A DNA stretch of 64,000 bases, taken from the NCBI GenBank assembly GCA_030149525.1, contig JASBRJ010000327.1:1-64000 (forward strand), in the 5' to 3' direction. Positions 1 through 64,000 of the stretch are shown one piece after another. The notes beneath the pieces are model-generated. The model made no database searches, had not been told where the DNA came from, and saw nothing but the letters and a program-made list of their open reading frames with translations. Both the position numbers and the translations under genes were made by a program. This stretch comes from a bacterium (GTDB lineage: Bacteria; Vulcanimicrobiota; Xenobia; Xenobiales; JADMJV01). The first letter of the stretch is position 1, and every line of letters starts with the position of its first letter.

Positions 1-2
1 AC

Positions 3-97
3 GAGGAGCCTGCCGCTCATGGGGAGTCGGCCCACCACGAGGAGCCTGCCGCCCACGGGGAATCGGCCCACCACGAGGAGCCTGCCGCCCACGGGGA
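3..97 (+). repeat. 36-bp tandem repeat, coding
   Basis: Two full 36-bp units (3-38 and 39-74) and a third partial unit (75-97) encode EEPAAHGESAHH in frame with the TPR protein. The units differ by few bases, so they arose recently by tandem duplication. The array may extend left of the window. Confidence 0.85.
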
Positions 98-857
98 GGA
101 CACAAAGAACGGGCACCAGGATGCAGCCTCGGGTTCCGAAGGCCATGGCCAAGCCAAAGAGGAGGGCGGTCATGGTGGAGGTGGCAACGAATGGACCAAG
201 ATGGCCGAAGCGGTCACAAGTCACATTAATAAGGGCGATCTGGCGAGCGCAGAAGAGGAAGCCGTCAAGGCCCTGGAGCTGGCTCGCAAAAGCCAAAATC
301 GACAACAGGAGGTCACAAGCCTCCACAACTTGGGGAAGATTCGAATGTCGCTGGGCGAGATCGACGAGGCGATCCACCTCTTTGAAGAAGCTGTGGAGCA
401 TGGTGAGAAATTGGAGCACCCGGATCCCAGAGAAACTGCGCTCTGCCTCAACAAATTGGCGGCGGCGCACTACGCCCAGAGAAAGCCCGGCAAAGCTCGA
501 ACGGCCCTTCGCCACGCCCTCAAGATAGTGGGTCCGGAGGGTGATCTGCGCTTGGAACTTCTGCAGAATCTGGCGGCTGTAAGTCAGCAACAAGGCGACC
601 TCCGCACTGCCGAGGCTCTTCTCGAAGAAGTTCGTGTTATGCGAGTGGAGGCGGGCAATCCCCCTCCCTGCGAGGGAAGTTCGCTGCTCTGGGCCTCTCG
701 CGTCTGGCCTAAAAAGTTCTACAAGTCTCCGGCGGTCCTTTATGAGTCAAGACAAAGGCCGGTCTATCGCGGTTCGGCCTCGGCGAGATATCTGGCCAGA
801 GTCTATCCTAAGCCGCCAAGCGAGGAGCAGGAGGCTGAGGCCTCCGGGGGGCATTAA
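3..857 (+). CDS. TPR-repeat protein with N-terminal 12-residue repeats (5' partial)
   Basis: The frame is open from the left window edge, so the start is missing. It begins with tandem copies of EEPAAHGESAHH, passes through a Gly/His-rich linker, and then reads as helical tetratricopeptide repeats (from about position 201, with motifs such as SLHNLGKIRMSLGEIDEAIH and LCLNKLAAAHYAQRKPGKAR). TPRs are protein-binding scaffolds; the partner is unknown. The helical pattern fades after about position 650, and the last 65 or so residues do not look like TPR. Another frame over about 665-710 reads LRGKFAALGLSRLA, which looks more TPR-like, so a frameshift or a decayed 3' end is possible. An ATG at 201 could start a shorter product, but the open, repeat-bearing frame upstream favours a longer protein. 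Confidence 0.6.
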   Translation, partial: EEPAAHGESAHHEEPAAHGESAHHEEPAAHGEDTKNGHQDAASGSEGHGQAKEEGGHGGGGNEWTKMAEAVTSHINKGDLASAEEEAVKALELARKSQNRQQEVTSLHNLGKIRMSLGEIDEAIHLFEEAVEHGEKLEHPDPRETALCLNKLAAAHYAQRKPGKARTALRHALKIVGPEGDLRLELLQNLAAVSQQQGDLRTAEALLEEVRVMRVEAGNPPPCEGSSLLWASRVWPKKFYKSPAVLYESRQRPVYRGSASARYLARVYPKPPSEEQEAEASGGH

Positions 858-868
858 ACTACCTCGTC

Positions 869-901
869 TTGCTTTCTATAAGCAACGAATTAGTGTATAA
901 T
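869..901 (+). promoter_or_regulatory. possible sigma-70 type promoter for the DHp protein / LuxR regulator pair
   Basis: A perfect TATAAT lies at 896-901, about 30 bases before the TTG start at 931. The nearest -35-like element, TTGCTT at 869-874, is 21 bases upstream of it, which is too wide, so only the -10 is convincing. Confidence 0.3.
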
Positions 902-930
902 CATCACCTACAGTGAATTGGGGAGTAACT

Positions 931-1224
931 TTGAAGAAGGTCGTAAATGAGGGGTGCAACGATCAGCTCGATCTTAAACCTTGCTTGAGTTTTGCAAAAA
1001 GACTTCACGACCTCATCCAGGGGGATTTTTGCCGAACTCTGTCCGAAGAGCTTCACAGGGACCTTTGCCAGAAGTTGACGGCTGCGAAGCTCGAACTTGA
1101 TATCATGGCACTGGACCAAAGCGACGAATCTCTGGAGCGCGCCCGCGATGCACTCAGCGAAGGTATAAAAGGCATCCGAGAACTTATGGAAGCCCTGGCC
1201 TTGAGAGGAGAAAGTGAAGTCTAA
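931..1224 (+). CDS. small DHp-only histidine-kinase-like protein (no ATPase domain)
   Basis: I place the start at TTG 931, five bases after GGGGAG (920-925); a GTG at 913 lacks a Shine-Dalgarno. The 97-residue product contains an H-box like that of the HisKA_3 (NarX/LiaS) kinase family: SEELHRDLCQKLTAAKLEL, with His42 as the candidate phospho-site. The remainder is predicted helical, as expected for a dimerisation/phosphotransfer helix pair. No N, G1 or G2 box follows: the protein stops where the ATP-binding domain should begin. Its stop overlaps the start of the LuxR-type response regulator (TAATG), so the two are translationally coupled. I infer a phosphotransfer or phosphatase partner for that regulator. 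It could also be a decayed kinase. Confidence 0.55.
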   Translation: MKKVVNEGCNDQLDLKPCLSFAKRLHDLIQGDFCRTLSEELHRDLCQKLTAAKLELDIMALDQSDESLERARDALSEGIKGIRELMEALALRGESEV

Positions 1225-1871
1225 TGCCGAGCGTTTATCTCATAGAGGATCACTCTTTGGTTAGAGGAGGTCTCCGACGCCTCATCCAGGCCGCTACTGA
1301 AATCGAAATTGCCGGAGAAGCCTCAACCCTGGAGGAAGCCCTCCCTCAAGTCGAATCCACTTCGCCCACCGTCGTGACCCTCGATCTTATGCTCCCGGGG
1401 ACCTCCGGGCTGGAGGCGGTCGACAAACTCCTCAGCGTCTCGCCCAATCTGAGAATTCTCGTTGTTTCTTCCCGCACCGAAGGGCCCGAAATTCAAGCTC
1501 TGCTCCAACGCGGAGTGCTCGGTTACATTACCAAAGACGCTTCTTCCGAGAGCTTTCTGAGCGCCTTGGAAAAGGTGGCCGAGGGCCAAACATATCTGGG
1601 GCAGGAGGCCGCTTCTTCACTGGCTCGCGGCTTCCGAGAAACAGGTACCAAGACGGAGGTTGTCCTTTCCAAGAGGCTGATCGAGGTCTTGAAGTACATT
1701 TCTCAAGGTAAAAAGACCAAAGAAATCGCCGATGCTCTTTTTCTCAGCCCAAAAACGATTGAGAAATATCGCGGCCAGATACTTCGGAAGCTGGACGTCA
1801 GAAACCAGATCGAGGCACTCCAAAAAGCTCGTGAACTGGGCCTTCTCGACGATCCCCGAACGACCGTCTAA
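1224..1871 (+). CDS. NarL/LuxR-family response regulator
   Basis: The 215-residue protein has an N-terminal receiver domain with acidic residues at EDH (residues 8-9), phospho-acceptor Asp54 in LDLMLPG, and the conserved Lys in TKDASS. A C-terminal LuxR-type helix-turn-helix follows (ISQGKKTKEIADALFLSPKT). It therefore probably binds DNA and controls transcription when phosphorylated. The ATG overlaps the stop of the DHp-only gene upstream, which points to that protein as a partner. The next gene converges on it from the minus strand nine bases away. Its targets cannot be read from the sequence. Confidence 0.9.
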   Translation: MPSVYLIEDHSLVRGGLRRLIQAATEIEIAGEASTLEEALPQVESTSPTVVTLDLMLPGTSGLEAVDKLLSVSPNLRILVVSSRTEGPEIQALLQRGVLGYITKDASSESFLSALEKVAEGQTYLGQEAASSLARGFRETGTKTEVVLSKRLIEVLKYISQGKKTKEIADALFLSPKTIEKYRGQILRKLDVRNQIEALQKARELGLLDDPRTTV

Positions 1872-1879
1872 CCACTTCT

Positions 1880-3322
1880 TTAGGCACGACTGTGAAGAAT
1901 GGCGTCGCGAACGGCGCTGTGCAGTTCTTTCAAGTCGAAGGGCTTTCTGAGAAAGAAAAGACATCCCCGGGACATCAGATCGTTCACTCGACGATTTCGG
2001 GTGAACCCGCTCATAAGGACCACTCGAACCCCAGGGTCCATCTCCTTGATCTTCTCAAAACAGCCGGCACCGCCCATATTGGGCATAACCAGATCGAGAA
2101 CCACCAGGTCGATCTCTGATTGATGCTTTCGAAACTTCTCCACACCCTCCACGCCGTCTTTAGCGGTTAGAACGGAGTAGCCGAACTTGGAAAGTGCAGA
2201 ACGTCCTATGGAGCGGATGCTCTCCTCGTCATCCACCAGAAGGATTGTCTTGCCTTTTCCTTCCTGACCGCTGGGCCGAAAGCCGGACTCGGGCGACTTC
2301 TCCGCCCGGGCGGGTGCGGTGGGCAAGTTGATAAGCCGTACACGTCGTTCTGTCTCGGTCCAGTAGACGAGGTGACCGCCCATGGATTTACAGAGGGTTC
2401 TGCAATCCTGCAGACCCACGTCATCCACAGGACTGAATCCTTGGGGGCCGGGCCGGGTCTCCACCTCGAACACGACCGAATCCTCAGCCTCTCGGGCGGA
2501 AATCTTCATCTGGCCTCCCAGATTGATCTCTTTAGCCGAATCGATAGCCGTGAGAACGATGAGCCGACGGAGATCCGCCGACCGATGCTTGAGCACGGAC
2601 TCGCCGGCGGGAATGTCTGCAAAGACTTCAACCCCTCGGGGCAGGGAATATCTGATCAGAGACACCAGGTCGCGGCAGGCCTCGAAAAGGCCGGTCTCGT
2701 TGCTCTCATCGTTGTCGCCGCCTCGCTTGTCGCCGATGAATTTTTGTTGGGACACCATTCGTAATATCTGATGACAGAGATAAGACGCTTCACCGCCGGG
2801 TGGTACCTCGCGGGAAATCACCTCGGCAAGATGGAGAAGCGAAGAAAGAAGTACCTGACCGTCCCCTGCGGAGAGCTCGCCTTCGTTCTGACTTTGAGAA
2901 CCGATATCCAGAAAGCTGTCTGAAGAATGGGAGATGGTGACCACGGTCAGATCTTGAGAAGCGGGGTCTGCCTTGACGGTGAGACCTTGCTCTCCAAGGA
3001 GAATGGTCTCCCGGTAGGGCACGCCGTTATGCAGACAAGAATCGATACCTTGCTGAACAGCTCTCCCCAGGGCTCCCGAGAGGTTGAGTTCCTGCACCGG
3101 GATGCCTACCGAATCGACCGGGTCGATCCTCAGTTGCTCGGCAGCCGCCTGATTGGCATGAGAAACTCGATTCCCCTCAAACACGAGCAGTCCGTAGCTG
3201 GTCGCATCGAGCGCCTTTTTCAGCTTCTCATAGGGACCCAGAAGCTCCTTAAGCTGCCTCAGAATGTTCTGAGCCGAGTTATTGTTCTGGAAGGGGGAGT
3301 CCACACTCTCTCTATCGACCAT
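1880..3322 (-). CDS. PAS - degenerate histidine kinase - receiver protein
   Basis: A 480-residue protein. An N-terminal coiled stretch leads into a PAS-like domain (about residues 35-130, with YGLLVFEGNRVSHANQAAAE). The middle has the length of a DHp plus ATPase module but lacks the key residues: there is no clear H-box, the N-box position reads LRRLIVLTAIDSAKEI without Asn, and the G1 position reads ETRPGP instead of a D-x-G-x-G motif. The C-terminal receiver (about residues 360-480) is intact, with VDDEE, Asp in LDLVMPNMGG and a KPF Lys. I infer a pseudokinase scaffold delivering an output through its receiver. It is divergent from the receiver gene at 3428. Confidence 0.7.
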   Translation of the reverse strand: MVDRESVDSPFQNNNSAQNILRQLKELLGPYEKLKKALDATSYGLLVFEGNRVSHANQAAAEQLRIDPVDSVGIPVQELNLSGALGRAVQQGIDSCLHNGVPYRETILLGEQGLTVKADPASQDLTVVTISHSSDSFLDIGSQSQNEGELSAGDGQVLLSSLLHLAEVISREVPPGGEASYLCHQILRMVSQQKFIGDKRGGDNDESNETGLFEACRDLVSLIRYSLPRGVEVFADIPAGESVLKHRSADLRRLIVLTAIDSAKEINLGGQMKISAREAEDSVVFEVETRPGPQGFSPVDDVGLQDCRTLCKSMGGHLVYWTETERRVRLINLPTAPARAEKSPESGFRPSGQEGKGKTILLVDDEESIRSIGRSALSKFGYSVLTAKDGVEGVEKFRKHQSEIDLVVLDLVMPNMGGAGCFEKIKEMDPGVRVVLMSGFTRNRRVNDLMSRGCLFFLRKPFDLKELHSAVRDAILHSRA

Positions 3323-3427
3323 TTTGTTCTCCTTTTAAGTCCACTGTTGCCGCCATCCTCAAGCCTGAGATCTCCTGCAAAAAGTTCTGTCTTTAAGTCT
3401 AAAATTTTCCCTCAAACCACCGAAGCT

Positions 3428-4024
3428 ATGAGTGTGAAAGTACTCTACATTGAAGACCAACCGATGAACGCCGCCGTTGTGAGATGCCTGCTTGAAGAAG
3501 GCCTGGGATGCCAGGTGTTTCTGGCCGCCAACGTCTTCGAGGGCATTAGAGTCCTGGAGACAGAGTTCAATATCGGTCTCATTATCACCGACCTCCACCT
3601 GCCCGGCTCCTCCGGCCTTGTTCTTCTGGAGAAGATCAAATCGAATCCGTCCTGGAATGAGATTCCGATTATCGTTTGTACCGGAGACACCAATAAGCAA
3701 ACCGTGATCAACGTCGCCAAGCTCGGTGTTCAGAACTTCCTTTGCAAGCCGGTCACCAGAGACGCCCTGCGGGCAAAGTTCTGGACCGCTGTGAAGAAAT
3801 CTCCCATGGAATTGACTCATCGCACTAAGGTTCTGCTCCAGTTGGACATCGATCTCGAGCGCTACCAGGCCATCATTCAGGATGCCAAGACAGCTCTTGA
3901 GGGGGTTCTCTGCCAACACTTCGAGGACACCGATCAAGACACGCGGAACGAGATTCGAGAACTCATCTGGCCCTGGTTCACCAACCTGGACGCCGAAGAG
4001 CAAGCCGTCCCTGTCTCCAACTAA
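3428..4024 (+). CDS. response regulator, receiver domain plus short helical tail
   Basis: The protein starts at ATG 3428 (MSVKVLYIEDQPMN), giving 198 residues. The receiver spans about residues 1-125, with the acidic pair at Glu9-Asp10, phospho-acceptor Asp55 (ITDLHLPG), Thr in VCTGDT and Lys in LCKPVT. The last 70 or so residues are predicted helical and match no output domain I recognise. The open frame runs further upstream, but that stretch lies antisense to the pseudokinase gene. The context is a group of phosphorelay genes, so it may take phosphate from one of its neighbours. Confidence 0.8.
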   Translation: MSVKVLYIEDQPMNAAVVRCLLEEGLGCQVFLAANVFEGIRVLETEFNIGLIITDLHLPGSSGLVLLEKIKSNPSWNEIPIIVCTGDTNKQTVINVAKLGVQNFLCKPVTRDALRAKFWTAVKKSPMELTHRTKVLLQLDIDLERYQAIIQDAKTALEGVLCQHFEDTDQDTRNEIRELIWPWFTNLDAEEQAVPVSN

Positions 4025-4115
4025 GCCATCCTTCTTGAGGACAACTTCGTCTTGACCTCTAGCCTAACTTTTCTTTCGGAGCGACTCCTTCCATCACAAA
4101 CTAAGATGCCCGCCC

Positions 4116-5027
4116 TCAGGCCGGCATGGAGAGCTTGACGCCACGTTTGGCCGCGCGTCCATTACTCATCTGCAGAATCTTGATACCGAATCGTTCGTCG
4201 ATGACCACCACTTCGCCGATAGCCACCTGGCAGCCGTGCACGTAGAGCTCTACCGGCTCACCCGCCAGTTTATCCAGCTCTAAAACCGAACCTTTGCCCA
4301 GAGCGATCAGCTCTTCCATACTAATGGAGGTCGTCCCCAGAACGGCCGTCACTTGCATGGGAACGTCCAGAATGAGTTCGATGTCGTTCTCCGGCCCAAC
4401 CATGGCCTGGGCTGAGAGACTCTGAAAACTTGGCTGCTGAACCTCGGAAGAACTCGCTCTGGTGGGAGTCGGCTGAGGGTTCGACTGCTGGAACAGAAAG
4501 GCGGAGTTGGACAGCTCTTCGGCCAACATCGACGGGATTAGCAGATGCAAAACATAAGTGTGATCACCACTTGTCAGCGGAAATTGAAAGCCCTGATAGA
4601 GTTGGGCGCCAAGATCGGCCGGAGGCCCGTAGTTGGAAGACCCCACCGTGACCGAGGTACCCGGAAGCTGAATGGATGAGGCCAGTGATTCCGGCAGCAT
4701 AGCAACGATCTGCTGAATCGCCTCGGAGACCACTTCTTGGTGGAGCTTGGATAGCTCCGCAGGCGGTTCGTCCTCACCCAACATGAGAGCGCCAAGACTA
4801 CAGGCATCCTCGTCTTCCAAAGCCAACAGCATAGGACCGGCGATGGAACCACTCAGATTGATGGCAAGCGAAAAACATTTGCCCAGGTACTCATCCCACT
4901 CTTGGGGGGTGATCGACTTGGGTTCGGGAGGCGTTTCCGTCATCACCTCCTGAGCTAGAAGCGCTGCCAGAGTTTGGGCCGACTGATCGACCCAAACGTT
5001 GAGTGCTCTTAATGCGGGATTCTTCAT
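4116..5027 (-). CDS. fliN: flagellar motor switch protein FliN, FliY-like
   Basis: A 303-residue protein, much longer than enteric FliN (about 137 residues). The C-terminal 90 or so residues are a SpoA/FliN domain (DIELILDVPMQVTAVLG, GSVLELDKLAGEPVELYVHG). The N-terminal half resembles a CheC/CheX-type fold, with LHQEVVSEAIQQIVAMLPES in the position of the CheC helix motif, so the overall plan is that of FliY. A Pro/Ser/Gln-rich linker separates the halves. It forms the C-ring with FliM and FliG. The ATG overlaps the fliM stop (ATGA), and AAGGAG lies just upstream, inside fliM. If the CheC-like half is active it would dephosphorylate CheY-P; I cannot confirm its catalytic residues. Confidence 0.88.
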   Translation of the reverse strand: MKNPALRALNVWVDQSAQTLAALLAQEVMTETPPEPKSITPQEWDEYLGKCFSLAINLSGSIAGPMLLALEDEDACSLGALMLGEDEPPAELSKLHQEVVSEAIQQIVAMLPESLASSIQLPGTSVTVGSSNYGPPADLGAQLYQGFQFPLTSGDHTYVLHLLIPSMLAEELSNSAFLFQQSNPQPTPTRASSSEVQQPSFQSLSAQAMVGPENDIELILDVPMQVTAVLGTTSISMEELIALGKGSVLELDKLAGEPVELYVHGCQVAIGEVVVIDERFGIKILQMSNGRAAKRGVKLSMPA

Positions 5028-6004
5028 CTTCTCTCCTTACAGGGGCCTTCTATTTGTACGGCCATCTTTCGACCTAAAACTCCAGGTCTACCTGAAAATC
5101 TGGGTACACCGCTCACTTTGACCTGAACGGGTTGAGACTCTTCTTGTTGCAATTGAACGACATCACCGGGCTTGAGGGCTGCAAGTTGCCGGGCGTTGAG
5201 CCAGGCCGAGCCGAGATCGACGGTAATGGGGAGGGGAAGTTGCTTGAGGCGCTTAGGGAGAGGCTTCTGGCCGGCTATTTGAGCCTGAGCCGGGTCCTTC
5301 TGCCCTTTGTGACCGATGAGTCGATTGAGATCCTTGAGGGGCGTGTAGATGCTGATCTGTCCGTTGCTCGGCCCCAGGCGAAGGTCATAGAGACCGCGTA
5401 CCATAAACTCGTCGTTGGCCAGAGAACGCGGGATCATTCGCTCGTCGGTGTCGAGAATCTCAATCTCAATCTTGGGCTCAAAATTGCGAAACTCGGAAGC
5501 CCAAAGGATAAGGAGTTGTTGGCAAAGATCGCCCATCAAGCCGCGCTCAAAGTCGGTGAGGGGGCGAGTCAGAATTGTGCCGCTTCCCGGGCCACCCATG
5601 ATCCGATCCAGAGCGGCATACAGCTGACTGAGATTCAGCTTGATAATTCCGGGCATGGTGTCCTGCATCTTAAAGAGACAAAACAGTGTCGGAATGCCGT
5701 GGGAGCGGAAAAGTTGTCCGTAGGTCGTCTGATCGACCTCCACGAGCTTGGCGTCGACGCTCGAGCGCGTCAGGGCGGCAAGATAGTTCGAGGCGCTACG
5801 AGTAAAACGCCCGAAACACCCTCTCAGAGCGCGTAACTGCTCCTTAGAAAGCTTGTCGGGTCGTCTGAAATCGTAAAGTCGGTATTGACTGCTCTGTTCA
5901 GCGGCAGCCTGGAACTGTGGAGACAGCTCCTTGGACTCGGTTTCCGAGCCCAGCGCGGCGCCGGATAAGAGAGCATCGATCTCGCTTTGACTTAGATTTT
6001 CCAA
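5024..6004 (-). CDS. fliM: flagellar motor switch protein FliM
   Basis: A 326-residue protein with the N-terminal CheY-P-binding motif LSQSEIDALLSG, the central CheC-like middle domain (including NYLAALTRSSVDAKLVEVDQ and GGPGSG), and a C-terminal SpoA domain (LPITVDLGSAWLNARQLAAL). It is the C-ring subunit that receives CheY-P and sets rotation direction. The start is TTG at 6004, seven bases after a perfect AGGAGG. It is preceded by cheX and cheY and overlaps fliN, so these four genes probably form one transcription unit. Confidence 0.95.
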   Translation of the reverse strand: MENLSQSEIDALLSGAALGSETESKELSPQFQAAAEQSSQYRLYDFRRPDKLSKEQLRALRGCFGRFTRSASNYLAALTRSSVDAKLVEVDQTTYGQLFRSHGIPTLFCLFKMQDTMPGIIKLNLSQLYAALDRIMGGPGSGTILTRPLTDFERGLMGDLCQQLLILWASEFRNFEPKIEIEILDTDERMIPRSLANDEFMVRGLYDLRLGPSNGQISIYTPLKDLNRLIGHKGQKDPAQAQIAGQKPLPKRLKQLPLPITVDLGSAWLNARQLAALKPGDVVQLQQEESQPVQVKVSGVPRFSGRPGVLGRKMAVQIEGPCKERR

Positions 6005-6186
6005 GTCGCAACCTCCTCAAACTCACGTTTAGTTTGAAGCGTGAGCTTAACTAGACCATTGCCCTCACCGGCTATCTCCACTTTCGAAAAAACGGAAATT
6101 TTCTCAGCAAGAAAGCACCGCTCGAAAATCCGAAACGGCGCTCTTGCTCCTACCAAATGAGGTGCCACAAACCTCAACCTGGGTCG

Positions 6187-6606
6187 TTAGGCGACCGAGC
6201 GCACAGAGAATAATTTCTCCACTACGGACTTGATCTTGACAGCAGCTTCAGCCGGCTTGAAGGGCTTCACAATGAAATACTTCGCGCCGGCGCCGATGGC
6301 TTCTTTAACCATGTCTTGATGGCCGAGCGAGCTCACCATGACGACTTTCACGTCGGGGTCGAGAGCTACCAGGTTGCGCACAAGCTCCACCCCACCCATA
6401 TTGGGCATCACGATGTCGCTGGTCACGATATCGGGTCGGGTCTTCTTGTACAGTTCCATGGCCTGTACTCCGTCCATCGCTTCTCCGACCACTTCGCCGC
6501 CCAGCAGCTTTACGGTCATCTTCAACGCTTTCAGGATAAAGGCAGAGTCGTCAACAATGAGAAATCTAAAGGGCGATCCGTCTACTTTTCTAATTTCGAG
6601 TCCCAC
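6187..6606 (-). CDS. cheY: CheY-like response regulator
   Basis: A single-domain receiver of 139 residues with a ten-residue leader: acidic pair in FLIVDDSAF, phospho-acceptor Asp64 (TSDIVMPNMGG), Ser in MVSSLG and Lys in VKPFKP. It starts with GTG directly after the cheX stop. Lying between cheX and fliM, it is the most likely motor-binding CheY, with CheX as its phosphatase. A second CheY is encoded in the cheA operon, so the two may divide the roles of motor messenger and phosphate sink. Confidence 0.9.
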   Translation of the reverse strand: MGLEIRKVDGSPFRFLIVDDSAFILKALKMTVKLLGGEVVGEAMDGVQAMELYKKTRPDIVTSDIVMPNMGGVELVRNLVALDPDVKVVMVSSLGHQDMVKEAIGAGAKYFIVKPFKPAEAAVKIKSVVEKLFSVRSVA

Positions 6607-6607
6607 T

Positions 6608-7096
6608 TCAGGCTATTTTCCTTTCAGGTACGCTATGGCTGTTTTTGATAGAAACGTTAATATTGATGCAACCGGCCTCTGTACTAACAGGTATCAGGAA
6701 CTTGTTTTTGGTTCCGCCTATCCGCATTTCTTTGCCACAGAAGATGGTCGGCGGAGCTATGGATAAAGTTCCACCGTTGTCGTTGAGCAAGGTCACGGCT
6801 CGACCACCGGCAAGATTGGCCAACTCACAAAGAGTAGCGCAAGCGAAATCGTCGAGTTCCTCGAACGGCTCGCCAAAATTCATGAACTCACAAATCTTGA
6901 GAGCGCTGGGCTTTGAGAACTCCAGAAAGAAACAACCTTCTAGACTTCCCGTCAATCCCAAAAGTACCGTCACCTCTTGAACTTCCGACACGCCTTCGAC
7001 TTCCGTTGGTGGTCCAACTTCGGCCGGTGCGTCCATGAAAGTGGACAGCACATCCACAGTTGCGTCGGCAAAGAACCGAGAGTAGTTTGTCTGCAT
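6608..7096 (-). CDS. cheX: CheX-like CheY-P phosphatase
   Basis: A 162-residue protein of the CheC/CheX/FliY family. The signature helix reads LCELANLAGGRAVTLL, with the conserved Glu and Asn of the family's E-x2-N active site. The family removes phosphate from CheY-P to reset the motor signal. AGGAGG lies nine bases before the ATG. A sigma-28-like promoter sits just upstream (7119-7145), and cheY and fliM follow on the same strand. Confidence 0.85.
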   Translation of the reverse strand: MQTNYSRFFADATVDVLSTFMDAPAEVGPPTEVEGVSEVQEVTVLLGLTGSLEGCFFLEFSKPSALKICEFMNFGEPFEELDDFACATLCELANLAGGRAVTLLNDNGGTLSIAPPTIFCGKEMRIGGTKNKFLIPVSTEAGCININVSIKNSHSVPERKIA

Positions 7097-7118
7097 TACA
7101 GAATGCCTCCTATGTCTG

Positions 7119-7145
7119 TTTTCGGCCGATCCCCTAACTTTTTAA
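7119..7145 (-). promoter_or_regulatory. sigma-28-like promoter upstream of cheX
   Basis: On the minus strand, TTAA, 15 bases, then GCCGAAAA; the -10 matches GCCGATAA at 7 of 8 positions. It lies 23 bases before the cheX ATG. Confidence 0.5.
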
Positions 7146-7205
7146 GTGACCAAACCCCACGCGAGAGCCCATTTTTTTGGGCTTGATATTCCCCTAACTG
7201 TTAGG

Positions 7206-8318
7206 TCAGGAAATCCTTGAATTTTCTACTATGTGTGCAGCCAGCTGGGACAGGGGCACCAGTTCCTCTACCACCCCGGCCTCCCAGGCGACTTTGGGCA
7301 TGCCCCAAACCGCACACGTGGCTTCGTTCTGAGCGATCACCCCGCCCCCGCCCCGAAGAACGGCCTTAGCTCCCTCACAACCGTCATTGCCCATGCCGGT
7401 CATGATGACGCCTTGACAGCGAGCCCCGAAGAGCTTGGCTGCCGAGAAAAAGAGATGATCGGCTGCAGGTCGACATCCATGAAGTCTAGGCTCTTGATTG
7501 AGCTGGATAATGGGATGCCGTTTGTCCCCCCCGACGAGCATGTGATAGCCGCCGGGAGCGACATAAATTCGACCTTTGCGGACCGGTTCTCCGTCCTTTG
7601 CTTCACTGACCGGCATGGCGCACAACTTGTCCAGCCGCTGTGCCAGAGTAGTCGTGAAGAGGGGTGGCATGTGCTGAACCACCAGGATAGAACCTGGAAA
7701 ATCCGCCGGCAGACCGGTCACCATCTCACTGAGAGCCCTCGGTCCTCCGGTCGAGACTCCGATCACGACGATATCTCGAGCCAGAGTCCGCTGCACCGTC
7801 TTAGGTCTTAAGGGAAGGACTGGGGCACGGTTTGCCGGCTTTACCTTGGACATCGGGGGAGGAGGGGGGGCCGGCGCGTGAGCCAGGATCTTGTCCTGCA
7901 GTTGATTGCGCAGGTACTCGACCTTGTCTCCCTTCACCGAGGTGCCGGGCTTGGTGATAAAGTCCTCCGCACCCAAGTCCAGAGCTTCGAGAGTCTTCTC
8001 AGCGCCCACAGCGGTATGAGCAGAGACCATAATGACCCTAACATCCAGTCGACAGTCCTTGATAGCTCTCAGTGTCTGGATGCCGTCCATCTGAGGCATC
8101 TCGAGGTCGAGAGTGAGTACGTCGGGGCGCAGTTGCTTGATTCTTGATATGGCTTGCTGGCCGTTGGAGGCCGTGCCTACCACCTCCACTCCCGGAATCT
8201 TTCGGAGGGCTCGTCTCAGCGCACCAAGGAAAAAGGTGGAGTCATCGACAGCCACGACCCTGATAGGGCGACTTGTTCCGGGGCGTGGTCTTTCGTCTCT
8301 CCTGGTGCCGGGTATCAT
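7206..8318 (-). CDS. cheB: chemotaxis protein-glutamate methylesterase CheB
   Basis: A 370-residue protein starting at ATG 8318, which overlaps the cheR stop as ATGA. The N-terminal receiver has VDDS and phospho-acceptor Asp71 (LDLEMPQMDG). A Pro-rich linker leads to the methylesterase domain with catalytic Ser in GVSTGGP, His in VQHMPP and Asp in MTGMGNDG. It demethylates glutamates on chemoreceptors when CheA phosphorylates its receiver, giving adaptation. It is the last gene of the cheA-cheW-cheY-cheR-cheB operon. Confidence 0.95.
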   Translation of the reverse strand: MIPGTRRDERPRPGTSRPIRVVAVDDSTFFLGALRRALRKIPGVEVVGTASNGQQAISRIKQLRPDVLTLDLEMPQMDGIQTLRAIKDCRLDVRVIMVSAHTAVGAEKTLEALDLGAEDFITKPGTSVKGDKVEYLRNQLQDKILAHAPAPPPPPMSKVKPANRAPVLPLRPKTVQRTLARDIVVIGVSTGGPRALSEMVTGLPADFPGSILVVQHMPPLFTTTLAQRLDKLCAMPVSEAKDGEPVRKGRIYVAPGGYHMLVGGDKRHPIIQLNQEPRLHGCRPAADHLFFSAAKLFGARCQGVIMTGMGNDGCEGAKAVLRGGGGVIAQNEATCAVWGMPKVAWEAGVVEELVPLSQLAAHIVENSRIS

Positions 8319-9145
8319 GCGGCACCTTCGTGACGATAGCATGTCGCGCCGCCCACGGAGTATCGTTGGAGCTTCTGATTAAGGCCCAACAGAAGTTCAG
8401 AACCTCCCAGGATCAGATATCCTTGTGGGCACAGATGCTTTTGCAAGGAGCCGAGAATTCTCTGTTTGGTGGGGTTATCAAAGTAGATCAGGACATTCCG
8501 ACAGAGCAAGAGATCAAAGGTGCCGAGAAAAGCCGGTATTTCCAGCAGGTTGACCTTCTTAAAGGTCACCATGTCACGGATATCCTGACTGATCTCCCAG
8601 TCTCTACCCTTCTGCTTAAAATACTTGATGAGGAGTGGAGCCGGTAATCCACGGCTCACTTCAAGTTGAGTGTAGGTCCCCGCTCGGGCCTTCTCCAACA
8701 CCTTACCCTCTGCGATATCGGTGGCCAGAATCTTGACTCGCCAATTGTTCAGCTCAGGGAAGCGGTCCCGAATCGTCATGGCTAAGGAATAAGGCTCCTG
8801 ACCAGTTGAGCAAGCCGCGCACCAGATATTCAGCTGCTTCTTGCTCCGATTCTTCTCAATGAGATCGGGCAAAATATCCGTTGTGATGGCTCCGAAAGGC
8901 CCCGCATCCCGAAAGAAAGAGGTCTCGTTCGTGGTCATCGCCTCCAAGACCGCAACACTGACAGCTTTTTTGCCTCTGTGCAACTGCCCGATGAGGTTGG
9001 ATATTGAACTGATCTGCAAGGTGCGGCACACTTCGTTCAACCTGGCGGAGACAAGGTACTCCTTCCCTTCGCCCAGGTCGATTCCGGCCGTGCGATAGAG
9101 AAAATCCTTAAGCAGATTTAGCTCTCCAGTAGTTATCGATGGCAT
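8315..9145 (-). CDS. cheR: chemotaxis protein methyltransferase CheR
   Basis: A 276-residue SAM-dependent methyltransferase that methylates chemoreceptor glutamates. An N-terminal all-helical domain (FLYRTAGIDLGEGKEYLVSA, then TTNETSFFRD) is followed by the Rossmann domain with SAM motif WCAACSTGQEPYSLAM and the later motif LLLCRNVLIYFD. The length is typical. It pairs with CheB, which it overlaps by four bases. Confidence 0.95.
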   Translation of the reverse strand: MPSITTGELNLLKDFLYRTAGIDLGEGKEYLVSARLNEVCRTLQISSISNLIGQLHRGKKAVSVAVLEAMTTNETSFFRDAGPFGAITTDILPDLIEKNRSKKQLNIWCAACSTGQEPYSLAMTIRDRFPELNNWRVKILATDIAEGKVLEKARAGTYTQLEVSRGLPAPLLIKYFKQKGRDWEISQDIRDMVTFKKVNLLEIPAFLGTFDLLLCRNVLIYFDNPTKQRILGSLQKHLCPQGYLILGGSELLLGLNQKLQRYSVGGATCYRHEGAA

Positions 9146-9170
9146 AATCTCTCCGTCCCGCCCGAGCCTG

Positions 9171-9566
9171 TTAGGCTCTTGCCTTGGAAAACATCTCGTG
9201 ATCGGGCCCCAAAATGTTGCGTAGTCGATTCAGAAGCTCATCCGGCTGAAAGGGCTTCATCATATAGTCGTCACAGCCGGCTTCAATAGCCTGGACAATC
9301 TTGAACTGCTCGTTCTCCGTCGTGATCATCACAATCTTGGGAGCTGGAAATCCGGAGTCTCTGGCCAATTCTTGGACAAACTCCAATCCGTCCATGACCG
9401 GCATGTTCCAGTCGGTCAGGATGAGGTCACACCCACCCATGGAGCGGAAATTCTCCAGAGCGTCTTTTCCGTCGGCGGCCTCTCTGAGATTCACATCAAG
9501 TCCGTCGAAACACTTTCTGATCACCTTACGCACGAAGCGTGAGTCGTCAACAATCAGTACCTTCAT
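9171..9566 (-). CDS. cheY: CheY response regulator
   Basis: A 131-residue single-domain receiver: VDDSRFVRKV, phospho-acceptor Asp52 (LTDWNMPVMDG), Thr in ITTENE and Lys in MKPFQP. I chose ATG 9566 over the upstream TTG at 9578 because GGAGG sits six bases before the ATG and overlaps that TTG. It is encoded between cheW and cheR and is probably phosphorylated directly by CheA. Confidence 0.93.
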   Translation of the reverse strand: MKVLIVDDSRFVRKVIRKCFDGLDVNLREAADGKDALENFRSMGGCDLILTDWNMPVMDGLEFVQELARDSGFPAPKIVMITTENEQFKIVQAIEAGCDDYMMKPFQPDELLNRLRNILGPDHEMFSKARA

Positions 9567-9625
9567 TAATGCCTCCAAGCATTTGGTCTCACCACCCCAA
9601 CAGGACAGTGTCGCTCCGCTTAACT

Positions 9626-10072
9626 CTATGCAGCCTGTCCTCGGGCCTCGCCCGGGAAGAGCCGTTCAACATCCAGCACTGCCAACAGGCAGCCGTCAAG
9701 CTTATAGACACCGCTTACAAACTTCCGAGCCGGGCCGGAAACATTGTCGGGAGTGGGCTCCAGAGCGCTCTCGTTAACCGAGATCACATCACCCACGGCG
9801 TCGACTAGAAGGCTGACAGGGCCCTCGGAGGTTCGAATGACGACATTCATGGAGTTCTCATCGTTTTGAACGGGCGGCATGCCCATTCGCCGTCGTAGGT
9901 CGACCGCGGTCACGATCTGGCCACGAAGATTGATGAGACCCAAGACGGCTGCCGGCGACTGAGGCACCGGGGTCATTTCCTGACGAACCAGGATCTCTCG
10001 TACCTGCAGAACGTCTATCCCTAGATAGGTCTCGCCCAGGTAGAATGTTGTGTATTGAATGATTTGGCTCAC
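9626..10072 (-). CDS. cheW: chemotaxis coupling protein CheW
   Basis: A 148-residue CheW-domain protein (TTFYLGETYLGIDVLQVREI, VLGLINLRGQIVTAVDLRRR, VDAVGDVISV). It couples CheA to receptors. The start is GTG 10072, which overlaps the cheA stop as GTGA; GGGAGG lies seven bases upstream. A longer reading frame upstream falls inside cheA and is unlikely to be used. Confidence 0.93.
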   Translation of the reverse strand: MSQIIQYTTFYLGETYLGIDVLQVREILVRQEMTPVPQSPAAVLGLINLRGQIVTAVDLRRRMGMPPVQNDENSMNVVIRTSEGPVSLLVDAVGDVISVNESALEPTPDNVSGPARKFVSGVYKLDGCLLAVLDVERLFPGEARGQAA

Positions 10073-12729
10073 GCCGCACCTCCCATAACTAATCCGCTGC
10101 AAGCGGTTTCAATTTGCGGAGAGAGCTCACCGGGAGTGCGCCCATAAACCGCGAGGACGTTGTGGGGCACGTCGAACGACGCATTGCCCTGGTTAAATCC
10201 CACGACCGGCAGGTCCGGCCAGCCCTTCTTGAGGAAGCCGAACAGGTCGGCCGCCTCCTTCATTCCGAGGTCGAAGACGACGCAGTCAAACTCCCCGTTC
10301 TCCAGGTAGTGACTCAGCGCGTTTCGATTCTCCGCAGCGAAGACGCGGTGACCCTGGGTTTCCAGATGCGATCTTGCAAAGGAGGTGTGGAGACTCTGAT
10401 CTCCCACTATCAGCAGTCGACGCGAGCGTGGACCCGATTCCTCGGAGTCGAGCCAGTCCGGGATGGCCCCGGAGATAATGCCCTGGATATCCACCAGTGC
10501 TACCGCTCTGTCATCGATGATGGTGGACCCTAACAAACCGTGCATGCCTCCCACGGACTGTACCGGTCGATCTTGTTCCACCACGTCGAGAATGGTGTCG
10601 ACGGCGAGTCCCAGAGTCTTGTCCCCGTTGCGGAACACGAGAACCTGGAGCATCTCCGATTCCAAACTGGACCCCTGTCCCAACTCGTAGGAAAGATCCA
10701 GAAGCGGTAGCAGCATGTTGCGATAGTGAACCATTGGACGACCACTGACCATCTCCAGGCTGGAATTGGGAATCTCTTCCAGTCGAGAGACCAGTGACAA
10801 CGGAATCGCGTGTCTCTGTTCGGCAAGACTGAATAGGAGCAAAGATTGACCCGGGTGGTCTTCGACCTGTCCGGCAGCTTTGGCCTGACGGAAGTGCCTC
10901 TTCTCCTCAACCTCAAGCCTGGAAGTGGATGCCAATCCGGCCACGTCGAGAATCAGAGCGATTCGCCCATCGCCCATGATGGTCGCTCCGGCGTAGAGAT
11001 TGAGCGCCTTGAGCTCCTTGCTGAGGGGCTTGACCACAATCTCTTCCGTGTCTAAAACATCATCCACGATCAGGCCGAAGGTCAGATCGTCGGACCGAAT
11101 GACCACGATATTAACCTCGTCCCCGGGGGGCTTACAATCAAGACCCAGTGCATTTCTCAGCCTCAGCAGCGGCAGCAACTCGCCGCGCAACCGATAGACC
11201 TCGCCGCCATAGAGGCTCTCAATCATGTCGGCTGAAGGGAGGCGAACCATCTCTTGCAAGCTGACTTGAGGGATGGCATAGCGTTGTTTTCCACAAATGA
11301 CCACCAGCGCCGGAACGATGGCGAGAGTGAGAGGCAAACGGAGACGAACGATCGTTCCTTCACCCGCCTTCGACTGAATGTCGATGGTTCCGCCGATGCT
11401 CTCGGTGGAAGTCTTCACCACGTCCATTCCCACTCCGCGACCGGAGAGATTGGTAATCTTCTCTGCAGTAGAGAAGCCCGGTTGAAAGAGAAGGTTGATG
11501 ACCTCTCTATCGGGGAGAATCTCGGCCTCGTCCCGACTCAGAAGACCGCGCTGGACAGCCCGTTCTCGGACTCGCGCCAGATCGACGCCACGACCGTCGT
11601 CGATGAACTCGATAGTGACCTGGCCACCTTCGTGAAACGCTCTGATATGAATGGTACCGTGATCGGTTTTGCCCAAAGCTCGCCGGTCCGACGGAGTCTC
11701 CAGTCCGTGGTCGATGGAGTTTCTAAGAATGTGGGTGAGAGGATCCTTGATGGCTTCCAGAATGGTCCTGTCGAGGCCCGTCTCTTCCCCTTCCATCGTC
11801 AGTCGAACTTCTTTGCCTGTCTGGGCTGCCAGGTCCCTGACCAATCGCGGAAACTTCTTGAGAATCGTATCGATGGGTTGCATCCGAGCCTGGAGAATGT
11901 TGTCCTGCAGTTCACTGGTGACCAGATTGATCCGCTGGCAAGCCACCTCCATTCCAGGGTTCTCTTTGGCAGCGGCGAGCTGGAGCAACTGATTTCGAGA
12001 TAAGACCAACTCACCAACCAGATTCATCAGTTTATCGAGTAGTTCGACCTTAACTCGAATCTGTTTGCCGGCTGCCTGACGGGCCGTGGGTTCCACGGTG
12101 GGCGAGTCGGACTTAACTTTACCGCTCTCCTCAGCCTTCCCCACGGCCGGCTTATCGAGAGCGGCCATCAGTTGCGCCTGGAAGGCCTCCATCTCTTTCA
12201 ACTCGGGCGACGCTTCCGTCTCCTGATTGTCTTCCGACTCAAACTCTGTGTCTTCCCTCATCGGCGTTTCGGCCTCCTCAATCTCTAACTCTTCCGCTTC
12301 CGGCGTGGTCACTTCTTCGTGTTCGCTTCCACCTTTGGCAGCTGAAGAGTTCGCTGCCTCAAGCCTTTCAAGAAGTTCCTCGCAACAGTGGGTTCCCTCG
12401 GTCATCTCCGATTCGAGCGAGCCAAGGATAGACTTCACCATGTCTGCTGTCTCAAGCAGAAGGTCAATCAGCCCCTGATCCACCTCCAGTTCACCCTGCC
12501 AAACAGAAGAGAGCAAACTCTCGGCGTGGTGGGTGATCGACTCCAGTTTGGGTAGATTCAAGAAACCTGCCCCCCCTTTGAGCGTGTGCATCACTCGAAA
12601 GATTCCTTCAACCCGTTTGACGTCCTCAGAATCTTCCTCGAGGTGAACGAATTCCTGGTCAAGGGTCTCGATCTGTTCCCAACCCTCCACCAGAAAATCA
12701 TTAAGCATCTCTTCGTCGATTTCGCTCAT
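10069..12729 (-). CDS. cheA: chemotaxis histidine kinase CheA with two CheW-like domains and a receiver-like tail
   Basis: The protein starts at ATG 12729, eight bases after GGAGG, giving 886 residues. Domains in order: HPt with phospho-site His48 (FRVMHTLKGGAG); a long acidic linker (about 110-220); the dimerisation helices (KVELLDKLMNLVGELVLSRN); an ATPase domain with N-box ILRNSIDHGLE and G1 IDDGRGVDL; a CheW-like domain; a second CheW-like domain (LLLFSLAEQRHAIPLSLVSR); and a C-terminal receiver-like domain (RRLLIVGDQSLH, VVFDLGM). In that last domain the acidic pocket is weakened, so it may not be phosphorylated. The kinase passes phosphate to CheY and CheB. It is first in its operon. 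The frame stays open to 12888, but that start has no good ribosome site. Confidence 0.93.
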   Translation of the reverse strand: MSEIDEEMLNDFLVEGWEQIETLDQEFVHLEEDSEDVKRVEGIFRVMHTLKGGAGFLNLPKLESITHHAESLLSSVWQGELEVDQGLIDLLLETADMVKSILGSLESEMTEGTHCCEELLERLEAANSSAAKGGSEHEEVTTPEAEELEIEEAETPMREDTEFESEDNQETEASPELKEMEAFQAQLMAALDKPAVGKAEESGKVKSDSPTVEPTARQAAGKQIRVKVELLDKLMNLVGELVLSRNQLLQLAAAKENPGMEVACQRINLVTSELQDNILQARMQPIDTILKKFPRLVRDLAAQTGKEVRLTMEGEETGLDRTILEAIKDPLTHILRNSIDHGLETPSDRRALGKTDHGTIHIRAFHEGGQVTIEFIDDGRGVDLARVRERAVQRGLLSRDEAEILPDREVINLLFQPGFSTAEKITNLSGRGVGMDVVKTSTESIGGTIDIQSKAGEGTIVRLRLPLTLAIVPALVVICGKQRYAIPQVSLQEMVRLPSADMIESLYGGEVYRLRGELLPLLRLRNALGLDCKPPGDEVNIVVIRSDDLTFGLIVDDVLDTEEIVVKPLSKELKALNLYAGATIMGDGRIALILDVAGLASTSRLEVEEKRHFRQAKAAGQVEDHPGQSLLLFSLAEQRHAIPLSLVSRLEEIPNSSLEMVSGRPMVHYRNMLLPLLDLSYELGQGSSLESEMLQVLVFRNGDKTLGLAVDTILDVVEQDRPVQSVGGMHGLLGSTIIDDRAVALVDIQGIISGAIPDWLDSEESGPRSRRLLIVGDQSLHTSFARSHLETQGHRVFAAENRNALSHYLENGEFDCVVFDLGMKEAADLFGFLKKGWPDLPVVGFNQGNASFDVPHNVLAVYGRTPGELSPQIETACSGLVMGGAA

Positions 12730-13249
12730 TAAAAAAACCTCCGGTCTCGGAAGTGCGCCCAACGGGTAGTCTTTCATACTCGCTTCATACTCATGCCGGG
12801 AGGGAGGTTGCCCAACCGCTCTTGGGGCTAAGGGATTTGCGAGAAAGCGCTTGCTACGTTGCTCAGCGACACGTCCTACCCCATTCATCGACAGTGGTGA
12901 AAAAGAATTAAGGGAAAAGTATTAGGAATTTCATGACAACTTCCGTCAGAACCTCATGATCCTGGGAGTCCTCAAGCCTCTATCGCCTGGAACCCGACCG
13001 AACTCCATCTGACCTGTCTATTTGAGAAGGAAATTCCCCCCTATATTAACGCCCGGCCTCGGCGAACCATTCGACGTAAAAGCATTTCGGAAAGAGACTT
13101 AATTCTCGGATGGGCTGGTCGATAGAGAAAGTGTCGACACCTGGCTGGGGGATAGCCGGGCGCGGGTCGGAGAGCCCTTCAAAGGGGAGATTCTCGACTC
13201 AAAAATTCAAACATCCTCAAGCTTAAAAACAATTGGAAAGAGGAAGACA
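12730..13249. other. intergenic region between cheA and the chemoreceptor gene
   Basis: About 520 bases between divergent genes. No gene is visible apart from the unlikely N-terminal extension of cheA. On the minus strand, TTAA, 15 bases, GTCGATGA (12885-12911) is a weak sigma-28-like match, 6 of 8 at the -10, that could start cheA transcription; a start there would exclude the longer cheA form. Nothing convincing is seen for the plus-strand receptor gene. Confidence 0.4.
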
Positions 13250-14986
13250 TTGCCTACCAAAACCGCTAAAACGAACGGAACAAACGGTGTCCACACTGAA
13301 AATGGAGTCCACACGGGAGCGCTGCCGGTTATCGAAGACAACTCGGCGCAGAACCTCAGTGCACTCACTCAAGTGGTCGCTAAACTGGCCGAAGCCAAGA
13401 ACTCGCGCGAGGCCGCCAATCTGACGCTTCAAACTGTAAGAGAAATGTTCAACTGGGACTATGCAGCTTACTATGAATTCAACCACGCCGACGGCAATCT
13501 CAAGTTCGCCCAGGACTCGGGATTCGTGAGTTCAAGCTTTCGACAAGCTTTGTCGGAGAGTGGAGTAAGAAAAGGCTCTGGATTCTCAGGTGAAGTTTGG
13601 GCCGCCAAAAGTTTCGACTTCACTTCAGACATGTCTATGCTCGGTGGCTCCAAAGGACGCCAAGCCGCCAACGAGGGACTCGGCTGCTGTATGGCCTTTC
13701 CGGTAGTCGTCGACAATGAAGTCAAGGCCCTTTACGAGTTTTACTCCAACATGGATAACAGCGGTTCATTGTCGTTGCGGGAATGTATGACGGCGGTTGG
13801 TCAGCTTGTTTCTAAGACCGTACAGGACATGGATGGACGGGCTCGCCTTCAGGCCATGGCAGACAACGCTCCTATCAATATGATGACCTGTGATCTCGAC
13901 CTCACAGTCACCTACATGAATCCCGCCTCCATCAAGACTCTTAGCGCCCTGGAACACCTGTTGCCGGTCAGAGCCAACGATATTGTGGGCAAGAGCATCG
14001 ACATTTTCCACAAACACCCCGAGCATCAGCGAAAAATGCTTGCCGACCCTTCAAATCTTCCTCACCACGCCAAAATCCGACTGGGTGACAACATTCTGAA
14101 CCTGGAAGTCTCGGCCATCCGCGACGACCGCGGCGAATATGTTGGAACCCTTCTGACCTGGGCCGTGATCACAGAGAGTGAGGCGATGCGTGCGGCGGTG
14201 GAGCAAAAAGCCGAAGCACTTTCGCAGGCCGCCGATAAGTTAAAGCACATTGCCACTAGCATGGCGGAGTCATCCAGTCTGTCTGCGACTCAAGCCACCG
14301 GAGCCCGTGGTTCCAGCGAGGAAGTCACCGACAACATTAACTCCGTCGCCACCGCTACCGAACAGATGGCCTCCTGCATCCGAGAGATCTCTCAGAACTC
14401 CAGCCAGGCCGCTGAAGTGGCGGGTAATGCAGTGAACGTAGCCAACGAGACCAACAAAACAATCGCCAAACTGGGGGAAAGCTCCACCGAGATCGGCAAA
14501 GTAATAAAGGTTATTACTACGATTGCTCAGCAAACCAATTTGCTGGCTTTGAATGCCACCATCGAGGCAGCTCGAGCCGGTGAAGCGGGACGGGGCTTCG
14601 CGGTTGTAGCGAATGAGGTCAAGGAACTGGCCAAAGAGACTGCCAAAGCCACTGAAGACATCTCCCAGAAGATTCAGACCATCCAGGAGGACAGTCAGGG
14701 TGCCGTTCAAGCCATCGCCGAAATCACAACGATCATCAACGACATCTCCGACATCGCCTGCTCCATCGCCGGCGCCGTAGAAGAGCAATCGGCTACCACA
14801 ACCGAAATCAGCCGAAATGTCGTCGACGCCGCCCGAGGCTCGGCTGAAATCACCGAAGCCCTTAACAATGTCGCCCAGGCCGCGAACGCCGGAAGCGAAG
14901 GAGCCTCCGAGGCTCTCGAATCCTCCAGCACCCTCACAGCACTGGCCGGCGAACTCGAAGAGTTACTACACCGCTTCAAGCAATAG
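13250..14986 (+). CDS. soluble methyl-accepting chemotaxis protein (GAF-PAS-MA)
   Basis: A 578-residue chemoreceptor with no membrane segment or signal peptide, so it probably acts in the cytoplasm. Residues about 45-195 look like a GAF domain, about 200-310 like a PAS domain, and about 320-578 form the signalling domain with the receptor hairpin tip ([20 protein letters not shown], then [18 protein letters not shown]). The tip binds CheA and CheW. The start is TTG at 13250 after AGAGGAAG. It faces away from cheA, and a clear terminator follows. Confidence 0.9.
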
Positions 14987-15006
14987 TAACAACCGCATTC
15001 CAATCC

Positions 15007-15039
15007 AAGTGGCTCGGGTTTCCGGGCCACTTTATTTTT
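15007..15039 (+). terminator. rho-independent terminator after the chemoreceptor gene
   Basis: AAGTGGC (15007-15013) pairs with GCCACTT (15026-15032), with an inner CGG/CCG pairing, and is followed by TATTTTT. It lies 20 bases after the stop codon. Confidence 0.85.
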
Positions 15040-15200
15040 GGGGTCCGTATAGGCGCCTTCAGGATCGGACCGGGCGAAACACGACGTCCTCTGGTTGTCC
15101 AGGGAACCCAGCAGTTCTAGTGTCGCGGACTCTAGGCACTTCCGTGCCTCGGGTCGGCGGCTTGGGCTCGGGTCGATGGCTTGGGCTCTCGCAACCCGAA

Positions 15201-15715
15201 CAATTCCGCACCGTCCCGCATGCAAGCCTTTAGGCGCTACGAAGTTTCGTGCCGCTCCGTGTTGAATTGACCCAACTCGTGCCGCAACTCGACGCCTTAG
15301 CCCCGCGAAACTCAAACAATTCCACACCATCCCGCATGGGCATGCCGCCCCGTGTGGAATTGACTCAACTCATACCGCAACTCGACGCCTTAGAACCCCA
15401 AAACCCGGAGAATTCCGCACCATCCCGCATGCAAGCCTTTAGGCGCTACGAAGTTTCATGCCGGTCCGTGTGGAATTCACTCAACTCGTACCGCAACCCG
15501 ACGGCTTGGGCCAGGCTCTATGGTTTGAGCTCTCGCAACCCAAACAGTTCCACACCATCCCGCATGCTCATGCCGCTCCGTGTGGAATTGACTCAACTCG
15601 TGCCGCAACTCGAGGCCTAAACCCGCAATACCCAACCAGCACCTCAACTCGACGCCTTCCGCAAAACCCGAACCCGCTTCTCAACTGGATGCCCTAGCCC
15701 GGCGAAACTGAGCTA
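15201..15715. repeat. left cluster of palindromic repeats (four units)
   Basis: Each unit has inverted arms CAATTCCACAC and GTGTGGAATTG around a loop containing CATCCCGCATGCTCATGCCG or a variant. Units lie at 15201-15269 (long loop), 15317-15362, 15411-15477 (long loop) and 15545-15590. Each is followed by a conserved spacer (ACTCAACTCGTGCCGCAACT then CGACGCC). The two long-loop units share an insert with GCAAGCCTTTAGGCGCTACG. Arms vary at one or two bases between units, partly compensated. No protein-coding gene is seen from 15040 to 15717. Confidence 0.85.
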
Positions 15716-15717
15716 TG

Positions 15718-16512
15718 CTAGCTTGCTCTTCGACTTCTTGTCAGATCTTGACACAGTGAAATGACGTCTTGCGCACGAAATCTCGTCACCGGTAGCCCCA
15801 GCTCCCTTTCCCGTTCCAAATCGCTTGCTGGGTCATGGCCCCGACCATCAAGTTCGATGACCGACCAACTACCGTCCCAACGGAGTATGTCGACTCTCAT
15901 AACCCTCGAAAGATAGAAACTGACCTGAAAAAAGTGAAAGCTACCATCCAAAACAAAACAAGGCCTCGGATTGAGTCCGGTCAACCTCCGTCCCGTGTCG
16001 TCTACGATCGGCTGATGCAGTCGACCTAGAGTTTCCGGAGCAATCAAGGCAGATTTCGCTCCACTCGCCTGAAGAAAAAGAAGATAAAGAGCCTCAAGCC
16101 AAGATTCACATGAAATACGATGAGAAATTGCCCGACAAGCATCCGAGTCCTCTCTGCTATGCACCATTGAAGTTAGTTGGGCTGTGAGTATTGGCACTCG
16201 CCGTCGGCAAGCATTATATCGCGTATGAGTCGTTCGGTCTTGATTGCTGAAATAAGGCTTTCGACACTCTACTAGTCTGGCCCCATTGCTAAGAAGCGTC
16301 CTTGTGATTGAGTAGGGAGGCACAAAGCAATCACCCAATCCAAGTAGCGCCGAGAGCTTTTTCTTCTCGTTATTCGTTGGGCGACGATGCCCACATTCAA
16401 GGTTGGACCAGCGGGTTTGAGAAATTCCTATCAGCTCGCCCGCCTGTTTTTGAGTCAATGACAACTCCAGCCGGCGCTCTCTCATTCTTAAGCAAAAAAG
16501 CGGTTTAAACAT
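15718..16512 (-). CDS. XRE-type HTH protein with a C-terminal nuclease-like domain
   Basis: 264 residues. Residues about 10-58 form an XRE/Cro-type helix-turn-helix (SLTQKQAGELIGISQTRWSN, then LECGHRRP). The middle 130 residues are Arg- and Cys-rich and unrecognised. The last 70 residues (RVDILRW, then VIELDGRGHDPASDLERERE, then LPVTRFRAQDV) resemble the DUF559/Vsr-like branch of the PD-(D/E)XK nuclease fold, with a D...ExD arrangement and the usual trailing R-x-R-F-type strand. No strong ribosome site is seen; ATG 16485 is an alternative start. It sits alone between two clusters of the same palindromic repeat, with a perfect inverted repeat just upstream. Function is inferred, not known: perhaps a sequence-specific nuclease or an orphan regulator. 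Confidence 0.6.
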   Translation of the reverse strand: MFKPLFCLRMRERRLELSLTQKQAGELIGISQTRWSNLECGHRRPTNNEKKKLSALLGLGDCFVPPYSITRTLLSNGARLVECRKPYFSNQDRTTHTRYNACRRRVPILTAQLTSMVHSREDSDACRAISHRISCESWLEALYLLFLQASGAKSALIAPETLGRLHQPIVDDTGRRLTGLNPRPCFVLDGSFHFFQVSFYLSRVMRVDILRWDGSWSVIELDGRGHDPASDLERERELGLPVTRFRAQDVISLCQDLTRSRRAS

Positions 16513-16538
16513 GCTCTAAGACTAACCGGCAAATTTAT

Positions 16539-16563
16539 CATCAATATTTCCAACATATTGATG
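16539..16563. promoter_or_regulatory. perfect inverted repeat upstream of the XRE-type gene (candidate operator)
   Basis: CATCAATAT and ATATTGATG form a 9-bp perfect inverted repeat with a 7-base spacer, in a locally AT-rich stretch 27 bases upstream of the gene start. XRE-type proteins commonly bind such sites and repress their own gene. Confidence 0.5.
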
Positions 16564-16650
16564 TTCTATGAAGACCAGTTTGCTAAAGTATTAACAACCC
16601 TGATTTGTCGATGCTTGAGACGTCTCTAAACCCAACCCCAAAACCCGAAG

Positions 16651-17060
16651 AATTCCGCACCATCCCGCGTGGTCATGCCGCTCCGTTTGGAATTGACTCA
16701 ACCCGTGTCGCAATCCGAGTCCTAAACCCCGCAAGCGCCTCAACTCGCCGCCTTAGCCCCGCGAAACCCAAACAATTCCGCACCATCCCGCATGCTCATG
16801 CCGCTCCGTGTGGAATTGACTCAACTCGTGCCGCAACTCGATGCCTCAACCCCACAAAAACCCGAAACCGCGCCTCGACTCCACCCTCAACACCCCGAAA
16901 CCCAAACAATTCCACACCATCCCGCATGCTCATGCCGCTCCGTGTGGAATTGACTCCACCCGCACCGCAACTCGACGCCTCAACCCCACAAAACCCGAAC
17001 CCGCACCGCAACTCGACGCCTTAACCCCACAAAACCCAACCACCACCTCAACTCAACACC
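16651..17060. repeat. right cluster of palindromic repeats (three units plus spacer copies)
   Basis: The same repeat family and orientation as the left cluster: units at 16651-16694, 16773-16818 and 16907-16952, followed by two further copies of the spacer motif (GCACCGCAACTCGACGCC type) to about 17025. There is no gene between 16564 and the csrA-kinase stop at 17158. Confidence 0.85.
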
Positions 17061-17157
17061 CCAACCCCCCACCATTCCACGACGAACTGTGAGTTCACAT
17101 ACGAAAAAGAAGCCCTGACGAGCTTCTTTCCTAAACTCCAACTGAACCGGTTCGGCT

Positions 17158-18210
17158 CTACTCTTCGACGATCCGCAATTTGGGATAGGCTCGCTTAAGC
17201 GCTTCGAATTCGTCGAGATTTTCCGCCAAGAGGACGCGCCAGCCTTCCTTCTCCAGCGCCTTGTGACGGGCACCGTGGAACTCCCCCCGCAGAATGAGCA
17301 TGCCCTTCTCCTCAACGGGGTCGTCCACAACTGCTGGGAAAGTCATTCTGACGGTGGTTCCTCGGCCGGGGGCCGATTCTACAAACAGCTGGGCCTTGAA
17401 GGTCTCCAACCAGTTTCGTACATAGCAGATTCCAAGCCCGCGATGCCGCCCTTTGGTGGTGACGAAGGGATTTCCCAATCTACTAAGCGTGCTGCGGTCA
17501 ATTCCGTTCCCATCATCCTCAACGGTGACGATAAGTCTTTCGTTGGCCCAAGCAGCCCTAACATCAATTCTTGTAGCCTGCGCCTCTACACTGTTGTGAA
17601 AGAGATGCGAGAGAGGGAACTCCCAGCCCGGCGTGGTGGCACGGAACTCGTCGTCGACCATACAGTTGACCGACACAGTGGCATCACCACAGTCATCCTT
17701 CAACAATTGACATGCGACTTCAAGACCGTCTTTCAACGGCTTGGTCACCCCTTTGACAAGACTTCCTCGCCCCAAGAAACCAAGAGAACGGCTCCAGGCC
17801 TTCATCTCCCGAACATTGGATTCGGCGGTTTCAAGACTCTCCTTCAGCTCGCCCTCCGGACAGTCCAACAATGAAAGTTGGAGCTCGCCATGAACGGGCG
17901 TGAGAAGGTTGCGAATCTGATGAGACGCCCAACGAGCCACATCACCGTAGCCGCTCAGGAGCGGAACCTCGACTTTGTTCCTTTTGGAACCGAAGCTTTG
18001 AGAATGCTTTTGAAGAATCCCCGCATCCAGAGCCAGAGAGGCCAGGTTCTGCTGCTTGACTTTCTCCAGCAACTCGCCTCGGACAACAGGAATCCTGTTG
18101 GGCGCAACGATGCCGAGTCGAACAGAATCGTTCTTGGCTCCAAGGATTCGAATCTCAATGTCGTCGCCCACATGAACCGACTGATTTGATCTTCTAGATA
18201 TAACTAGCAT
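17158..18210 (-). CDS. CsrA fused to a histidine kinase
   Basis: 350 residues. Residues 1-70 are a complete CsrA: MLVISRRSNQSVHVGDDIEI, VRLGIVAP, with RNA-contact positions Arg6 and Arg44 kept (the usual His43 is Val). The following KQQNLASLALDAGILQ resembles the C-terminal extension by which Bacillus CsrA binds FliW. Residues about 88-292 form a full histidine kinase: H-box ASHQIRNLLTPV (His97), N-box HLFHNSVEA (Asn206), G1 EDDGNGID, G2 RGLGICYV. A 55-residue tail of unknown role follows. CsrA is normally a 60-75-residue stand-alone mRNA-binding regulator of flagellin translation. The ATG overlaps the fliW stop by seven bases. I infer signal-controlled CsrA activity. The reading frame is continuous, with no stop between the modules. 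Confidence 0.88.
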   Translation of the reverse strand: MLVISRRSNQSVHVGDDIEIRILGAKNDSVRLGIVAPNRIPVVRGELLEKVKQQNLASLALDAGILQKHSQSFGSKRNKVEVPLLSGYGDVARWASHQIRNLLTPVHGELQLSLLDCPEGELKESLETAESNVREMKAWSRSLGFLGRGSLVKGVTKPLKDGLEVACQLLKDDCGDATVSVNCMVDDEFRATTPGWEFPLSHLFHNSVEAQATRIDVRAAWANERLIVTVEDDGNGIDRSTLSRLGNPFVTTKGRHRGLGICYVRNWLETFKAQLFVESAPGRGTTVRMTFPAVVDDPVEEKGMLILRGEFHGARHKALEKEGWRVLLAENLDEFEALKRAYPKLRIVEE

Positions 18211-18641
18211 GCCTGCTCCATCGGCTCAGCCAGAGAGTAGTCACTCTCCTCCAAGATCACTTGCTCACCACAACGTCCATTCTGATGCAACACCAGAGGG
18301 GCCGCTAGATTGAGCGTCAAACCGCTCTCCCCCGGGGCCACCACACAGTAGACTGCCACTTCCCCATCGTCGGAAACTCCCAAGCGGTCCATGGTCTGAG
18401 CCGACACCCTGGGTTGGTATTCCGGGAAGTAGCGCCAAGGGTCCACCAGAGGGAGACAAACATGACTCTCCTCCATGGACTGGAGCCAGGCGAAGGGTTG
18501 AAACTCCTCGAACTTCAGCAGCACGTAGTTTTGACTTTTCTCAAATCCCGGAAGCGGAGCTTCGAATTTAAAGAGGGCTCCCGGATCCACAGTCAGTTGT
18601 CCAAAGCGATCAGATTTTATTGCCAAAGCGCTCTCAATCAT
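18204..18641 (-). CDS. fliW: flagellar assembly factor FliW
   Basis: A 145-residue FliW-family protein (GFEKSQNYVLL, FAWLQSMEESHVCLPLVDPW, YCVVAP, LNLAAPLVLH). FliW binds either flagellin or CsrA. When flagellin is exported, free FliW sequesters CsrA and flagellin translation resumes. Here it is encoded between flgL and the CsrA-kinase fusion, overlapping flgL by four bases and the fusion by seven, so the switch components are translated together. Confidence 0.93.
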   Translation of the reverse strand: MIESALAIKSDRFGQLTVDPGALFKFEAPLPGFEKSQNYVLLKFEEFQPFAWLQSMEESHVCLPLVDPWRYFPEYQPRVSAQTMDRLGVSDDGEVAVYCVVAPGESGLTLNLAAPLVLHQNGRCGEQVILEESDYSLAEPMEQAC

Positions 18642-19537
18642 CTTAGGTAATTCACCAGACTCAGTTGGGCGTTCTTGCCGGCCATTTGCATTGAAGCTTG
18701 CAAAGAAACCTCTACCGTCAGAGAGCTTGTAATCGCCTCCGTCAGGTCCGTCCCAACCAGACTCTCGTATTCCTTTCTCAAAGTTAGGACTCGCTCTGAA
18801 AGCGACTCATCCAAACGCTCTAGATGTCGGCCGGCACTACCACCCTCGCTGCGGCGCAGAAGAAGATTCTCTTCCACTTTTCCCAGCCGATCGAGGAAGG
18901 CGTCGGAGTCGAAATTTTCTTCCGTTATGGCCTTACGGATCTCAATCCCAAGCGCCATGAGATCCTCGCCTGAGCCCCTGGTGATCGCCTCCCCGTTGAG
19001 AGGGATCTTTAGCTGTCCGCCTCCCGGCAGACTCAAAGGAGGGTAGCCGTTATCCCCGTTATACTGAACGCTCTCAATCTTGCCCCCACCGCGCGTCATC
19101 TCGAACGGCTTGGTCTTGGATTTGTTTCCGCTGTAGAGATAGGTACCATTCACCTCGGTGTTAAGCTGAATAACGTTGGACTCCACCAATCGGTCAGCCT
19201 CAATTGCCAAGGTGTCTGCGACCTGGAATCCTCGACCGTCGCTGCCCCGCTCCAGAACAATAGAGCGCAAAGCCCGAACGTTCTGAGTCAATTGGTCAAG
19301 CACCTGATCACTCTGGGCTAAAAAGTTCTTACCCTGGTCCATCAAGCGACGATCCTGCTCCATGGAACTCACCGTCTTCTCAATCTTCGAGGCCTGGCGG
19401 TAGGCGCTGGGATCGTCACTGGCCCGGTTGACGCGCGTCCCAGTGGCGATCTGCTCCTGCAACTTCTGCAGCGCCTTGCGGTTGTTTTCTATACCGGCTT
19501 GGAGTGTGTCGTGGACTCCTCGGTCATGGATTCTCAT
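18638..19537 (-). CDS. flgL: flagellar hook-filament junction protein FlgL
   Basis: A 299-residue flagellin-like junction protein. The N-terminal D0/D1 region reads LQKLQEQIATGTRVNRASDD, and a C-terminal helical region ends in MAGKNAQLSLVNYLR. It is exported by the flagellar secretion system and joins hook to filament with FlgK. ATG at 19537 overlaps the flgK stop by one base. Confidence 0.93.
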   Translation of the reverse strand: MRIHDRGVHDTLQAGIENNRKALQKLQEQIATGTRVNRASDDPSAYRQASKIEKTVSSMEQDRRLMDQGKNFLAQSDQVLDQLTQNVRALRSIVLERGSDGRGFQVADTLAIEADRLVESNVIQLNTEVNGTYLYSGNKSKTKPFEMTRGGGKIESVQYNGDNGYPPLSLPGGGQLKIPLNGEAITRGSGEDLMALGIEIRKAITEENFDSDAFLDRLGKVEENLLLRRSEGGSAGRHLERLDESLSERVLTLRKEYESLVGTDLTEAITSSLTVEVSLQASMQMAGKNAQLSLVNYLR

Positions 19538-21186
19538 TAGTTCCTCCCGAGATTGATCACAGTACTCAAGATTTCATCGGCGACCGTAGCTACCCGAGCG
19601 GCCGCGGCAAAAGACTGTTGGTAGCGCTCTAACTTCAAAAGTTCTTCGTCGGTGGAGACCGCATGGACAGAATCCCGACGCCCCTGAGCGTCCTCTTCCA
19701 GGATACCCGCCCGCGCTGCCGTGTTTTGGGCCGTGCGTCGAAAGGTCCCGGACCCCGTCCGCATAGCGATAAGACGATCCTCTAGACGTGTGGTATTATC
19801 GAGCGTATTCTGCATGGAGCGAAGGACGCTCCCGTCACCCGGTATGGCCGGTGTGGAGACAGCCGTATCCAGGCCGAGAATCTGAGAAAGATTTCCACTG
19901 TTGTCGGAGACTGTGATATCGGGTGGCCCTGGCACGGTAGGATCTCGTTGCAGGATCACTTTTCCGGTCGCTTCATCGAACTCGGCGATCACTCCGGTAC
20001 CATTGAACTTATCCAGAATCTGAGCCAGCGACTCACCGTCGGACCAGGTCACAAGATTTCCGTTGACGTTCATTTGGCCGGTGGTCGCCGGGGCAACGTT
20101 GAGCGAGCCGCTCTGGGCTGCCAGCGTATTGTCGGCGCTGAAGCTGCCTGTATATATTCGGTCTGGACTTGTGAGACGAGCGGCCGCCGAAGCGAGATTA
20201 TTGGAATCGGTAATGGCAAGTTTGATATCCAGAGCGCCGGTGCCGCTAAACAGATCTCGACCGGTTCCTCCGTCAAGGCCGTAGCCCACACGATGAACCG
20301 CGTTGAGATCGGCCATCAAATTCTGGGCCATAGTATCCAGATCCGATTGGAATCCCGGCAAAACTTCCCGCTGAAAGGACACCAGAGCCCCCAGGGAACC
20401 CTCGTCGACTTCCAGCACCTGGCCGGCCTCATTGAGTAACTGATTATCAGAGTTCAGGGTAAGATTTTCATGGTGATCCCCGAAGAGAATCTGGCGTCCG
20501 TCGAGGTAGACGGCCATGGCGCCGCCCTGCTGCTCCACAAATCGAACCTCGGCAATGCCGCTGAGTTTGTCCATCAAAGCATCCCGCTCGTCTAAAAGAG
20601 CGTTCTTACCGGAAGTCTTGCCCCAGGCGGGCATCCTCTTGTTCAGATCGGCAAGCTGCGCCAAAGTGGAGTTAAACTCTCCCACCTTGTCCTGGAGCCT
20701 CTCTTGGGACTCTTCACCAACGGCGCTCAAATCGCGAGAACTCGAGCGAAAGCGCTCGGTGAGGTCTTCCATTTTCTGAAAAAGATCGGCTCGAAGTGCC
20801 TGATCGTCGGGGCGATTAGCCACCTCAAGCAAGCTCAAACGCACGTCTTGAGCCGCTTCTGTCAAGCCCGCTCCCTCGCCGAGGGTGGATTCCAGGCGTT
20901 CGGCCAAGGAATCGATAGAGCGAGCTCCCTCCGCTTCCGTGTGATAGGAGCGGAAGGCTTTATCCAGCAAGGCGTCTCTTGTTCGCTCAAAGCCTTCTAC
21001 GATAACGCCTAGACCGTGGGTGTGATTGGTCAAACGTTGTTGGGCAGGACCCACGTTCTTCACTAACGCGGTTTGCCGCGTGTAGTTGGGGTCTTGCGCA
21101 CCGGAAATATTCCGGCTGGTTATCTCCACCTGCAGTTTTGCAGCGAGGAGAGAACTTGAGGCTATATGAAGCGAGTTGAGACTCAT
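19537..21186 (-). CDS. flgK: flagellar hook-associated protein FlgK
   Basis: A 549-residue protein with the FlgK N-terminus (LHIASSSLLAAKLQVEITSR, NISGAQDPNYTRQTA) and C-terminal rod-like motif (LLKLERYQQSFAAAARVATV). It forms the first hook-filament junction zone and is exported by the flagellar secretion system. It overlaps flgN by four bases at the 5' end and flgL by one at the 3' end. Confidence 0.95.
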   Translation of the reverse strand: MSLNSLHIASSSLLAAKLQVEITSRNISGAQDPNYTRQTALVKNVGPAQQRLTNHTHGLGVIVEGFERTRDALLDKAFRSYHTEAEGARSIDSLAERLESTLGEGAGLTEAAQDVRLSLLEVANRPDDQALRADLFQKMEDLTERFRSSSRDLSAVGEESQERLQDKVGEFNSTLAQLADLNKRMPAWGKTSGKNALLDERDALMDKLSGIAEVRFVEQQGGAMAVYLDGRQILFGDHHENLTLNSDNQLLNEAGQVLEVDEGSLGALVSFQREVLPGFQSDLDTMAQNLMADLNAVHRVGYGLDGGTGRDLFSGTGALDIKLAITDSNNLASAAARLTSPDRIYTGSFSADNTLAAQSGSLNVAPATTGQMNVNGNLVTWSDGESLAQILDKFNGTGVIAEFDEATGKVILQRDPTVPGPPDITVSDNSGNLSQILGLDTAVSTPAIPGDGSVLRSMQNTLDNTTRLEDRLIAMRTGSGTFRRTAQNTAARAGILEEDAQGRRDSVHAVSTDEELLKLERYQQSFAAAARVATVADEILSTVINLGRN

Positions 21187-21428
21187 GGCCTGGTGTAGGT
21201 CGCTCGAGCTTTACCGGGTTGTGGTCCGAAGGCCGAGAGCAACTCTCGATTCAGACGGCGGCAGCGCTTGAGCAGCCGGGGCTCCATTTCTTCTTGCCCT
21301 AGACTCTCGACCAGGTGGAGTTTCTCGCAGAGAAGCTCACCCAATCGGGAGAAGTCGCCTTGAATCAGAACCTGGAATTCTTCCCGGAGGATCTGTTCAA
21401 GGCGCTCCAATCTTTGATTAGAGGACAT
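21183..21428 (-). CDS. flgN: FlgN-like export chaperone
   Basis: A short (81-residue) helical protein (LERLEQILREEFQVLIQGDF) between flgM and flgK, where FlgN, the chaperone for FlgK and FlgL, is usually encoded. It is shorter than enteric FlgN (about 140 residues). The assignment rests on position, size and the helical heptad pattern more than on strict motifs. It overlaps both neighbours. Confidence 0.7.
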   Translation of the reverse strand: MSSNQRLERLEQILREEFQVLIQGDFSRLGELLCEKLHLVESLGQEEMEPRLLKRCRRLNRELLSAFGPQPGKARATYTRP

Positions 21429-21708
21429 CCGAAAGCTTCTCGGCCAATTTGTCTAAATTGACCTCGTAGGTTCCAGACTCGATCCTCTGCTTAATATCGT
21501 TGACGAGATCCGTTCTGGTATCAGGCGCGTTTCGAACCAGCTGCGAAAGCTCGGACATCTGCCGCGCTGAATCACTTACATCCACGCGACTTCCTCCTCT
21601 TGGCTTTGCTGAGCTCTCCACAGAACCCGAACTCTGAGCCGCGGTGGGCCCTCCAACTCGATGACTCCCACTGGGCGGGATGTTATTTGGTGTACCCGAT
21701 ACAGTCAT
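21418..21708 (-). CDS. flgM: anti-sigma-28 factor FlgM
   Basis: 96 residues. A disordered Ser/Gly/Pro-rich N-terminus leads into the FlgM C-terminal helices (VDVSDSARQMSELSQLV, VNDIKQRIESGTYEVNLDKL). It binds and inhibits FliA until it is exported through a finished hook. It is the first gene of the flgM-flgN-flgK-flgL-fliW-csrA/kinase unit, with a sigma-28-like promoter about 55 bases upstream, so it is probably under FliA feedback. Confidence 0.92.
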   Translation of the reverse strand: MTVSGTPNNIPPSGSHRVGGPTAAQSSGSVESSAKPRGGSRVDVSDSARQMSELSQLVRNAPDTRTDLVNDIKQRIESGTYEVNLDKLAEKLSDVL

Positions 21709-21763
21709 TGCTTTATCCTCTCCGGTCGGTTTTCAGGCCGACTTTCCATCTCTTTTATTTCTA

Positions 21764-21790
21764 TTGTCGGTCGTATGGGAAAACACTTTA
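21764..21790 (-). promoter_or_regulatory. sigma-28-like promoter of the flgM operon
   Basis: On the minus strand, TAAAGTGT at the -35 (consensus TAAAGTTT), then ACCGACAA at the -10 with 15 bases after TAAA. The -35 overlaps the last codon of the HDOD gene. The start would fall about 50 bases before flgM. Confidence 0.6.
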
Positions 21791-22687
21791 GCTTGCTTTG
21801 CTTTTTAATCCCACGTAGTTTCCGAGCTCCTCGAACTCGGATTCCGCAACCTTCACGGCCTCGATAACCTCTTGGCTATCCAGACCGAACTCTTCTAAGA
21901 ATCGCACATTCCACTCGTCGGTGCCATCCTCATGATTAGCCCAGCCCTGTTTGGCTAGAGCAACCAGAGTTGCCGGTCGGCGATGTACACCGGCGTCTTC
22001 GGGGTTGTGTAGGTGTCGGACACAAGCCACCAGGAGTTCCGGAAGTTTCCAGGACTCACACGTAAAAGCACCTATTTCAGCACGGTCGATACCGAGAAAG
22101 TCTCTCTCAACTGCGAGCGGATCTTCCTCGTCCTTAATTCGCTCCATCAAGGCTGCGTGCTCTCTAGGAGCAAATTTCCGCAGCACGGAGTTTCCAATAT
22201 CATGAAGCATCCCGGCCACGAACAGCTCTTCCGGGCACTTCAGGCCCGCAATCTGAGCCAAATTCTTGGCTGTCAATCCGGTTCCCATCGAAGCTCTCCA
22301 CAACTTGGTCTGCTCATTGCCGGTGCCGGCAAAAAACGAGTCATAGGAGGCCAGACAGAAACAGAGGCTTCTAACCACATTAAGACCCAGCATACTGACA
22401 GCCTGAGTCACGGACATAACCTTTGTGGATACTCCATAGTAGGCAGAGTTGACCATCCTTAGTACTCGAATCGAGAGCGACTGGTCGGTGGAAATCACCT
22501 TCCCAAGATCGCGCGCCGACACAAAAGGAGAATTCAAAATACTCAGGAGCTTGCGATACACAAAAGGTATCGTATCCAAGTCTCCCAGGCGCGATTTAAT
22601 TTTCTCCTTAAACTGCTCCGGGTCAACCGGCTCAGTAAAGACCGCCTCGGCCTTCGACTGATTCTTGCCGTAACAAATTTTCCTCAA
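21788..22687 (-). CDS. HDOD-domain signalling protein
   Basis: A 299-residue protein. About residues 30-230 are an HDOD domain (LPFVYRK-like IPFVYRKLLSILNSP, VLRMVNSAYYG, AVSMLGLNVVRSL, FVAGMLHDIGNSVLRKF). HDOD domains are catalytically inactive relatives of HD phosphohydrolases and often act in motility and c-di-GMP signalling. The start is TTG 22687; a short upstream open frame ends over it (22684-22719). It has its own sigma-28-like promoter divergent from flgF and is probably co-regulated with flagellar genes. Its specific role is unknown. Confidence 0.85.
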   Translation of the reverse strand: MRKICYGKNQSKAEAVFTEPVDPEQFKEKIKSRLGDLDTIPFVYRKLLSILNSPFVSARDLGKVISTDQSLSIRVLRMVNSAYYGVSTKVMSVTQAVSMLGLNVVRSLCFCLASYDSFFAGTGNEQTKLWRASMGTGLTAKNLAQIAGLKCPEELFVAGMLHDIGNSVLRKFAPREHAALMERIKDEEDPLAVERDFLGIDRAEIGAFTCESWKLPELLVACVRHLHNPEDAGVHRRPATLVALAKQGWANHEDGTDEWNVRFLEEFGLDSQEVIEAVKVAESEFEELGNYVGLKSKAS

Positions 22688-22719
22688 AACTTGGTTCCTC
22701 GCTCTCCAAATCTGGACAT
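22684..22719 (-). other. 11-codon upstream open frame coupled to the HDOD gene
   Basis: An ATG at 22719 follows a perfect AGGAGG by nine bases and encodes MSRFGERGTKF; its stop TGA overlaps the TTG of the HDOD gene (TTGA). It may be a leader that couples translation, or the true HDOD start separated by a one-base frameshift. Confidence 0.4.
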
Positions 22720-22734
22720 GTGTTTCTGCCTCCT

Positions 22735-22761
22735 ATATCGGCGCCTGAAAAAAAAAATTGA
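22735..22761 (-). promoter_or_regulatory. sigma-28-like promoter of the HDOD gene
   Basis: On the minus strand, TCAATTTT, 11 bases, GCCGATAT, against the consensus TAAAGTTT, 11 bases, GCCGATAA. The -10 matches at 7 of 8. It lies immediately upstream of the AGGAGG site of the leader frame. Confidence 0.6.
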
Positions 22762-22765
22762 GGGC

Positions 22766-22792
22766 TTAATTTAAAAAATCTCATGCCGATAG
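22766..22792 (+). promoter_or_regulatory. sigma-28-like promoter of the flgF operon
   Basis: TTAA, 15 bases, GCCGATAG (7 of 8 at the -10). It is divergent from, and only four bases away from, the HDOD promoter, and 40 bases before the flgF start. Confidence 0.55.
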
Positions 22793-22831
22793 CTCCGGTA
22801 CAGCGTGATACACGCGAAATGGAGGCGGGAT

Positions 22832-23500
22832 ATGCTAGTCAAAGGTATACAACGGATGACAAATGGAGTGGTAGACGAGTTTGTCCGCGCCAGAGCCGTT
22901 GCCCAAAACCAGGCCAACCTTGACACCCCGGGTTTCAAACAAACCCTCCACGGTGTACGACAGGGCGTTCTCGACCGCTGGAGAGACGACACCCACGGCC
23001 CTTTAAAAGAAACGGGGCGAGGATTGGACATCGCCGCACCTCCCGGAGTCTACTTCGAAGTCGAAAAAGATGGCCAAGCCGTTCTCACAACCCGCGGCGA
23101 CCTCCGGATGGACCCCCAGGGCTTCCTAACGGTGGGAAGCGGAGAGAAAATTCTCGATCGGGCCGGCAATACCATTAAAGTCGAAAGCCTCGATAGCACA
23201 ACCATCGACCAGAGCGGAAACGTTTACTCCGACCGAAAAATCGTCGCCACTCTTAATCGCGTAAGAGTGGACGAAGTGGACCAGCTGGGCGGAACTCTTT
23301 TCACCCCTAAAGTGGATACGAAAATTGCCGAAGATACTGGTGAGCTGAGTATCGGCTCACTCACCGCTTCCAACGCCGACCTGACAAGAAACCAGACAGA
23401 CTTAATCGCCACCATTCACCGCGCTCAGATCTATACACAGGCCGCAACCCTACAAGACGGCACGATAGACAGAGCGATCCGAGCGCTCCTCGGAAACTAA
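22832..23500 (+). CDS. flgF: flagellar proximal rod protein FlgF
   Basis: 222 residues from ATG 22832, six bases after GGAGG. It is a FlgE/F/G-family protein with an N-terminal rod motif in degenerate form (ARAVAQNQANLDTPGFKQT) and a C-terminal FlgG-like motif (LTRNQTDLIATIHRAQIYTQ). It is the shorter of the two rod paralogues here and lies directly before flgG, which supports FlgF. It is exported to build the rod between the MS ring and the hook. Confidence 0.88.
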   Translation: MLVKGIQRMTNGVVDEFVRARAVAQNQANLDTPGFKQTLHGVRQGVLDRWRDDTHGPLKETGRGLDIAAPPGVYFEVEKDGQAVLTTRGDLRMDPQGFLTVGSGEKILDRAGNTIKVESLDSTTIDQSGNVYSDRKIVATLNRVRVDEVDQLGGTLFTPKVDTKIAEDTGELSIGSLTASNADLTRNQTDLIATIHRAQIYTQAATLQDGTIDRAIRALLGN

Positions 23501-23534
23501 CAGATAAAAGAAAGCGTCAAGGAGACCTTCTAAC

Positions 23535-24320
23535 ATGATAAGAGCACTGAGAACAGCAGCAACCGGAATGTCCGCCCAGCAGATGAACGTGGACACCATC
23601 GCCAACAACCTGGCCAACGTCAATACCACCGGCTTCAAAAGAACTCGGATGGATTTCCAAGACATTTTCTATCAACAGATTCGTCCTGCGGGAACCCCTA
23701 CCGCCGAACGCCAGTCGCCCACCGGCCTTCAGGTTGGCCTGGGCGTCCGAGCCGCAGCCACCCAAAAACTTTTCTCCCAGGGTGCCCTAGAAGAGTCCGG
23801 AAATCAACTGGATATGGCCATCGAAGGGCACGGCTTCTTTCAAGTCACCCTCCCCGACGGTACCATCGGGTTCACCCGCGACGGCTCTTTCAAACGCGAC
23901 GGCGAAGGCAATGTCGTTACCTCCGACGGCCTCCTGCTTGAGCCCGGCATCACCGTTCCCGCCGACGCCACCCTCATCTCCATCTCCGCAGACGGTACCA
24001 TCTCCGCCCAGGTGGCCGGTCAGGATGAGCCTCAAGTTCTGGGAGAGATTCAACTGGCAAGCTTCCCCAACCCCGCGGGGCTCAACGCCATCGGCAAGAA
24101 CCTCTTTCGAAAATCGCCGGCTAGCGGAGAGCCCACCATCAACGCTCCCGGCACCGCCGGCTTCGGAACTATCGCTCAAGGCTTCACGGAAAAGTCCAAC
24201 GTCGATGTGGTCACCGAAATGGTGGGAATGATCTCCGCCCAAAGAGCCTATGAGGTGAACTCCCGCGTCATCACCGGCGTCGACCAGATGCTGGAGACTG
24301 CGGCAGGCCTGCTGCGATGA
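23535..24320 (+). CDS. flgG: flagellar distal rod protein FlgG
   Basis: 261 residues, typical of FlgG: IRALRTAATGMSAQQMNVDT, IANNLANVNTTGFKRTRMDF, and a C-terminal MVGMISAQRAYEVNSRVITG. It forms the distal rod. GGAG lies before the ATG, and the stop overlaps the flgA start (ATGA). Confidence 0.97.
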   Translation: MIRALRTAATGMSAQQMNVDTIANNLANVNTTGFKRTRMDFQDIFYQQIRPAGTPTAERQSPTGLQVGLGVRAAATQKLFSQGALEESGNQLDMAIEGHGFFQVTLPDGTIGFTRDGSFKRDGEGNVVTSDGLLLEPGITVPADATLISISADGTISAQVAGQDEPQVLGEIQLASFPNPAGLNAIGKNLFRKSPASGEPTINAPGTAGFGTIAQGFTEKSNVDVVTEMVGMISAQRAYEVNSRVITGVDQMLETAAGLLR

Positions 24321-24991
24321 TCAGACATCTTCTTCTCATAGTCTTTCTTTTGGCTAGCCCCCTGCTGGCCGACACCTGGATCTCAGGCGAAGTCATTATG
24401 GAGCAGGCCTATAACGCCCTGGAAATACCCCAGGAAGCCCTCGACGTTCGTTACCGCCCCGCCGGTATAAATGTTGAGGACGGACAAAGAACCTGGTCTA
24501 CGGAAGTGGTGAACGGCCCGGAGAGCAATAGTCCTCGTGTAAGGGTACGTTTGGAAATCGACGGAGACCTGAGGCAAAGTTGGATCGTGGGATTCGCCCG
24601 GCGCAGAACCGTTCTGTGCTATGTCACCCCGAAGGACCTCATCCCCGGTAAGCTCATTGATGTGGAGCAACTGGAACTGGTGGAGAAGTACTGGGACGGA
24701 CACGGGCAGCCTATCACCGACAGAGAAGATCTGTTGGGCCGACAGAGCCGACGTTATCTGGAAGCCGGAAGTATCCTGAACAAACGAGACTTGATCCTTC
24801 GACCTGTCATCTCACGCGGAGACACCGTGGTGGTCAATCTCAATCAGGACAACTTGAACCTCTCCTTCGAGGGAGTGGCCAAGCGGCCCGGATATCCCGG
24901 GCGGGTCCTCCCGGTGACCACTCCGGCGGGAAAGACCTTCGACGTATGGGTGGACTATAAGGGCAACATTCGGCCCGTTGAGGACTCGTAG
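24317..24991 (+). CDS. flgA: P-ring assembly chaperone FlgA
   Basis: A 224-residue exported protein with signal peptide (LLLIVFLLASPLLA) and a C-terminal SAF/FlgA domain (LVEKYWDGHG region, SRRYLEAGSILNKRDL, VAKRPGYPGRVLPVTTPAGK). It is a periplasmic chaperone for FlgI. It overlaps flgG by four bases and is followed by flgH and flgI, so the unit builds the rod and its bushing rings. Confidence 0.9.
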   Translation: MIRHLLLIVFLLASPLLADTWISGEVIMEQAYNALEIPQEALDVRYRPAGINVEDGQRTWSTEVVNGPESNSPRVRVRLEIDGDLRQSWIVGFARRRTVLCYVTPKDLIPGKLIDVEQLELVEKYWDGHGQPITDREDLLGRQSRRYLEAGSILNKRDLILRPVISRGDTVVVNLNQDNLNLSFEGVAKRPGYPGRVLPVTTPAGKTFDVWVDYKGNIRPVEDS

Positions 24992-24999
24992 TCAAGAAA

Positions 25000-25551
25000 A
25001 TGAAAAACTTCTTCCTCATACTCTGGCTTGCTCTGGCAGCAGTCTCGGCCTCCGCCGACTCGCTTCTGCCCGAGCAGGCCAATGATCTTTTTGCCCCCCA
25101 TCAAATTCGGGTAGGAGACCTGGTCACCGTTGTGATTGAAAACGATGTGCGGACCGTTCAACAGGTTCAGGTACAGAATCAATCCAACTCAGGGATCAGC
25201 AACCCGCTCACTAACATCGTGGGTGCGATCACGGGCATTACACCCGACCACGAAGACCAAAGTGCGAGAAACGAGACCGCCAACACGCGCTCTCAATTCT
25301 CCGAAACCGTTACCGCCACTGTCACTGAAGTAGAACGAGGTAACCTCACCCTACGTGCCGTCACCTCCATGAAGCTTGACGGCAAGAAGCGAGAGGTCAG
25401 CCTCACCGGAAAAGTACGACGCCGTGATGTGGGTGCGGACAATCGGGTTTCGTCCACCCTTCTGGCCGACGCGGTCATTAACGTGGACGGAGTCCATAAG
25501 AGCCCCGTCCAGCCCGGAATCGTTTCCAGAGTGTTGAGGTTCTTATTTTGA
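25000..25551 (+). CDS. flgH: L-ring protein FlgH, without a lipobox cysteine
   Basis: 183 residues, shorter than enteric FlgH (about 230). The FlgH core is clear: HQIRVGDLVTVVIENDVRTV, FSETVTATVTEVERGNLTLR, VSLTGKVRRRDVGADNRVSS. The N-terminus is a standard signal peptide ending SASA-DS. FlgH is normally a lipoprotein, but no cysteine is present at or near the cleavage site, so it is probably not lipid-anchored. It is encoded between flgA and flgI and overlaps flgI by four bases. Confidence 0.92.
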   Translation: MKNFFLILWLALAAVSASADSLLPEQANDLFAPHQIRVGDLVTVVIENDVRTVQQVQVQNQSNSGISNPLTNIVGAITGITPDHEDQSARNETANTRSQFSETVTATVTEVERGNLTLRAVTSMKLDGKKREVSLTGKVRRRDVGADNRVSSTLLADAVINVDGVHKSPVQPGIVSRVLRFLF

Positions 25552-26627
25552 AGAAGTTACTCACTCTGGCTGTTGTACTCATCCTCTTGCGAGGGTCAAG
25601 CCTGGCCCAACAGCCGGCCTCGGCTCCAACACCTTCAGATACCCAGGCACCTGTCCCCACCCAGCCTCTCACCGCCGTCCCCGCCGAATCGCTGCGCTCT
25701 ATTCGCATCGACAGAGGAGGACCTCCCGGAATACAAGTCAAGAATCTCATTCGACCGGCGGGCATGAACAGTCACAGCCTTACCGGCTACGGGTTGGTTG
25801 TCGGACTGCCTAACACCGGCGACTCTTCTGCCACTCTCGTCTCTCCCATGATGACCCATCTTCTGACCAAACTGGGCCTCGAGCCCATGCTGGAAAATGT
25901 TCAGAAGATGAAAAGCAAGAACGTCGCGGTCGTCGCCATTACCGCAAAACTCCCGCCCGTGGCCCGTAGCGGTGACCCTATCGATGTTGAAGTGGCGTCT
26001 CTGGGCGACGCCAAGAATTTGAGCCGGGGAATGCTGCTGCGCTCTCTCCTAAAAGGACCCGACGACCAGGTCTATGGGTCGGCTCAAGGTCGCATCACGG
26101 CTCTCCCCGTCGACGACGAAAATCGGGTTGTCGGGGTGGTCACGCAAGGAGGCACCGTGAGTCGCAACCTGGAGAGTCCGGCGCTTGCCAGAGACACCTT
26201 GGTTCTCACTCTTCTCAAACCCGACCTCACAACCGCAACCCGCATCGCCAACGCCGTCGGCCTCCGACTCGGAGTGGCCTGTCGCGTTATCAGTGCAGAG
26301 GCTGTCGAAGTGAGTCTGTCGGGGAGCGGCTACTCACCCATCTCTGCTCTTGCCATCATCGAAGAGCTCAACATCGAACCCTCCACAGGAACAACCATAG
26401 TGGTCAATCGACAAACGAAATCCGTTGTGGTGGGCGGCTCCGTCCCGCTGAAGCCGGCCCTCATCAGTCACAACGGCGTAACCGTTGAGATCGGACCCCA
26501 AGGTTCCAACCTCAAGACCGTTCTCGAAAATCTCTCCCGAATGGGCGCTACATCCGACGACATCGTCGCTATTCTTGAGTCCCTCCGCCAGGCCGGGTCT
26601 CTGAGTGGTCAAATCGAATATCGCTAG
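25548..26627 (+). CDS. flgI: P-ring protein FlgI
   Basis: 359 residues. Signal peptide, then a Pro/Ala/Thr-rich spacer of about 30 residues not usual in FlgI, then the family signature (LTGYGLVVGLPNTGDSS, KNVAVVAITAKLPP, VSLSGSGYSP, TTIVVNRQTKSVVVGGSVPL). It assembles in the periplasm around the rod at the peptidoglycan layer, helped by FlgA. Confidence 0.95.
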   Translation: MKKLLTLAVVLILLRGSSLAQQPASAPTPSDTQAPVPTQPLTAVPAESLRSIRIDRGGPPGIQVKNLIRPAGMNSHSLTGYGLVVGLPNTGDSSATLVSPMMTHLLTKLGLEPMLENVQKMKSKNVAVVAITAKLPPVARSGDPIDVEVASLGDAKNLSRGMLLRSLLKGPDDQVYGSAQGRITALPVDDENRVVGVVTQGGTVSRNLESPALARDTLVLTLLKPDLTTATRIANAVGLRLGVACRVISAEAVEVSLSGSGYSPISALAIIEELNIEPSTGTTIVVNRQTKSVVVGGSVPLKPALISHNGVTVEIGPQGSNLKTVLENLSRMGATSDDIVAILESLRQAGSLSGQIEYR

Positions 26628-26660
26628 TCCTGTCCGGACTCATCTTTTTTAGGAGGCAAA

Positions 26661-27566
26661 ATGAACGTAGAAGGCTGGTTTACAAATCCTCATCTGGAGG
26701 CTGGACGTATTCGTCCGGGCGTCACCAAGAGTCAGGATTCCACCTTCCGCAATCACTTTGGCCCCATGATGTGTGGCCAAAGAAAGGGCCTTGAGCTTCA
26801 AGCCCCTACCCCTAAACTGGAATTCGCTTCCACCATTCCAACGACCGTCTCCGAGGTGGAGGAAGTGGTTCATGAGCCGTTCGAAAGCCTTTATCAAGGC
26901 CAGTCCGGACCTGAGGTCAAAAGAGTTCAAACGGTGCTCAAAAAGTGGAACAAGAATTTGGGCGTGTCGGTCAGTGGTCGCTACGACAACGCTACTCGAA
27001 AAGCGCTGACTCTCTTCAAGGCGATTTACGGTGGCGAGGGACACGGCGGACAGATCGACAAAACCACAGCCACCCATCTCCGCAAAATGGAGGACGGGAC
27101 TTTCTGGATCGATCCACCTCCCAAAACCCCGCGTCAGCAAATGCTCTACCACGCTTCAAGAGATCTGGGCAAGCCCTATGTCCTTGGCGGAGACGGAGTC
27201 CACTCAACCGACTGCGGTAAGCTCACCTCCGAGGCGCTCAAACATTCCGGCGTAGAGGGTGTGAGCCGCCTGGCCGACATGCAATACATGGCCGCCAAAA
27301 AAGGGGAGCACGGCCTGGGTCTTCATAAACAAGAACCCACGGCAGGCGATCTCGTCTTCTTTCGCGTTCCCACTCGACAGAGCTCCATTGCCTACGATGG
27401 GGTCACCCACGTCACCATGTATGTGGGCGACGGACTCACCCTGGCCGCCTCCTCGGCCGCCGGGAAAGTGATCCTTCAACCCCTCAGCCAACTTCAGCCG
27501 TATGTCGCCGGTTTCGGCTCGCTCGATCATGACACTCTGGCGGCCAACATGGAACGGAAGTCTTAG
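26661..27566 (+). CDS. peptidoglycan hydrolase, PG-binding plus NlpC/P60 domains
   Basis: 301 residues. An N-terminal region of about 70 residues has no signal peptide. A peptidoglycan-binding domain follows (YQGQSGPEVKRVQTVLKKWN, VSGRYDNATRKALTLF), then an NlpC/P60 domain with catalytic Cys in HSTDCGKLTSEAL and His in GVTHVTMYVGDG. These are endopeptidases that cut peptide stems. AGGAGG precedes the ATG. It lies directly after flgI, where flgJ, the rod muramidase, often sits, so I infer it opens the wall for the rod and is exported by the flagellar system. The substrate is not shown by the sequence. Confidence 0.8.
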   Translation: MNVEGWFTNPHLEAGRIRPGVTKSQDSTFRNHFGPMMCGQRKGLELQAPTPKLEFASTIPTTVSEVEEVVHEPFESLYQGQSGPEVKRVQTVLKKWNKNLGVSVSGRYDNATRKALTLFKAIYGGEGHGGQIDKTTATHLRKMEDGTFWIDPPPKTPRQQMLYHASRDLGKPYVLGGDGVHSTDCGKLTSEALKHSGVEGVSRLADMQYMAAKKGEHGLGLHKQEPTAGDLVFFRVPTRQSSIAYDGVTHVTMYVGDGLTLAASSAAGKVILQPLSQLQPYVAGFGSLDHDTLAANMERKS

Positions 27567-27567
27567 C

Positions 27568-27960
27568 TCACGGCTTCCTGACATTAAGAACGAGATCAAG
27601 TTTGAGGGTGGTGTCCGGCTCTTTTAAGCCCATGCCGAGAGAACCGGTGAACATGTTCTTCCACTCTTTCCAAGAAACCCGGTCCCAAGAAAACATCGGC
27701 TCTTCGCCATCCTCAACGGGTATGTAGACAAAAAGCTCTCTCTTGAACTTTACGGTAATCGGCTCCGATTGAGCTTTGGCCAGCTCGCCGCTGAGGGAAA
27801 GCCTAAGGGGGATGCTCATCCCTTCAGGAAAGGCCAAGATAAAGCCGGTGGACGGAATCTCTTTCTTCAAGTCTTGGGGGGAAATCAGCGGAGCATCTTG
27901 CGGCCCGGCCGTCGCCAACCCGCTCATCACAATCACCAATATCATCAACATTCTCTTCAT
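27568..27960 (-). CDS. small exported protein of unknown function
   Basis: 130 residues with a clear signal peptide (MKRMLMILVIVMSGLATAG). The mature part is beta-rich by eye (FILAFPEGMSIPLRLSLSGE, TTLKLDLVLNVRK) and Pro/Lys-rich, with no motif I recognise. It converges on the NlpC/P60 gene, leaving one base between the stop codons. An envelope role is plausible. Confidence 0.65.
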   Translation of the reverse strand: MKRMLMILVIVMSGLATAGPQDAPLISPQDLKKEIPSTGFILAFPEGMSIPLRLSLSGELAKAQSEPITVKFKRELFVYIPVEDGEEPMFSWDRVSWKEWKNMFTGSLGMGLKEPDTTLKLDLVLNVRKP

Positions 27961-28091
27961 TCTTCTCTTCTCCTAACACGCTAGTAAATTGAAGCTTTAC
28001 AAGAAGCAAAAAGACCTTATTTAAGGACCTCTGCACCTATTATCTGCATAGTATTTACATCTTTCCAACGGGTTGTCAAGGGCTAAAAAAA

Positions 28092-28145
28092 GGCCGGGAG
28101 TATGCATACTACCGGCCCCTCACACCGTACCCTATCGTACGTAGG
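28092..28145. promoter_or_regulatory. palindromic elements upstream of the pao operon
   Basis: GGCCGG-G-AGTATGCATACT-A-CCGGCC (28092-28117) is a near-perfect 26-base palindrome preceded on the plus strand by a run of A, so on the minus strand it reads as a hairpin followed by T. A second imperfect palindrome, CCTATCGTACGTAGG, lies at 28131-28145. They could be a terminator for leftward transcription, or operators for the oxidoreductase operon. Confidence 0.4.
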
Positions 28146-28230
28146 GACTCGCCATCGTTAGGTTCAAACGAAAGGAGAAGCGCCTCTGAATCTGCGGACC
28201 CGCAGCGTGAGCCCGCTTGAGAGGAGCCCC

Positions 28231-29010
28231 ATGCATACCGACGATAACCCTTCCCGCCGTGAACATCCGGCGGAAGAACGAATTCGACTCGAAGAACTCA
28301 CCCTCAAGGGTCAGTCCCGCCGAAACTTCATGGCCCAGGCTGCGGCCGGAGGGCTTAGCGTCTTTGCGCTGTCCCTGTTGACCGAACAGGATGCAGCCGC
28401 CCAAGAACTCCTGTCCCAGGAAGCCGTTGTGGCGGAATCAGGTCAAAATCTGCTCGATATCCAACTGAACATCAACGGCCGAGTGGAGAATCTCAAACTC
28501 GACCCGCGTGTCACTCTGCTCGATGCGTTGCGAGAGCGACTTCAGATGACCGGCACGAAAAAAGGCTGCGATCACGGACAGTGCGGAGCCTGCACCGTTC
28601 TCATCGATGGTCGACGCGTTCTGTCCTGTTTGACCCTTGCCGCCACCTGCGAAGGTCGCGAAGTGACTACCGTGGAGGGACTGGCTCAGGGAGACACTCT
28701 CCACCCCATGCAGCAAGCTTTCATTAAGCACGACGCCTTTCAATGCGGCTACTGCACGCCCGGCCAGATCTGCTCGGCCGTGGCCCTGCTGAAGGAAGCG
28801 GAAGAGGGGCAGGCCAGTTACGTCACCGAAAAACTCAGTTCCGCCGGAGGAGCCCTCTCCGATGAAGAGATTCGCGAACGTATGAGTGGCAACATCTGCC
28901 GCTGTGGAGCCTACCCCAATATCGTTAAGGCCGTGGCCGAGGTTCAGTCGGGTCGAGAGACTGCTCAAACCTGGAATTTTCACATCAAAGTTGAGGAGAT
29001 GCAAGCATGA
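28231..29010 (+). CDS. paoA: periplasmic aldehyde oxidoreductase, 2Fe-2S subunit (PaoA-like)
   Basis: 259 residues from ATG 28231, four bases after GAGGAG; a GTG at 28207 gives a longer form. A twin-arginine signal (SRRNFMAQAAAGGLSVFALS) indicates folded export to the periplasm. Two 2Fe-2S domains follow: the plant-ferredoxin type (GCDHGQCGACTVL...C) and the helical type (QCGYCTPGQIC, NICRCGAYPN). Subunit order and size match E. coli PaoABC, which oxidises aldehydes to acids. The ATG of paoB overlaps its stop. Confidence 0.88.
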   Translation: MHTDDNPSRREHPAEERIRLEELTLKGQSRRNFMAQAAAGGLSVFALSLLTEQDAAAQELLSQEAVVAESGQNLLDIQLNINGRVENLKLDPRVTLLDALRERLQMTGTKKGCDHGQCGACTVLIDGRRVLSCLTLAATCEGREVTTVEGLAQGDTLHPMQQAFIKHDAFQCGYCTPGQICSAVALLKEAEEGQASYVTEKLSSAGGALSDEEIRERMSGNICRCGAYPNIVKAVAEVQSGRETAQTWNFHIKVEEMQA

Positions 29011-29999
29011 GAGCGTTTGAATACACCCGCGCAGACTCAGCCGAAAGCGCCGCTGCCGAAGCCGGCAAAAACACCCGGGCTCGATTCCTGGCCGGCGGAA
29101 CCAACCTCCTGGACCTGATGAAAGAGGATATCGAGCGCCCCGATCAGCTGATCGACCTCAATCGGCTCAACATGACAGAAATCACGGAATCCGGGGACTG
29201 CATTCGCCTGGGCGCCCTGGTCAGCAACACCGACACCGCTAATCATCCCCTCATCAAACAGCATTTTCCACTTCTGACGCAGGCGATCTTGGCCGGAGCC
29301 TCCCAGCAGATCCGAAATATGGCCACCAACGGCGGGAATCTCAACCAGCGCACCCGCTGCGCCTACTTCTACGACACAGCTATGCCTTGCAACAAGAGAG
29401 AACCTGGTAGCGGTTGCGGCGCCGTGGGAGGTCTCAACCGGATGCACGCGATTTTCGGCTGGAGTCCTGAATGCGTGGCCGTCCACCCCTCCGATATGTG
29501 TGTGGCTCTGGCCGCCCTGGATGCCACCGTCCAGGTGGTCGACTCCCAGGGCGTGGCTCGAGAGATCCCTTTTGCCAACTACCATCGCCTCCCCGGTGAC
29601 TCGCCCCACAAGGACAACACTCTGGCGCCGGGTGAACTCATCACCTCCATCGAGCTTACGAAGAACAAAATGGCGCCGCACTCTCACTATCTCAAAGTGA
29701 GAGACCGGGCAAGCTACGCCTTCGCTCTGGTCTCGGTGGCAGCCGCCTTACATCTCGACGGAAACAAGATCGGCAAGGCCCGAGTCGCTCTGGGCGGGGT
29801 CGCTCACAAGCCGTGGCGAGTCAACCAGATGGAAGACTTCCTGCAAGGCAAGCCTGCCGAAGATGAGATCTTCGTAGATGCAGCAGCGCTCGCGGTCAAG
29901 ACGGCCAGGCCTCTTGAGCGTAACGCCTTCAAAGTCGATCTGGCCAGGAGAGCCATCGTTCGAGCCCTCCAGAAAGCCCGAGACGGAGGTATGGTCTAA
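29007..29999 (+). CDS. paoB: periplasmic aldehyde oxidoreductase, FAD subunit (PaoB-like)
   Basis: A 330-residue FAD-binding subunit of the xanthine dehydrogenase family: FAD motif FLAGGTNLLDLMKEDI and the ATNGGNLNQRTRC segment. A cluster of cysteines (RTRC, AMPCNKREPGSGC) matches the extra 4Fe-4S site known in PaoB. It passes electrons from the 2Fe-2S clusters to FAD. It has no signal of its own, so it is presumably co-exported with PaoA. It overlaps paoA by four bases and paoC by one. Confidence 0.9.
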   Translation: MRAFEYTRADSAESAAAEAGKNTRARFLAGGTNLLDLMKEDIERPDQLIDLNRLNMTEITESGDCIRLGALVSNTDTANHPLIKQHFPLLTQAILAGASQQIRNMATNGGNLNQRTRCAYFYDTAMPCNKREPGSGCGAVGGLNRMHAIFGWSPECVAVHPSDMCVALAALDATVQVVDSQGVAREIPFANYHRLPGDSPHKDNTLAPGELITSIELTKNKMAPHSHYLKVRDRASYAFALVSVAAALHLDGNKIGKARVALGGVAHKPWRVNQMEDFLQGKPAEDEIFVDAAALAVKTARPLERNAFKVDLARRAIVRALQKARDGGMV

Positions 30000-32197
30000 T
30001 GGGTAAGTATATCGGAAAAGAGTTCAGTCGAGTCGACGGCGTGGCTAAAGTGACGGGTGCCGCTCCTTACGCCGCCGAGTTTCATGTCCCCGGGACGGCC
30101 CACGGTTATCTGGTCATGAGTCGCATCGCCAAGGGAACTATCACCAAAATCGATACCGCGGCTGCGGAAAAGTCGCCCGGTGTGGTCAGGGTCTTCACTC
30201 ATAAAAACACTCCAAAATTTGCTCACCCTGAAAAATACAAAAGCTTCAAAGCCCTTCAATCCCCGGAGATCGTCTTCAATGCTCAGCCCATTGCCGTCGT
30301 AGTGGCCGAAACTTTCGAAGAGGCCCGAGCCGCGGCCAACCTGGTGGAGGCGACCTACCGGAGGGAAGACCCTTCGACCGACTTCTTCGGCCGAGTGGAG
30401 GAAGCCGAGCAGGCTCCCGACAGCCCCTTCAGCGGCAAATCGGTCCAAACGACCGGAGATGCCGAGCAAGCCATGTCTTCTGCGGAAATCACCTTTGAAG
30501 CTGAATACACCATTCCGGCCGAACATCACAACCCCATGGAGCCCCATGCAGCGGTGGCCTATTGGAAAAACGGCAAACTGAAGATTTTCGACAAGAGTCA
30601 GGATGTCTACACCGTGAGGAGTAATCTCGCCGCCGCTTTGGGAGTCCCCGAAGACGATGTTCATGTCGTCTCCCCCTATGTGGGAGGTGCTTTTGGTTGC
30701 TCTATCCGCACAAACTATTATCCCTTCCTCACGGCCATGATGGCTCGAGAACTGAAAAGACCGGTCAAGCTCGTGTACACCCGACGGCAAATGTTTACCG
30801 GCCACGGCTATCGGCCGTTCACCCATCAAAAAATCCAGTTGGGCGCGAAGAAGACCGGCGAACTGATAAGCATTATTCACGAGGCCGCCAATAACACTTC
30901 CACAGTGGAAAAGTGGAACGACAGCACCACTCGCTTCACTCGCCATATCTACGCCTGTCCAAACATGAAAACGATCCAGCGACTGGTGAAGACTGACTTG
31001 CCTACCCCTTGTGCCATGAGGGCACCCGGTGCCGTGTCCGGAATGTTTGCCCTGGAATCGGCCTTGGACGAACTCTCCTACAAACTGGACATGGATCCCC
31101 TGGAGCTTCGGCTGAAGAATTACGCCGAGGTCGACCCTGCCAACGGCAAGCCGTATTCCACCAAGGCTCTGCGGGAATGCTACCGGCGAGGCGCAGAAAA
31201 GTTCGGCTGGGATAAGCGCCAACCCATTCCCCGCTCCATGAGAGAAGGAAATGAATTGATCGGTTACGGCATGTCCACCGGCATTTGGTATGCCTTCCAG
31301 CAACCCGCCACCGTGAAGGTTGTCCTCAAGGCCGACGGAACCGCTCAACTCACCTCCGCCACCTCCGATATCGGACCGGGCACTTACACCGTCATGACCA
31401 TCATCGCAGCAGAGTATCTCGGAATCGCTCCGGAAAAGATCAGTTTCGGGCTGGGCGACACTCAGATGCCGAAAGCTCCTGTGCAGGGAGGCTCCTGGAC
31501 GACTGCTTCGGTAGGTTCGGCCGTGCATGGGGCCGCCATGAAGCTCAAGAGTCGACTGCTCTCCTTAGCTCAAAAGGACAAGGACTCTCCTCTTCAGGGG
31601 CTCGGGCCGGATGAGGTTGTGCTGCTGGACGGCAGGCTTCAAAATAGAAAACAGACCTCCAACGGCGTTTCTATCGTTGGGATCCTCAAGGCCGAAGGCA
31701 TGGACTCCATGACCGAGGTTCACAAGGAAACACCGTCCAAAATCCGGGAAGACTACCAGCTTCTCGCCCACGGAGCCCAATTCGTGGAAGTCCGAGTGGA
31801 CGAGCAACTGGGCATGGTACGAGTCTCGCGCGCCGTCGAGGCGACAGCCTGCGGCAAGATCATGAACCCCAAAACTTCCCACTCTCAGGAAATGGGAGGA
31901 GTGGTCTGGGGTATCGGAATGGCTCTCACCGAGCATACCGAAGTAGACGACCGTTTTGGCCGGATCATGAACCCCTCGCTTGCCGATTATCATGTTCCCT
32001 GTTGCGCCGACGTAAGAAAAGTCGACACCGATTTTATCGAAGAAGACGATCGTGTGGTGAACCCTTTGGGCGTCAAAGGGATGGGCGAATTGGGTATGGT
32101 GGGCATTCCAGCCGCCATATCGAATGCTGTCTATCACGCCACAGGCAAGCGGATTCGACATCTCCCCATGACTCCCGACAAAGTTCTGAAAGCCTGA
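29999..32197 (+). CDS. paoC: periplasmic aldehyde oxidoreductase, molybdenum subunit (PaoC-like)
   Basis: A 732-residue molybdopterin-binding subunit, the same length as E. coli PaoC. The N-terminal domain (KVTGAAPYAAEFHVPG) is followed by molybdopterin-contact motifs (YVGGAFGCS, MRAPGAVSGMFALESALDEL, VQGGSWTTASVGSAVHG), and the catalytic Glu is in GVKGMGELG (about residue 697). It oxidises aldehydes at a Mo centre, passing electrons to PaoA and PaoB. The natural substrate cannot be told. There is no sign of decay. Confidence 0.92.
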   Translation: MGKYIGKEFSRVDGVAKVTGAAPYAAEFHVPGTAHGYLVMSRIAKGTITKIDTAAAEKSPGVVRVFTHKNTPKFAHPEKYKSFKALQSPEIVFNAQPIAVVVAETFEEARAAANLVEATYRREDPSTDFFGRVEEAEQAPDSPFSGKSVQTTGDAEQAMSSAEITFEAEYTIPAEHHNPMEPHAAVAYWKNGKLKIFDKSQDVYTVRSNLAAALGVPEDDVHVVSPYVGGAFGCSIRTNYYPFLTAMMARELKRPVKLVYTRRQMFTGHGYRPFTHQKIQLGAKKTGELISIIHEAANNTSTVEKWNDSTTRFTRHIYACPNMKTIQRLVKTDLPTPCAMRAPGAVSGMFALESALDELSYKLDMDPLELRLKNYAEVDPANGKPYSTKALRECYRRGAEKFGWDKRQPIPRSMREGNELIGYGMSTGIWYAFQQPATVKVVLKADGTAQLTSATSDIGPGTYTVMTIIAAEYLGIAPEKISFGLGDTQMPKAPVQGGSWTTASVGSAVHGAAMKLKSRLLSLAQKDKDSPLQGLGPDEVVLLDGRLQNRKQTSNGVSIVGILKAEGMDSMTEVHKETPSKIREDYQLLAHGAQFVEVRVDEQLGMVRVSRAVEATACGKIMNPKTSHSQEMGGVVWGIGMALTEHTEVDDRFGRIMNPSLADYHVPCCADVRKVDTDFIEEDDRVVNPLGVKGMGELGMVGIPAAISNAVYHATGKRIRHLPMTPDKVLKA

Positions 32198-32202
32198 GCG
32201 CC

Positions 32203-33186
32203 ATGAGTGATCTCTACACATTACTGCCCCAGATAGACCAGGAGTCCGGCCCCTGGGTTCTTGTCACTCTGGTGGAAACTCGCGGTTCCACCTATCGTAA
32301 ACCCGGTGCTCATCTTCTCCTCAACTCAGAGGGCCATGTGGGTATGCTCAGCGGAGGATGCTTGGAGGCGGAAGTGGCCTCTCGCTGCCTTCCCGTTCTT
32401 CAGGGTGAAAAATCATCGATGGAAATGACTATCGATACTCGACGGCTCATCGGTTGCGATGGGCAGGTGGTCTTGATCGCAGAACGCCTACCACAAGAAC
32501 TCCCCCAACTGGTAGAGAAAGCTTGCCGGAGCAGACGGTCCGCCACCCTTTACACCCACCGACCCGGGCCTGATTGGCGACCAACCTCGGCCACGAAAGG
32601 CCGCGGAGAAAGCTACGAACATCTTCTGCTACCACCCACACGCCTTCTGGTTTTCGGCTCCGGTCCAGGCGTTCCACCTCTTCTTAAGATGGCTCACGCC
32701 TTGGAGTGGCAAGCCCACCAGATCGTATTGTCGAGCGACCCCGCTGTCGCCCGACACCGTCAAGATTCATGGAAAGTCCTCTCTAACGCAAAAGCGCTGG
32801 CACAGCTCAAGGTGGACCGAAGAACCGCGTGCGTGGTCATGAATCACCACTTGGGAAGAGATGCCGAGGTACTCTCCGAACTTTGGGCAACCTCGACTCC
32901 CTACCTGGGCCTCTTAGGGAGCCGAAAACGTCGGGATGAAATCCTGGAACGTCTAGCTTTCCGCTCTCAACAGCCCATAGACCTGGAGTCGCGTCACCTC
33001 TATGCTCCGGTGGGCCTCGATCTCGGAGCTGAGGGTGCGGCTCAGATCGCTCTTGAGATCTGCGCTCAGATTCAGCAGGTCTGGAGCAAGGTGGGTCAAT
33101 GCTCCGGCGACTCGTCACTCCCTCGCAATACCGGTCGACCGGTGGCCCAGGCTAGGGTCTACGCCTCGGATTCTGCCGCAGTTTAA
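32203..33186 (+). CDS. paoD: XdhC/CoxI-family molybdenum cofactor insertion chaperone (PaoD-like)
   Basis: 327 residues from ATG 32203, five bases after paoC. An N-terminal XdhC/CoxI domain (LVTLVETRGSTYRKPGAHLL, MLSGGCLEAEVA) is followed by a Rossmann-like XdhC C-terminal domain (LLVFGSGPGVPPLLKM, YLGLLGSRKRRDEIL, LYAPVGLDLGAEGAAQIALE). These proteins bind, mature and insert the Mo cofactor into the large subunit. It completes a paoABCD-type operon. Its stop codon overlaps that of the convergent GGDEF gene by four bases. Confidence 0.9.
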   Translation: MSDLYTLLPQIDQESGPWVLVTLVETRGSTYRKPGAHLLLNSEGHVGMLSGGCLEAEVASRCLPVLQGEKSSMEMTIDTRRLIGCDGQVVLIAERLPQELPQLVEKACRSRRSATLYTHRPGPDWRPTSATKGRGESYEHLLLPPTRLLVFGSGPGVPPLLKMAHALEWQAHQIVLSSDPAVARHRQDSWKVLSNAKALAQLKVDRRTACVVMNHHLGRDAEVLSELWATSTPYLGLLGSRKRRDEILERLAFRSQQPIDLESRHLYAPVGLDLGAEGAAQIALEICAQIQQVWSKVGQCSGDSSLPRNTGRPVAQARVYASDSAAV

Positions 33187-34724
33187 GAAGCCGCAGACAT
33201 GGCCTCCTGGGTCAAGTCGATGAGACGCTCCACCGGGAAGGGCTTGGCCAAGAAGTGGTGCCCCCCGTGAAGAATGGCCTGCCTCAGTTCACGCACAGGC
33301 TCGGCCCCACTGACCAGGATGACTTTGGTATGGCACTCCCGAGGAATATGCTGAATCACCTCGAGCCCGCTCATTCCCGGCAAGTGATAGTCGAGAATAA
33401 GAACCTTTGGAGGAGAGGTCGTCAGCGACTTGAGAGCCTCTTCACCCGTAGGGTAATGCTTCACAGTGAGGCCCTGCATCTTGGCGAGCTTGGTGATAAG
33501 TTCCGCCAGTCGCGAATCGTCTTCCACCAGAACGACGTCCTCATTTCTATCCGGCGCGATAGCCAATGAAACTTGATCCCGCCCCGCATCCTTACTTCGA
33601 TAAAGAGCCTGGTCGGCGAGCTGTATCAACTCTACCAGGTTATAGCCGTCGGCACCCAGTTCCGCCACGCCGGCCGAAAAAGTTATCTGCAGGTCGGGAT
33701 TGAAATCGAAGGTGAGCTTTCTCACCAGGTCAGCTAGTTGGCAAAGTCGTTTGGCCGCGTTCTCTTTGCTGGAATCGTAAAGAGCAATCAGGAACTCTTC
33801 GCCGCCCCACCGAGCAACGACATCCTCTTGCCGAAAGGCCCGGCGCAACACTGTGCCGAGACGAGCCAAGACTTCGTCCCCGGCGGCGTGACCGTAGGTG
33901 TCGTTGAGCCCCTTGAAGTGATCGATATCCACCATGCCCACACTGAAGGTTTTGTCTTTTCGGATAGCCAGACGAACCAACCGATCGAGAAACGGCGCAG
34001 CGTGGCGTCGAACCAGGCAGCCGGTAAGCGTGTCTCGCTCTTGCAGCCGGAAGGGTCGGAAACGTTGCATCCGGTCGGCCAATCTTTGCAGAATCCGGCC
34101 GGCGCAGGCCCCCTTTCTCACCACATCGTCGCTTCCCGCTTCTAGAGCGATCTCTTCAACCTCTTGAGACTCGGCAAGCGTCACAACCACCAATTTTCGC
34201 CACCTTGGGTCGGCTCGAACCACCCGGCAAAGAGCGTTGGAGTCCTCCTCCGAAAGAAGGTCGAGAAACAGGAGATCCGGTCGAAAGGTTTCCATCAGCT
34301 CAAGACAATGCTGAATGCCTTTCGCGTGTTTCACATTCCATCCGATATCGTTCATAAGAGCAAGTTCGGGGCTCAACTCTTCTTTCGTCCGCACGATCAC
34401 AATACGCTCAGGCTCCAACTCGAGATTGATAACCATCTCGGCAAGGCAAGCCGCCAGAGCAGCCGCATCAGCTTCAGTCACAGCTAGGGTGCAGCCCCGT
34501 TCCAGAGCGTGGCGTCGATCTTGCAACGAGTTTTTGACCACTGCGACGGTAGGGCAGATAAACTGTAAATCCTCCTCCACCTCAAAGCGAAAGTCGATCA
34601 GACCGGCCACCGGCCAGTCGGCCTCTCGTACCGCCTGGAGCCCGAACGGCCGAAGCGCCTGTTCCAACTCTAAGAAGAGCGATTGTTGTGTCGTCTTTAT
34701 AAGGACCTGGTTTCCACGTCTCAA
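33183..34724 (-). CDS. receiver-GGDEF-receiver protein (probable diguanylate cyclase)
   Basis: 513 residues. The first 100 look like a degenerate receiver. A receiver spans about 105-215 (LLFLDLLSEEDS). A GGDEF domain with active-site RWGGEEF and an I-site RQED five residues before it lies at about 230-390. A C-terminal receiver follows at about 395-510 (LVEDDSRLAE, LDYHLPGMSG, AKPF). The intact GGEEF suggests c-di-GMP synthesis, with feedback inhibition at the I-site and phosphorylation control from either side. A possible sigma-28-like promoter lies upstream. It probably links phosphorelay input to motility or attachment. Confidence 0.88.
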   Translation of the reverse strand: MRRGNQVLIKTTQQSLFLELEQALRPFGLQAVREADWPVAGLIDFRFEVEEDLQFICPTVAVVKNSLQDRRHALERGCTLAVTEADAAALAACLAEMVINLELEPERIVIVRTKEELSPELALMNDIGWNVKHAKGIQHCLELMETFRPDLLFLDLLSEEDSNALCRVVRADPRWRKLVVVTLAESQEVEEIALEAGSDDVVRKGACAGRILQRLADRMQRFRPFRLQERDTLTGCLVRRHAAPFLDRLVRLAIRKDKTFSVGMVDIDHFKGLNDTYGHAAGDEVLARLGTVLRRAFRQEDVVARWGGEEFLIALYDSSKENAAKRLCQLADLVRKLTFDFNPDLQITFSAGVAELGADGYNLVELIQLADQALYRSKDAGRDQVSLAIAPDRNEDVVLVEDDSRLAELITKLAKMQGLTVKHYPTGEEALKSLTTSPPKVLILDYHLPGMSGLEVIQHIPRECHTKVILVSGAEPVRELRQAILHGGHHFLAKPFPVERLIDLTQEAMSAAS

Positions 34725-34778
34725 GCGTCACCTATCCATTCCAAAGATACAGAGCACCTCATGGTGTCGATATGACCG

Positions 34779-34805
34779 GTATCGGCAGGTAGTCCGATTT
34801 ATCTA
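34779..34805 (-). promoter_or_regulatory. possible sigma-28-like promoter of the receiver-GGDEF gene
   Basis: On the minus strand, TAGA, 15 bases, GCCGATAC (7 of 8 at the -10). It starts 55 bases before the gene and is divergent from the flagellin promoter candidate. Confidence 0.45.
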
Positions 34806-34844
34806 CCCCCCCGAATGTCTTCTAAAAATTTCTCGAACATGCCC

Positions 34845-34871
34845 TTATGAAATATCGGCCACCGCCGATAC
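34845..34871 (+). promoter_or_regulatory. sigma-28-like promoter of the flagellin gene
   Basis: TTAT, 15 bases, GCCGATAC (7 of 8 at the -10; the -35 is weak). It would give a leader of about 150 bases, long enough for CsrA-type control sites. A second, poorer match is TAAA 34907-34910 with CCGTAAT 34926-34932. Confidence 0.45.
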
Positions 34872-35026
34872 TTCAAAGCGGAAGGAGTTCTCCCGGGGCT
34901 CGCTCCTAAACAAATTTTTTTCGCCCCGTAATACTCTGGAACGCACCAAAGGTGCAACCCGACGGACAAGGATGTCGGTCGTCCGGCAGGAGCCTGGAAG
35001 AGAGCATCAAGGAGGAAGCAAACAAA

Positions 35027-36862
35027 ATGGGTTTTAGAATCAACCAAAACATCGGAGCCATGGTGGCTCTGAACAATCTGCAAAAGAACGACATGGGCAT
35101 TAACAAGTCCATCGAAAGGTTATCGACCGGTCTGCGTATCGTACGCGCCGCCGACGACCCTTCCGGACTGGTAATCTCAGAACGTTTCCGCGCGCAGGTC
35201 GAAGGTATCGGCCAGGCAGTCAGAAACTCGCAAGACGGTATCAACATGGTGCAAACCGCTGAGGGTGCCCTCGACGAGGTGAGCAACATTCTACGTAACA
35301 TGCGTAACGTTGCGCTCCACGCTGCCAACACCGGTCCCAACGACGCAGACACCCTGCAGGCTGACCAAAACCAAATCGGAGAAGCTATCAAAACTTTGGA
35401 CAGAATCGCTTCCACCACTCAGTTCGGTGCGAAGAAGATTCTGGACGGCTCTGCCGGTGTTCAAGGTACTGTATCTAGCGCCGACCTCGGTTTCGTCAGC
35501 GGCACAACCGACACTCAGGCAGGTACCTACACGGTAGACATCACAACGGCGGCAGCTCGTGGCTCTCTTACCAGTCACGCCAGTGGTACGGCAGCCGGCC
35601 GAACTGCAGCACGTGTGAGCACCACCGGTACCGGTGCTGCCCTTACCGCGGCCGAGACCCTGACAATCTCAGGGACTAACGTGGACGACCCTATCAGCAT
35701 CGACCTTTCTCTTGGCGCCACTGCCAACGATATTCGTGATGCTATCAACAACAACGCAGACGCTCAGGCTCTCGGGTTGACGGCCTCTGTTGTGGGTGGT
35801 CAGATCCAGTTGGACCAGGACCGCCTGGGAAGCGGAAACACCTCCGAACTCGACATTGCCATCACCAATAACGGTAACGGTACTGCCGCATTCGGTGCCG
35901 GTAGCGTGGCCAGCACAAGCGCGGCCACCGGTGCAACCAAGTTTGCTGAAGATGAGCTTCTCACTTTCAGCAACGGTTCCAACCAGGTGAACGTCGCCAT
36001 CACCGCGGGTACCTCGATGTCCGCGGCGGTAAGCCAGATCAACAAAGCTCTGGACAACGCCTCCATCGGCATCACCGCTTCCTTCGACAACAGCACGGCT
36101 CAGTTCACCCTGACCAACGACGAGTACGGTGGTTCCTCCACCGTCAACAACACCTTCAGCTCCAACAGAGCCGGTGCCAACTCAACCGGTCTGGCCCTCT
36201 CTGCCGGCTCCAGTATCAACCTGGCTAACGCCAACACCGCAGTGGGTGGCGCAGCTGGTACTAACGGTGCCGACGTAGCTGGAACCATCGGCGGAAACGC
36301 TGCTACCGGATCAGGACAGTTCCTGACCGGTAACGCCGGTACCGCTGTCGACGGCCTCACCCTGAAATACACCAGTAACGTAACAGCTGGTGCCGACCAG
36401 GGCTCAGTGACCGTCACCAACAACTCCCTGAACTTCCAGATTGGTGCTTTTGCCGGTCAAACGGCAAGCCTGGCTATCAGCAGCATGGCTTCCACCAACC
36501 TGGGAACCGCCGCTTCCGGCACGACCACGCTGTCCAGCGTCAGCCTGGCCAACATCGACGTGACCTCCTTCAACGGTGAAGGCGCCCAAGACGCTATCCG
36601 CGTAATCGACGACGCCATCTCCCAGGTCACCGAACTCCGTTCCCAACTGGGTTCCTTCCAAAAGGACATCCTGGAAAGCACGGTATCGACCCTCGGTGTA
36701 GCCAAGCAAAACCTGGCCTCCAGTGAATCGAACATCCGTGACGCAGACTTCGCTGAAGAGATGATGAAAAACTCTCGAAGCCAGATCCTGAGTCAGACCG
36801 GTATGTCGATGCTCACCCAGGCCAACCAATCCGGCCAGGCCGTCATGTCCCTCTTCCGATAA
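35027..36862 (+). CDS. fliC: flagellin
   Basis: 611 residues from ATG 35027, with GGAGGA 11 bases upstream. It has the conserved N-terminal D0/D1 region (LNNLQKNDMGINKSIERLST, GLRIVRAADDPSGLVISE) and C-terminal region (SSESNIRDADFAEEMMKNSR, ending QSGQAVMSLFR). The central 350 or so residues are a Ala/Thr/Gly/Asn-rich variable region with Flagellin_IN-like repeats (TLTISGTNVDDPISIDLSLG). It is exported to build the filament, with FliS as chaperone, and is the probable target of the FliW/CsrA switch. Confidence 0.97.
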   Translation: MGFRINQNIGAMVALNNLQKNDMGINKSIERLSTGLRIVRAADDPSGLVISERFRAQVEGIGQAVRNSQDGINMVQTAEGALDEVSNILRNMRNVALHAANTGPNDADTLQADQNQIGEAIKTLDRIASTTQFGAKKILDGSAGVQGTVSSADLGFVSGTTDTQAGTYTVDITTAAARGSLTSHASGTAAGRTAARVSTTGTGAALTAAETLTISGTNVDDPISIDLSLGATANDIRDAINNNADAQALGLTASVVGGQIQLDQDRLGSGNTSELDIAITNNGNGTAAFGAGSVASTSAATGATKFAEDELLTFSNGSNQVNVAITAGTSMSAAVSQINKALDNASIGITASFDNSTAQFTLTNDEYGGSSTVNNTFSSNRAGANSTGLALSAGSSINLANANTAVGGAAGTNGADVAGTIGGNAATGSGQFLTGNAGTAVDGLTLKYTSNVTAGADQGSVTVTNNSLNFQIGAFAGQTASLAISSMASTNLGTAASGTTTLSSVSLANIDVTSFNGEGAQDAIRVIDDAISQVTELRSQLGSFQKDILESTVSTLGVAKQNLASSESNIRDADFAEEMMKNSRSQILSQTGMSMLTQANQSGQAVMSLFR

Positions 36863-36874
36863 GATGAGGGATAG

Positions 36875-36903
36875 CCGGGGGGCGTAAGCCCCCCGGTATT
36901 CTT
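36875..36903 (+). terminator. rho-independent terminator after flagellin
   Basis: CCGGGGGGC pairs with GCCCCCCGG around a GTAA loop (36875-36896), followed by TATTCTTT, 12 bases after the stop. Confidence 0.9.
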
Positions 36904-36920
36904 TGGAAAGGAAACCTCAC

Positions 36921-38318
36921 ATGGCAGTAAGCGGAACATCCGGCTCTCTTCAGATCAACGGCATCGCTTCCGGTCTGGACACGGACTCCATCGTAGAGTC
37001 TCTCCTGAATATCGAGAGAATCCCTTTGCGGGCCGTCGATACCAAGGAAGCCAAGGCTAATGAACAGCTCACGGCTTGGCGATCGCTCAACACCCGAATC
37101 CTCGCCTTCGAGACAACCATCACGAGTCTCAAGGATGAAACGATGTTCAATGGTCGACAGGCTCAATCCAGCGACGAATCCGTCCTTAAAGCAACGGCCT
37201 CCAGCGGGAACGACCTGGGGAACTATGAGATCACTGTGAATCAATTGGCCACTCGCCACCAGATGATCTCTTCCAACGGTTACGAGTACAAGGACAGCTC
37301 CGTCGGTACAGGAACTGTGACGATTCAGGTAGGGGCGGCGCTTTTCGATCCCATTACCATCGATTCGGAAAACAATACTCTTGAGGGTCTCAGGGACGCC
37401 ATCAACAACGCCAAAGTTGGAGTGTCTGCAGCCATTCTGGATGCCGGCGAGGCGGCAGGAGCCAACCGATACAAGCTCATCGTCAACTCGAACAACACCG
37501 GCACTTCCGCCGAGGCTTCCGTCACCTTCAATCTCTCCGGGACGGCCCCGAGCTTGGTGAATCTTACCGAGCCTCAGGATGCCAAGATTACGGTGGGTAA
37601 GGGAGCCAACGCCGTGGAGGTCACCTCCAACAGCAACACTGTTGAAGACTTCCTGCCCGGTGTCAGCTTGGAGCTACTCAAGGCCAACGCCTCAGGGGAA
37701 TCTACCACGGTCTCCCTGGAACCAAGCACGGCGGCACTGAAGAGTCAGGTCAATAGTTTCATCACGAACTACAACAACATGGCGAAGTTCTTCAGCGATC
37801 AGTTCAGCTACAACAAGGAGACCGAGAAATCGGGGACTCTCTTTGGTGACAGCTCGCTGCTCTCTTTCCAGAACGACCTGGTCAGTGCGGCCACCGGCGC
37901 CAAGAGAAATGGAGGCGACTACGCCGCTCTATCTCAGGTGGGCATCTCTCTTGACGATCTCGGGAACCTCTCTATCAAGGACACCGACGCTTTCGAAGCC
38001 GCTCTGAAGAATCCGACAGAGCTGTTCAAACTGTTCAACGATCCGGATCACGGCGTTCTGACCCATATTCAGAAAACTCTGGATCGGGCCACAACGTCTA
38101 CCACAGGTCTCATCGCGTCCAAGGAGACAGCCATTCAAGGCACCCTCACGGACATGAAAGACAAGCGGCTCAACATTCTTCGATATGTGGACGCCCAGGA
38201 AGTGATCCTTCGAAAGCAGTTTACCGCCATGGAGCAGAGCCTGGCCCTGCTTCAATCCCAAAGCCAGCAACTGGCCGCTCAAATCGGCGGCATGATCTTA
38301 CAGCAGCAACAATCTTAG
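36921..38318 (+). CDS. fliD: filament cap protein FliD
   Basis: 465 residues from ATG 36921, after AAAGGA. FliD N-terminal region (LQINGIASGLDTDSIVESLL, then AWRSLNTRI), Flagellin_IN-like middle, and C-terminal FliD domain (FITNYNNMAKFFSDQF, TGLIASKETAIQGTL, VDAQEVILRKQFTAMEQSLA). It caps the growing filament and guides flagellin folding. It is followed by its usual partners fliS and a fliT-like gene. Confidence 0.95.
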   Translation: MAVSGTSGSLQINGIASGLDTDSIVESLLNIERIPLRAVDTKEAKANEQLTAWRSLNTRILAFETTITSLKDETMFNGRQAQSSDESVLKATASSGNDLGNYEITVNQLATRHQMISSNGYEYKDSSVGTGTVTIQVGAALFDPITIDSENNTLEGLRDAINNAKVGVSAAILDAGEAAGANRYKLIVNSNNTGTSAEASVTFNLSGTAPSLVNLTEPQDAKITVGKGANAVEVTSNSNTVEDFLPGVSLELLKANASGESTTVSLEPSTAALKSQVNSFITNYNNMAKFFSDQFSYNKETEKSGTLFGDSSLLSFQNDLVSAATGAKRNGGDYAALSQVGISLDDLGNLSIKDTDAFEAALKNPTELFKLFNDPDHGVLTHIQKTLDRATTSTTGLIASKETAIQGTLTDMKDKRLNILRYVDAQEVILRKQFTAMEQSLALLQSQSQQLAAQIGGMILQQQQS

Positions 38319-38334
38319 AGGAGACAGAATAGAT

Positions 38335-38715
38335 ATGAAATCCCACAATAGTTATCAAGCCATCCAGCACGAAACCGCAGATCAAGGGGGAATCCTCATT
38401 CTTCTGTATGACGGAATCATTCGTGAGATTCGTCGCTCTAAGAAAGCCATCGCCAACCAGAAATCACCGGCGTCCCATTTATTGAAAGCTCAGATGGGTG
38501 TGGTGGAACTGGACAGAACTCTCAACTTCGACGCCAACGCCGACCTGGCGGAGTCGCTCCATCAGGTTTACCTGCATTGTCTCTATGTTCTGTCGGATGT
38601 TCTGGCCAACAATCAGGCCCCGCCTCTGACCAGAATTGAATCGCTTTTGCTGGAGCTTCGCCAGGCTTGGGCCGAGGCAGCACGCGCCAACCGTCAAGAG
38701 AAGCGTGCCGTCTGA
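38335..38715 (+). CDS. fliS: flagellin export chaperone FliS
   Basis: A 126-residue all-helical protein with the FliS signatures YQAIQHETADQGGILILLYD and AKLEL-like NADLAESLHQVYLHCLYVLS. It binds the C-terminus of flagellin to prevent premature polymerisation and delivers it to the export gate. The stop overlaps the next gene (TGATG). Confidence 0.93.
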   Translation: MKSHNSYQAIQHETADQGGILILLYDGIIREIRRSKKAIANQKSPASHLLKAQMGVVELDRTLNFDANADLAESLHQVYLHCLYVLSDVLANNQAPPLTRIESLLLELRQAWAEAARANRQEKRAV

Positions 38716-39005
38716 TGAACGACCTCTATGAAGTGGGTCAGGAGATCGAGAAACTGTTTCAGAGCTTCAATGTCTCTCGGGAAACTCTGCAGAAGCTTTT
38801 GGCCAAAAGAGAAGATCTCATTCGGGGCCTGGAAGTTGTGAGTCTGGAAGAGGCAGAGAAACTGCGACAGCAAGACCAGCGCATTGTGGAGAGTTGCCGG
38901 GCCGCCAAGCTGAATCTGGAGAAGCAAATGCACTCAGCGTCCAACCGAAATCAAAAAGAAAAGCTCACCAAAACGGCGAGCCGGTACTTCGACGGTCATT
39001 GCTGA
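38715..39005 (+). CDS. FliT-like chaperone candidate
   Basis: A 96-residue, highly charged helical protein (LYEVGQEIEKLFQSFNVSRE, LQKLLAKREDLIRGLEVVSL) starting at ATG 38715 directly on the fliS stop. Size, helix content and position after fliD and fliS match FliT, the FliD chaperone. The sequence motif is too weak to be sure. Confidence 0.55.
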   Translation: MNDLYEVGQEIEKLFQSFNVSRETLQKLLAKREDLIRGLEVVSLEEAEKLRQQDQRIVESCRAAKLNLEKQMHSASNRNQKEKLTKTASRYFDGHC

Positions 39006-39029
39006 CCTGATAGTTTCTCTACATCTACT

Positions 39030-39776
39030 CTATCTGGAGCCCGCCTTTTTGGTGGGCTCTATGGCATCTTTGAGTTTGCCCAGGGCGCGTCGGTGAAGTT
39101 GGGAGACTCGAGCTTCCGACACACTCAAGACCTGAGCGATTTCGCTGATATTCAGCCCTTCGAAATAGTAGAGATTGAGCAGCAACTGCTCTCGCTCGGG
39201 TAAAAGCTCCAAATTCGCTCTGAGCGATTCTACTCGTTCATTCTTCGCTGCGATGTCGCTGACATCGGGCTCGCTGGACTGAAGATTGTCCATATGGGTC
39301 TCGGTGCTCTCCGTACGCATCGCTGTTTCATTGAGACTTGAGACATATCCCAGGTGACCTTCTCGCTTGCGTCGAGCAACTTCCTCGGTGTTCACTCCCA
39401 TTTTGTAGGCCAACTCTACCGGAGTAGGGTAGCGACCTAACTCATGAGTAAGAGACTCCTCCGCGTGATTGAGCTCCCGCAAACGGCGCCGCGCGCCTCG
39501 ACTGGCGAAGTCTCTCTTGCGCAGGAAGTCGAGAATCGCGCCCCTGATGCGGTTGGAGGCAAAGGTCTTGAACTGAGCCCCCTTAGAGGCGTCGAACCTC
39601 TTTAAGGCTTCCATAAAACCTATAATGCCTTCGTTGATCAGGTCTTCGGTATCCACATGCTGGGGCAAAGATAGCGCCATTCTCTTGGCGATATGCTTGA
39701 CCAGTCCGGCGTACTCTTTAGCAAGCTCTTCCTGCTGGGACCTGTTCAAACTACCTTGTTGTAAACTTACACTCAC
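39030..39776 (-). CDS. fliA: flagellar sigma factor 28, FliA
   Basis: 248 residues of the FliA/WhiG type: region 2 (LVKHIAKRMALSLPQHVDTE, DLINEGIIGFMEALKRFD, FKTFASNRIRGAILDFLRK), region 3 (RRLRELNHAEESLTHELGRY), region 4 (LPEREQLLLNLYYFEGLNIS, EIAQVLSVSEARVSQLHRRA). It directs RNA polymerase to late flagellar promoters of the type found several times in this window, and is held inactive by FlgM. Confidence 0.95.
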   Translation of the reverse strand: MSVSLQQGSLNRSQQEELAKEYAGLVKHIAKRMALSLPQHVDTEDLINEGIIGFMEALKRFDASKGAQFKTFASNRIRGAILDFLRKRDFASRGARRRLRELNHAEESLTHELGRYPTPVELAYKMGVNTEEVARRKREGHLGYVSSLNETAMRTESTETHMDNLQSSEPDVSDIAAKNERVESLRANLELLPEREQLLLNLYYFEGLNISEIAQVLSVSEARVSQLHRRALGKLKDAIEPTKKAGSR

Positions 39777-39996
39777 GGAGAGTCTCCTTTACGATGCGTC
39801 TCTGTTCGTAATATTGTGGCTCCCCTCACTTAACACTTGTGACACTTTTGGTTGTCGCGATTCCCCTCTCGAGGGTAGGGAAAACCCTCCCTTAAACCCA
39901 CCTGTATTTCCGCCCATGGAAAGGGTCGAAATCGGACTTAAGAGCGCTTTCAGATACACGTACAATGAGCACACGAACGAACGGAGGAACCGAACA

Positions 39997-40587
39997 ATGT
40001 GTGGATGCGGTACGGTTACTAGAAAAACTGAAATTTCAACTCTCGAGAAAGCACGCGTTGGCGACACCCTCGCCTTCCGCGAACTCTTTGAGCCCCTAAA
40101 ATTTTATCGAGACAGCCTGTGCCGTCGATTCTTCCTCCCCGGAGCGGAAAGAGAAGACATCGAACAAGAAGCGATGCTCGGATTCGCTCAGGCGATCAAC
40201 GACTTCGAAGAGGAAAGAGGAATCGCGTTTCAGGACTTCGCGATGCTCAAGATGCGCAACTCAGTGGTGGCAAGTGTACGAAAAGCGACCAGAAAGAAAC
40301 AGCAGATCCTATCTGACGCCTCAACCCTTGAGCCCGCCATCACTCCCGTGAGCGAAGCAGCCCAACCGGATGCAGTTGCGATGAACCGATGCTTTCTCCA
40401 CGACCTCTTTGGAAAACTGAAAGAAAACCTGAGTTCCTTGGAATTGACCGCTCTTCTTCACCGCGCTGAAGGGGTGACCGTTAAGGAGATCGCTGATCTT
40501 CTCTCCATCGGCGAGAAAACTGTTGAGAACGCCCTCTTTCGCGCCCGAAAGAAGGCCAAACAAGCCAGCCTCGCCCTGGCCTGCTAA
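39997..40587 (+). CDS. SigH-like sigma-70-family factor
   Basis: 196 residues from ATG 39997, after GGAGGA. Region 2 (EKARVGDTLAFRELFEPLKF, then GAEREDIEQEAMLGFAQAIN) resembles Bacillus SigH-type factors; region 4 (LSSLELTALLHRAEGVTVKE, IADLLSIGEKTVENALFRAR) is intact. An N-terminal MCGCG with three cysteines-like spacing is unusual. It is divergent from fliA and just upstream of motA. It may control an earlier flagellar tier or a linked programme. Its regulon is unknown. Confidence 0.8.
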   Translation: MCGCGTVTRKTEISTLEKARVGDTLAFRELFEPLKFYRDSLCRRFFLPGAEREDIEQEAMLGFAQAINDFEEERGIAFQDFAMLKMRNSVVASVRKATRKKQQILSDASTLEPAITPVSEAAQPDAVAMNRCFLHDLFGKLKENLSSLELTALLHRAEGVTVKEIADLLSIGEKTVENALFRARKKAKQASLALAC

Positions 40588-40622
40588 AAACCCGAACGAG
40601 AAAAAAACGACTCTTCTCGCCC

Positions 40623-40649
40623 TAAAATAAACGGCGACCCTTCCGATAA
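40623..40649 (+). promoter_or_regulatory. sigma-28 promoter of motAB
   Basis: TAAA, 15 bases, TCCGATAA: 7 of 8 at the -10 and a perfect TAAA core at the -35. It is the best match in the window, 34 bases before the motA start. Confidence 0.7.
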
Positions 40650-40682
40650 CTAACATGGACGTACGCGTCCAAGGAGGAACGA

Positions 40683-41537
40683 ATGTTAGTGATAGTCGGA
40701 CTGGTCGTCGTTTTCGGTTGTGTAGCAGCCGGATACGCGATGCACCACGGACCCTTCGGGGTTCTCTGGCAACCAAATGAATTTGTCATCATCGGTGGCG
40801 CCACCATCGGAGCCATGTTTATCATGTGCCCCAAGCACATCATCGTCGACTTACTTCACGGAGTCAAAGGCATCTTCAAAGGGAGCAAGCTCACCAAAGA
40901 AAGTATGCTGGGCATTCTCGTCACCCTCTTTGAGCTCATCAAGGTGGCAGCTTATCAGGGGGCCAACGGACTAGAGCCGCATGTCGAGAGCCCGGAGTCC
41001 AGTGACATTATCAGCAAGAACGATGCCCTGATTCATGATCATCATGTCCTAGAGTTCCTCTGCGACACCATCAAGGTCATTATCATCGGCGGCGTCCCGG
41101 AGCACCAAATCGCGGAGCTTTGTGATCTCAGCATGGACGTCCACGAAGAAGAAGCGCACCATCCCCCGGCGGTCTTGACCAAACTGGCCGACTCGCTCCC
41201 AGGTATGGGAATTGTGGCGGCGGTGCTCGGCATTATCATCACCATGCAACACATCGATGGAGAGCCTGCCGAAATCGGAATGAGTGTTGCTGCGGCTCTG
41301 GTAGGAACCTTCCTGGGCATCCTGATGGCTTATGGAGTGCTGGGACCTATGGCCAGTAAAATGGAGTTCCTCAGCCACGAGACTCACTTCAAGCTCAACT
41401 GCGTACGTGCCGCCGTTCTAGCCTACGCTCGCGGCCTCCACCCTCTCATCTGCGTCGAATTCGGCCGGCGAGCTCTCCCTTCACACCTACGCCCCACCTT
41501 CTCTGAACTGGAGAGCAGTTGCCGAGATGGCGGCTAG
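40683..41537 (+). CDS. motA: flagellar stator protein MotA
   Basis: 284 residues with four predicted membrane segments: the first (VIVGLVVVFGCVAAGYAM), the second (EFVIIGGATIGAMFIM), and two near the C-terminal third (LPGMGIVAAVLGIIITMQHI, GMSVAAALVGTFLGILMAYG). A cytoplasmic loop lies between. It pairs with MotB to form the ion channel that drives the motor. AAGGAGGA precedes the ATG. Confidence 0.95.
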   Translation: MLVIVGLVVVFGCVAAGYAMHHGPFGVLWQPNEFVIIGGATIGAMFIMCPKHIIVDLLHGVKGIFKGSKLTKESMLGILVTLFELIKVAAYQGANGLEPHVESPESSDIISKNDALIHDHHVLEFLCDTIKVIIIGGVPEHQIAELCDLSMDVHEEEAHHPPAVLTKLADSLPGMGIVAAVLGIIITMQHIDGEPAEIGMSVAAALVGTFLGILMAYGVLGPMASKMEFLSHETHFKLNCVRAAVLAYARGLHPLICVEFGRRALPSHLRPTFSELESSCRDGG

Positions 41538-41566
41538 AAAATCAAGGCTTATGAAGGAGGTCACCC

Positions 41567-42358
41567 ATGGAATTTGACAAGGCACCGATCATCATCAAGA
41601 AAATCAAAAAAGGTGGCCATGGGCACCACGGCGGAAGCTGGAAAGTGGCCTACGCCGACTTTGTCACAGCCATGATGGCGCTCTTTATTGTTCTCTGGAT
41701 TGTGGGTCAGAGCGACCCCGTGAAACAGGCCGTTTCTGAATACTTCATCGACCCTTCCCTCAGCCCTGAGGAGATCGCTATACGGCTCAGCCAGGCGGCG
41801 GCCGAGGGTGAGCAGGAAAAGATGGAAGTGACCAAGCTTGAGACCGAGCCAGAGGAAAAGGCGACTGAAAAGCAGCTCAAAGACCTGGCCAAAGAGATTC
41901 GAAGCGCCCTGGAAGAACTGGACTGGGAGAAGGAACTGAACGGTCAGATCATCATCGAAGTGACCGAAGAGGGTCTGCGGATCGAACTCATCGATCTCGC
42001 CGACTCCCCCTTCTTCGACCTGGGAAGCTCTCATCCTAAACCTCACACCCAACAAGCCCTTAAAGCCATCGGCAAAAAACTCGCCAAGGGTAAACACCCA
42101 CTCATCTTTGAGGGACATACGGATGCCAGCCCTTTCGTCAGCCGCGGGGCCTACGGAAACTGGGAACTCTCTACCGACCGAGCCAACGCCGCCAGGCGAA
42201 TTGTCCTCTCCACCGGCATCAAAGCCGACCGAGTCAAGGCGGTGCGCGGATATGCGGCCACCCGGCTCAGAGACAAAGCCCATCCGAACTCCCCCGGCAA
42301 TCGACGGGTCAGTATTCTGGTTCAGCATCCCGATGGTAAGGATGGAATGAAAGAGTAG
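41567..42358 (+). CDS. motB: flagellar stator protein MotB
   Basis: 263 residues. A basic, His-rich N-terminus, a single membrane segment with the ion-binding Asp31 (YADFVTAMMALFIVLWIVG), a coiled linker, and a C-terminal OmpA-like peptidoglycan-binding domain (LIFEGHTDASPF, WELSTDRANAARRIVLSTGI, VRGYAATRLRD). It anchors the stator to the wall. AAGGAGG lies before its ATG, 30 bases after motA. Confidence 0.95.
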   Translation: MEFDKAPIIIKKIKKGGHGHHGGSWKVAYADFVTAMMALFIVLWIVGQSDPVKQAVSEYFIDPSLSPEEIAIRLSQAAAEGEQEKMEVTKLETEPEEKATEKQLKDLAKEIRSALEELDWEKELNGQIIIEVTEEGLRIELIDLADSPFFDLGSSHPKPHTQQALKAIGKKLAKGKHPLIFEGHTDASPFVSRGAYGNWELSTDRANAARRIVLSTGIKADRVKAVRGYAATRLRDKAHPNSPGNRRVSILVQHPDGKDGMKE

Positions 42359-43317
42359 TTTTCGGAAGTCGATTCTTTCGAGGGAACGCCTTGTGGCCTA
42401 ATGGCTGTGGGGTGTTTTTCTTATGCCTGGGCGGCTTGCCGATGGGTTCAAGGAAGCCTATCCTGGTCTTGTGAGTTCCGAGGCCAATGACATACTTATC
42501 GAACTTGCGCAGCGGGTGGAGGAAACGATACCGGGGTCTGTCGTGGAGCGAGCGGACGGGCTGGATAAGCTCGGCTTCCTCATCTCGTCCAATGATGTCC
42601 AGTGTCAGCTCTGCCGGGAAGAATTGCGTCATCAAGCTGCTTTGTAGGCTGACCGAGGGAGAAACCTGGGTGCTCTGGCCAAGGCGGCCGTCAACTGATT
42701 CCCCACCACGAACGGGCCTCCAGATCATTTTGCTCATGAAGATGTGAAAGAAGCCCGGAAAACCGAGCTTCTTTCGGGTCGTTTGACCGGGATCGATCAA
42801 AATATGCTGTTTGGTTTCCCGGCGGGAAACGCGAAGCGGCTCACATCGGCTGGCGGGGTGCGGGGCTGACAAGCCCTGCCGGGGCCACCGGCCCCGCATT
42901 CCCGGCCCTAAGGCCGGGACTCTGTCCAGCTTCCTTAAAGCCGATTCGGGGAGGGGAGCCAGATTATCAGCCGTCCCGAAGGGGCCAGAGAACCTTGCCG
43001 TCTACCCCAAGGGCACGTAGTCTCGCGGATCGGCTGCCGGTACCGAGGTTACTCGTTAGCACCTTGTGGATGTTACGAGCAACGACTTCCTGGAGCCGCC
43101 CCCTTCATCCACGCCCAGCCTCCGCAAAAGCGCTGCCGGTCTTGGTTCGTCCTTTTGAGCAAAATAGGCGATTGGGGGCCGACCGGCCCTCCTCAAGAAC
43201 CCCCGCCGGGGGTTCTTGAGGAGGGGCAAAAAGTGTTGCGGCTTCTCTGTGTTGTCTGATTGTCAGAATGATGGCTTTGAGTAGGCATTAACGAATCTAC
43301 GATTCCGATTTCGCCAC
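42359..43317. other. long intergenic stretch with GC-rich hairpins and no confident gene
   Basis: About 960 bases between convergent motB and the putative immunity gene. Small open frames exist on both strands (for example 42423-42647 on plus and a minus frame over 42309-42899), but none has a ribosome site or a recognisable domain, and the minus one overlaps motB. Consecutive hairpins occur: GGGCT/AGCCC (42863-42876), CGGGGCC/GGCCCCG (42880-42896) and CCCGGCC/GGCCGGG (42901-42918). A very strong hairpin at 43187-43225 is listed separately. It may be decayed mobile DNA. Confidence 0.55.
43187..43225. repeat. perfect 18-bp inverted repeat, 3-base loop
   Basis: CCCTCCTCAAGAACCCCC pairs perfectly with GGGGGTTCTTGAGGAGGG (minor end trimming) around GCC. 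No T-run follows on either strand, so it is not a textbook terminator, though it could stop convergent transcripts or mark an element end. Confidence 0.8.
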
Positions 43318-43728
43318 TCAGTTAGCCTTAGAAAAGTAGACTATTTTCAAGTGATTGTGGTCATCGGTCTGAACGACCATGACTGACAGGCCCAGCTCCA
43401 TGTTTGTAGCGACCGAATTCTCAAACGGAAGCCGCTCTTGTGTTCTAGGCCAGTCATCACCTACCCTAAAGAGTAATCCAGAGCTGCAAGCTAGGTTCTT
43501 GCCCACGATCGTTACTATAATCTCATTTTCGTATTCGGCGAATGAATATCCAAAACCAATATCTTTCGGCTCGTAAGACTTGGATATGAGAAAACCGTCC
43601 TTGTCAGTCCACCCTTTTTCTCGGGCTTCTTTCACAGGCATCCCTGGATAGAGACCATCTAGTCTGAGGCTGCTCCAGTCCAGAAGAACATCTCCAGAAC
43701 TCCTACAATCCTCTCTTGAAGTCTTCAT
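43318..43728 (-). CDS. probable immunity protein for the Rhs toxin tip
   Basis: A 136-residue protein without signal peptide or known motif (LDGLYPGMPVKEAREKGWTD, DIGFGYSFAEYENEIIVTIV). It starts inside the 3' end of the Rhs frame (26-base overlap) and is AT-richer than the flagellar genes. In polymorphic toxin loci, the gene directly after an Rhs tip is normally the cognate immunity protein. The function is inferred from this position only. Confidence 0.5.
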   Translation of the reverse strand: MKTSREDCRSSGDVLLDWSSLRLDGLYPGMPVKEAREKGWTDKDGFLISKSYEPKDIGFGYSFAEYENEIIVTIVGKNLACSSGLLFRVGDDWPRTQERLPFENSVATNMELGLSVMVVQTDDHNHLKIVYFSKAN

Positions 43729-45240
43729 AGTTATTGTAATTGCCTAGATTCTTTCTGCAGTCCTCCAAACGTTTCAACCATTTCAGAGCTTCGCCAGTGT
43801 TCGTCGCCCCGCAGGCCTCTTCTCGAAGTGCTCTCTTATACCAATCAAAACACGGATCATCTCCGATATTCCCGCCCTTGCGCTTGATATATTCTTTGAG
43901 CTTCTCAAAATCAGTGAAGACCTTCTTTCCGTCATCCTCTTCAATTATCCAAATCTTGTAAAGATTGTCGGGATCGTAACGCTCTATGTCATATTTGTCC
44001 TTACTGAGTCTTGGATGCGGCTTGTAATCTCTAAGTGGCTTCAGAACAAAGAAGTCAATTAGCTCTGCGCCCAAAATTAGGTTCCCGATGGGACCAATTC
44101 TGATGACTGTTTTCCCAACTGCTTTCCCAGCCGCTCTCGCAGCTTGTCCTTCAACAAATAGTCCGGTCGGGTCCGCGTAGCTCACCGGATTATTAGACGA
44201 CAGCGCGTACAAATTCAGCCCTCCTGAATGACCGATAGGGTCTCGGCTAATGAATCTTCCCAGCTTTGGATCAAAGAGTCTGTGACCAGCGAGATAGAGT
44301 CCTGTATCAGCAGTTTCATCATTGACCGACAAACCTCCCCAATATGTTTTGGGGCTTTGGACGGAACCGGAACCGGAGCCGGACATATGATTGCCCCATT
44401 CGTCGTACTGGTAAGACTGCACGACATTCTTGCTGGAGTCGACGATGTTGGTGACTGACTGGAGGGCGTCGAGGACGAAATATCTCATTTGTCCGTCTTC
44501 TTCATATCCTAAAAAGCCGTTCGGGCCCTGGATGTAGGAGATGGTAGGGGCGTTGGAGGAGGCATCCCTCGGTCTGGAAGCGGTGGTCATATACCCCAAA
44601 GGGTACTCAATCGCGGTGTTGCCGTTCTTGTCGGTTCTTCGGTCGCGAATTCCATCGATATCGTATTTGGCCTCCTGAAGGACGCCGTTCACTGTGGAGG
44701 TAACCTTGAGCAGCCGATTATAGTCAGACCACTCGTAATTGATTTCTTCACCGGTGGCGGCAACCGTCCTCTTCGTCATGTGACCGTCGTCGTCGTACTC
44801 GAACTGTTCATAAGCTACCGTGAAGTCGCCGACAGTTCTATGTCCGGCGGCGGCTGAGTAGATGTAAACGGTTTCCAGTTGGTCCGAAGCCCAGGGCCCT
44901 AGCGTTCTGTAGGTGTAGTAATAGGTCGCTCCATTGGGGCCTTCGTTGTAGTCGTCGTAAAAGACTCTATTGTCGCCCTCGTCAAACTGGTAGGCTCGCA
45001 CCAAGCTCGGCGTCGCACCGTTGATACCGATGGAAACAGAGGTGAGCCGGTCAAACCAGTCATAGCCGTATTCATAGAGAGTGACCTCACTGGGCGTGGT
45101 GACTTCCATGGTGAGCCGATTCCCGGATTTGTCGTAGGTGTAGGCAAAGCTCTTGAAAGGGGGCTGTAGACATCCTGAGCATAGCGAACGCCACCCCGAT
45201 TGGACTTGGAGCGGATGACCCTTCCCAAGAAATCGCTTCG
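43703..45240 (-). pseudogene. Rhs/YD-repeat protein remnant with variable C-terminal tip
   Basis: From ATG 45109 the frame encodes 468 residues. YD repeats (YEYGYDWFDRLTSVS, YEWSDYNRLLKV) are followed by the Rhs core end (GLYLAGHRLFDPKLGRFISR, NLYALSSNNPVSYADPTGL at residues 270-317) and a 151-residue unrelated tip (318-468) with a hydrophobic segment near its start. The codons before the ATG read FAYTYDKSGNRLT, another YD repeat, so the gene once began further upstream. At about 45165 the match shifts frame, and at about 45240 it ends, next to the fliJ stop. Complete Rhs proteins exceed 1,000 residues, so this is a truncated carrier, typical of displaced toxin cassettes. The tip's activity is unknown. 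Confidence 0.7.
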
Positions 45241-45247
45241 CAGCCCC

Positions 45248-45676
45248 CTACCCCCCCGCGGAGTACCTCAAAGTCCCAATCTCATCAAGCTCCTTATCCT
45301 CAGCCGCCCGAACCTCGGCCTGGAACTCTAGCAGATGCTTTTCTCTGACCGATTCCAAACGGTAGATCTCACGCTTGATGTCGGTGAGGCGCTCTTCCAC
45401 CTTTTTCTCCGCTTCGACGAACTCGAATCGACGGTTGATGAGGGCAATTTTGTCCCGCTCACGCGCCTGTCGCCTCTGATAAAAGAGGCCCACATCGTAG
45501 CCCCGACAAACCACTTCAAGCTCCTGGTCTTCCTGCAGCTTCGTTTCCTCAAGCTCCACCATTAACTGGTCTATCTGCCGGATCCCATCGCGCACCTCTT
45601 CCAACTCGGCTGTCACGAGGCCCAGCTCACGCTCGGCGATTTTCAACAAGGGCTGCAAACGAAATTTGAACTTCAC
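45248..45676 (-). CDS. fliJ: flagellar export protein FliJ
   Basis: A 142-residue coiled-coil protein (FRLQPLLKIAERELGLVTAE, QARERDKIALINRRFEFVEA) with the length and heptad pattern of FliJ. It is a soluble export component that contacts FliI and FlhA. It lies six bases after flhA at the end of the fliQ-fliR-flhB-flhA-fliJ unit, rather than after fliI as is usual. Confidence 0.8.
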   Translation of the reverse strand: MKFKFRLQPLLKIAERELGLVTAELEEVRDGIRQIDQLMVELEETKLQEDQELEVVCRGYDVGLFYQRRQARERDKIALINRRFEFVEAEKKVEERLTDIKREIYRLESVREKHLLEFQAEVRAAEDKELDEIGTLRYSAGG

Positions 45677-45682
45677 AATCCG

Positions 45683-47728
45683 CTACCCCGCGTGGGCCGG
45701 AAGCGCCGGCCTTACGACATGAACAGTTTCAAGGATAACGTCGTTGGGAAGCTCTTCATAAGAAAAGACACGCAAGTGAGGCAGAGACCGCTCTACGATT
45801 CTTCGCACCAGAGGACGGATTCGCTGCGAGGCGATCACCGCAGGCTGAAACCCCTTCATGGAAGCCACGTTGGCAGCTTCAGAAATGGCTGTAATGAGAC
45901 CACGAATCTGTTCCGGCCCAAGGCCGTCTCCGCCGGGAAGGGCCCTGGCTACAAGGTCCTCGGCGGCAGGTGACAGAGCCGCTACACCAAGATTCTTCTC
46001 AGGGCCAACATAGTCAGCCACCAGAGTCCGCCCCAGCCCTTCACGAACCTTCTCGGTCAAGATCCCCACATCGATATCTTGATCCACATAATCGGCCATG
46101 GTTTCCACCACTTTTCGCAGATCTCGGATGGAAACGCTTTCCTGAAGCAGGTTGATCAAAACCCGACGAAGTTTGGTTAGAGCTGCACCATCGGGTATGG
46201 CAGCGCTCACCAGCTTGGGATGGCTACTCTTGAGACGATCCAACAGAGTCTGAACGTCGTCTCGTCCTAAAAGATCCGAGGCCTTGCTTTTTAGGGTTTC
46301 CGATAGGTGCGTGGCGATAACCGAAGCGGCATCCACCACAATGACGCCTTCAATCTCCGCCTGCTCTCGGTACTGCTCCTCCACCCACAGAGCGGGGAGA
46401 CCGAAGGCGGGATCCTTGCCGAGAATTCCTGGAATATCGAGATCGTCGCCACTGGTCATCGCTAGAAATCGTCCAGGATAAATCTCTCCACTAGCCACGG
46501 CCTCACCATAAAACTTGACTTCATACTCTCCAGGACGTAGAGCCAGGTTATCCCGAATCCGAATAGGCGGCACCACGATCCCAAGCTCTCGAGCCAGACT
46601 TCGTCGAACACCCACGACTCTCTCCAGAAGTTCACCGTCGGACGCCTTGTCCACAAGAGGAACCAGGGCGTAGCCGATAGCCAACTCAACGGGCTCAAGT
46701 TCCAGCAAAGTCGTCACGTCTTCGGGCTCGTCGGAAGAAGGCTGATCCGAAGACTCCTCCACCTCACTCATCTCGGGCACCACCTTCTCCAACCGCTTGG
46801 AAAGGGCGATGGACGACACACCCATAACCAAGAACGGCATGCGAGGCAATCCGGGGATAAGAGCAAATCCGCAAAGAACCCAGCCCAAGCGGTTCAGAGT
46901 GACGGGCTGGAGCAAAAACTCGGCCGCAACGTTGGCGCCAAGGTGCGATTCGGAGGCTGCGCGGGTGACGATCAGGCCGGTCGCGGTGGAAACCAAGAGT
47001 GCGGAAATCTGCCCGGCCAGGCCGTCACCGATAGTGAGAATGCTGTACTTCTGGATAGCCTCCATAAGAGGCATCCCGTTCTGGAAGACACCGACCGCGA
47101 AACCGCCCAGAAGGTTGATGCCGGTGATGACCAGGGACGCGATAGCATCACCCTTGACGAACTTCGCCGCACCATCCATGGAGCCGTAGAAGTCGGCTTC
47201 ACGCTCGATCTCTTTACGCCTGGCTTGAGCTTCGTCCTGATTGATGGAGCCGGCGGAAAGATCGGCGTCGATACTCATCTGCTTACCCGGCATGGCGTCA
47301 AGGGTAAAGCGCGCCGCCACCTCGGCAACCCGACCGGCACCGTTGGTAATGACCACGAATTGGATCAAGACCAGGATGAGGAAGACCACGATACCGACGA
47401 AGAAGTTTCCGCCCACCACGAACTTACCGAACGTCTGAATCACGTCGCCTGCAAATCCCTCCAGGAGGATGAGTCGAGTACTGGCCACGTTCAGCGCCAG
47501 ACGACCGAGGGTTACCAAGAGGAGCAGGGGAGGGAAGACGGAGAATTCGAGTGGTTTGCTGGTGTACATAGCCACCATGAGAACCGCCAACGAGAAGGCG
47601 ATGCTGAACGTGAGAAAGATGTCCAGGAGAAAGGAGGGGAGAGGCAGGATCATCACCAGTAGGATAATGATCACGCCACCCAGCATTATGAATTCGCCGG
47701 CTGTGGAACTGGAACTGGTTCGCTTCAC
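45683..47728 (-). CDS. flhA: flagellar export gate protein FlhA
   Basis: 681 residues. An N-terminal membrane domain with about eight segments (for example GGVIIILLVMILPLPSFLLD) contains the conserved FHIPEP-type loop region (GNFFVGIVVFLILVLIQFVV, DADLSAGSINQDEAQARRKE). The C-terminal cytoplasmic domain (about 330-681) docks chaperone-substrate complexes. The start overlaps the flhB stop by four bases. Confidence 0.96.
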   Translation of the reverse strand: MKRTSSSSTAGEFIMLGGVIIILLVMILPLPSFLLDIFLTFSIAFSLAVLMVAMYTSKPLEFSVFPPLLLLVTLGRLALNVASTRLILLEGFAGDVIQTFGKFVVGGNFFVGIVVFLILVLIQFVVITNGAGRVAEVAARFTLDAMPGKQMSIDADLSAGSINQDEAQARRKEIEREADFYGSMDGAAKFVKGDAIASLVITGINLLGGFAVGVFQNGMPLMEAIQKYSILTIGDGLAGQISALLVSTATGLIVTRAASESHLGANVAAEFLLQPVTLNRLGWVLCGFALIPGLPRMPFLVMGVSSIALSKRLEKVVPEMSEVEESSDQPSSDEPEDVTTLLELEPVELAIGYALVPLVDKASDGELLERVVGVRRSLARELGIVVPPIRIRDNLALRPGEYEVKFYGEAVASGEIYPGRFLAMTSGDDLDIPGILGKDPAFGLPALWVEEQYREQAEIEGVIVVDAASVIATHLSETLKSKASDLLGRDDVQTLLDRLKSSHPKLVSAAIPDGAALTKLRRVLINLLQESVSIRDLRKVVETMADYVDQDIDVGILTEKVREGLGRTLVADYVGPEKNLGVAALSPAAEDLVARALPGGDGLGPEQIRGLITAISEAANVASMKGFQPAVIASQRIRPLVRRIVERSLPHLRVFSYEELPNDVILETVHVVRPALPAHAG

Positions 47729-48768
47729 AGGTAGTCCTCCGCGTCTCTCACGCTGAGCAGAAGTTCCGCCACAGTTTTAAATAGCTCCGGCGGGATTGTC
47801 TGCTGCAGTTCGAGGGGAAAGAGAGCCCGGGCCAGCGGTTTGTCTTCCACGATGGGAATGTTGAGCTTCTTCGCCCTCTTTCTGATCTCAAAAGCAACAT
47901 TGTCCGCCCCTTTGCTGATCACTATCGGCGCGTCCATTTGCATATTGAACTTCAAGGCCACGGCGAGGTGCGTCGGGTTCGTGATCACAACACTTGCCTC
48001 ATCCAGGCGATTCATCCCGGAACTCTTGATCATCTGGCGAGCTTTGGCTCTTCGCTGAGCTTTGACCATGGGGTCGCCCTCTTGCTTTTTGTACTCCTCC
48101 TTGACTTCTTGTTTGGACATCTTCATCTGTTGCCGATGTTCGTAGTATTGGATGCCGAAGTCTACCGCTCCGAAAACAACCTGAACAGCGACCAGCCGCC
48201 AACACAGCTGCGTGATGGCTTCGATTCGATCCGCAAAATGAGCAAGATTCCCCCGATGCAGGGTGATGAACTGGGCGTACTCCTCTTCCACGAACTTGCG
48301 AACCACCCAAATCATGGCCCAGGTTTTCACGATAATCTTCAAGGCGTCCATCGCTGTCCGTTTGCTGAACCATCGCTTGAGAGTGTTCATAGGGTTCAGC
48401 TTATTGGGGTCGGGCTTTATCGACTGGGGGGCAAAGTTAAGCCCACCGGTAAGCAGATTCATCCCGACCCCGGCAATGGCCGCCCCCGCCATGGCTGGAA
48501 GGAGTGAGACTATGAGGATAAAGACCAATCCGCCCACGGTCTTGCGCAAAATGTTGAGCGGGTCGGACACTTCACCGATAGTCATCAGATTCAAACGAAA
48601 AAACTCGATGGTCTGCTGCCAGATAACACCACCGAGTGACAGGATGATGGCGAAAGAGATGGCAAGCGTCGCCGCAGAAACGAGCTCCTGGCTCTTGACC
48701 ACCTGACCCTTTTGCTTAGCCTCTCGCTTCTTCGCTTCTGTTGGCTCTTCTGTCTTTTCGTCAGACAC
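47725..48768 (-). CDS. flhB: flagellar export switch protein FlhB
   Basis: 347 residues with a charged N-terminus (DEKTEEPTEAKKREAKQKGQ), four membrane segments and the autocleavage site NPTH (SVVITNPTHLAVALKF). FlhB switches export from hook to filament substrates after cleavage at N-P. It overlaps fliR by eight bases and flhA by four. Confidence 0.96.
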   Translation of the reverse strand: MSDEKTEEPTEAKKREAKQKGQVVKSQELVSAATLAISFAIILSLGGVIWQQTIEFFRLNLMTIGEVSDPLNILRKTVGGLVFILIVSLLPAMAGAAIAGVGMNLLTGGLNFAPQSIKPDPNKLNPMNTLKRWFSKRTAMDALKIIVKTWAMIWVVRKFVEEEYAQFITLHRGNLAHFADRIEAITQLCWRLVAVQVVFGAVDFGIQYYEHRQQMKMSKQEVKEEYKKQEGDPMVKAQRRAKARQMIKSSGMNRLDEASVVITNPTHLAVALKFNMQMDAPIVISKGADNVAFEIRKRAKKLNIPIVEDKPLARALFPLELQQTIPPELFKTVAELLLSVRDAEDYL

Positions 48769-49513
48769 CTAAAGAAGCCCCGATCTGGAAATGAGCCGTC
48801 ATCACATCGGACATCGATTCGAGGATGAAAGGTAAGGTGAAGGTGACCAGCATCAACCCTGCCAGTGACCGAATGGGCGCTGCCGAGATCAGCATGTTCA
48901 TCTGGGGGATCAACCTGGACAGAAAAGCGATACAAATCTCGGAAGCCAACAAGGCCAGACAGATGGGGAGAACCAACCACAGAATCGAGGTAAAAAACTG
49001 ACCGATAAGGGCCATTCCCATCTGCGCCACCGTCTGAAATCGGTGAAGTACGGCTCCCACCGGAAACCAGTGAAAGCCTTCAAGAAGAATCCGAACCATA
49101 GCCAGATGAGCCGAACCCACCAAGCAACTCAACATGAAGAGAGTCTTCATGAAACTGGCAATAAGCGGCTCCGGCTGCTCCCCCCCCGGGTTCAGAATGC
49201 CCGCGTTGGCAAAACCCATCTGCATATCCACCAAACTACCGGCCGACAGAACGGCCCCAACCGCAGTGGTAAACACCATGCCAAAACAGAACCCCAGGAC
49301 GGCCTCCCAAAGAACGGCAAAGGCGATCCAAACGACGTTCACTGTAAAAGGTATGGGCGTGAGCATGGGAATGACGATAATGGTGAAAAGGACACCCACG
49401 GCTACCTTCCACATGGCGGGAATTCGCTTCTGGTCGAAAAGAGGCATCATGCTAAAAAAAGCCAGGATCCTGACCAGCACGAGAAGATAAAAGACCGCAA
49501 AACCGGCGATCAC
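48761..49513 (-). CDS. fliR: flagellar export gate protein FliR
   Basis: A 250-residue membrane protein with about six hydrophobic segments (FAVFYLLVLVRILAFFSMMP, VAVGVLFTIIVIPMLTPIPF), typical of FliR. It forms the export gate with FliP and FliQ. It overlaps fliQ at the 5' end by four bases and flhB at the 3' end. Confidence 0.93.
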   Translation of the reverse strand: MIAGFAVFYLLVLVRILAFFSMMPLFDQKRIPAMWKVAVGVLFTIIVIPMLTPIPFTVNVVWIAFAVLWEAVLGFCFGMVFTTAVGAVLSAGSLVDMQMGFANAGILNPGGEQPEPLIASFMKTLFMLSCLVGSAHLAMVRILLEGFHWFPVGAVLHRFQTVAQMGMALIGQFFTSILWLVLPICLALLASEICIAFLSRLIPQMNMLISAAPIRSLAGLMLVTFTLPFILESMSDVMTAHFQIGASLGV

Positions 49514-49776
49514 GAGGGGGTTCCCAAAGAGCCCAAAAGCATGACCGCCAGATCGGTCAGAACGGTTAGCATCCAGGAGCCGAGGGCCAATACGGTACCA
49601 ACTCCCGCCAGCAGCTTAGGAACGAAGGACAGAGATTGCTCCTGGACTTGCGTCAAGGCTTGGATCAAACTGACCACCAAACCCACGGCTCCCACTGCCA
49701 CCAAAATAGGCATAGAGACCAGAGTCGCGCTCACCAGTACGGTTTTCGAAAGATTTAGCAAGTCGAGTTCGCCCAC
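49510..49776 (-). CDS. fliQ: flagellar export gate protein FliQ
   Basis: An 88-residue protein with two membrane segments (LVSATLVSMPILVAVGAVGL, LLAGVGTVLALGSWMLTVLT) and the FliQ motif VSLIQALTQVQEQSLSFVPK. It is the first gene of this unit. FliP, normally just upstream, is not here or anywhere else in the window. Confidence 0.93.
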   Translation of the reverse strand: MGELDLLNLSKTVLVSATLVSMPILVAVGAVGLVVSLIQALTQVQEQSLSFVPKLLAGVGTVLALGSWMLTVLTDLAVMLLGSLGTPS

Positions 49777-49893
49777 ATGAAAGAGATTGTCGCGGACTCA
49801 AAATCCCACTTTCAAAAAAAACATGAAAAAGTCGAAAGAGTACATCGGCACTTATAAACAATAGTTAAGGCAGAACAGCAAAAGGAGTTTGTC

Positions 49894-50190
49894 GTGAGAA
49901 TACCGTCGGTCCCGGTTACATCAACAACCAGCAGTATTACGCCGGCTTCCGGCTCGGTCGAAAACCGTGGCAAATCGTTTGTGAAAACAATCTCGGAAGC
50001 CGTGTCTCAAGTGAATAACATGCAGCTTGAGTCGGCCACCTCCGGCAAACAGCTCGGGGTGGGAAGTGCCCAGAGTCTTCACAAGGTCGTCCTAGAAGCT
50101 GAAGAAGCGAGTCTCTCCATGCAGATGGTCGTCTCGCTGAGGAACAAGGCGCTCGATGCCTATCAAGAAGTCATGAGAATGCAAGTGTAG
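49894..50190 (+). CDS. fliE: flagellar MS-ring/rod adapter FliE
   Basis: 98 residues from GTG 49894 (AAGGAG six bases upstream). The C-terminal half carries the FliE motif (LHKVVLEAEEASLSMQMVVS, LRNKALDAYQEVMRMQV). It links the MS ring to the rod. It is the first gene of the fliE-flgC-fliF-fliG-fliH-flgB unit, divergent from fliQ. Confidence 0.92.
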   Translation: MRIPSVPVTSTTSSITPASGSVENRGKSFVKTISEAVSQVNNMQLESATSGKQLGVGSAQSLHKVVLEAEEASLSMQMVVSLRNKALDAYQEVMRMQV

Positions 50191-50202
50191 TTGAGGTCGA
50201 TG

Positions 50203-50631
50203 ATGGAATTCTTTCGTTCAATGAACATAAGTGCAACGGGAATCGAAGCTTCGCGTCTGCGCATGGAAACCGCCAGTTTGAATTTGGCCAACGCCGAGTC
50301 CAGCAGCGCCGACCCGAACACCGTCTTTCGCCCCAAGCGGGTTAAGCTTGGTGAAGCCTTCGACGAATTTCAGAACCAGTTCCGAGAGATCGCCCGCAGC
50401 AGCGGCGTGGAAGCTGAAGTTCTGGACCAGCCCGATAGTGAACCGATCGCCATCCACGACCCGACTCACCCCGACGCCAACGCCGAGGGAATGGTTCTCT
50501 ATCCTAACGTGGATATGACCACGGAGATGGCCGAGATGATGGCTGCTCGACGGGCTTACGAGGCCGGTCTTGCCGCCTACACCCAATCTAAAGAGATCTT
50601 TCTGAGCACCCTGGAAATCGTAAGAGGCTAA
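50203..50631 (+). CDS. flgC: flagellar proximal rod protein FlgC
   Basis: 142 residues from ATG 50203, six bases after GAGG; in-frame starts at 50191 (TTG) and 50200 (ATG) are possible. FlgC motifs: ISATGIEASRLRMETASLNL, ANAES, and VDMTTEMAEMMAARRAYEAG. It forms part of the proximal rod. flgB, its usual immediate upstream neighbour, lies instead at the end of this gene group. Confidence 0.93.
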   Translation: MEFFRSMNISATGIEASRLRMETASLNLANAESSSADPNTVFRPKRVKLGEAFDEFQNQFREIARSSGVEAEVLDQPDSEPIAIHDPTHPDANAEGMVLYPNVDMTTEMAEMMAARRAYEAGLAAYTQSKEIFLSTLEIVRG

Positions 50632-50632
50632 G

Positions 50633-52231
50633 ATGCTACCGGCAGTGCAAGAACAAAACTCAGGACCACTCGCCGTGGTCAAGGAGCGTTGGGAAGACGC
50701 TTCTCCTACCCAAAAATTGGGTCTGGCGGCCGCTATCTGTTTGGTTCTGGCCGTTTTGGTCACCTACAACCTCGCTGCCGGCCAAGACGATTGGAAGCCT
50801 CTCTTCTCCAATCTTTCTGCCGACCGGGCCAGCCAGGTGGTGGAGAAACTGGACGAAATGGGTCAACCCTATCGTCTGGGAGGAGATGGAAACATCATTC
50901 TGGTTCCGTCCACGGCGGTCAATCGTCTTCGATTGGAACTCGCCTCCGCCGGTCTGCTGGAAGGTAATAAGGAAGGATTCGAGCTTTTCGAGAGTGCCTC
51001 CCTGGGTCGCTCCGACTTCTCCGAGCGAGTCACCTACCTGAGAGCCCTCCAGGGCGAACTTTCCAGCACAATTTCATCGATTCCCAACATTCGTAAAGCT
51101 CGAGTGCATCTCAATATCAACAAGAAGCCCATCTTTCTCGACCAAGAGCCGGAAGCGAGCGCCGCAGTTTTCGTGGAAATGTCTCCCGGAGCCAAGCTCA
51201 ACGACAACCAGATCCGTGGTGTCATCTCGCTCGTGGCCAACTCGGTAGAGGGACTGGATGCCGAGCGTGTGACTCTGTTCGACGCCACCGGAGCGCTGCA
51301 AATCTCCGGAAAAGACCTCGAGCAGGGGGGCGCAAGCGGTGAAGGCGATGCTGAAGACCAGTCCAACCGTTTGAGCGAACTGGCCCAATCCATGGTGGAT
51401 CGCATTCTCGGTCCGGGCAAAGGCCTCGCCTCCGTGAGAGTCGAGCTTGACTACGACACTCGACGAATCGAAAAAGAGTCTCACGATCCCGGTGCCGACG
51501 GCAAAGGCGTTCCCATTCATCGGGAGGACAGCACCGAAAGCTTCGAAGGAACCAAGCCTAACGTCGGCAACGCTCCTGAAAACGCTCCGCCTGTCACTGC
51601 TCCCGCCGAAGACGGCAAAGAGAAGCCCAAGTACTCCCAGTCCTCTACCAAGGTGGACTACGCCGTCTCCAAGACGAAGGAAATCTTAGAAGAGAAGCCG
51701 GGTGGAGTGGCTCGTATTTCAGCCTCCGTCATTGTCGACTCTGGTGCGGGCCTTACTCAGGAACAGTTGGACGACCTGGCTCAGGGTGTCAAAGTCGCGC
51801 TGGGTTTGCGCGACGACCGGGGAGACCTGTTCGAACTGAAGGCGCTACCCTTTAACCGCGAACACATTGAAGCCATCAATCAAGAAATCGCTCAGGCTGA
51901 AGAGGCCACCAAAGAACAACAAAAACTTATGCTCTACGTCCTGGCGGGAGCCGGGGGCACAACTCTCATCGGACTCATCCTCGGTCTTCTGATGAAGCGA
52001 CGCAAGTCCCGTGAGGAAGTTTGGATGGATGTGGCTGTGGGTCAACTCGAAGGTGGTGACGACCAGGCCGCGCTGGAAGAACAGCTCAACCTGCTGCTGC
52101 CTGCGGAAGAGCCTGAAGAGGTAGAAGAATCCACAGATGAGCTCCTCGTACGAGCTCTGGAAGAAGTCGAACGCGACCCCGAGTCCGTTGCCAGATTACT
52201 GGAGCGATGGGTATCGGGAGAAGGAGGCTAG
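50633..52231 (+). CDS. fliF: flagellar MS-ring protein FliF
   Basis: 532 residues. An N-terminal membrane segment (LGLAAAICLVLAVLVTYNLA), ring-building domains (VVEKLDEMGQPYRLGGDGNI, YLRALQGELSSTISSIPNIR, KARVHLN), a linker rich in Pro/Glu (about 290-335), a C-terminal membrane segment (GAGGTTLIGLILGLLMKRRK) and a FliG-binding tail. It forms the inner-membrane ring on which rod, switch and export gate assemble. Confidence 0.97.
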   Translation: MLPAVQEQNSGPLAVVKERWEDASPTQKLGLAAAICLVLAVLVTYNLAAGQDDWKPLFSNLSADRASQVVEKLDEMGQPYRLGGDGNIILVPSTAVNRLRLELASAGLLEGNKEGFELFESASLGRSDFSERVTYLRALQGELSSTISSIPNIRKARVHLNINKKPIFLDQEPEASAAVFVEMSPGAKLNDNQIRGVISLVANSVEGLDAERVTLFDATGALQISGKDLEQGGASGEGDAEDQSNRLSELAQSMVDRILGPGKGLASVRVELDYDTRRIEKESHDPGADGKGVPIHREDSTESFEGTKPNVGNAPENAPPVTAPAEDGKEKPKYSQSSTKVDYAVSKTKEILEEKPGGVARISASVIVDSGAGLTQEQLDDLAQGVKVALGLRDDRGDLFELKALPFNREHIEAINQEIAQAEEATKEQQKLMLYVLAGAGGTTLIGLILGLLMKRRKSREEVWMDVAVGQLEGGDDQAALEEQLNLLLPAEEPEEVEESTDELLVRALEEVERDPESVARLLERWVSGEGG

Positions 52232-52234
52232 ACA

Positions 52235-53200
52235 ATGGCACTGGACAAAGCAACAGCAACCAAAAGAGCAGCACTTCTCATGCTCATTCTAGGAGTCGAC
52301 GCGAGCGTCGCCGTCTCCAAAAGACTGGAACAGTCGGTCGCCTACGACATCATGAGGGAAGCCGCTAAAATCAAAGCTCTCGATCCCGAGGAAGCCAAGG
52401 ACGTCCTCCGCTCCTTGCTCAAAGAACTCCCCGACGTTCGTCGCGCCCCCTCGGGCAAACGCTTCGCCGCAGAGGTCCTAAAGCAGAGCTTTGGAGAAGA
52501 TCAGGCGAGCTCCATCGACTTTCTCAAGAGACTTGACCGTATGCAACTCGAAGATATCGTGGCGACCGAGCACCCGCAGGTGGCGGCCTTCGTAATGTCC
52601 TACGTCCATCCCGAGACTGCAAGCCTTCTTATGTCCGGTCTGGAGCCGGATCGCCAACTGGATATCGCTCGACGAATCGCGCGCTCGGAAACACCCCAAC
52701 GAGAGGGGATTAAACACCTGGTGAGATCTCTCAGCAACCGACTCAACTTCCTGGGTGCCGACCGCGTTGGCGAGGAAGAAATCGGTGGCATCGAAAGCCT
52801 GGTCAACATCATGAAGGGTGTTGGTCGAGAGGTGGAGCAGAACATTCTTCACGGCTTCGAAACCGTCGAACCGGAACTGGCCGACGAACTCAAGAAGAAC
52901 ATGTTCGTCTTCGACGACCTGGTGCTTCTGGACGACCGCAGTATGCAGAAGCTTCTCAAAGAGGTGGACGGAAAGATTCTGGCACTGTCTTTGAAACGGG
53001 CCCCGGCCGCCATCAGCGACCTCATTCTGCGCAACCTTTCGGAACGCGCCCGAAAGATTCTCCAAGAGGACATGGAGGCTATGGGCAAGGTTCGAGTGCG
53101 AGATGTCGACCAGGCCCAAACTGCTATGGTTGGTGCTGTAAGGCGGCTTGAAGAGGCCGGCGAAATCCAGCTGACCAGAGAGGATGAAAAGTTTGTCTGA
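52235..53200 (+). CDS. fliG: flagellar motor switch protein FliG
   Basis: 321 residues. FliG middle and C-terminal domains with the EHPQ motif (DIVATEHPQVAAFVMSYVHP), and the torque helix with charged residues (LVLLDDRSMQKLLKEVDGKI, FVFDD). It connects FliF to FliM and interacts with MotA to generate torque. It starts three bases after fliF and overlaps fliH by 17 bases. Confidence 0.96.
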   Translation: MALDKATATKRAALLMLILGVDASVAVSKRLEQSVAYDIMREAAKIKALDPEEAKDVLRSLLKELPDVRRAPSGKRFAAEVLKQSFGEDQASSIDFLKRLDRMQLEDIVATEHPQVAAFVMSYVHPETASLLMSGLEPDRQLDIARRIARSETPQREGIKHLVRSLSNRLNFLGADRVGEEEIGGIESLVNIMKGVGREVEQNILHGFETVEPELADELKKNMFVFDDLVLLDDRSMQKLLKEVDGKILALSLKRAPAAISDLILRNLSERARKILQEDMEAMGKVRVRDVDQAQTAMVGAVRRLEEAGEIQLTREDEKFV

Positions 53201-53843
53201 GGCAATACCCTGGTCGTTCCCCAAACTGGAGTACACCCACCCGAATCAACAACATCAGATGCCCCGCAAGGAGGCGGAAGCCATTATCCAGCGAGCCTAC
53301 ATTGAGGCGGAGCAGATGAAACGGGATATCCTCCAGGAGGCCGAGTCGGAGGCCGCTTTTCTCAAAGAGAGAACGCGAGAACAGGCTTTTATGGAGGGCT
53401 ATGAAGAGGGCCGACAACAGGCCTTGGCAGAGCTCCAAAAAGAAAGGAGCGCACTCAAACAATCGGTTCTCCAGCAGTGGGAAGAGTTGCACAACGAGCG
53501 TCAGGCTCAATGGTCCGACTTGATGGAGGGGTTGACTCAGCGGGTAGGCCAACTGGCTCTCTGCATCTCCGAAAAACTGATTGAGAAATCGGAAGTCGAG
53601 AAGCTTCCCACCAAACAGATTCGGAAAGCTCTGGAGGCGATCAGCGACGGAGGCTCTGTCGAGGTGCTCGTCCATCCCGACGACAAGACGCAGTGGCCGG
53701 CCCACCTGTCGCTTACCCTCATCGCCGACGACGAACTCTCACCTGGAGAGTTTCACCTCAAAGGCCCTCACGGCTCCGTGGATGGAAGCTGGGCAGCCAG
53801 GTGGCGACGCATTCGAGAGATTCTGGAGGTGGAGGACGTATGA
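53184..53843 (+). CDS. fliH: flagellar export ATPase regulator FliH
   Basis: 219 residues. A long Glu/Gln-rich coiled coil (EAEQMKRDILQEAESEAAFL, REQAFMEGYEEGRQQALAEL) and a C-terminal V-ATPase-E-like domain (VEVLVHPDDKTQWPAH) typical of FliH. It regulates the FliI ATPase and docks it at the export gate. fliI is encoded separately, about 4.6 kb downstream. Confidence 0.9.
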   Translation: MKSLSEAIPWSFPKLEYTHPNQQHQMPRKEAEAIIQRAYIEAEQMKRDILQEAESEAAFLKERTREQAFMEGYEEGRQQALAELQKERSALKQSVLQQWEELHNERQAQWSDLMEGLTQRVGQLALCISEKLIEKSEVEKLPTKQIRKALEAISDGGSVEVLVHPDDKTQWPAHLSLTLIADDELSPGEFHLKGPHGSVDGSWAARWRRIREILEVEDV

Positions 53844-54196
53844 TGATTCGAGGCCTTTTCCACAGACATGACATGGACCACCTCAAGGCAGGACTTGAGG
53901 TCACCTACCAGGAGCGACTGGAAAGCTCTCATAACCTGGTCAACGGGGAAACTCCGGGCTTCCGGGCTAAGAACACCGACTTTCGAGCCATGTTCATGCC
54001 CGGCGAAGACGGGGATGTGACAGAAAGAGGAGAGGGCTTCCAACTGTACCTGGAAGCCCTCGAACCGGAACCTGAGTTCAATCTAGAAAGAGAAATGAGG
54101 AGAATGTCACAAGCAAACCTGGCGAGCCAGGCTTACAGCAAAGTTCTGATACGACGCTACCAGGACTTGCGGACCGTCATGCGAGAAGGCCGCTAA
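53843..54196 (+). CDS. flgB: flagellar proximal rod protein FlgB
   Basis: 117 residues from ATG 53843 (GGAGG seven bases upstream; ATG 53840 is an alternative). FlgB motifs: AGLEVTYQERLESSHNLVNG, ETPGFRAKNTDF, and a C-terminal LASQAYSKVLIRRYQDLRTV. It forms the proximal rod with FlgC. Its place after fliH rather than before flgC is unusual. Its start overlaps the fliH stop. Confidence 0.88.
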   Translation: MIRGLFHRHDMDHLKAGLEVTYQERLESSHNLVNGETPGFRAKNTDFRAMFMPGEDGDVTERGEGFQLYLEALEPEPEFNLEREMRRMSQANLASQAYSKVLIRRYQDLRTVMREGR

Positions 54197-54239
54197 CCGA
54201 AACCTCTGCGCGTGATCCTCTGCCTGAGGATTCACACCT

Positions 54240-55286
54240 TTAGCCTGCCTCCAACTCCACTCGATTCTTACCCGATCTTTTCGCCCGGTAGAGGGCCTGA
54301 TCGGCTCTTTCGATGATGGAATCCCGGGTATCACCCGGTCGAAACTGAGCAACACCCATGCTGATAGTGGTGCGGACCCTTTTCACCTGTCCTGAAACAG
54401 TCAGCAAAAGATCGATTCCGGCGATAGAGCGCACCAGTTGCCGCCCCCTTTTCAGGGCTAAGCTTCGCGTCACTCCGTTGAGGATAATGACAAACTCCTC
54501 ACCGCCGTAACGCGCCACCATATCGGTGTTCCTGGTCATCTTGACACACTGTCGAGACAGCGCCTTCAAGACCGCGTCACCCGCTTTGTGTCCATAGCTA
54601 TCATTGAGCTTTTTGAAATTGTCCACATCCCACATGAGAATCGCGAACTGGCTCTCATCCAGGACTCCCCGCTCGACCAACTTGGTGAGAAAGTCATCCA
54701 TGGCTTCACGATTGGCAACTCCGGTGAGTGGGTCGGTTCGCGATTTGTCGATGGCCTGCCTGAGATCGAAGTTCAACTTCTGAATCTCCGCCTTCATGGC
54801 CTCAACATCCACATCCTTATTCTGGCGTTGACTGGCCACCTCTTCACGTATGGAGGTCACCTGCTGAGAAAGCTCCTCGCGAATTTTGCGGATGTCCTCG
54901 AGCTTACACATTTCATCGAGTTTGTCGGCATAGGACTCCACCTGATCCTCAAACCGGCTGGAACCGTCCAGGAGTCCTCGCAACTGCTCCGTTAAACCGA
55001 GCACAATCTTGCGAAACTCCTGGTCTCTTTCCACCAGATACTCTTGCTCTCTCCGGCTTTGCAAGAGACTCATGGCTTTGCAAGCTTGAACCGTCTTGTT
55101 GTAACGCTTGGGATCCCAAGGGTCCTTGCAAAGTTCTTGCTGCAGAAGATCGATGGTCTCAACGAATCTATCGTTACTGACCTCCTTCAAATCGTGACTG
55201 AAGCGCTTCAGGCAGCACAGCAGTATCCTAATAGTCTCAATGCACGAAGCATTGCGATCGGGCACCTGTCCCTTCAGTGTTAGCAT
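54240..55286 (-). CDS. GGDEF protein (probable diguanylate cyclase)
   Basis: 348 residues. The first 175 are helical and coiled (LEDIRKIREELSQQVTSIRE) with no domain I recognise. A GGDEF domain follows, with active-site RYGGEEF and an I-site RNTD five residues before it; DPLTGVANREAMDD and SYGHKAGDAVL are also conserved. It should make c-di-GMP with product inhibition. It overlaps the hybrid kinase upstream by seven bases, so the two are probably co-translated, and it sits between flgB and fliI on the opposite strand. Confidence 0.9.
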   Translation of the reverse strand: MLTLKGQVPDRNASCIETIRILLCCLKRFSHDLKEVSNDRFVETIDLLQQELCKDPWDPKRYNKTVQACKAMSLLQSRREQEYLVERDQEFRKIVLGLTEQLRGLLDGSSRFEDQVESYADKLDEMCKLEDIRKIREELSQQVTSIREEVASQRQNKDVDVEAMKAEIQKLNFDLRQAIDKSRTDPLTGVANREAMDDFLTKLVERGVLDESQFAILMWDVDNFKKLNDSYGHKAGDAVLKALSRQCVKMTRNTDMVARYGGEEFVIILNGVTRSLALKRGRQLVRSIAGIDLLLTVSGQVKRVRTTISMGVAQFRPGDTRDSIIERADQALYRAKRSGKNRVELEAG

Positions 55287-58200
55287 GCGTCGTCTTCCTC
55301 TTCTCTTTCTAGTTTTCCAATAAGTTTTTCCACTGCTGAAGCGATCTCTTGGAGTTCAAAGGGCTTGCCGATAAAGCCGAGGAGCCCCTCATCCATGATC
55401 TCCTGAACAGTTTGGTTGTGACTGTAGCCGGTGGATAGAATCGCCTTCACATCGGGATTGATGGAGCGAAGAGCCCGAAAGCATTCCCGGCCGTCCATGC
55501 GGGGCATCATCATGTCGACTATCACCAGGTCGATATACTTGTAGTTGGCCGCATAGTACTCGACCGCTTCCTGGCCGTCTTCCACGGTGATCACCTCGTA
55601 GCCGATTCTCCGAAGCATCTTGGCTGCGATATTTCGCACGATCTCCTCGTCGTCGATGACAAGTATTTTGCCTTTACCGCTCAGGATTGTGGGCGCGGCT
55701 TCCTGCTCTTTCTTGCCCTCGAACTCCGAAACCGGGAAGTAGAGAATGAAAGTGGTCCCTTCCCCGACCGCGCTGTCCACATGGATCCAACCGTCATGAT
55801 TCTGAACGATTCCGTAGACCATGGCCAGGCCCAACCCGCTGCCCTTCTCTTTGGTGGTAAAGAAGGGCTCGAAGATCCTCTGCAGTTGTGCCTCGGGAAT
55901 TCCACACCCGGTATCCTCCACGCGGATCTCCAGATACTCCTCGTAGGCCTGATTCTGAAGCATCGGCTCAGTGATCTGGTCTCTTCGCAGATTGCGAGTA
56001 TAGATGGTCAGCCGACCGTTCTGATCAATGGCGTGAGTAGAGTTGATGGCGAGGTTGAGCAGAACCTGGCCTACCTGCCCGGAGTCTCCAATGATCCACG
56101 GGTTCTCAGCATCCAGAACCCCCTCGATAATAATCCGAGGATCGGTGGTTCTGGTGAGTAAGGTGAGCACTTCGGCCACACTTTCGTGAATGGAGAAGGC
56201 CTCGTGCTTGTGCTTTCCTTGTCGCGCAAAGCCTAAGAGCTTCTGAGTCAAGTCGGCTGCCCTGCGAGCGGCTCTTTCGATCACATCGGCTGCTTGTTGA
56301 ATCTCCTGCCAGGTCGAAACCTCTCCTTTGAGTAGGCTCGAGTAGCCGAGAATTCCACTCAACAAATTGTTGAAATCGTGGGCCACACCGCCGGCCAAAG
56401 TGCCGATCGCTTCCATGCGCTGGGCCCTCATGAGACGCTCTTGCATAGCCACTTCGGCGGTCACATCCCGCTCCGACCAGACCAGATTCGACATGACCCC
56501 GTCGTGATCGCGAACGGGGGAAACGGTCAGCTCAACATACTTGATCTCTTCTTCACTGACTTTTCGGGTGCGACGACCCGACCAGACAGCCCCTTGAGCG
56601 ATGGCGTTCTGAATCGGCTCTTCGAAGATCATGTCGTAGACCGACCCCAGGGGGCTCTCTTTCCCTTCTCCGAAGTTGCGTTCAAAGGCCGGATTCACAT
56701 ATTCTAAGTGACCCTCAAGGTCGGTGATGGCGATAGAATCGGAGAACTGCTCCACCGCTGCAACGAGTCGCTCTTTTTCGCCCTCAAGCTGCTTGTGGAG
56801 AGTGAGATCTCGCATGGCGCCGCGACAGCCCAAGTAGTTTCCGCTATCGTCGTAGACAGGTCGACTCTTATAGGCGAGCCAACGAACCCCCCCGCTCCGA
56901 TCAATAATGCGAAACTCAGCTTCCAGAAAATCATCCGACATTTCCTCGTCGGGTTGAGGAACCAGTTGGACGTCTTCCGGATGAGCGATCCGGTGCAAAA
57001 AGTCGACATCCATCTCGAACTCGAAGGGATCGTAGCCTGTGATCTTCTTGCAAATGGGCGAGGAGTAGAGAAAGTGACCCTGGGGTGAACGCCAGAATTC
57101 CCAGTCGTGGGCGTTCTCCCCCCGCATACTGAAGGCGTTATCCTCGTGGGAGGAGATAGCTTCGTAGGTCTCAGCCGCCATCTCAAGCCCTTTCACCACG
57201 GCAACCGTACAGGTTTCCAGACCGTAGTTGATGGGACTCTGGTGAATGTTCACCTCGCTGGTTCTTCCGGTACAGGCAACGAGGGAGGCTTGATAGACCG
57301 AGAATAGGCCTTCGCTCCAGCCGTTTCCAAAGGTCTCCTCCAGATCGTCGGCCACGATAAAGTCGGCCACTCGCCGCCCTACAAGACTCGCAGCACTGGC
57401 ACCCAAAAGGGTTGTTGTGGCGTCGTTGACCGCTTTGATCTGACCCCTTTGATCGTAAATGATGGCGGCATCGGGTATGGCTTCGAAGATCCCGCGAAAG
57501 GACTCTTTCTGACTTCGAAGCTCTTCCTTTTGATACTCCACCAGGTCTTGAAGTCGAAACAGAGCCCTGACCCGACTCATCTTCTCGGTGAGACTGACCA
57601 CATAGTCGGGTTCGGCATTACAGCGAACGCAAGCATCGGCACCACGTCTCAAGAGATCGACCTGTGAACCCTGCCAACCCTCATCAAGAACCACCAGGTT
57701 GGCGTTGAAACTCGCCTCCTGACGCTCTCGCCTGAGAACCTTATCCAACACTCGTCCCTGGTGATCATGATCGATGATCACAACAGCGGGCTTCCAGACC
57801 TCCAGGTGCTTCAAGGCAAGCTCCGCGTCGGACTCTTCCAAAACCTCGTAGCCGAAACGCCGAAAGCAGTTGGCCAAACCACGGAACTTCTTGCCTGGAA
57901 AGGGAATGAGTAAGAGCCTCGTCCTGATGGAGGGGATCTCTCCGGTGAGCAGATCTTTCACACAACGGATCAACTCCGCCGAGGTAAAGGGCGCTCTCAA
58001 GAGAGCGTTCGCGCCCAGTCCAGCCGTCAGGCTCTGGGCTTCCTCGCCGCAAAAAACAGCTGAGGTGGCGAGAACAGGCGTGTCGTTATAGGGACCATAC
58101 TCTCTCGATCGGACCAGTCGACACAGTTTCCACCCGTCCACTTCCGGCATGTGGAGGTCGGTCACAATGAGATCCGCTCTCTCCCTCCTGTCAAGGTAGG

Positions 58201-58339
58201 CAACAACCTCGGCCCCGTTGGAAAACCTCAGAACCTCTAAATTTTGCTTTTCAAGGATTCGCGAAATACGGAGAAGCTGAGTCCGGTCGTCGTTGACAAC
58301 CAGAACACGGTAGTTCTCCTTTTTGAAATGCGCGTTCAA
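55280..58339 (-). CDS. hybrid histidine kinase (receivers-PAS-kinase-receiver)
   Basis: 1,019 residues. An N-terminal receiver (Asp61, VTDLHMPEVDGW), a second receiver-like domain (VVIIDHDHQGR), three PAS-type domains over about 285-650 (IFEAIPDAAIIYDQRGQIKA, HEDNAFSM-to-AMRDLTLHKQ, AITDLEGHLEYVNPAFERNF), a kinase core with H-box LAGGVAHDFNNLLSG, N-box LLNLAINSTHAI, G1 VEDTGCGIP and G2 GSGLGLAMVYGI, and a C-terminal receiver (IVDMMMPRMDG, KPF). No membrane segment is seen, so sensing is cytoplasmic. It probably signals through its receivers, perhaps to the diguanylate cyclase encoded next to it. Confidence 0.92.
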   Translation of the reverse strand: MNAHFKKENYRVLVVNDDRTQLLRISRILEKQNLEVLRFSNGAEVVAYLDRRERADLIVTDLHMPEVDGWKLCRLVRSREYGPYNDTPVLATSAVFCGEEAQSLTAGLGANALLRAPFTSAELIRCVKDLLTGEIPSIRTRLLLIPFPGKKFRGLANCFRRFGYEVLEESDAELALKHLEVWKPAVVIIDHDHQGRVLDKVLRRERQEASFNANLVVLDEGWQGSQVDLLRRGADACVRCNAEPDYVVSLTEKMSRVRALFRLQDLVEYQKEELRSQKESFRGIFEAIPDAAIIYDQRGQIKAVNDATTTLLGASAASLVGRRVADFIVADDLEETFGNGWSEGLFSVYQASLVACTGRTSEVNIHQSPINYGLETCTVAVVKGLEMAAETYEAISSHEDNAFSMRGENAHDWEFWRSPQGHFLYSSPICKKITGYDPFEFEMDVDFLHRIAHPEDVQLVPQPDEEMSDDFLEAEFRIIDRSGGVRWLAYKSRPVYDDSGNYLGCRGAMRDLTLHKQLEGEKERLVAAVEQFSDSIAITDLEGHLEYVNPAFERNFGEGKESPLGSVYDMIFEEPIQNAIAQGAVWSGRRTRKVSEEEIKYVELTVSPVRDHDGVMSNLVWSERDVTAEVAMQERLMRAQRMEAIGTLAGGVAHDFNNLLSGILGYSSLLKGEVSTWQEIQQAADVIERAARRAADLTQKLLGFARQGKHKHEAFSIHESVAEVLTLLTRTTDPRIIIEGVLDAENPWIIGDSGQVGQVLLNLAINSTHAIDQNGRLTIYTRNLRRDQITEPMLQNQAYEEYLEIRVEDTGCGIPEAQLQRIFEPFFTTKEKGSGLGLAMVYGIVQNHDGWIHVDSAVGEGTTFILYFPVSEFEGKKEQEAAPTILSGKGKILVIDDEEIVRNIAAKMLRRIGYEVITVEDGQEAVEYYAANYKYIDLVIVDMMMPRMDGRECFRALRSINPDVKAILSTGYSHNQTVQEIMDEGLLGFIGKPFELQEIASAVEKLIGKLEREEEDDAC

Positions 58340-58445
58340 TACTAAAAACCCCTTGATATTCCATACCCTACTACCTACTTCGGCGAGTTCGGCAAAATAT
58401 GAAGACCATGAGTTCTTATGGGCAAAAAAGCGTGCAGACGCTTAA

Positions 58446-59837
58446 GTGCACAATGAACTAGACGATATGATTAACGTGAACAACTCCCACACACATGTAT
58501 TGCCTCCCGTCCAAGAAGCGAACCGGCTGTTGGCGCTGCTAAAGTCGCAAAGCTCGCTTGAGTTGACAGGTCGCGTGGAGAAGGCCGTAGGGACTCTCAT
58601 CGAGTCTTCCGGCCCCATGGCAGCGGTTGGCGACTTATGTCTGATCGCGTCGGGAGACGGCAAACAGCTCCCCGCCGAAGTTGTAGGCTTTCGAGGCAGG
58701 AGTCTTCTGCTCATGCCTCTGGATAAACTTGAAGGCATCACCCCGGGCAGCCCGGTCTCCTTAGCCCGCAACGCTCTCGAGTTCGGCTTCACTAGAGAAC
58801 TGGTAGGAAGAGTGCTCGACGGACTGGGTAATCCTCTCGACGACAAGCCTATGCCTCGCCCCGAAGTTATGGTGCCGTTCGACCGAGAGGCCCCCTCGGC
58901 TCTCAGTCGACCCGCCATCCATGAAGTTTTCCATACAGGAGTGAGAGCGCTGGACGGCCTGCTGACTTTTGGAGTAGGTCAACGTATCGGAGTCTTCGCG
59001 GGAAGCGGCGTAGGAAAGAGCACCCTCATGGGCATGCTGGCTCGCGGCAGCCAGGCCGACATCAACGTCATCGGACTGATCGGCGAACGGGGTCGCGAGG
59101 TGGGAGAATTCGTTCGGGATCAGTTGGGTGAGGAGGGCCTCAAACGCTCCGTGGTCGTGGCCGCCACCTCCGACCGTTCTCCTATGGAACGGATCAAAGG
59201 AGCCCTTCTGGCCACGGCCATTGCCGAGGGCTTCAGAGACCAGGGCCTCGATGTTTGTCTTATGATGGATTCCGTCACTCGTGTGGCCATGGCGCAACGA
59301 GAAGTCGGCCTTTCTGTGGGAGAGCCACCCACTTCAAGAGGATACACTCCCTCGGTTTTTACCGTCTTGCCCCGTCTGCTCGAGCGTACGGGCCCCGCTC
59401 CATCGGGCAGCATCACAGCCATCTACACCGTCCTGGTAGAGGGCGACGACATGAACGACCCTATCGCCGATACCGTTCGAGGTATTCTCGACGGCCACGT
59501 GGTGCTGAGTCGAAAGCTGGCCCACCGGAACCACTTCCCTGCCATCGATATCCTACAAAGCGTGAGTCGAGTCATGCCTGCCATCGCCTCTCAGGAACAA
59601 CTGGTGTGGGCCACTGAGTTTCGTGAAAACTTGGCCAATCTGCGCGAAGCAAAAGAGCTTCAAGCTCTTGGTGGATATCGACCGGGAAGCTCTCAAGACC
59701 TCGACTCTGCCTTGAGTCGAGAAACAAATATTCTTGGTTATCTCAAACAAAACGAGCCCCAACTGGGGACGGAACAAAACATAATAAATCAGCTGAAGAA
59801 GGCACTGGAAACAACACATGAAACTGAACCTGGCTAA
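58446..59837 (+). CDS. fliI: flagellar export ATPase FliI
   Basis: 463 residues from GTG 58446 (no clear ribosome site; ATG 58467 is an alternative). F1-type ATPase core: Walker A GVFAGSGVGKSTLMGM, FLIGERGREV-like IGLIGERGREVGEF, Walker B VCLMMDSVTRVAMAQREV, and the SEPP-like GEPPTSRGYTPSVF. It energises secretion of flagellar subunits. The stop overlaps the fliK start by 20 bases. Confidence 0.95.
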   Translation: MHNELDDMINVNNSHTHVLPPVQEANRLLALLKSQSSLELTGRVEKAVGTLIESSGPMAAVGDLCLIASGDGKQLPAEVVGFRGRSLLLMPLDKLEGITPGSPVSLARNALEFGFTRELVGRVLDGLGNPLDDKPMPRPEVMVPFDREAPSALSRPAIHEVFHTGVRALDGLLTFGVGQRIGVFAGSGVGKSTLMGMLARGSQADINVIGLIGERGREVGEFVRDQLGEEGLKRSVVVAATSDRSPMERIKGALLATAIAEGFRDQGLDVCLMMDSVTRVAMAQREVGLSVGEPPTSRGYTPSVFTVLPRLLERTGPAPSGSITAIYTVLVEGDDMNDPIADTVRGILDGHVVLSRKLAHRNHFPAIDILQSVSRVMPAIASQEQLVWATEFRENLANLREAKELQALGGYRPGSSQDLDSALSRETNILGYLKQNEPQLGTEQNIINQLKKALETTHETEPG

Positions 59838-62667
59838 TCTATTTGCCCTGAAACCAGAGGGCCAATCGCTCAACGCTCTTCCCATGGAAGGCGGCGGCGG
59901 CCATCTCTTCAAGGCTATCCTGAGCAATCTCACCAAGGGTGGTAACGGGACTCCCAACCCCTCTAGCGCGCAGGCCGGGGGCCATCAAATGTTGCAACAG
60001 CAACTTCTGGCCTGCCAACTCGGCCCTGTTTCCTCAGACACCGCCGGAGAAGCTCAGACCACGGTCGACCTCGGCCAATTAGCCAGCTCCTTCCCCATCA
60101 TGGAATCCGGTGCAACACCCAACCCTCAGCCGTTTCCAACTACGACCGACTCGGCAATGCCGAGCGGCACCGAGAACTCGCAGGCGCAAACCGCTGATAA
60201 AGCTAATCCCTGGCCGCCTCTCGAACCTTGCCGGCACAAAGCGATTCAAGCCAATCCGTTTGCCCTGGTTCTACCTCAGGCCCAGGAAATGCAGCCAGAG
60301 CAGCCCCCCATCACTCTGGAGTCCAAGAAGCCCGCCAACGTCTTTCAAACCGAAGCTCCCGTTGAGCAGGGCGAGGTCGAAGACGCCGTCGACGAGTCCG
60401 AGCTCGAAGAGATGGAGCCCGAGCAACAAAAAAGTCTCGACCTCCCTCTTCCTGAGCAGGGCGCGAAATCTCCAGTAAAAAAGACCACACATGCGCGGCT
60501 TCCCAAAGAGAATACTTCCACGGAGAGCGCGTCGTTCTCCGGCCTATCTCAAATGACGCCGGCCGAAGAGCGGGCCACTCAACGCTCGCCTATGGGACCT
60601 CATGCTGAAGTACAGGAGCCTCGAAAAAATGCTCGATTCGGCAAAAATCCCGGCCAGGCCGTTAACAGTACCGCCGCTCTGCCGGTTGCGCCCGTTGTCA
60701 TCGAAGGCAAAACCTTGGCGGAAAGCCCTGCCTATCTAGAAACGCCCGCGATGAAGCGTTCTGCCGCTACGGACGACCCTGCCGTCCAAAGCCCTGTCGC
60801 CTCGAAAACTCCCGTCTCTGCCGACCGCCATCAGACATCAAGCGCGCAGTCCCGCTATTTCGGGACAACCACAACTTTCCAAGCCACGATGCCGGAGACT
60901 TCCCAAAATCTGCTTCAAGGCGCCCCTCTCGAATCGGTCCAACCTCACCCGGAGAACCCTCTCCAAGAAGAGGCACAGAAGACTTCAATCCCGTCTTCTC
61001 GGACCTCCCACGAGCAGTCTCAGCAAGCGATGATTAAGAATCAGCCTGCCCACAACGCAAACGTCCCCACCGGCAGCCCCGAGAGAGCTCCCAAGACCAA
61101 CAGCGCTCACGCTCAGGTCGGACCCAGACACTCTTATCAGAAGAACACCCTCCGCCCGGTTCCTTCGCAACCGGAAAAGACCGATCAGATGACCCAAGTC
61201 AAAGAGTCCAAAGAGACCCTGGTGTCGGCTCCCTTGCACGCTTCTCCCAAGCCCATAAGTGGAGACGAAGGTCTTGACTCTCAGCGAGTGGCTCCCAGGA
61301 AGATTGGAGCTGCCCCGATACCGGCTCTCATCAAACCCTCTCGAGCTAACCCCGCTCCCACCAGTCGCGAATCAGGCGATTCCAAGATTATTGAATTCTC
61401 GGAAAAGCGCGCTGGTGTCTCGAACCGATTGGCTCAGATAAGCCCCCTCTTCGCGCAGCCCGAGGAGGCGGTGGAGAAGACCACCCCGCAAATCCCTGCC
61501 GGCCAAGCCCCGTCCACCCCGTCCAATCGGATAACGAGATTGAAACAGTTCGTCCCCAGCCCCCCTGAGGCGCAGATTGTACCCATTCCCGCAGAGCCTC
61601 CCGCGGCAACTCTGGCGAAGAACCTCTCTCCCGTTTTTGGAAGCCCGTTTGGAATCCCCACGGCCATCCCCGGCGGCGATGTGGCCAACGGCGTAACGAC
61701 GACCCCACCCTTGAACTTTGAGTCTCTCAGCAAAGAGGTCTTCCCTATGGTCAAACTGACCAGAGTTCAAACAACGGGTAAACCCGCGCCTCCGAACACC
61801 GCCGTTGCTTCCGTGGAAACCAGCGGAAGTCAACCGGTCATAAGAGATCGTTCCTTTTCCTCCAGCCTGAACTTCGTTATGTCACCTTCCCCGGAGCAAA
61901 CCGGGTCGGTGGTGACCGGCGATTCTCCCAAGTGGACCTATCAAACTCCGGAAAAAGCGAACGGGCATCTCTCTCTGGTGAGACCAGGACCAAAATTTCA
62001 GGTGGCCCACCAAAGCTTTGCCAGAAATCTGATCGACATCACGCAGGTGCAAACCCCAGCCGCTCCAACGATACCCGTCCAAACCTTGACGGCCCCGGTA
62101 GCCATGGTCAATGCAGACCTCATTACCACAGGCGCTCAAAATCCAGCTGATCCTGCAAGCGGCGAGGAAGGCTTCAAAATCCAGGAAAGTCAGCCGTCTC
62201 TTCCCGAGACCAACCTGAGCTTTCAGAATTCCGAGATCGTTGCAAGCGAAAAAATTCATGTCTCCAGGGTCACCAAACTGCTAGAGAAGCAACTTGCCCG
62301 GGTCAGCTTACCGGAAGCACAAAAGATTGAAATCGAGCTTGAGCCCGACCGTCTGGGCAAGCTGGTCGTCGAGCTTTCGGTGGACAAGAAAACCCATAAG
62401 GTTGAAGGTCACTTGATCGTTGCCAATGAGTCGGCCAGAGAAGCCCTGGAGCAGCACCTCCCGGGCCTTAAGGTCAAATTGACCGAGCAAGGAATTGATT
62501 TCGATTCAAAGCTCTCTTTGACTTCAGAAAATCACCGAGGTTCCGATACGTCTGGTAGAGGCCAGAACGGACAATCTAAGACCAGTCACACTCCCCACAG
62601 AGACGCGGAGACAAGTGACGGCGAGAGCGACCGTACACCTCCAAAAGGCCGAGAAATCTACGCCTAA
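59818..62667 (+). CDS. fliK: hook-length control protein FliK
   Basis: A 949-residue protein, much longer than typical FliK (about 400). The bulk is Pro/Ser/Gln/Ala-rich and probably disordered. The last 140 residues carry the Flg_hook domain (KIEIELEPDRLGKLVVELSV, EGHLIVANESAREALEQHLP). FliK measures hook length and triggers the FlhB switch. It follows fliI and precedes flgD and flgE, as expected. Its start overlaps fliI. The assignment rests on the C-terminal domain and position. Confidence 0.88.
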   Translation: MKLNLANLFALKPEGQSLNALPMEGGGGHLFKAILSNLTKGGNGTPNPSSAQAGGHQMLQQQLLACQLGPVSSDTAGEAQTTVDLGQLASSFPIMESGATPNPQPFPTTTDSAMPSGTENSQAQTADKANPWPPLEPCRHKAIQANPFALVLPQAQEMQPEQPPITLESKKPANVFQTEAPVEQGEVEDAVDESELEEMEPEQQKSLDLPLPEQGAKSPVKKTTHARLPKENTSTESASFSGLSQMTPAEERATQRSPMGPHAEVQEPRKNARFGKNPGQAVNSTAALPVAPVVIEGKTLAESPAYLETPAMKRSAATDDPAVQSPVASKTPVSADRHQTSSAQSRYFGTTTTFQATMPETSQNLLQGAPLESVQPHPENPLQEEAQKTSIPSSRTSHEQSQQAMIKNQPAHNANVPTGSPERAPKTNSAHAQVGPRHSYQKNTLRPVPSQPEKTDQMTQVKESKETLVSAPLHASPKPISGDEGLDSQRVAPRKIGAAPIPALIKPSRANPAPTSRESGDSKIIEFSEKRAGVSNRLAQISPLFAQPEEAVEKTTPQIPAGQAPSTPSNRITRLKQFVPSPPEAQIVPIPAEPPAATLAKNLSPVFGSPFGIPTAIPGGDVANGVTTTPPLNFESLSKEVFPMVKLTRVQTTGKPAPPNTAVASVETSGSQPVIRDRSFSSSLNFVMSPSPEQTGSVVTGDSPKWTYQTPEKANGHLSLVRPGPKFQVAHQSFARNLIDITQVQTPAAPTIPVQTLTAPVAMVNADLITTGAQNPADPASGEEGFKIQESQPSLPETNLSFQNSEIVASEKIHVSRVTKLLEKQLARVSLPEAQKIEIELEPDRLGKLVVELSVDKKTHKVEGHLIVANESAREALEQHLPGLKVKLTEQGIDFDSKLSLTSENHRGSDTSGRGQNGQSKTSHTPHRDAETSDGESDRTPPKGREIYA

Positions 62668-62681
62668 ATTAGGAGAACAAC

Positions 62682-63092
62682 ATGACAACAACGTCAGCAA
62701 CCTCGTCGCCTCAAACGACAACGACGACCAGTCAGGCGAGCCGCACCTCTGCGAGCGCGGGCAACGGAACTCAGTTCCTTACTCTTCTGACAGCCCAACT
62801 CACTCAACAAGATCCCCTCGAACCCATGAAGAACGAAGAGATGATGAATCAAATCGTTAGTCTCCAGACCATGGAGGGTCTGGAAAACCTTCGGGTTAGC
62901 ATCGAATCCCTGTCTCGACAAAGGAGTGTTAGAGCTGCGGACTTACTCGGCACAACGGTAACGCTGGAACATGAAGGCAAAACCGTTCAAGGCCATGTGG
63001 ATAGTGTCAAATTCATAGGCGACCAATCTCAAATCGTCGTCAATGGAAGACCATATCCCGAGAGTGCAATCACCACAGTTAGACAATCTTAA
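62682..63092 (+). CDS. flgD: hook cap protein FlgD
   Basis: 136 residues, a short form lacking the extra domains of enteric FlgD (about 230). The N-terminal Ser/Thr-rich leader is followed by the FlgD motif (QFLTLLTAQLTQQDPLEPMK, NEEMMNQIVSLQTMEGLENL) and a short beta-rich domain (ADLLGTTVTLEHEGKTVQGH). It caps the growing hook. AGGAG precedes the ATG. Confidence 0.92.
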   Translation: MTTTSATSSPQTTTTTSQASRTSASAGNGTQFLTLLTAQLTQQDPLEPMKNEEMMNQIVSLQTMEGLENLRVSIESLSRQRSVRAADLLGTTVTLEHEGKTVQGHVDSVKFIGDQSQIVVNGRPYPESAITTVRQS

Positions 63093-63103
63093 AGGAGAAG
63101 ACA

Positions 63104-64000
63104 TGAGCGTAGCCTTATTCACAGCAGTATCAGGACTTGGAAACTTTCAAACGATGTTGGACGTTGTTTCTAACAACATTGCCAACGTTAACACCACCGG
63201 ATATAAGTCCAGCCGAACAAATTTTCAAGAGATGTTGAGCCAAACTCAGCTCCCTTCTTCACGCCCGACGGATGGTCGCGGCGGCCGTAACCCTATTCAG
63301 ACAGGCTTGGGCTCAACGGTGGCCGCCATCGACCGAGTCTTCACTCAGGGTGCCCTGGAGCAAACCGGCATCACCACGGACCTCGCCATCACAGGCGACG
63401 GATTCTTCATCGTAGACCAGGGAAGCATCAAGAGCTACACCCGAAACGGCAATTTCAGCGTGGACACCGAAGGATATTTGGTCGACAGCAAAGGCCTTTA
63501 CGTACAGGGTTGGCCCGCAGCCGACGGCGTTGTCGATACCGACACGGGGCTTGACAGAGTTCACATTCCCTTGGGTGAGCAGATGATCGCCAAGGCTACA
63601 GAGCGCGTCGACATGGGCGGAAATCTTGATGCCGGACAGGCCATCTACTCTGCCGGTCCGCCGGAGACAGGCGGTCGATTCGCTACTGAAATTACGATCT
63701 TCGACTCACTGGGTGAAGAGTATAGAGTGCCCGTGACCTTTACCAAGGTTGCCGCCTCCGGCACCGCTGCCTCCTCTTGGGATTGGTCGGCCGACCTGAA
63801 CGGTACCAACGTGGGCTCGGGAACCGTCTCTTACAACTCCGACGGCTTCTTTGACCTGGCCAACTCCACCGGTGCCCCAACCGTGTCGTTGACGCCCACC
63901 AATGGTGGTTCGCCCCTTAGCGTCAATCTCAACTTCGAAGGAACCTCAAGCTTTGTAACCGACGGCGAATATAGCATTCTGCCCTCCTATCAGGACGGCT
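63104..64000 (+). CDS. flgE: flagellar hook protein FlgE (3' partial)
   Basis: Starts at ATG 63104, after AAAGGAGA, and runs off the window. N-terminal hook/rod motif MSVALFTAVSGLGNFQTMLD, NNIANVNTTGYKSSRTNFQE, then the FlgE/F/G domain (TTDLAITGDGFFIVDQGSIK, YTRNGNFSVDTEGYLVDSKG) and the FlgE-specific extension (FATEITIFDSLGEEYRVPVT), which distinguishes it from FlgF and FlgG. It is the main hook subunit. Confidence 0.95.

Follow-up and report, generated by a model that had tools for sequence, protein, structure and literature searches.

Two-component systems usually act on CsrA through small RNAs that sequester it. The CsrA/RsmA and FliW systems of the Bacillus, Campylobacter and Geobacillus type share with the locus described here the conserved CsrA core residues, the FliW contacts V51 and N55, an adjacent fliW gene, and a flagellin leader with a GGA hairpin plus a Shine-Dalgarno site. 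In the genomes read here, however, CsrA usually has 55-110 residues, whereas the protein found in the window (the whole stretch of 64,000 nucleotides that was analysed) adds a 265-residue kinase-like tail. This tail shares a DHp hairpin, His97, the Asn at +4 and the GHKL ATPase fold with the ZraS/AtoS/NtrB-type HisKA kinases, but a presumably RNA-binding CsrA replaces their sensor. The fusion of CsrA to a kinase module is real, and it is an architecture of known parts that is undescribed as far as searched. No CsrA-kinase fusion was described in the open-access papers searched, and within that literature the statement in the preliminary description that none was known is borne out. With a kinase-type module and CsrA in one chain, a signalling domain would be linked to mRNA binding by the shortest route possible. 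The gene and its neighbours are laid out as follows.

17158..18210, minus strand: csrA-HK fusion gene (350 aa); no other CsrA was found in the genome
18055..18210, minus strand: CsrA domain, residues 1-52 (Pfam; family-invariant columns)
17959..18054, minus strand: CsrA C-terminal extension and linker, residues 53-84 (alignment; PMC7829508)
17770..17958, minus strand: DHp-like helical hairpin, residues 85-147 (Pfam, alignment and structure model)
17922..17920, 17919..17917 and 17910..17908, minus strand: His97, Gln98 and Asn101, respectively
17329..17745, minus strand: catalytic/ATP-binding (GHKL) domain, residues 156-294 (N206, DxGxG, PF-TTK, GLG)
17161..17313, minus strand: truncated receiver-like tail, about residues 300-350 (structure model)
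18204..18641, minus strand: fliW (Pfam FliW, E 3.7e-32), with a 7-base overlap with the csrA-HK start
18638..21186, minus strand: flgL and flgK, in one gene row with csrA-HK and upstream of it
17103..17130, minus strand: terminator-like hairpin followed by a U-run, just 3' of the csrA-HK stop (RNA fold)

The csrA-HK gene reads through 350 codons of the minus strand (18210..17158) as one open frame, which confirms the earlier claim that a continuous frame runs from CsrA to kinase. Pfam places both CsrA (PF02599, residues 1-52, 67.6 bits against a cut-off of 27) and HATPase_c (PF02518, residues 200-293, 61.4 bits against a cut-off of 26.4) in this frame. HisKA matched residues 95-137 but with its 19.2 bits did not reach the cut-off of 26.9, and His97 is present at the phospho-acceptor position. 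Overall, a CsrA domain (1-52) precedes a histidine-kinase-like module (85-294). A plus-strand reading of 17158-18210 was rejected, its frame being interrupted. The gene closes the minus-strand row flgK-flgL-fliW-csrA, and the position of its start codon is set by the overlap with fliW (GGAGCAGGCATGCTAG). The hairpin and U-run at 17103..17130 were not flagged by a consensus terminator scan. The CsrA half is the sole CsrA found in the 8.27-Mb genome, as searched in a draft assembly of 398 contigs, so the fusion CsrA cannot simply be a spare copy.

All of the family-invariant CsrA positions are kept in the alignment (L2, R6, G15, V30, G33, A36, P37, V42, R44 and E46); the RNA-binding residues R6, V42 and R44 and the core glycines are thereby retained, with Arg6 and Arg44 present as the preliminary description had stated. 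In Campylobacter, V51 and N55 of CsrA bind FliW (PMC7829508). Both contacts are kept in the fusion, V51 just before the extension and N55 within it, and likewise in the proteins of a sister genus, which supports the proposal that the extension is FliW-binding-like. A CsrA was taken to be FliW-controlled when V51 (or Ile) and N55 stand in an extended C-terminal helix and fliW is present, and the fusion has V51, N55 and an adjacent fliW. The CsrA half has the look of a functional repressor of flagellin under FliW control, and the CsrA side of the fusion is well supported.

The candidate target lies on the other strand of the window.

35027..36862, plus strand: flagellin gene (Pfam Flagellin_N, 1.5e-37)
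34960..34981, plus strand: putative CsrA site CGACGGACA-AGGA-TGTCGGTCG in the flagellin leader, 45 nt before the ATG
34983..34997, plus strand: second GGA-loop hairpin of the flagellin leader, CCGGC-AGGA-GCCTGG, absent from the leaders of the relatives
35010..35015, plus strand: Shine-Dalgarno AGGAGG of flagellin (includes GGA), conserved

The single perfect ACAAGGATGT of the 64-kb window falls in the flagellin leader, within the AGGA-loop hairpin, and this sequence is close to the CsrA selection consensus of the literature. The flagellin leaders of three relatives (G002, G003 and G004) have a hairpin at the same place, with differing stems and a loop of AGGA or CGGA. Each leader hairpin taken singly is matched by 1-3% of shuffles, and those of the host and the three relatives jointly argue for a kept CsrA site. 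The flagellin leader, which had been named as the RNA to be tested, is a plausible target. Taken together, these observations speak for a CsrA-FliW-flagellin circuit like that of Bacillus but fall short of proof. In G004 (L053) the leader GGA-loop hairpin is retained, although a search of the 97%-complete genome turned up neither csrA nor fliW; this may reflect a recent loss or an assembly gap.

In the kinase half, the DHp helices are predicted at 85-116 and 121-147. The fold was predicted from a kinase-only alignment, since a joint alignment of CsrA and kinase misplaced kinases onto CsrA, and it is closest to ZraS (best PDB fold match 9jfj); the nearest relatives by sequence are AtoS/ZraS/NtrB-like. 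In the N, G1, F and G2 boxes, N206, D232, G234, G236, F249, G258, L259 and G260 are kept. Unlike the ZraS/AtoS/NtrB-type kinases, the fusion has Gln at H+1, a His (His256) for the first G2 glycine, and a truncated receiver-like tail. HisKA kinases normally need an acidic residue at H+1 for kinase activity; the position is Glu or Asp in 26 of 28 related fragments aligned (a few of which overlap the same gene) and Gln98 in the fusion. CrdS with an E-to-Q change at H+1 had no kinase activity but kept its phosphatase activity, and NtrB E140Q gave a kinase-minus phenotype with phosphatase competence kept; a Thr or Asn at H+4 is required for phosphatase activity in HisKA kinases (PMC3510030). The H+4 residue of the fusion, Asn101, is retained. 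The C-terminal tail is predicted to fold, over residues 303-347, as beta-alpha-beta-alpha-beta, resembling the first half of a receiver, and has no phospho-acceptor Asp; a hybrid kinase would carry a complete receiver with that Asp. A Pfam search with the C-terminal 57 residues gave no match, and a frame-shifted remainder of a receiver downstream of csrA-HK was rejected, none being found in any frame. In a related kinase, a response regulator stands directly behind the kinase. Judged by these motifs, the kinase half is probably not an ordinary kinase, and it is likely to be kinase-deficient, ATP-binding and possibly phosphatase-competent.

CsrA is present in 101 of the 149 genomes searched of the host phylum, and among these 149 it bears a kinase tail in this genome alone. 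Other long CsrA frames of the phylum were rejected as fusions, the readable ones being short CsrA; the frame in G069 runs off its contig end. A sample of 148 genomes of a second phylum has CsrA in 61, one of them as a CsrA-FliW fusion and none as a CsrA-kinase, and a whole-protein search of 395 genomes of this second phylum gave only kinase-part matches among the five candidates scored per genome. No relatives were found in viral contigs, and a plasmid search for relatives returned ordinary kinases only. L002 was also rejected as a relative, being an ordinary kinase in a genome where no CsrA was found. The single-chain CsrA-FliW fusion at L102:600-1160 (minus strand), in a genome of another phylum, likewise has an N-terminal CsrA with a partner domain joined after the same extension, but that partner is FliW itself and not a kinase module.

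G002 and G003, two genomes of the sister genus, have a CsrA that runs into a half VOC/glyoxalase module (L033:9229-9681, plus strand, and L034:8000-8500, minus strand). The gene order is that of the host, with CsrA after fliW, and the tail joins at about residue 75-80; it is a VOC tail there, whereas the host has a kinase-like one. PilZ and hybrid-kinase genes come next at both loci. The VOC tail has weak Pfam hits in both genomes, its best PDB profile matches are bleomycin-resistance and glyoxalase proteins, and its model is a confident beta-alpha-beta-beta-beta fold that matches FosA and bleomycin-resistance folds; one VOC module is followed by a truncated second. Both tails would suit a homodimeric CsrA, because VOC modules pair and DHp domains pair. 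The CsrA-VOC fusions agree with the view that the tail is an exchangeable addition to CsrA. It is conceivable, if somewhat doubtful, that CsrA in this bacterial family serves as a base on which C-terminal modules that are themselves dimeric can be exchanged, with a kinase-like ATPase in the host genus and a half VOC domain in the sister genus, each of which wires a signal directly into the translational control of flagellin. The parallel in the sister genus makes the gating of CsrA dimers by attached dimeric domains testable.

The explanation that we favour, tentatively and at a little short of even confidence, is that the protein represses flagellin under the control of FliW and carries, as an addition, a dimeric regulatory module that binds ATP and tunes CsrA. 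The fusion, as the host's only detected CsrA, would act as a homodimeric translational repressor on the GGA hairpins of the flagellin leader, and FliW would antagonise its CsrA half. The ZraS/NtrB-type DHp-ATPase would lie next to the FliW-binding helix as another homodimeric unit that binds nucleotide, and by changing its conformation with nucleotide or partner it would tune how CsrA binds RNA, FliW or both; that the two halves are coupled allosterically, and in this direction, we infer. Given the HQxxN motif, the module has probably lost its autokinase activity or retains little of it, and it may still act as a phosphatase on a response regulator. Against this explanation stand the single genome assembly, with no second species that has the fusion, and the low confidence with which the CsrA part and linker are modelled (pLDDT below 50 at 36-86). 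CsrA also occupies the usual sensor place of kinases, and the opposite direction of signalling fits equally well. CsrA would then be the sensor, with occupancy by FliW or flagellin mRNA switching the module, a phosphatase (or weak kinase) acting on a response regulator, and so reporting flagellar assembly to transcription. The N-terminal position of CsrA agrees with such a role, as do the kinship of the module to AtoS/ZraS, a group that works with NtrC-type regulators, and the H+4 Asn needed for HisKA phosphatase activity. However, no cognate regulator was identified, no continuous signalling helix leads from CsrA to the DHp domain (the linker is predicted, at low confidence, to be disordered), and the sister genomes have CsrA-FliW without the kinase. 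We regard a sensor role of CsrA as rather unlikely and prefer a tail that acts on CsrA, because in both genera it is a dimeric, ligand-binding module that is joined to CsrA, and at the same point.

The preliminary description had gone further, proposing a complete and fully active histidine kinase whose phosphorylation state directly sets mRNA binding by CsrA. His97, Asn206, the G1 box and the core of G2 are indeed present, and in their known families both modules form dimers. Both claims are weakened, however, because the acidic H+1 residue is a Gln, the change that was kinase-dead in CrdS and gave a kinase-minus phenotype in NtrB. With Gln98, His256 in place of the first G2 glycine and a receiver-like tail without Asp, the module is therefore not a complete kinase by motif, and its HisKA match lies below cut-off; an active kinase of this kind is improbable. 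A recent and functionally neutral fusion, in which CsrA works as usual and a decaying kinase tail is tolerated, would agree with the occurrence in one genome, the motif substitutions and truncated receiver tail, and the repeat-rich DNA just downstream of csrA-HK. It is nevertheless distinctly unlikely in view of the intact 350-codon frame, the kept GHKL invariants, the coding-like codon positions, and the tail domain that the sister-genus CsrA likewise bears. The draft state of the assembly, with its 398 contigs, raises the question of a chimera in which csrA was joined to an unrelated kinase fragment. A false assembly join requires shared sequence, and a repeat in the kinase part could not have caused one, since the next closest counterpart of the kinase half within the genome is just 29% identical. 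Neither half has a second copy at the join, the CsrA-like extension and linker align with the sister-genus proteins to about residue 83, GC by codon position is coding-like in all segments of the gene, and csrA-HK overlaps fliW cleanly and ends in a terminator-like element. An assembly join at the CsrA/kinase boundary is unlikely, and a chimera of this sort seems to us very improbable indeed.

Derivation of the kinase half from another kinase of the same genome was rejected on the 29% identity of the best match, and the hybrid kinase at 55280-58339 was rejected as its source, being no closer than others. The product of that minus-strand gene has the domain order REC-PAS-kinase-REC and is a relative of the hybrid kinase that G002 and G003 encode downstream of csrA; in the host the gene lies elsewhere in the flagellar cluster and adjoins a gene for a GGDEF protein. 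A cluster of repeats, each about 130 bp long and 60-88% identical, flanks an HTH gene (15718-16512) on either side at positions 15173-17060 of the window. Outside this locus the repeats are almost absent; contigs C131 and C278 hold weak copies.
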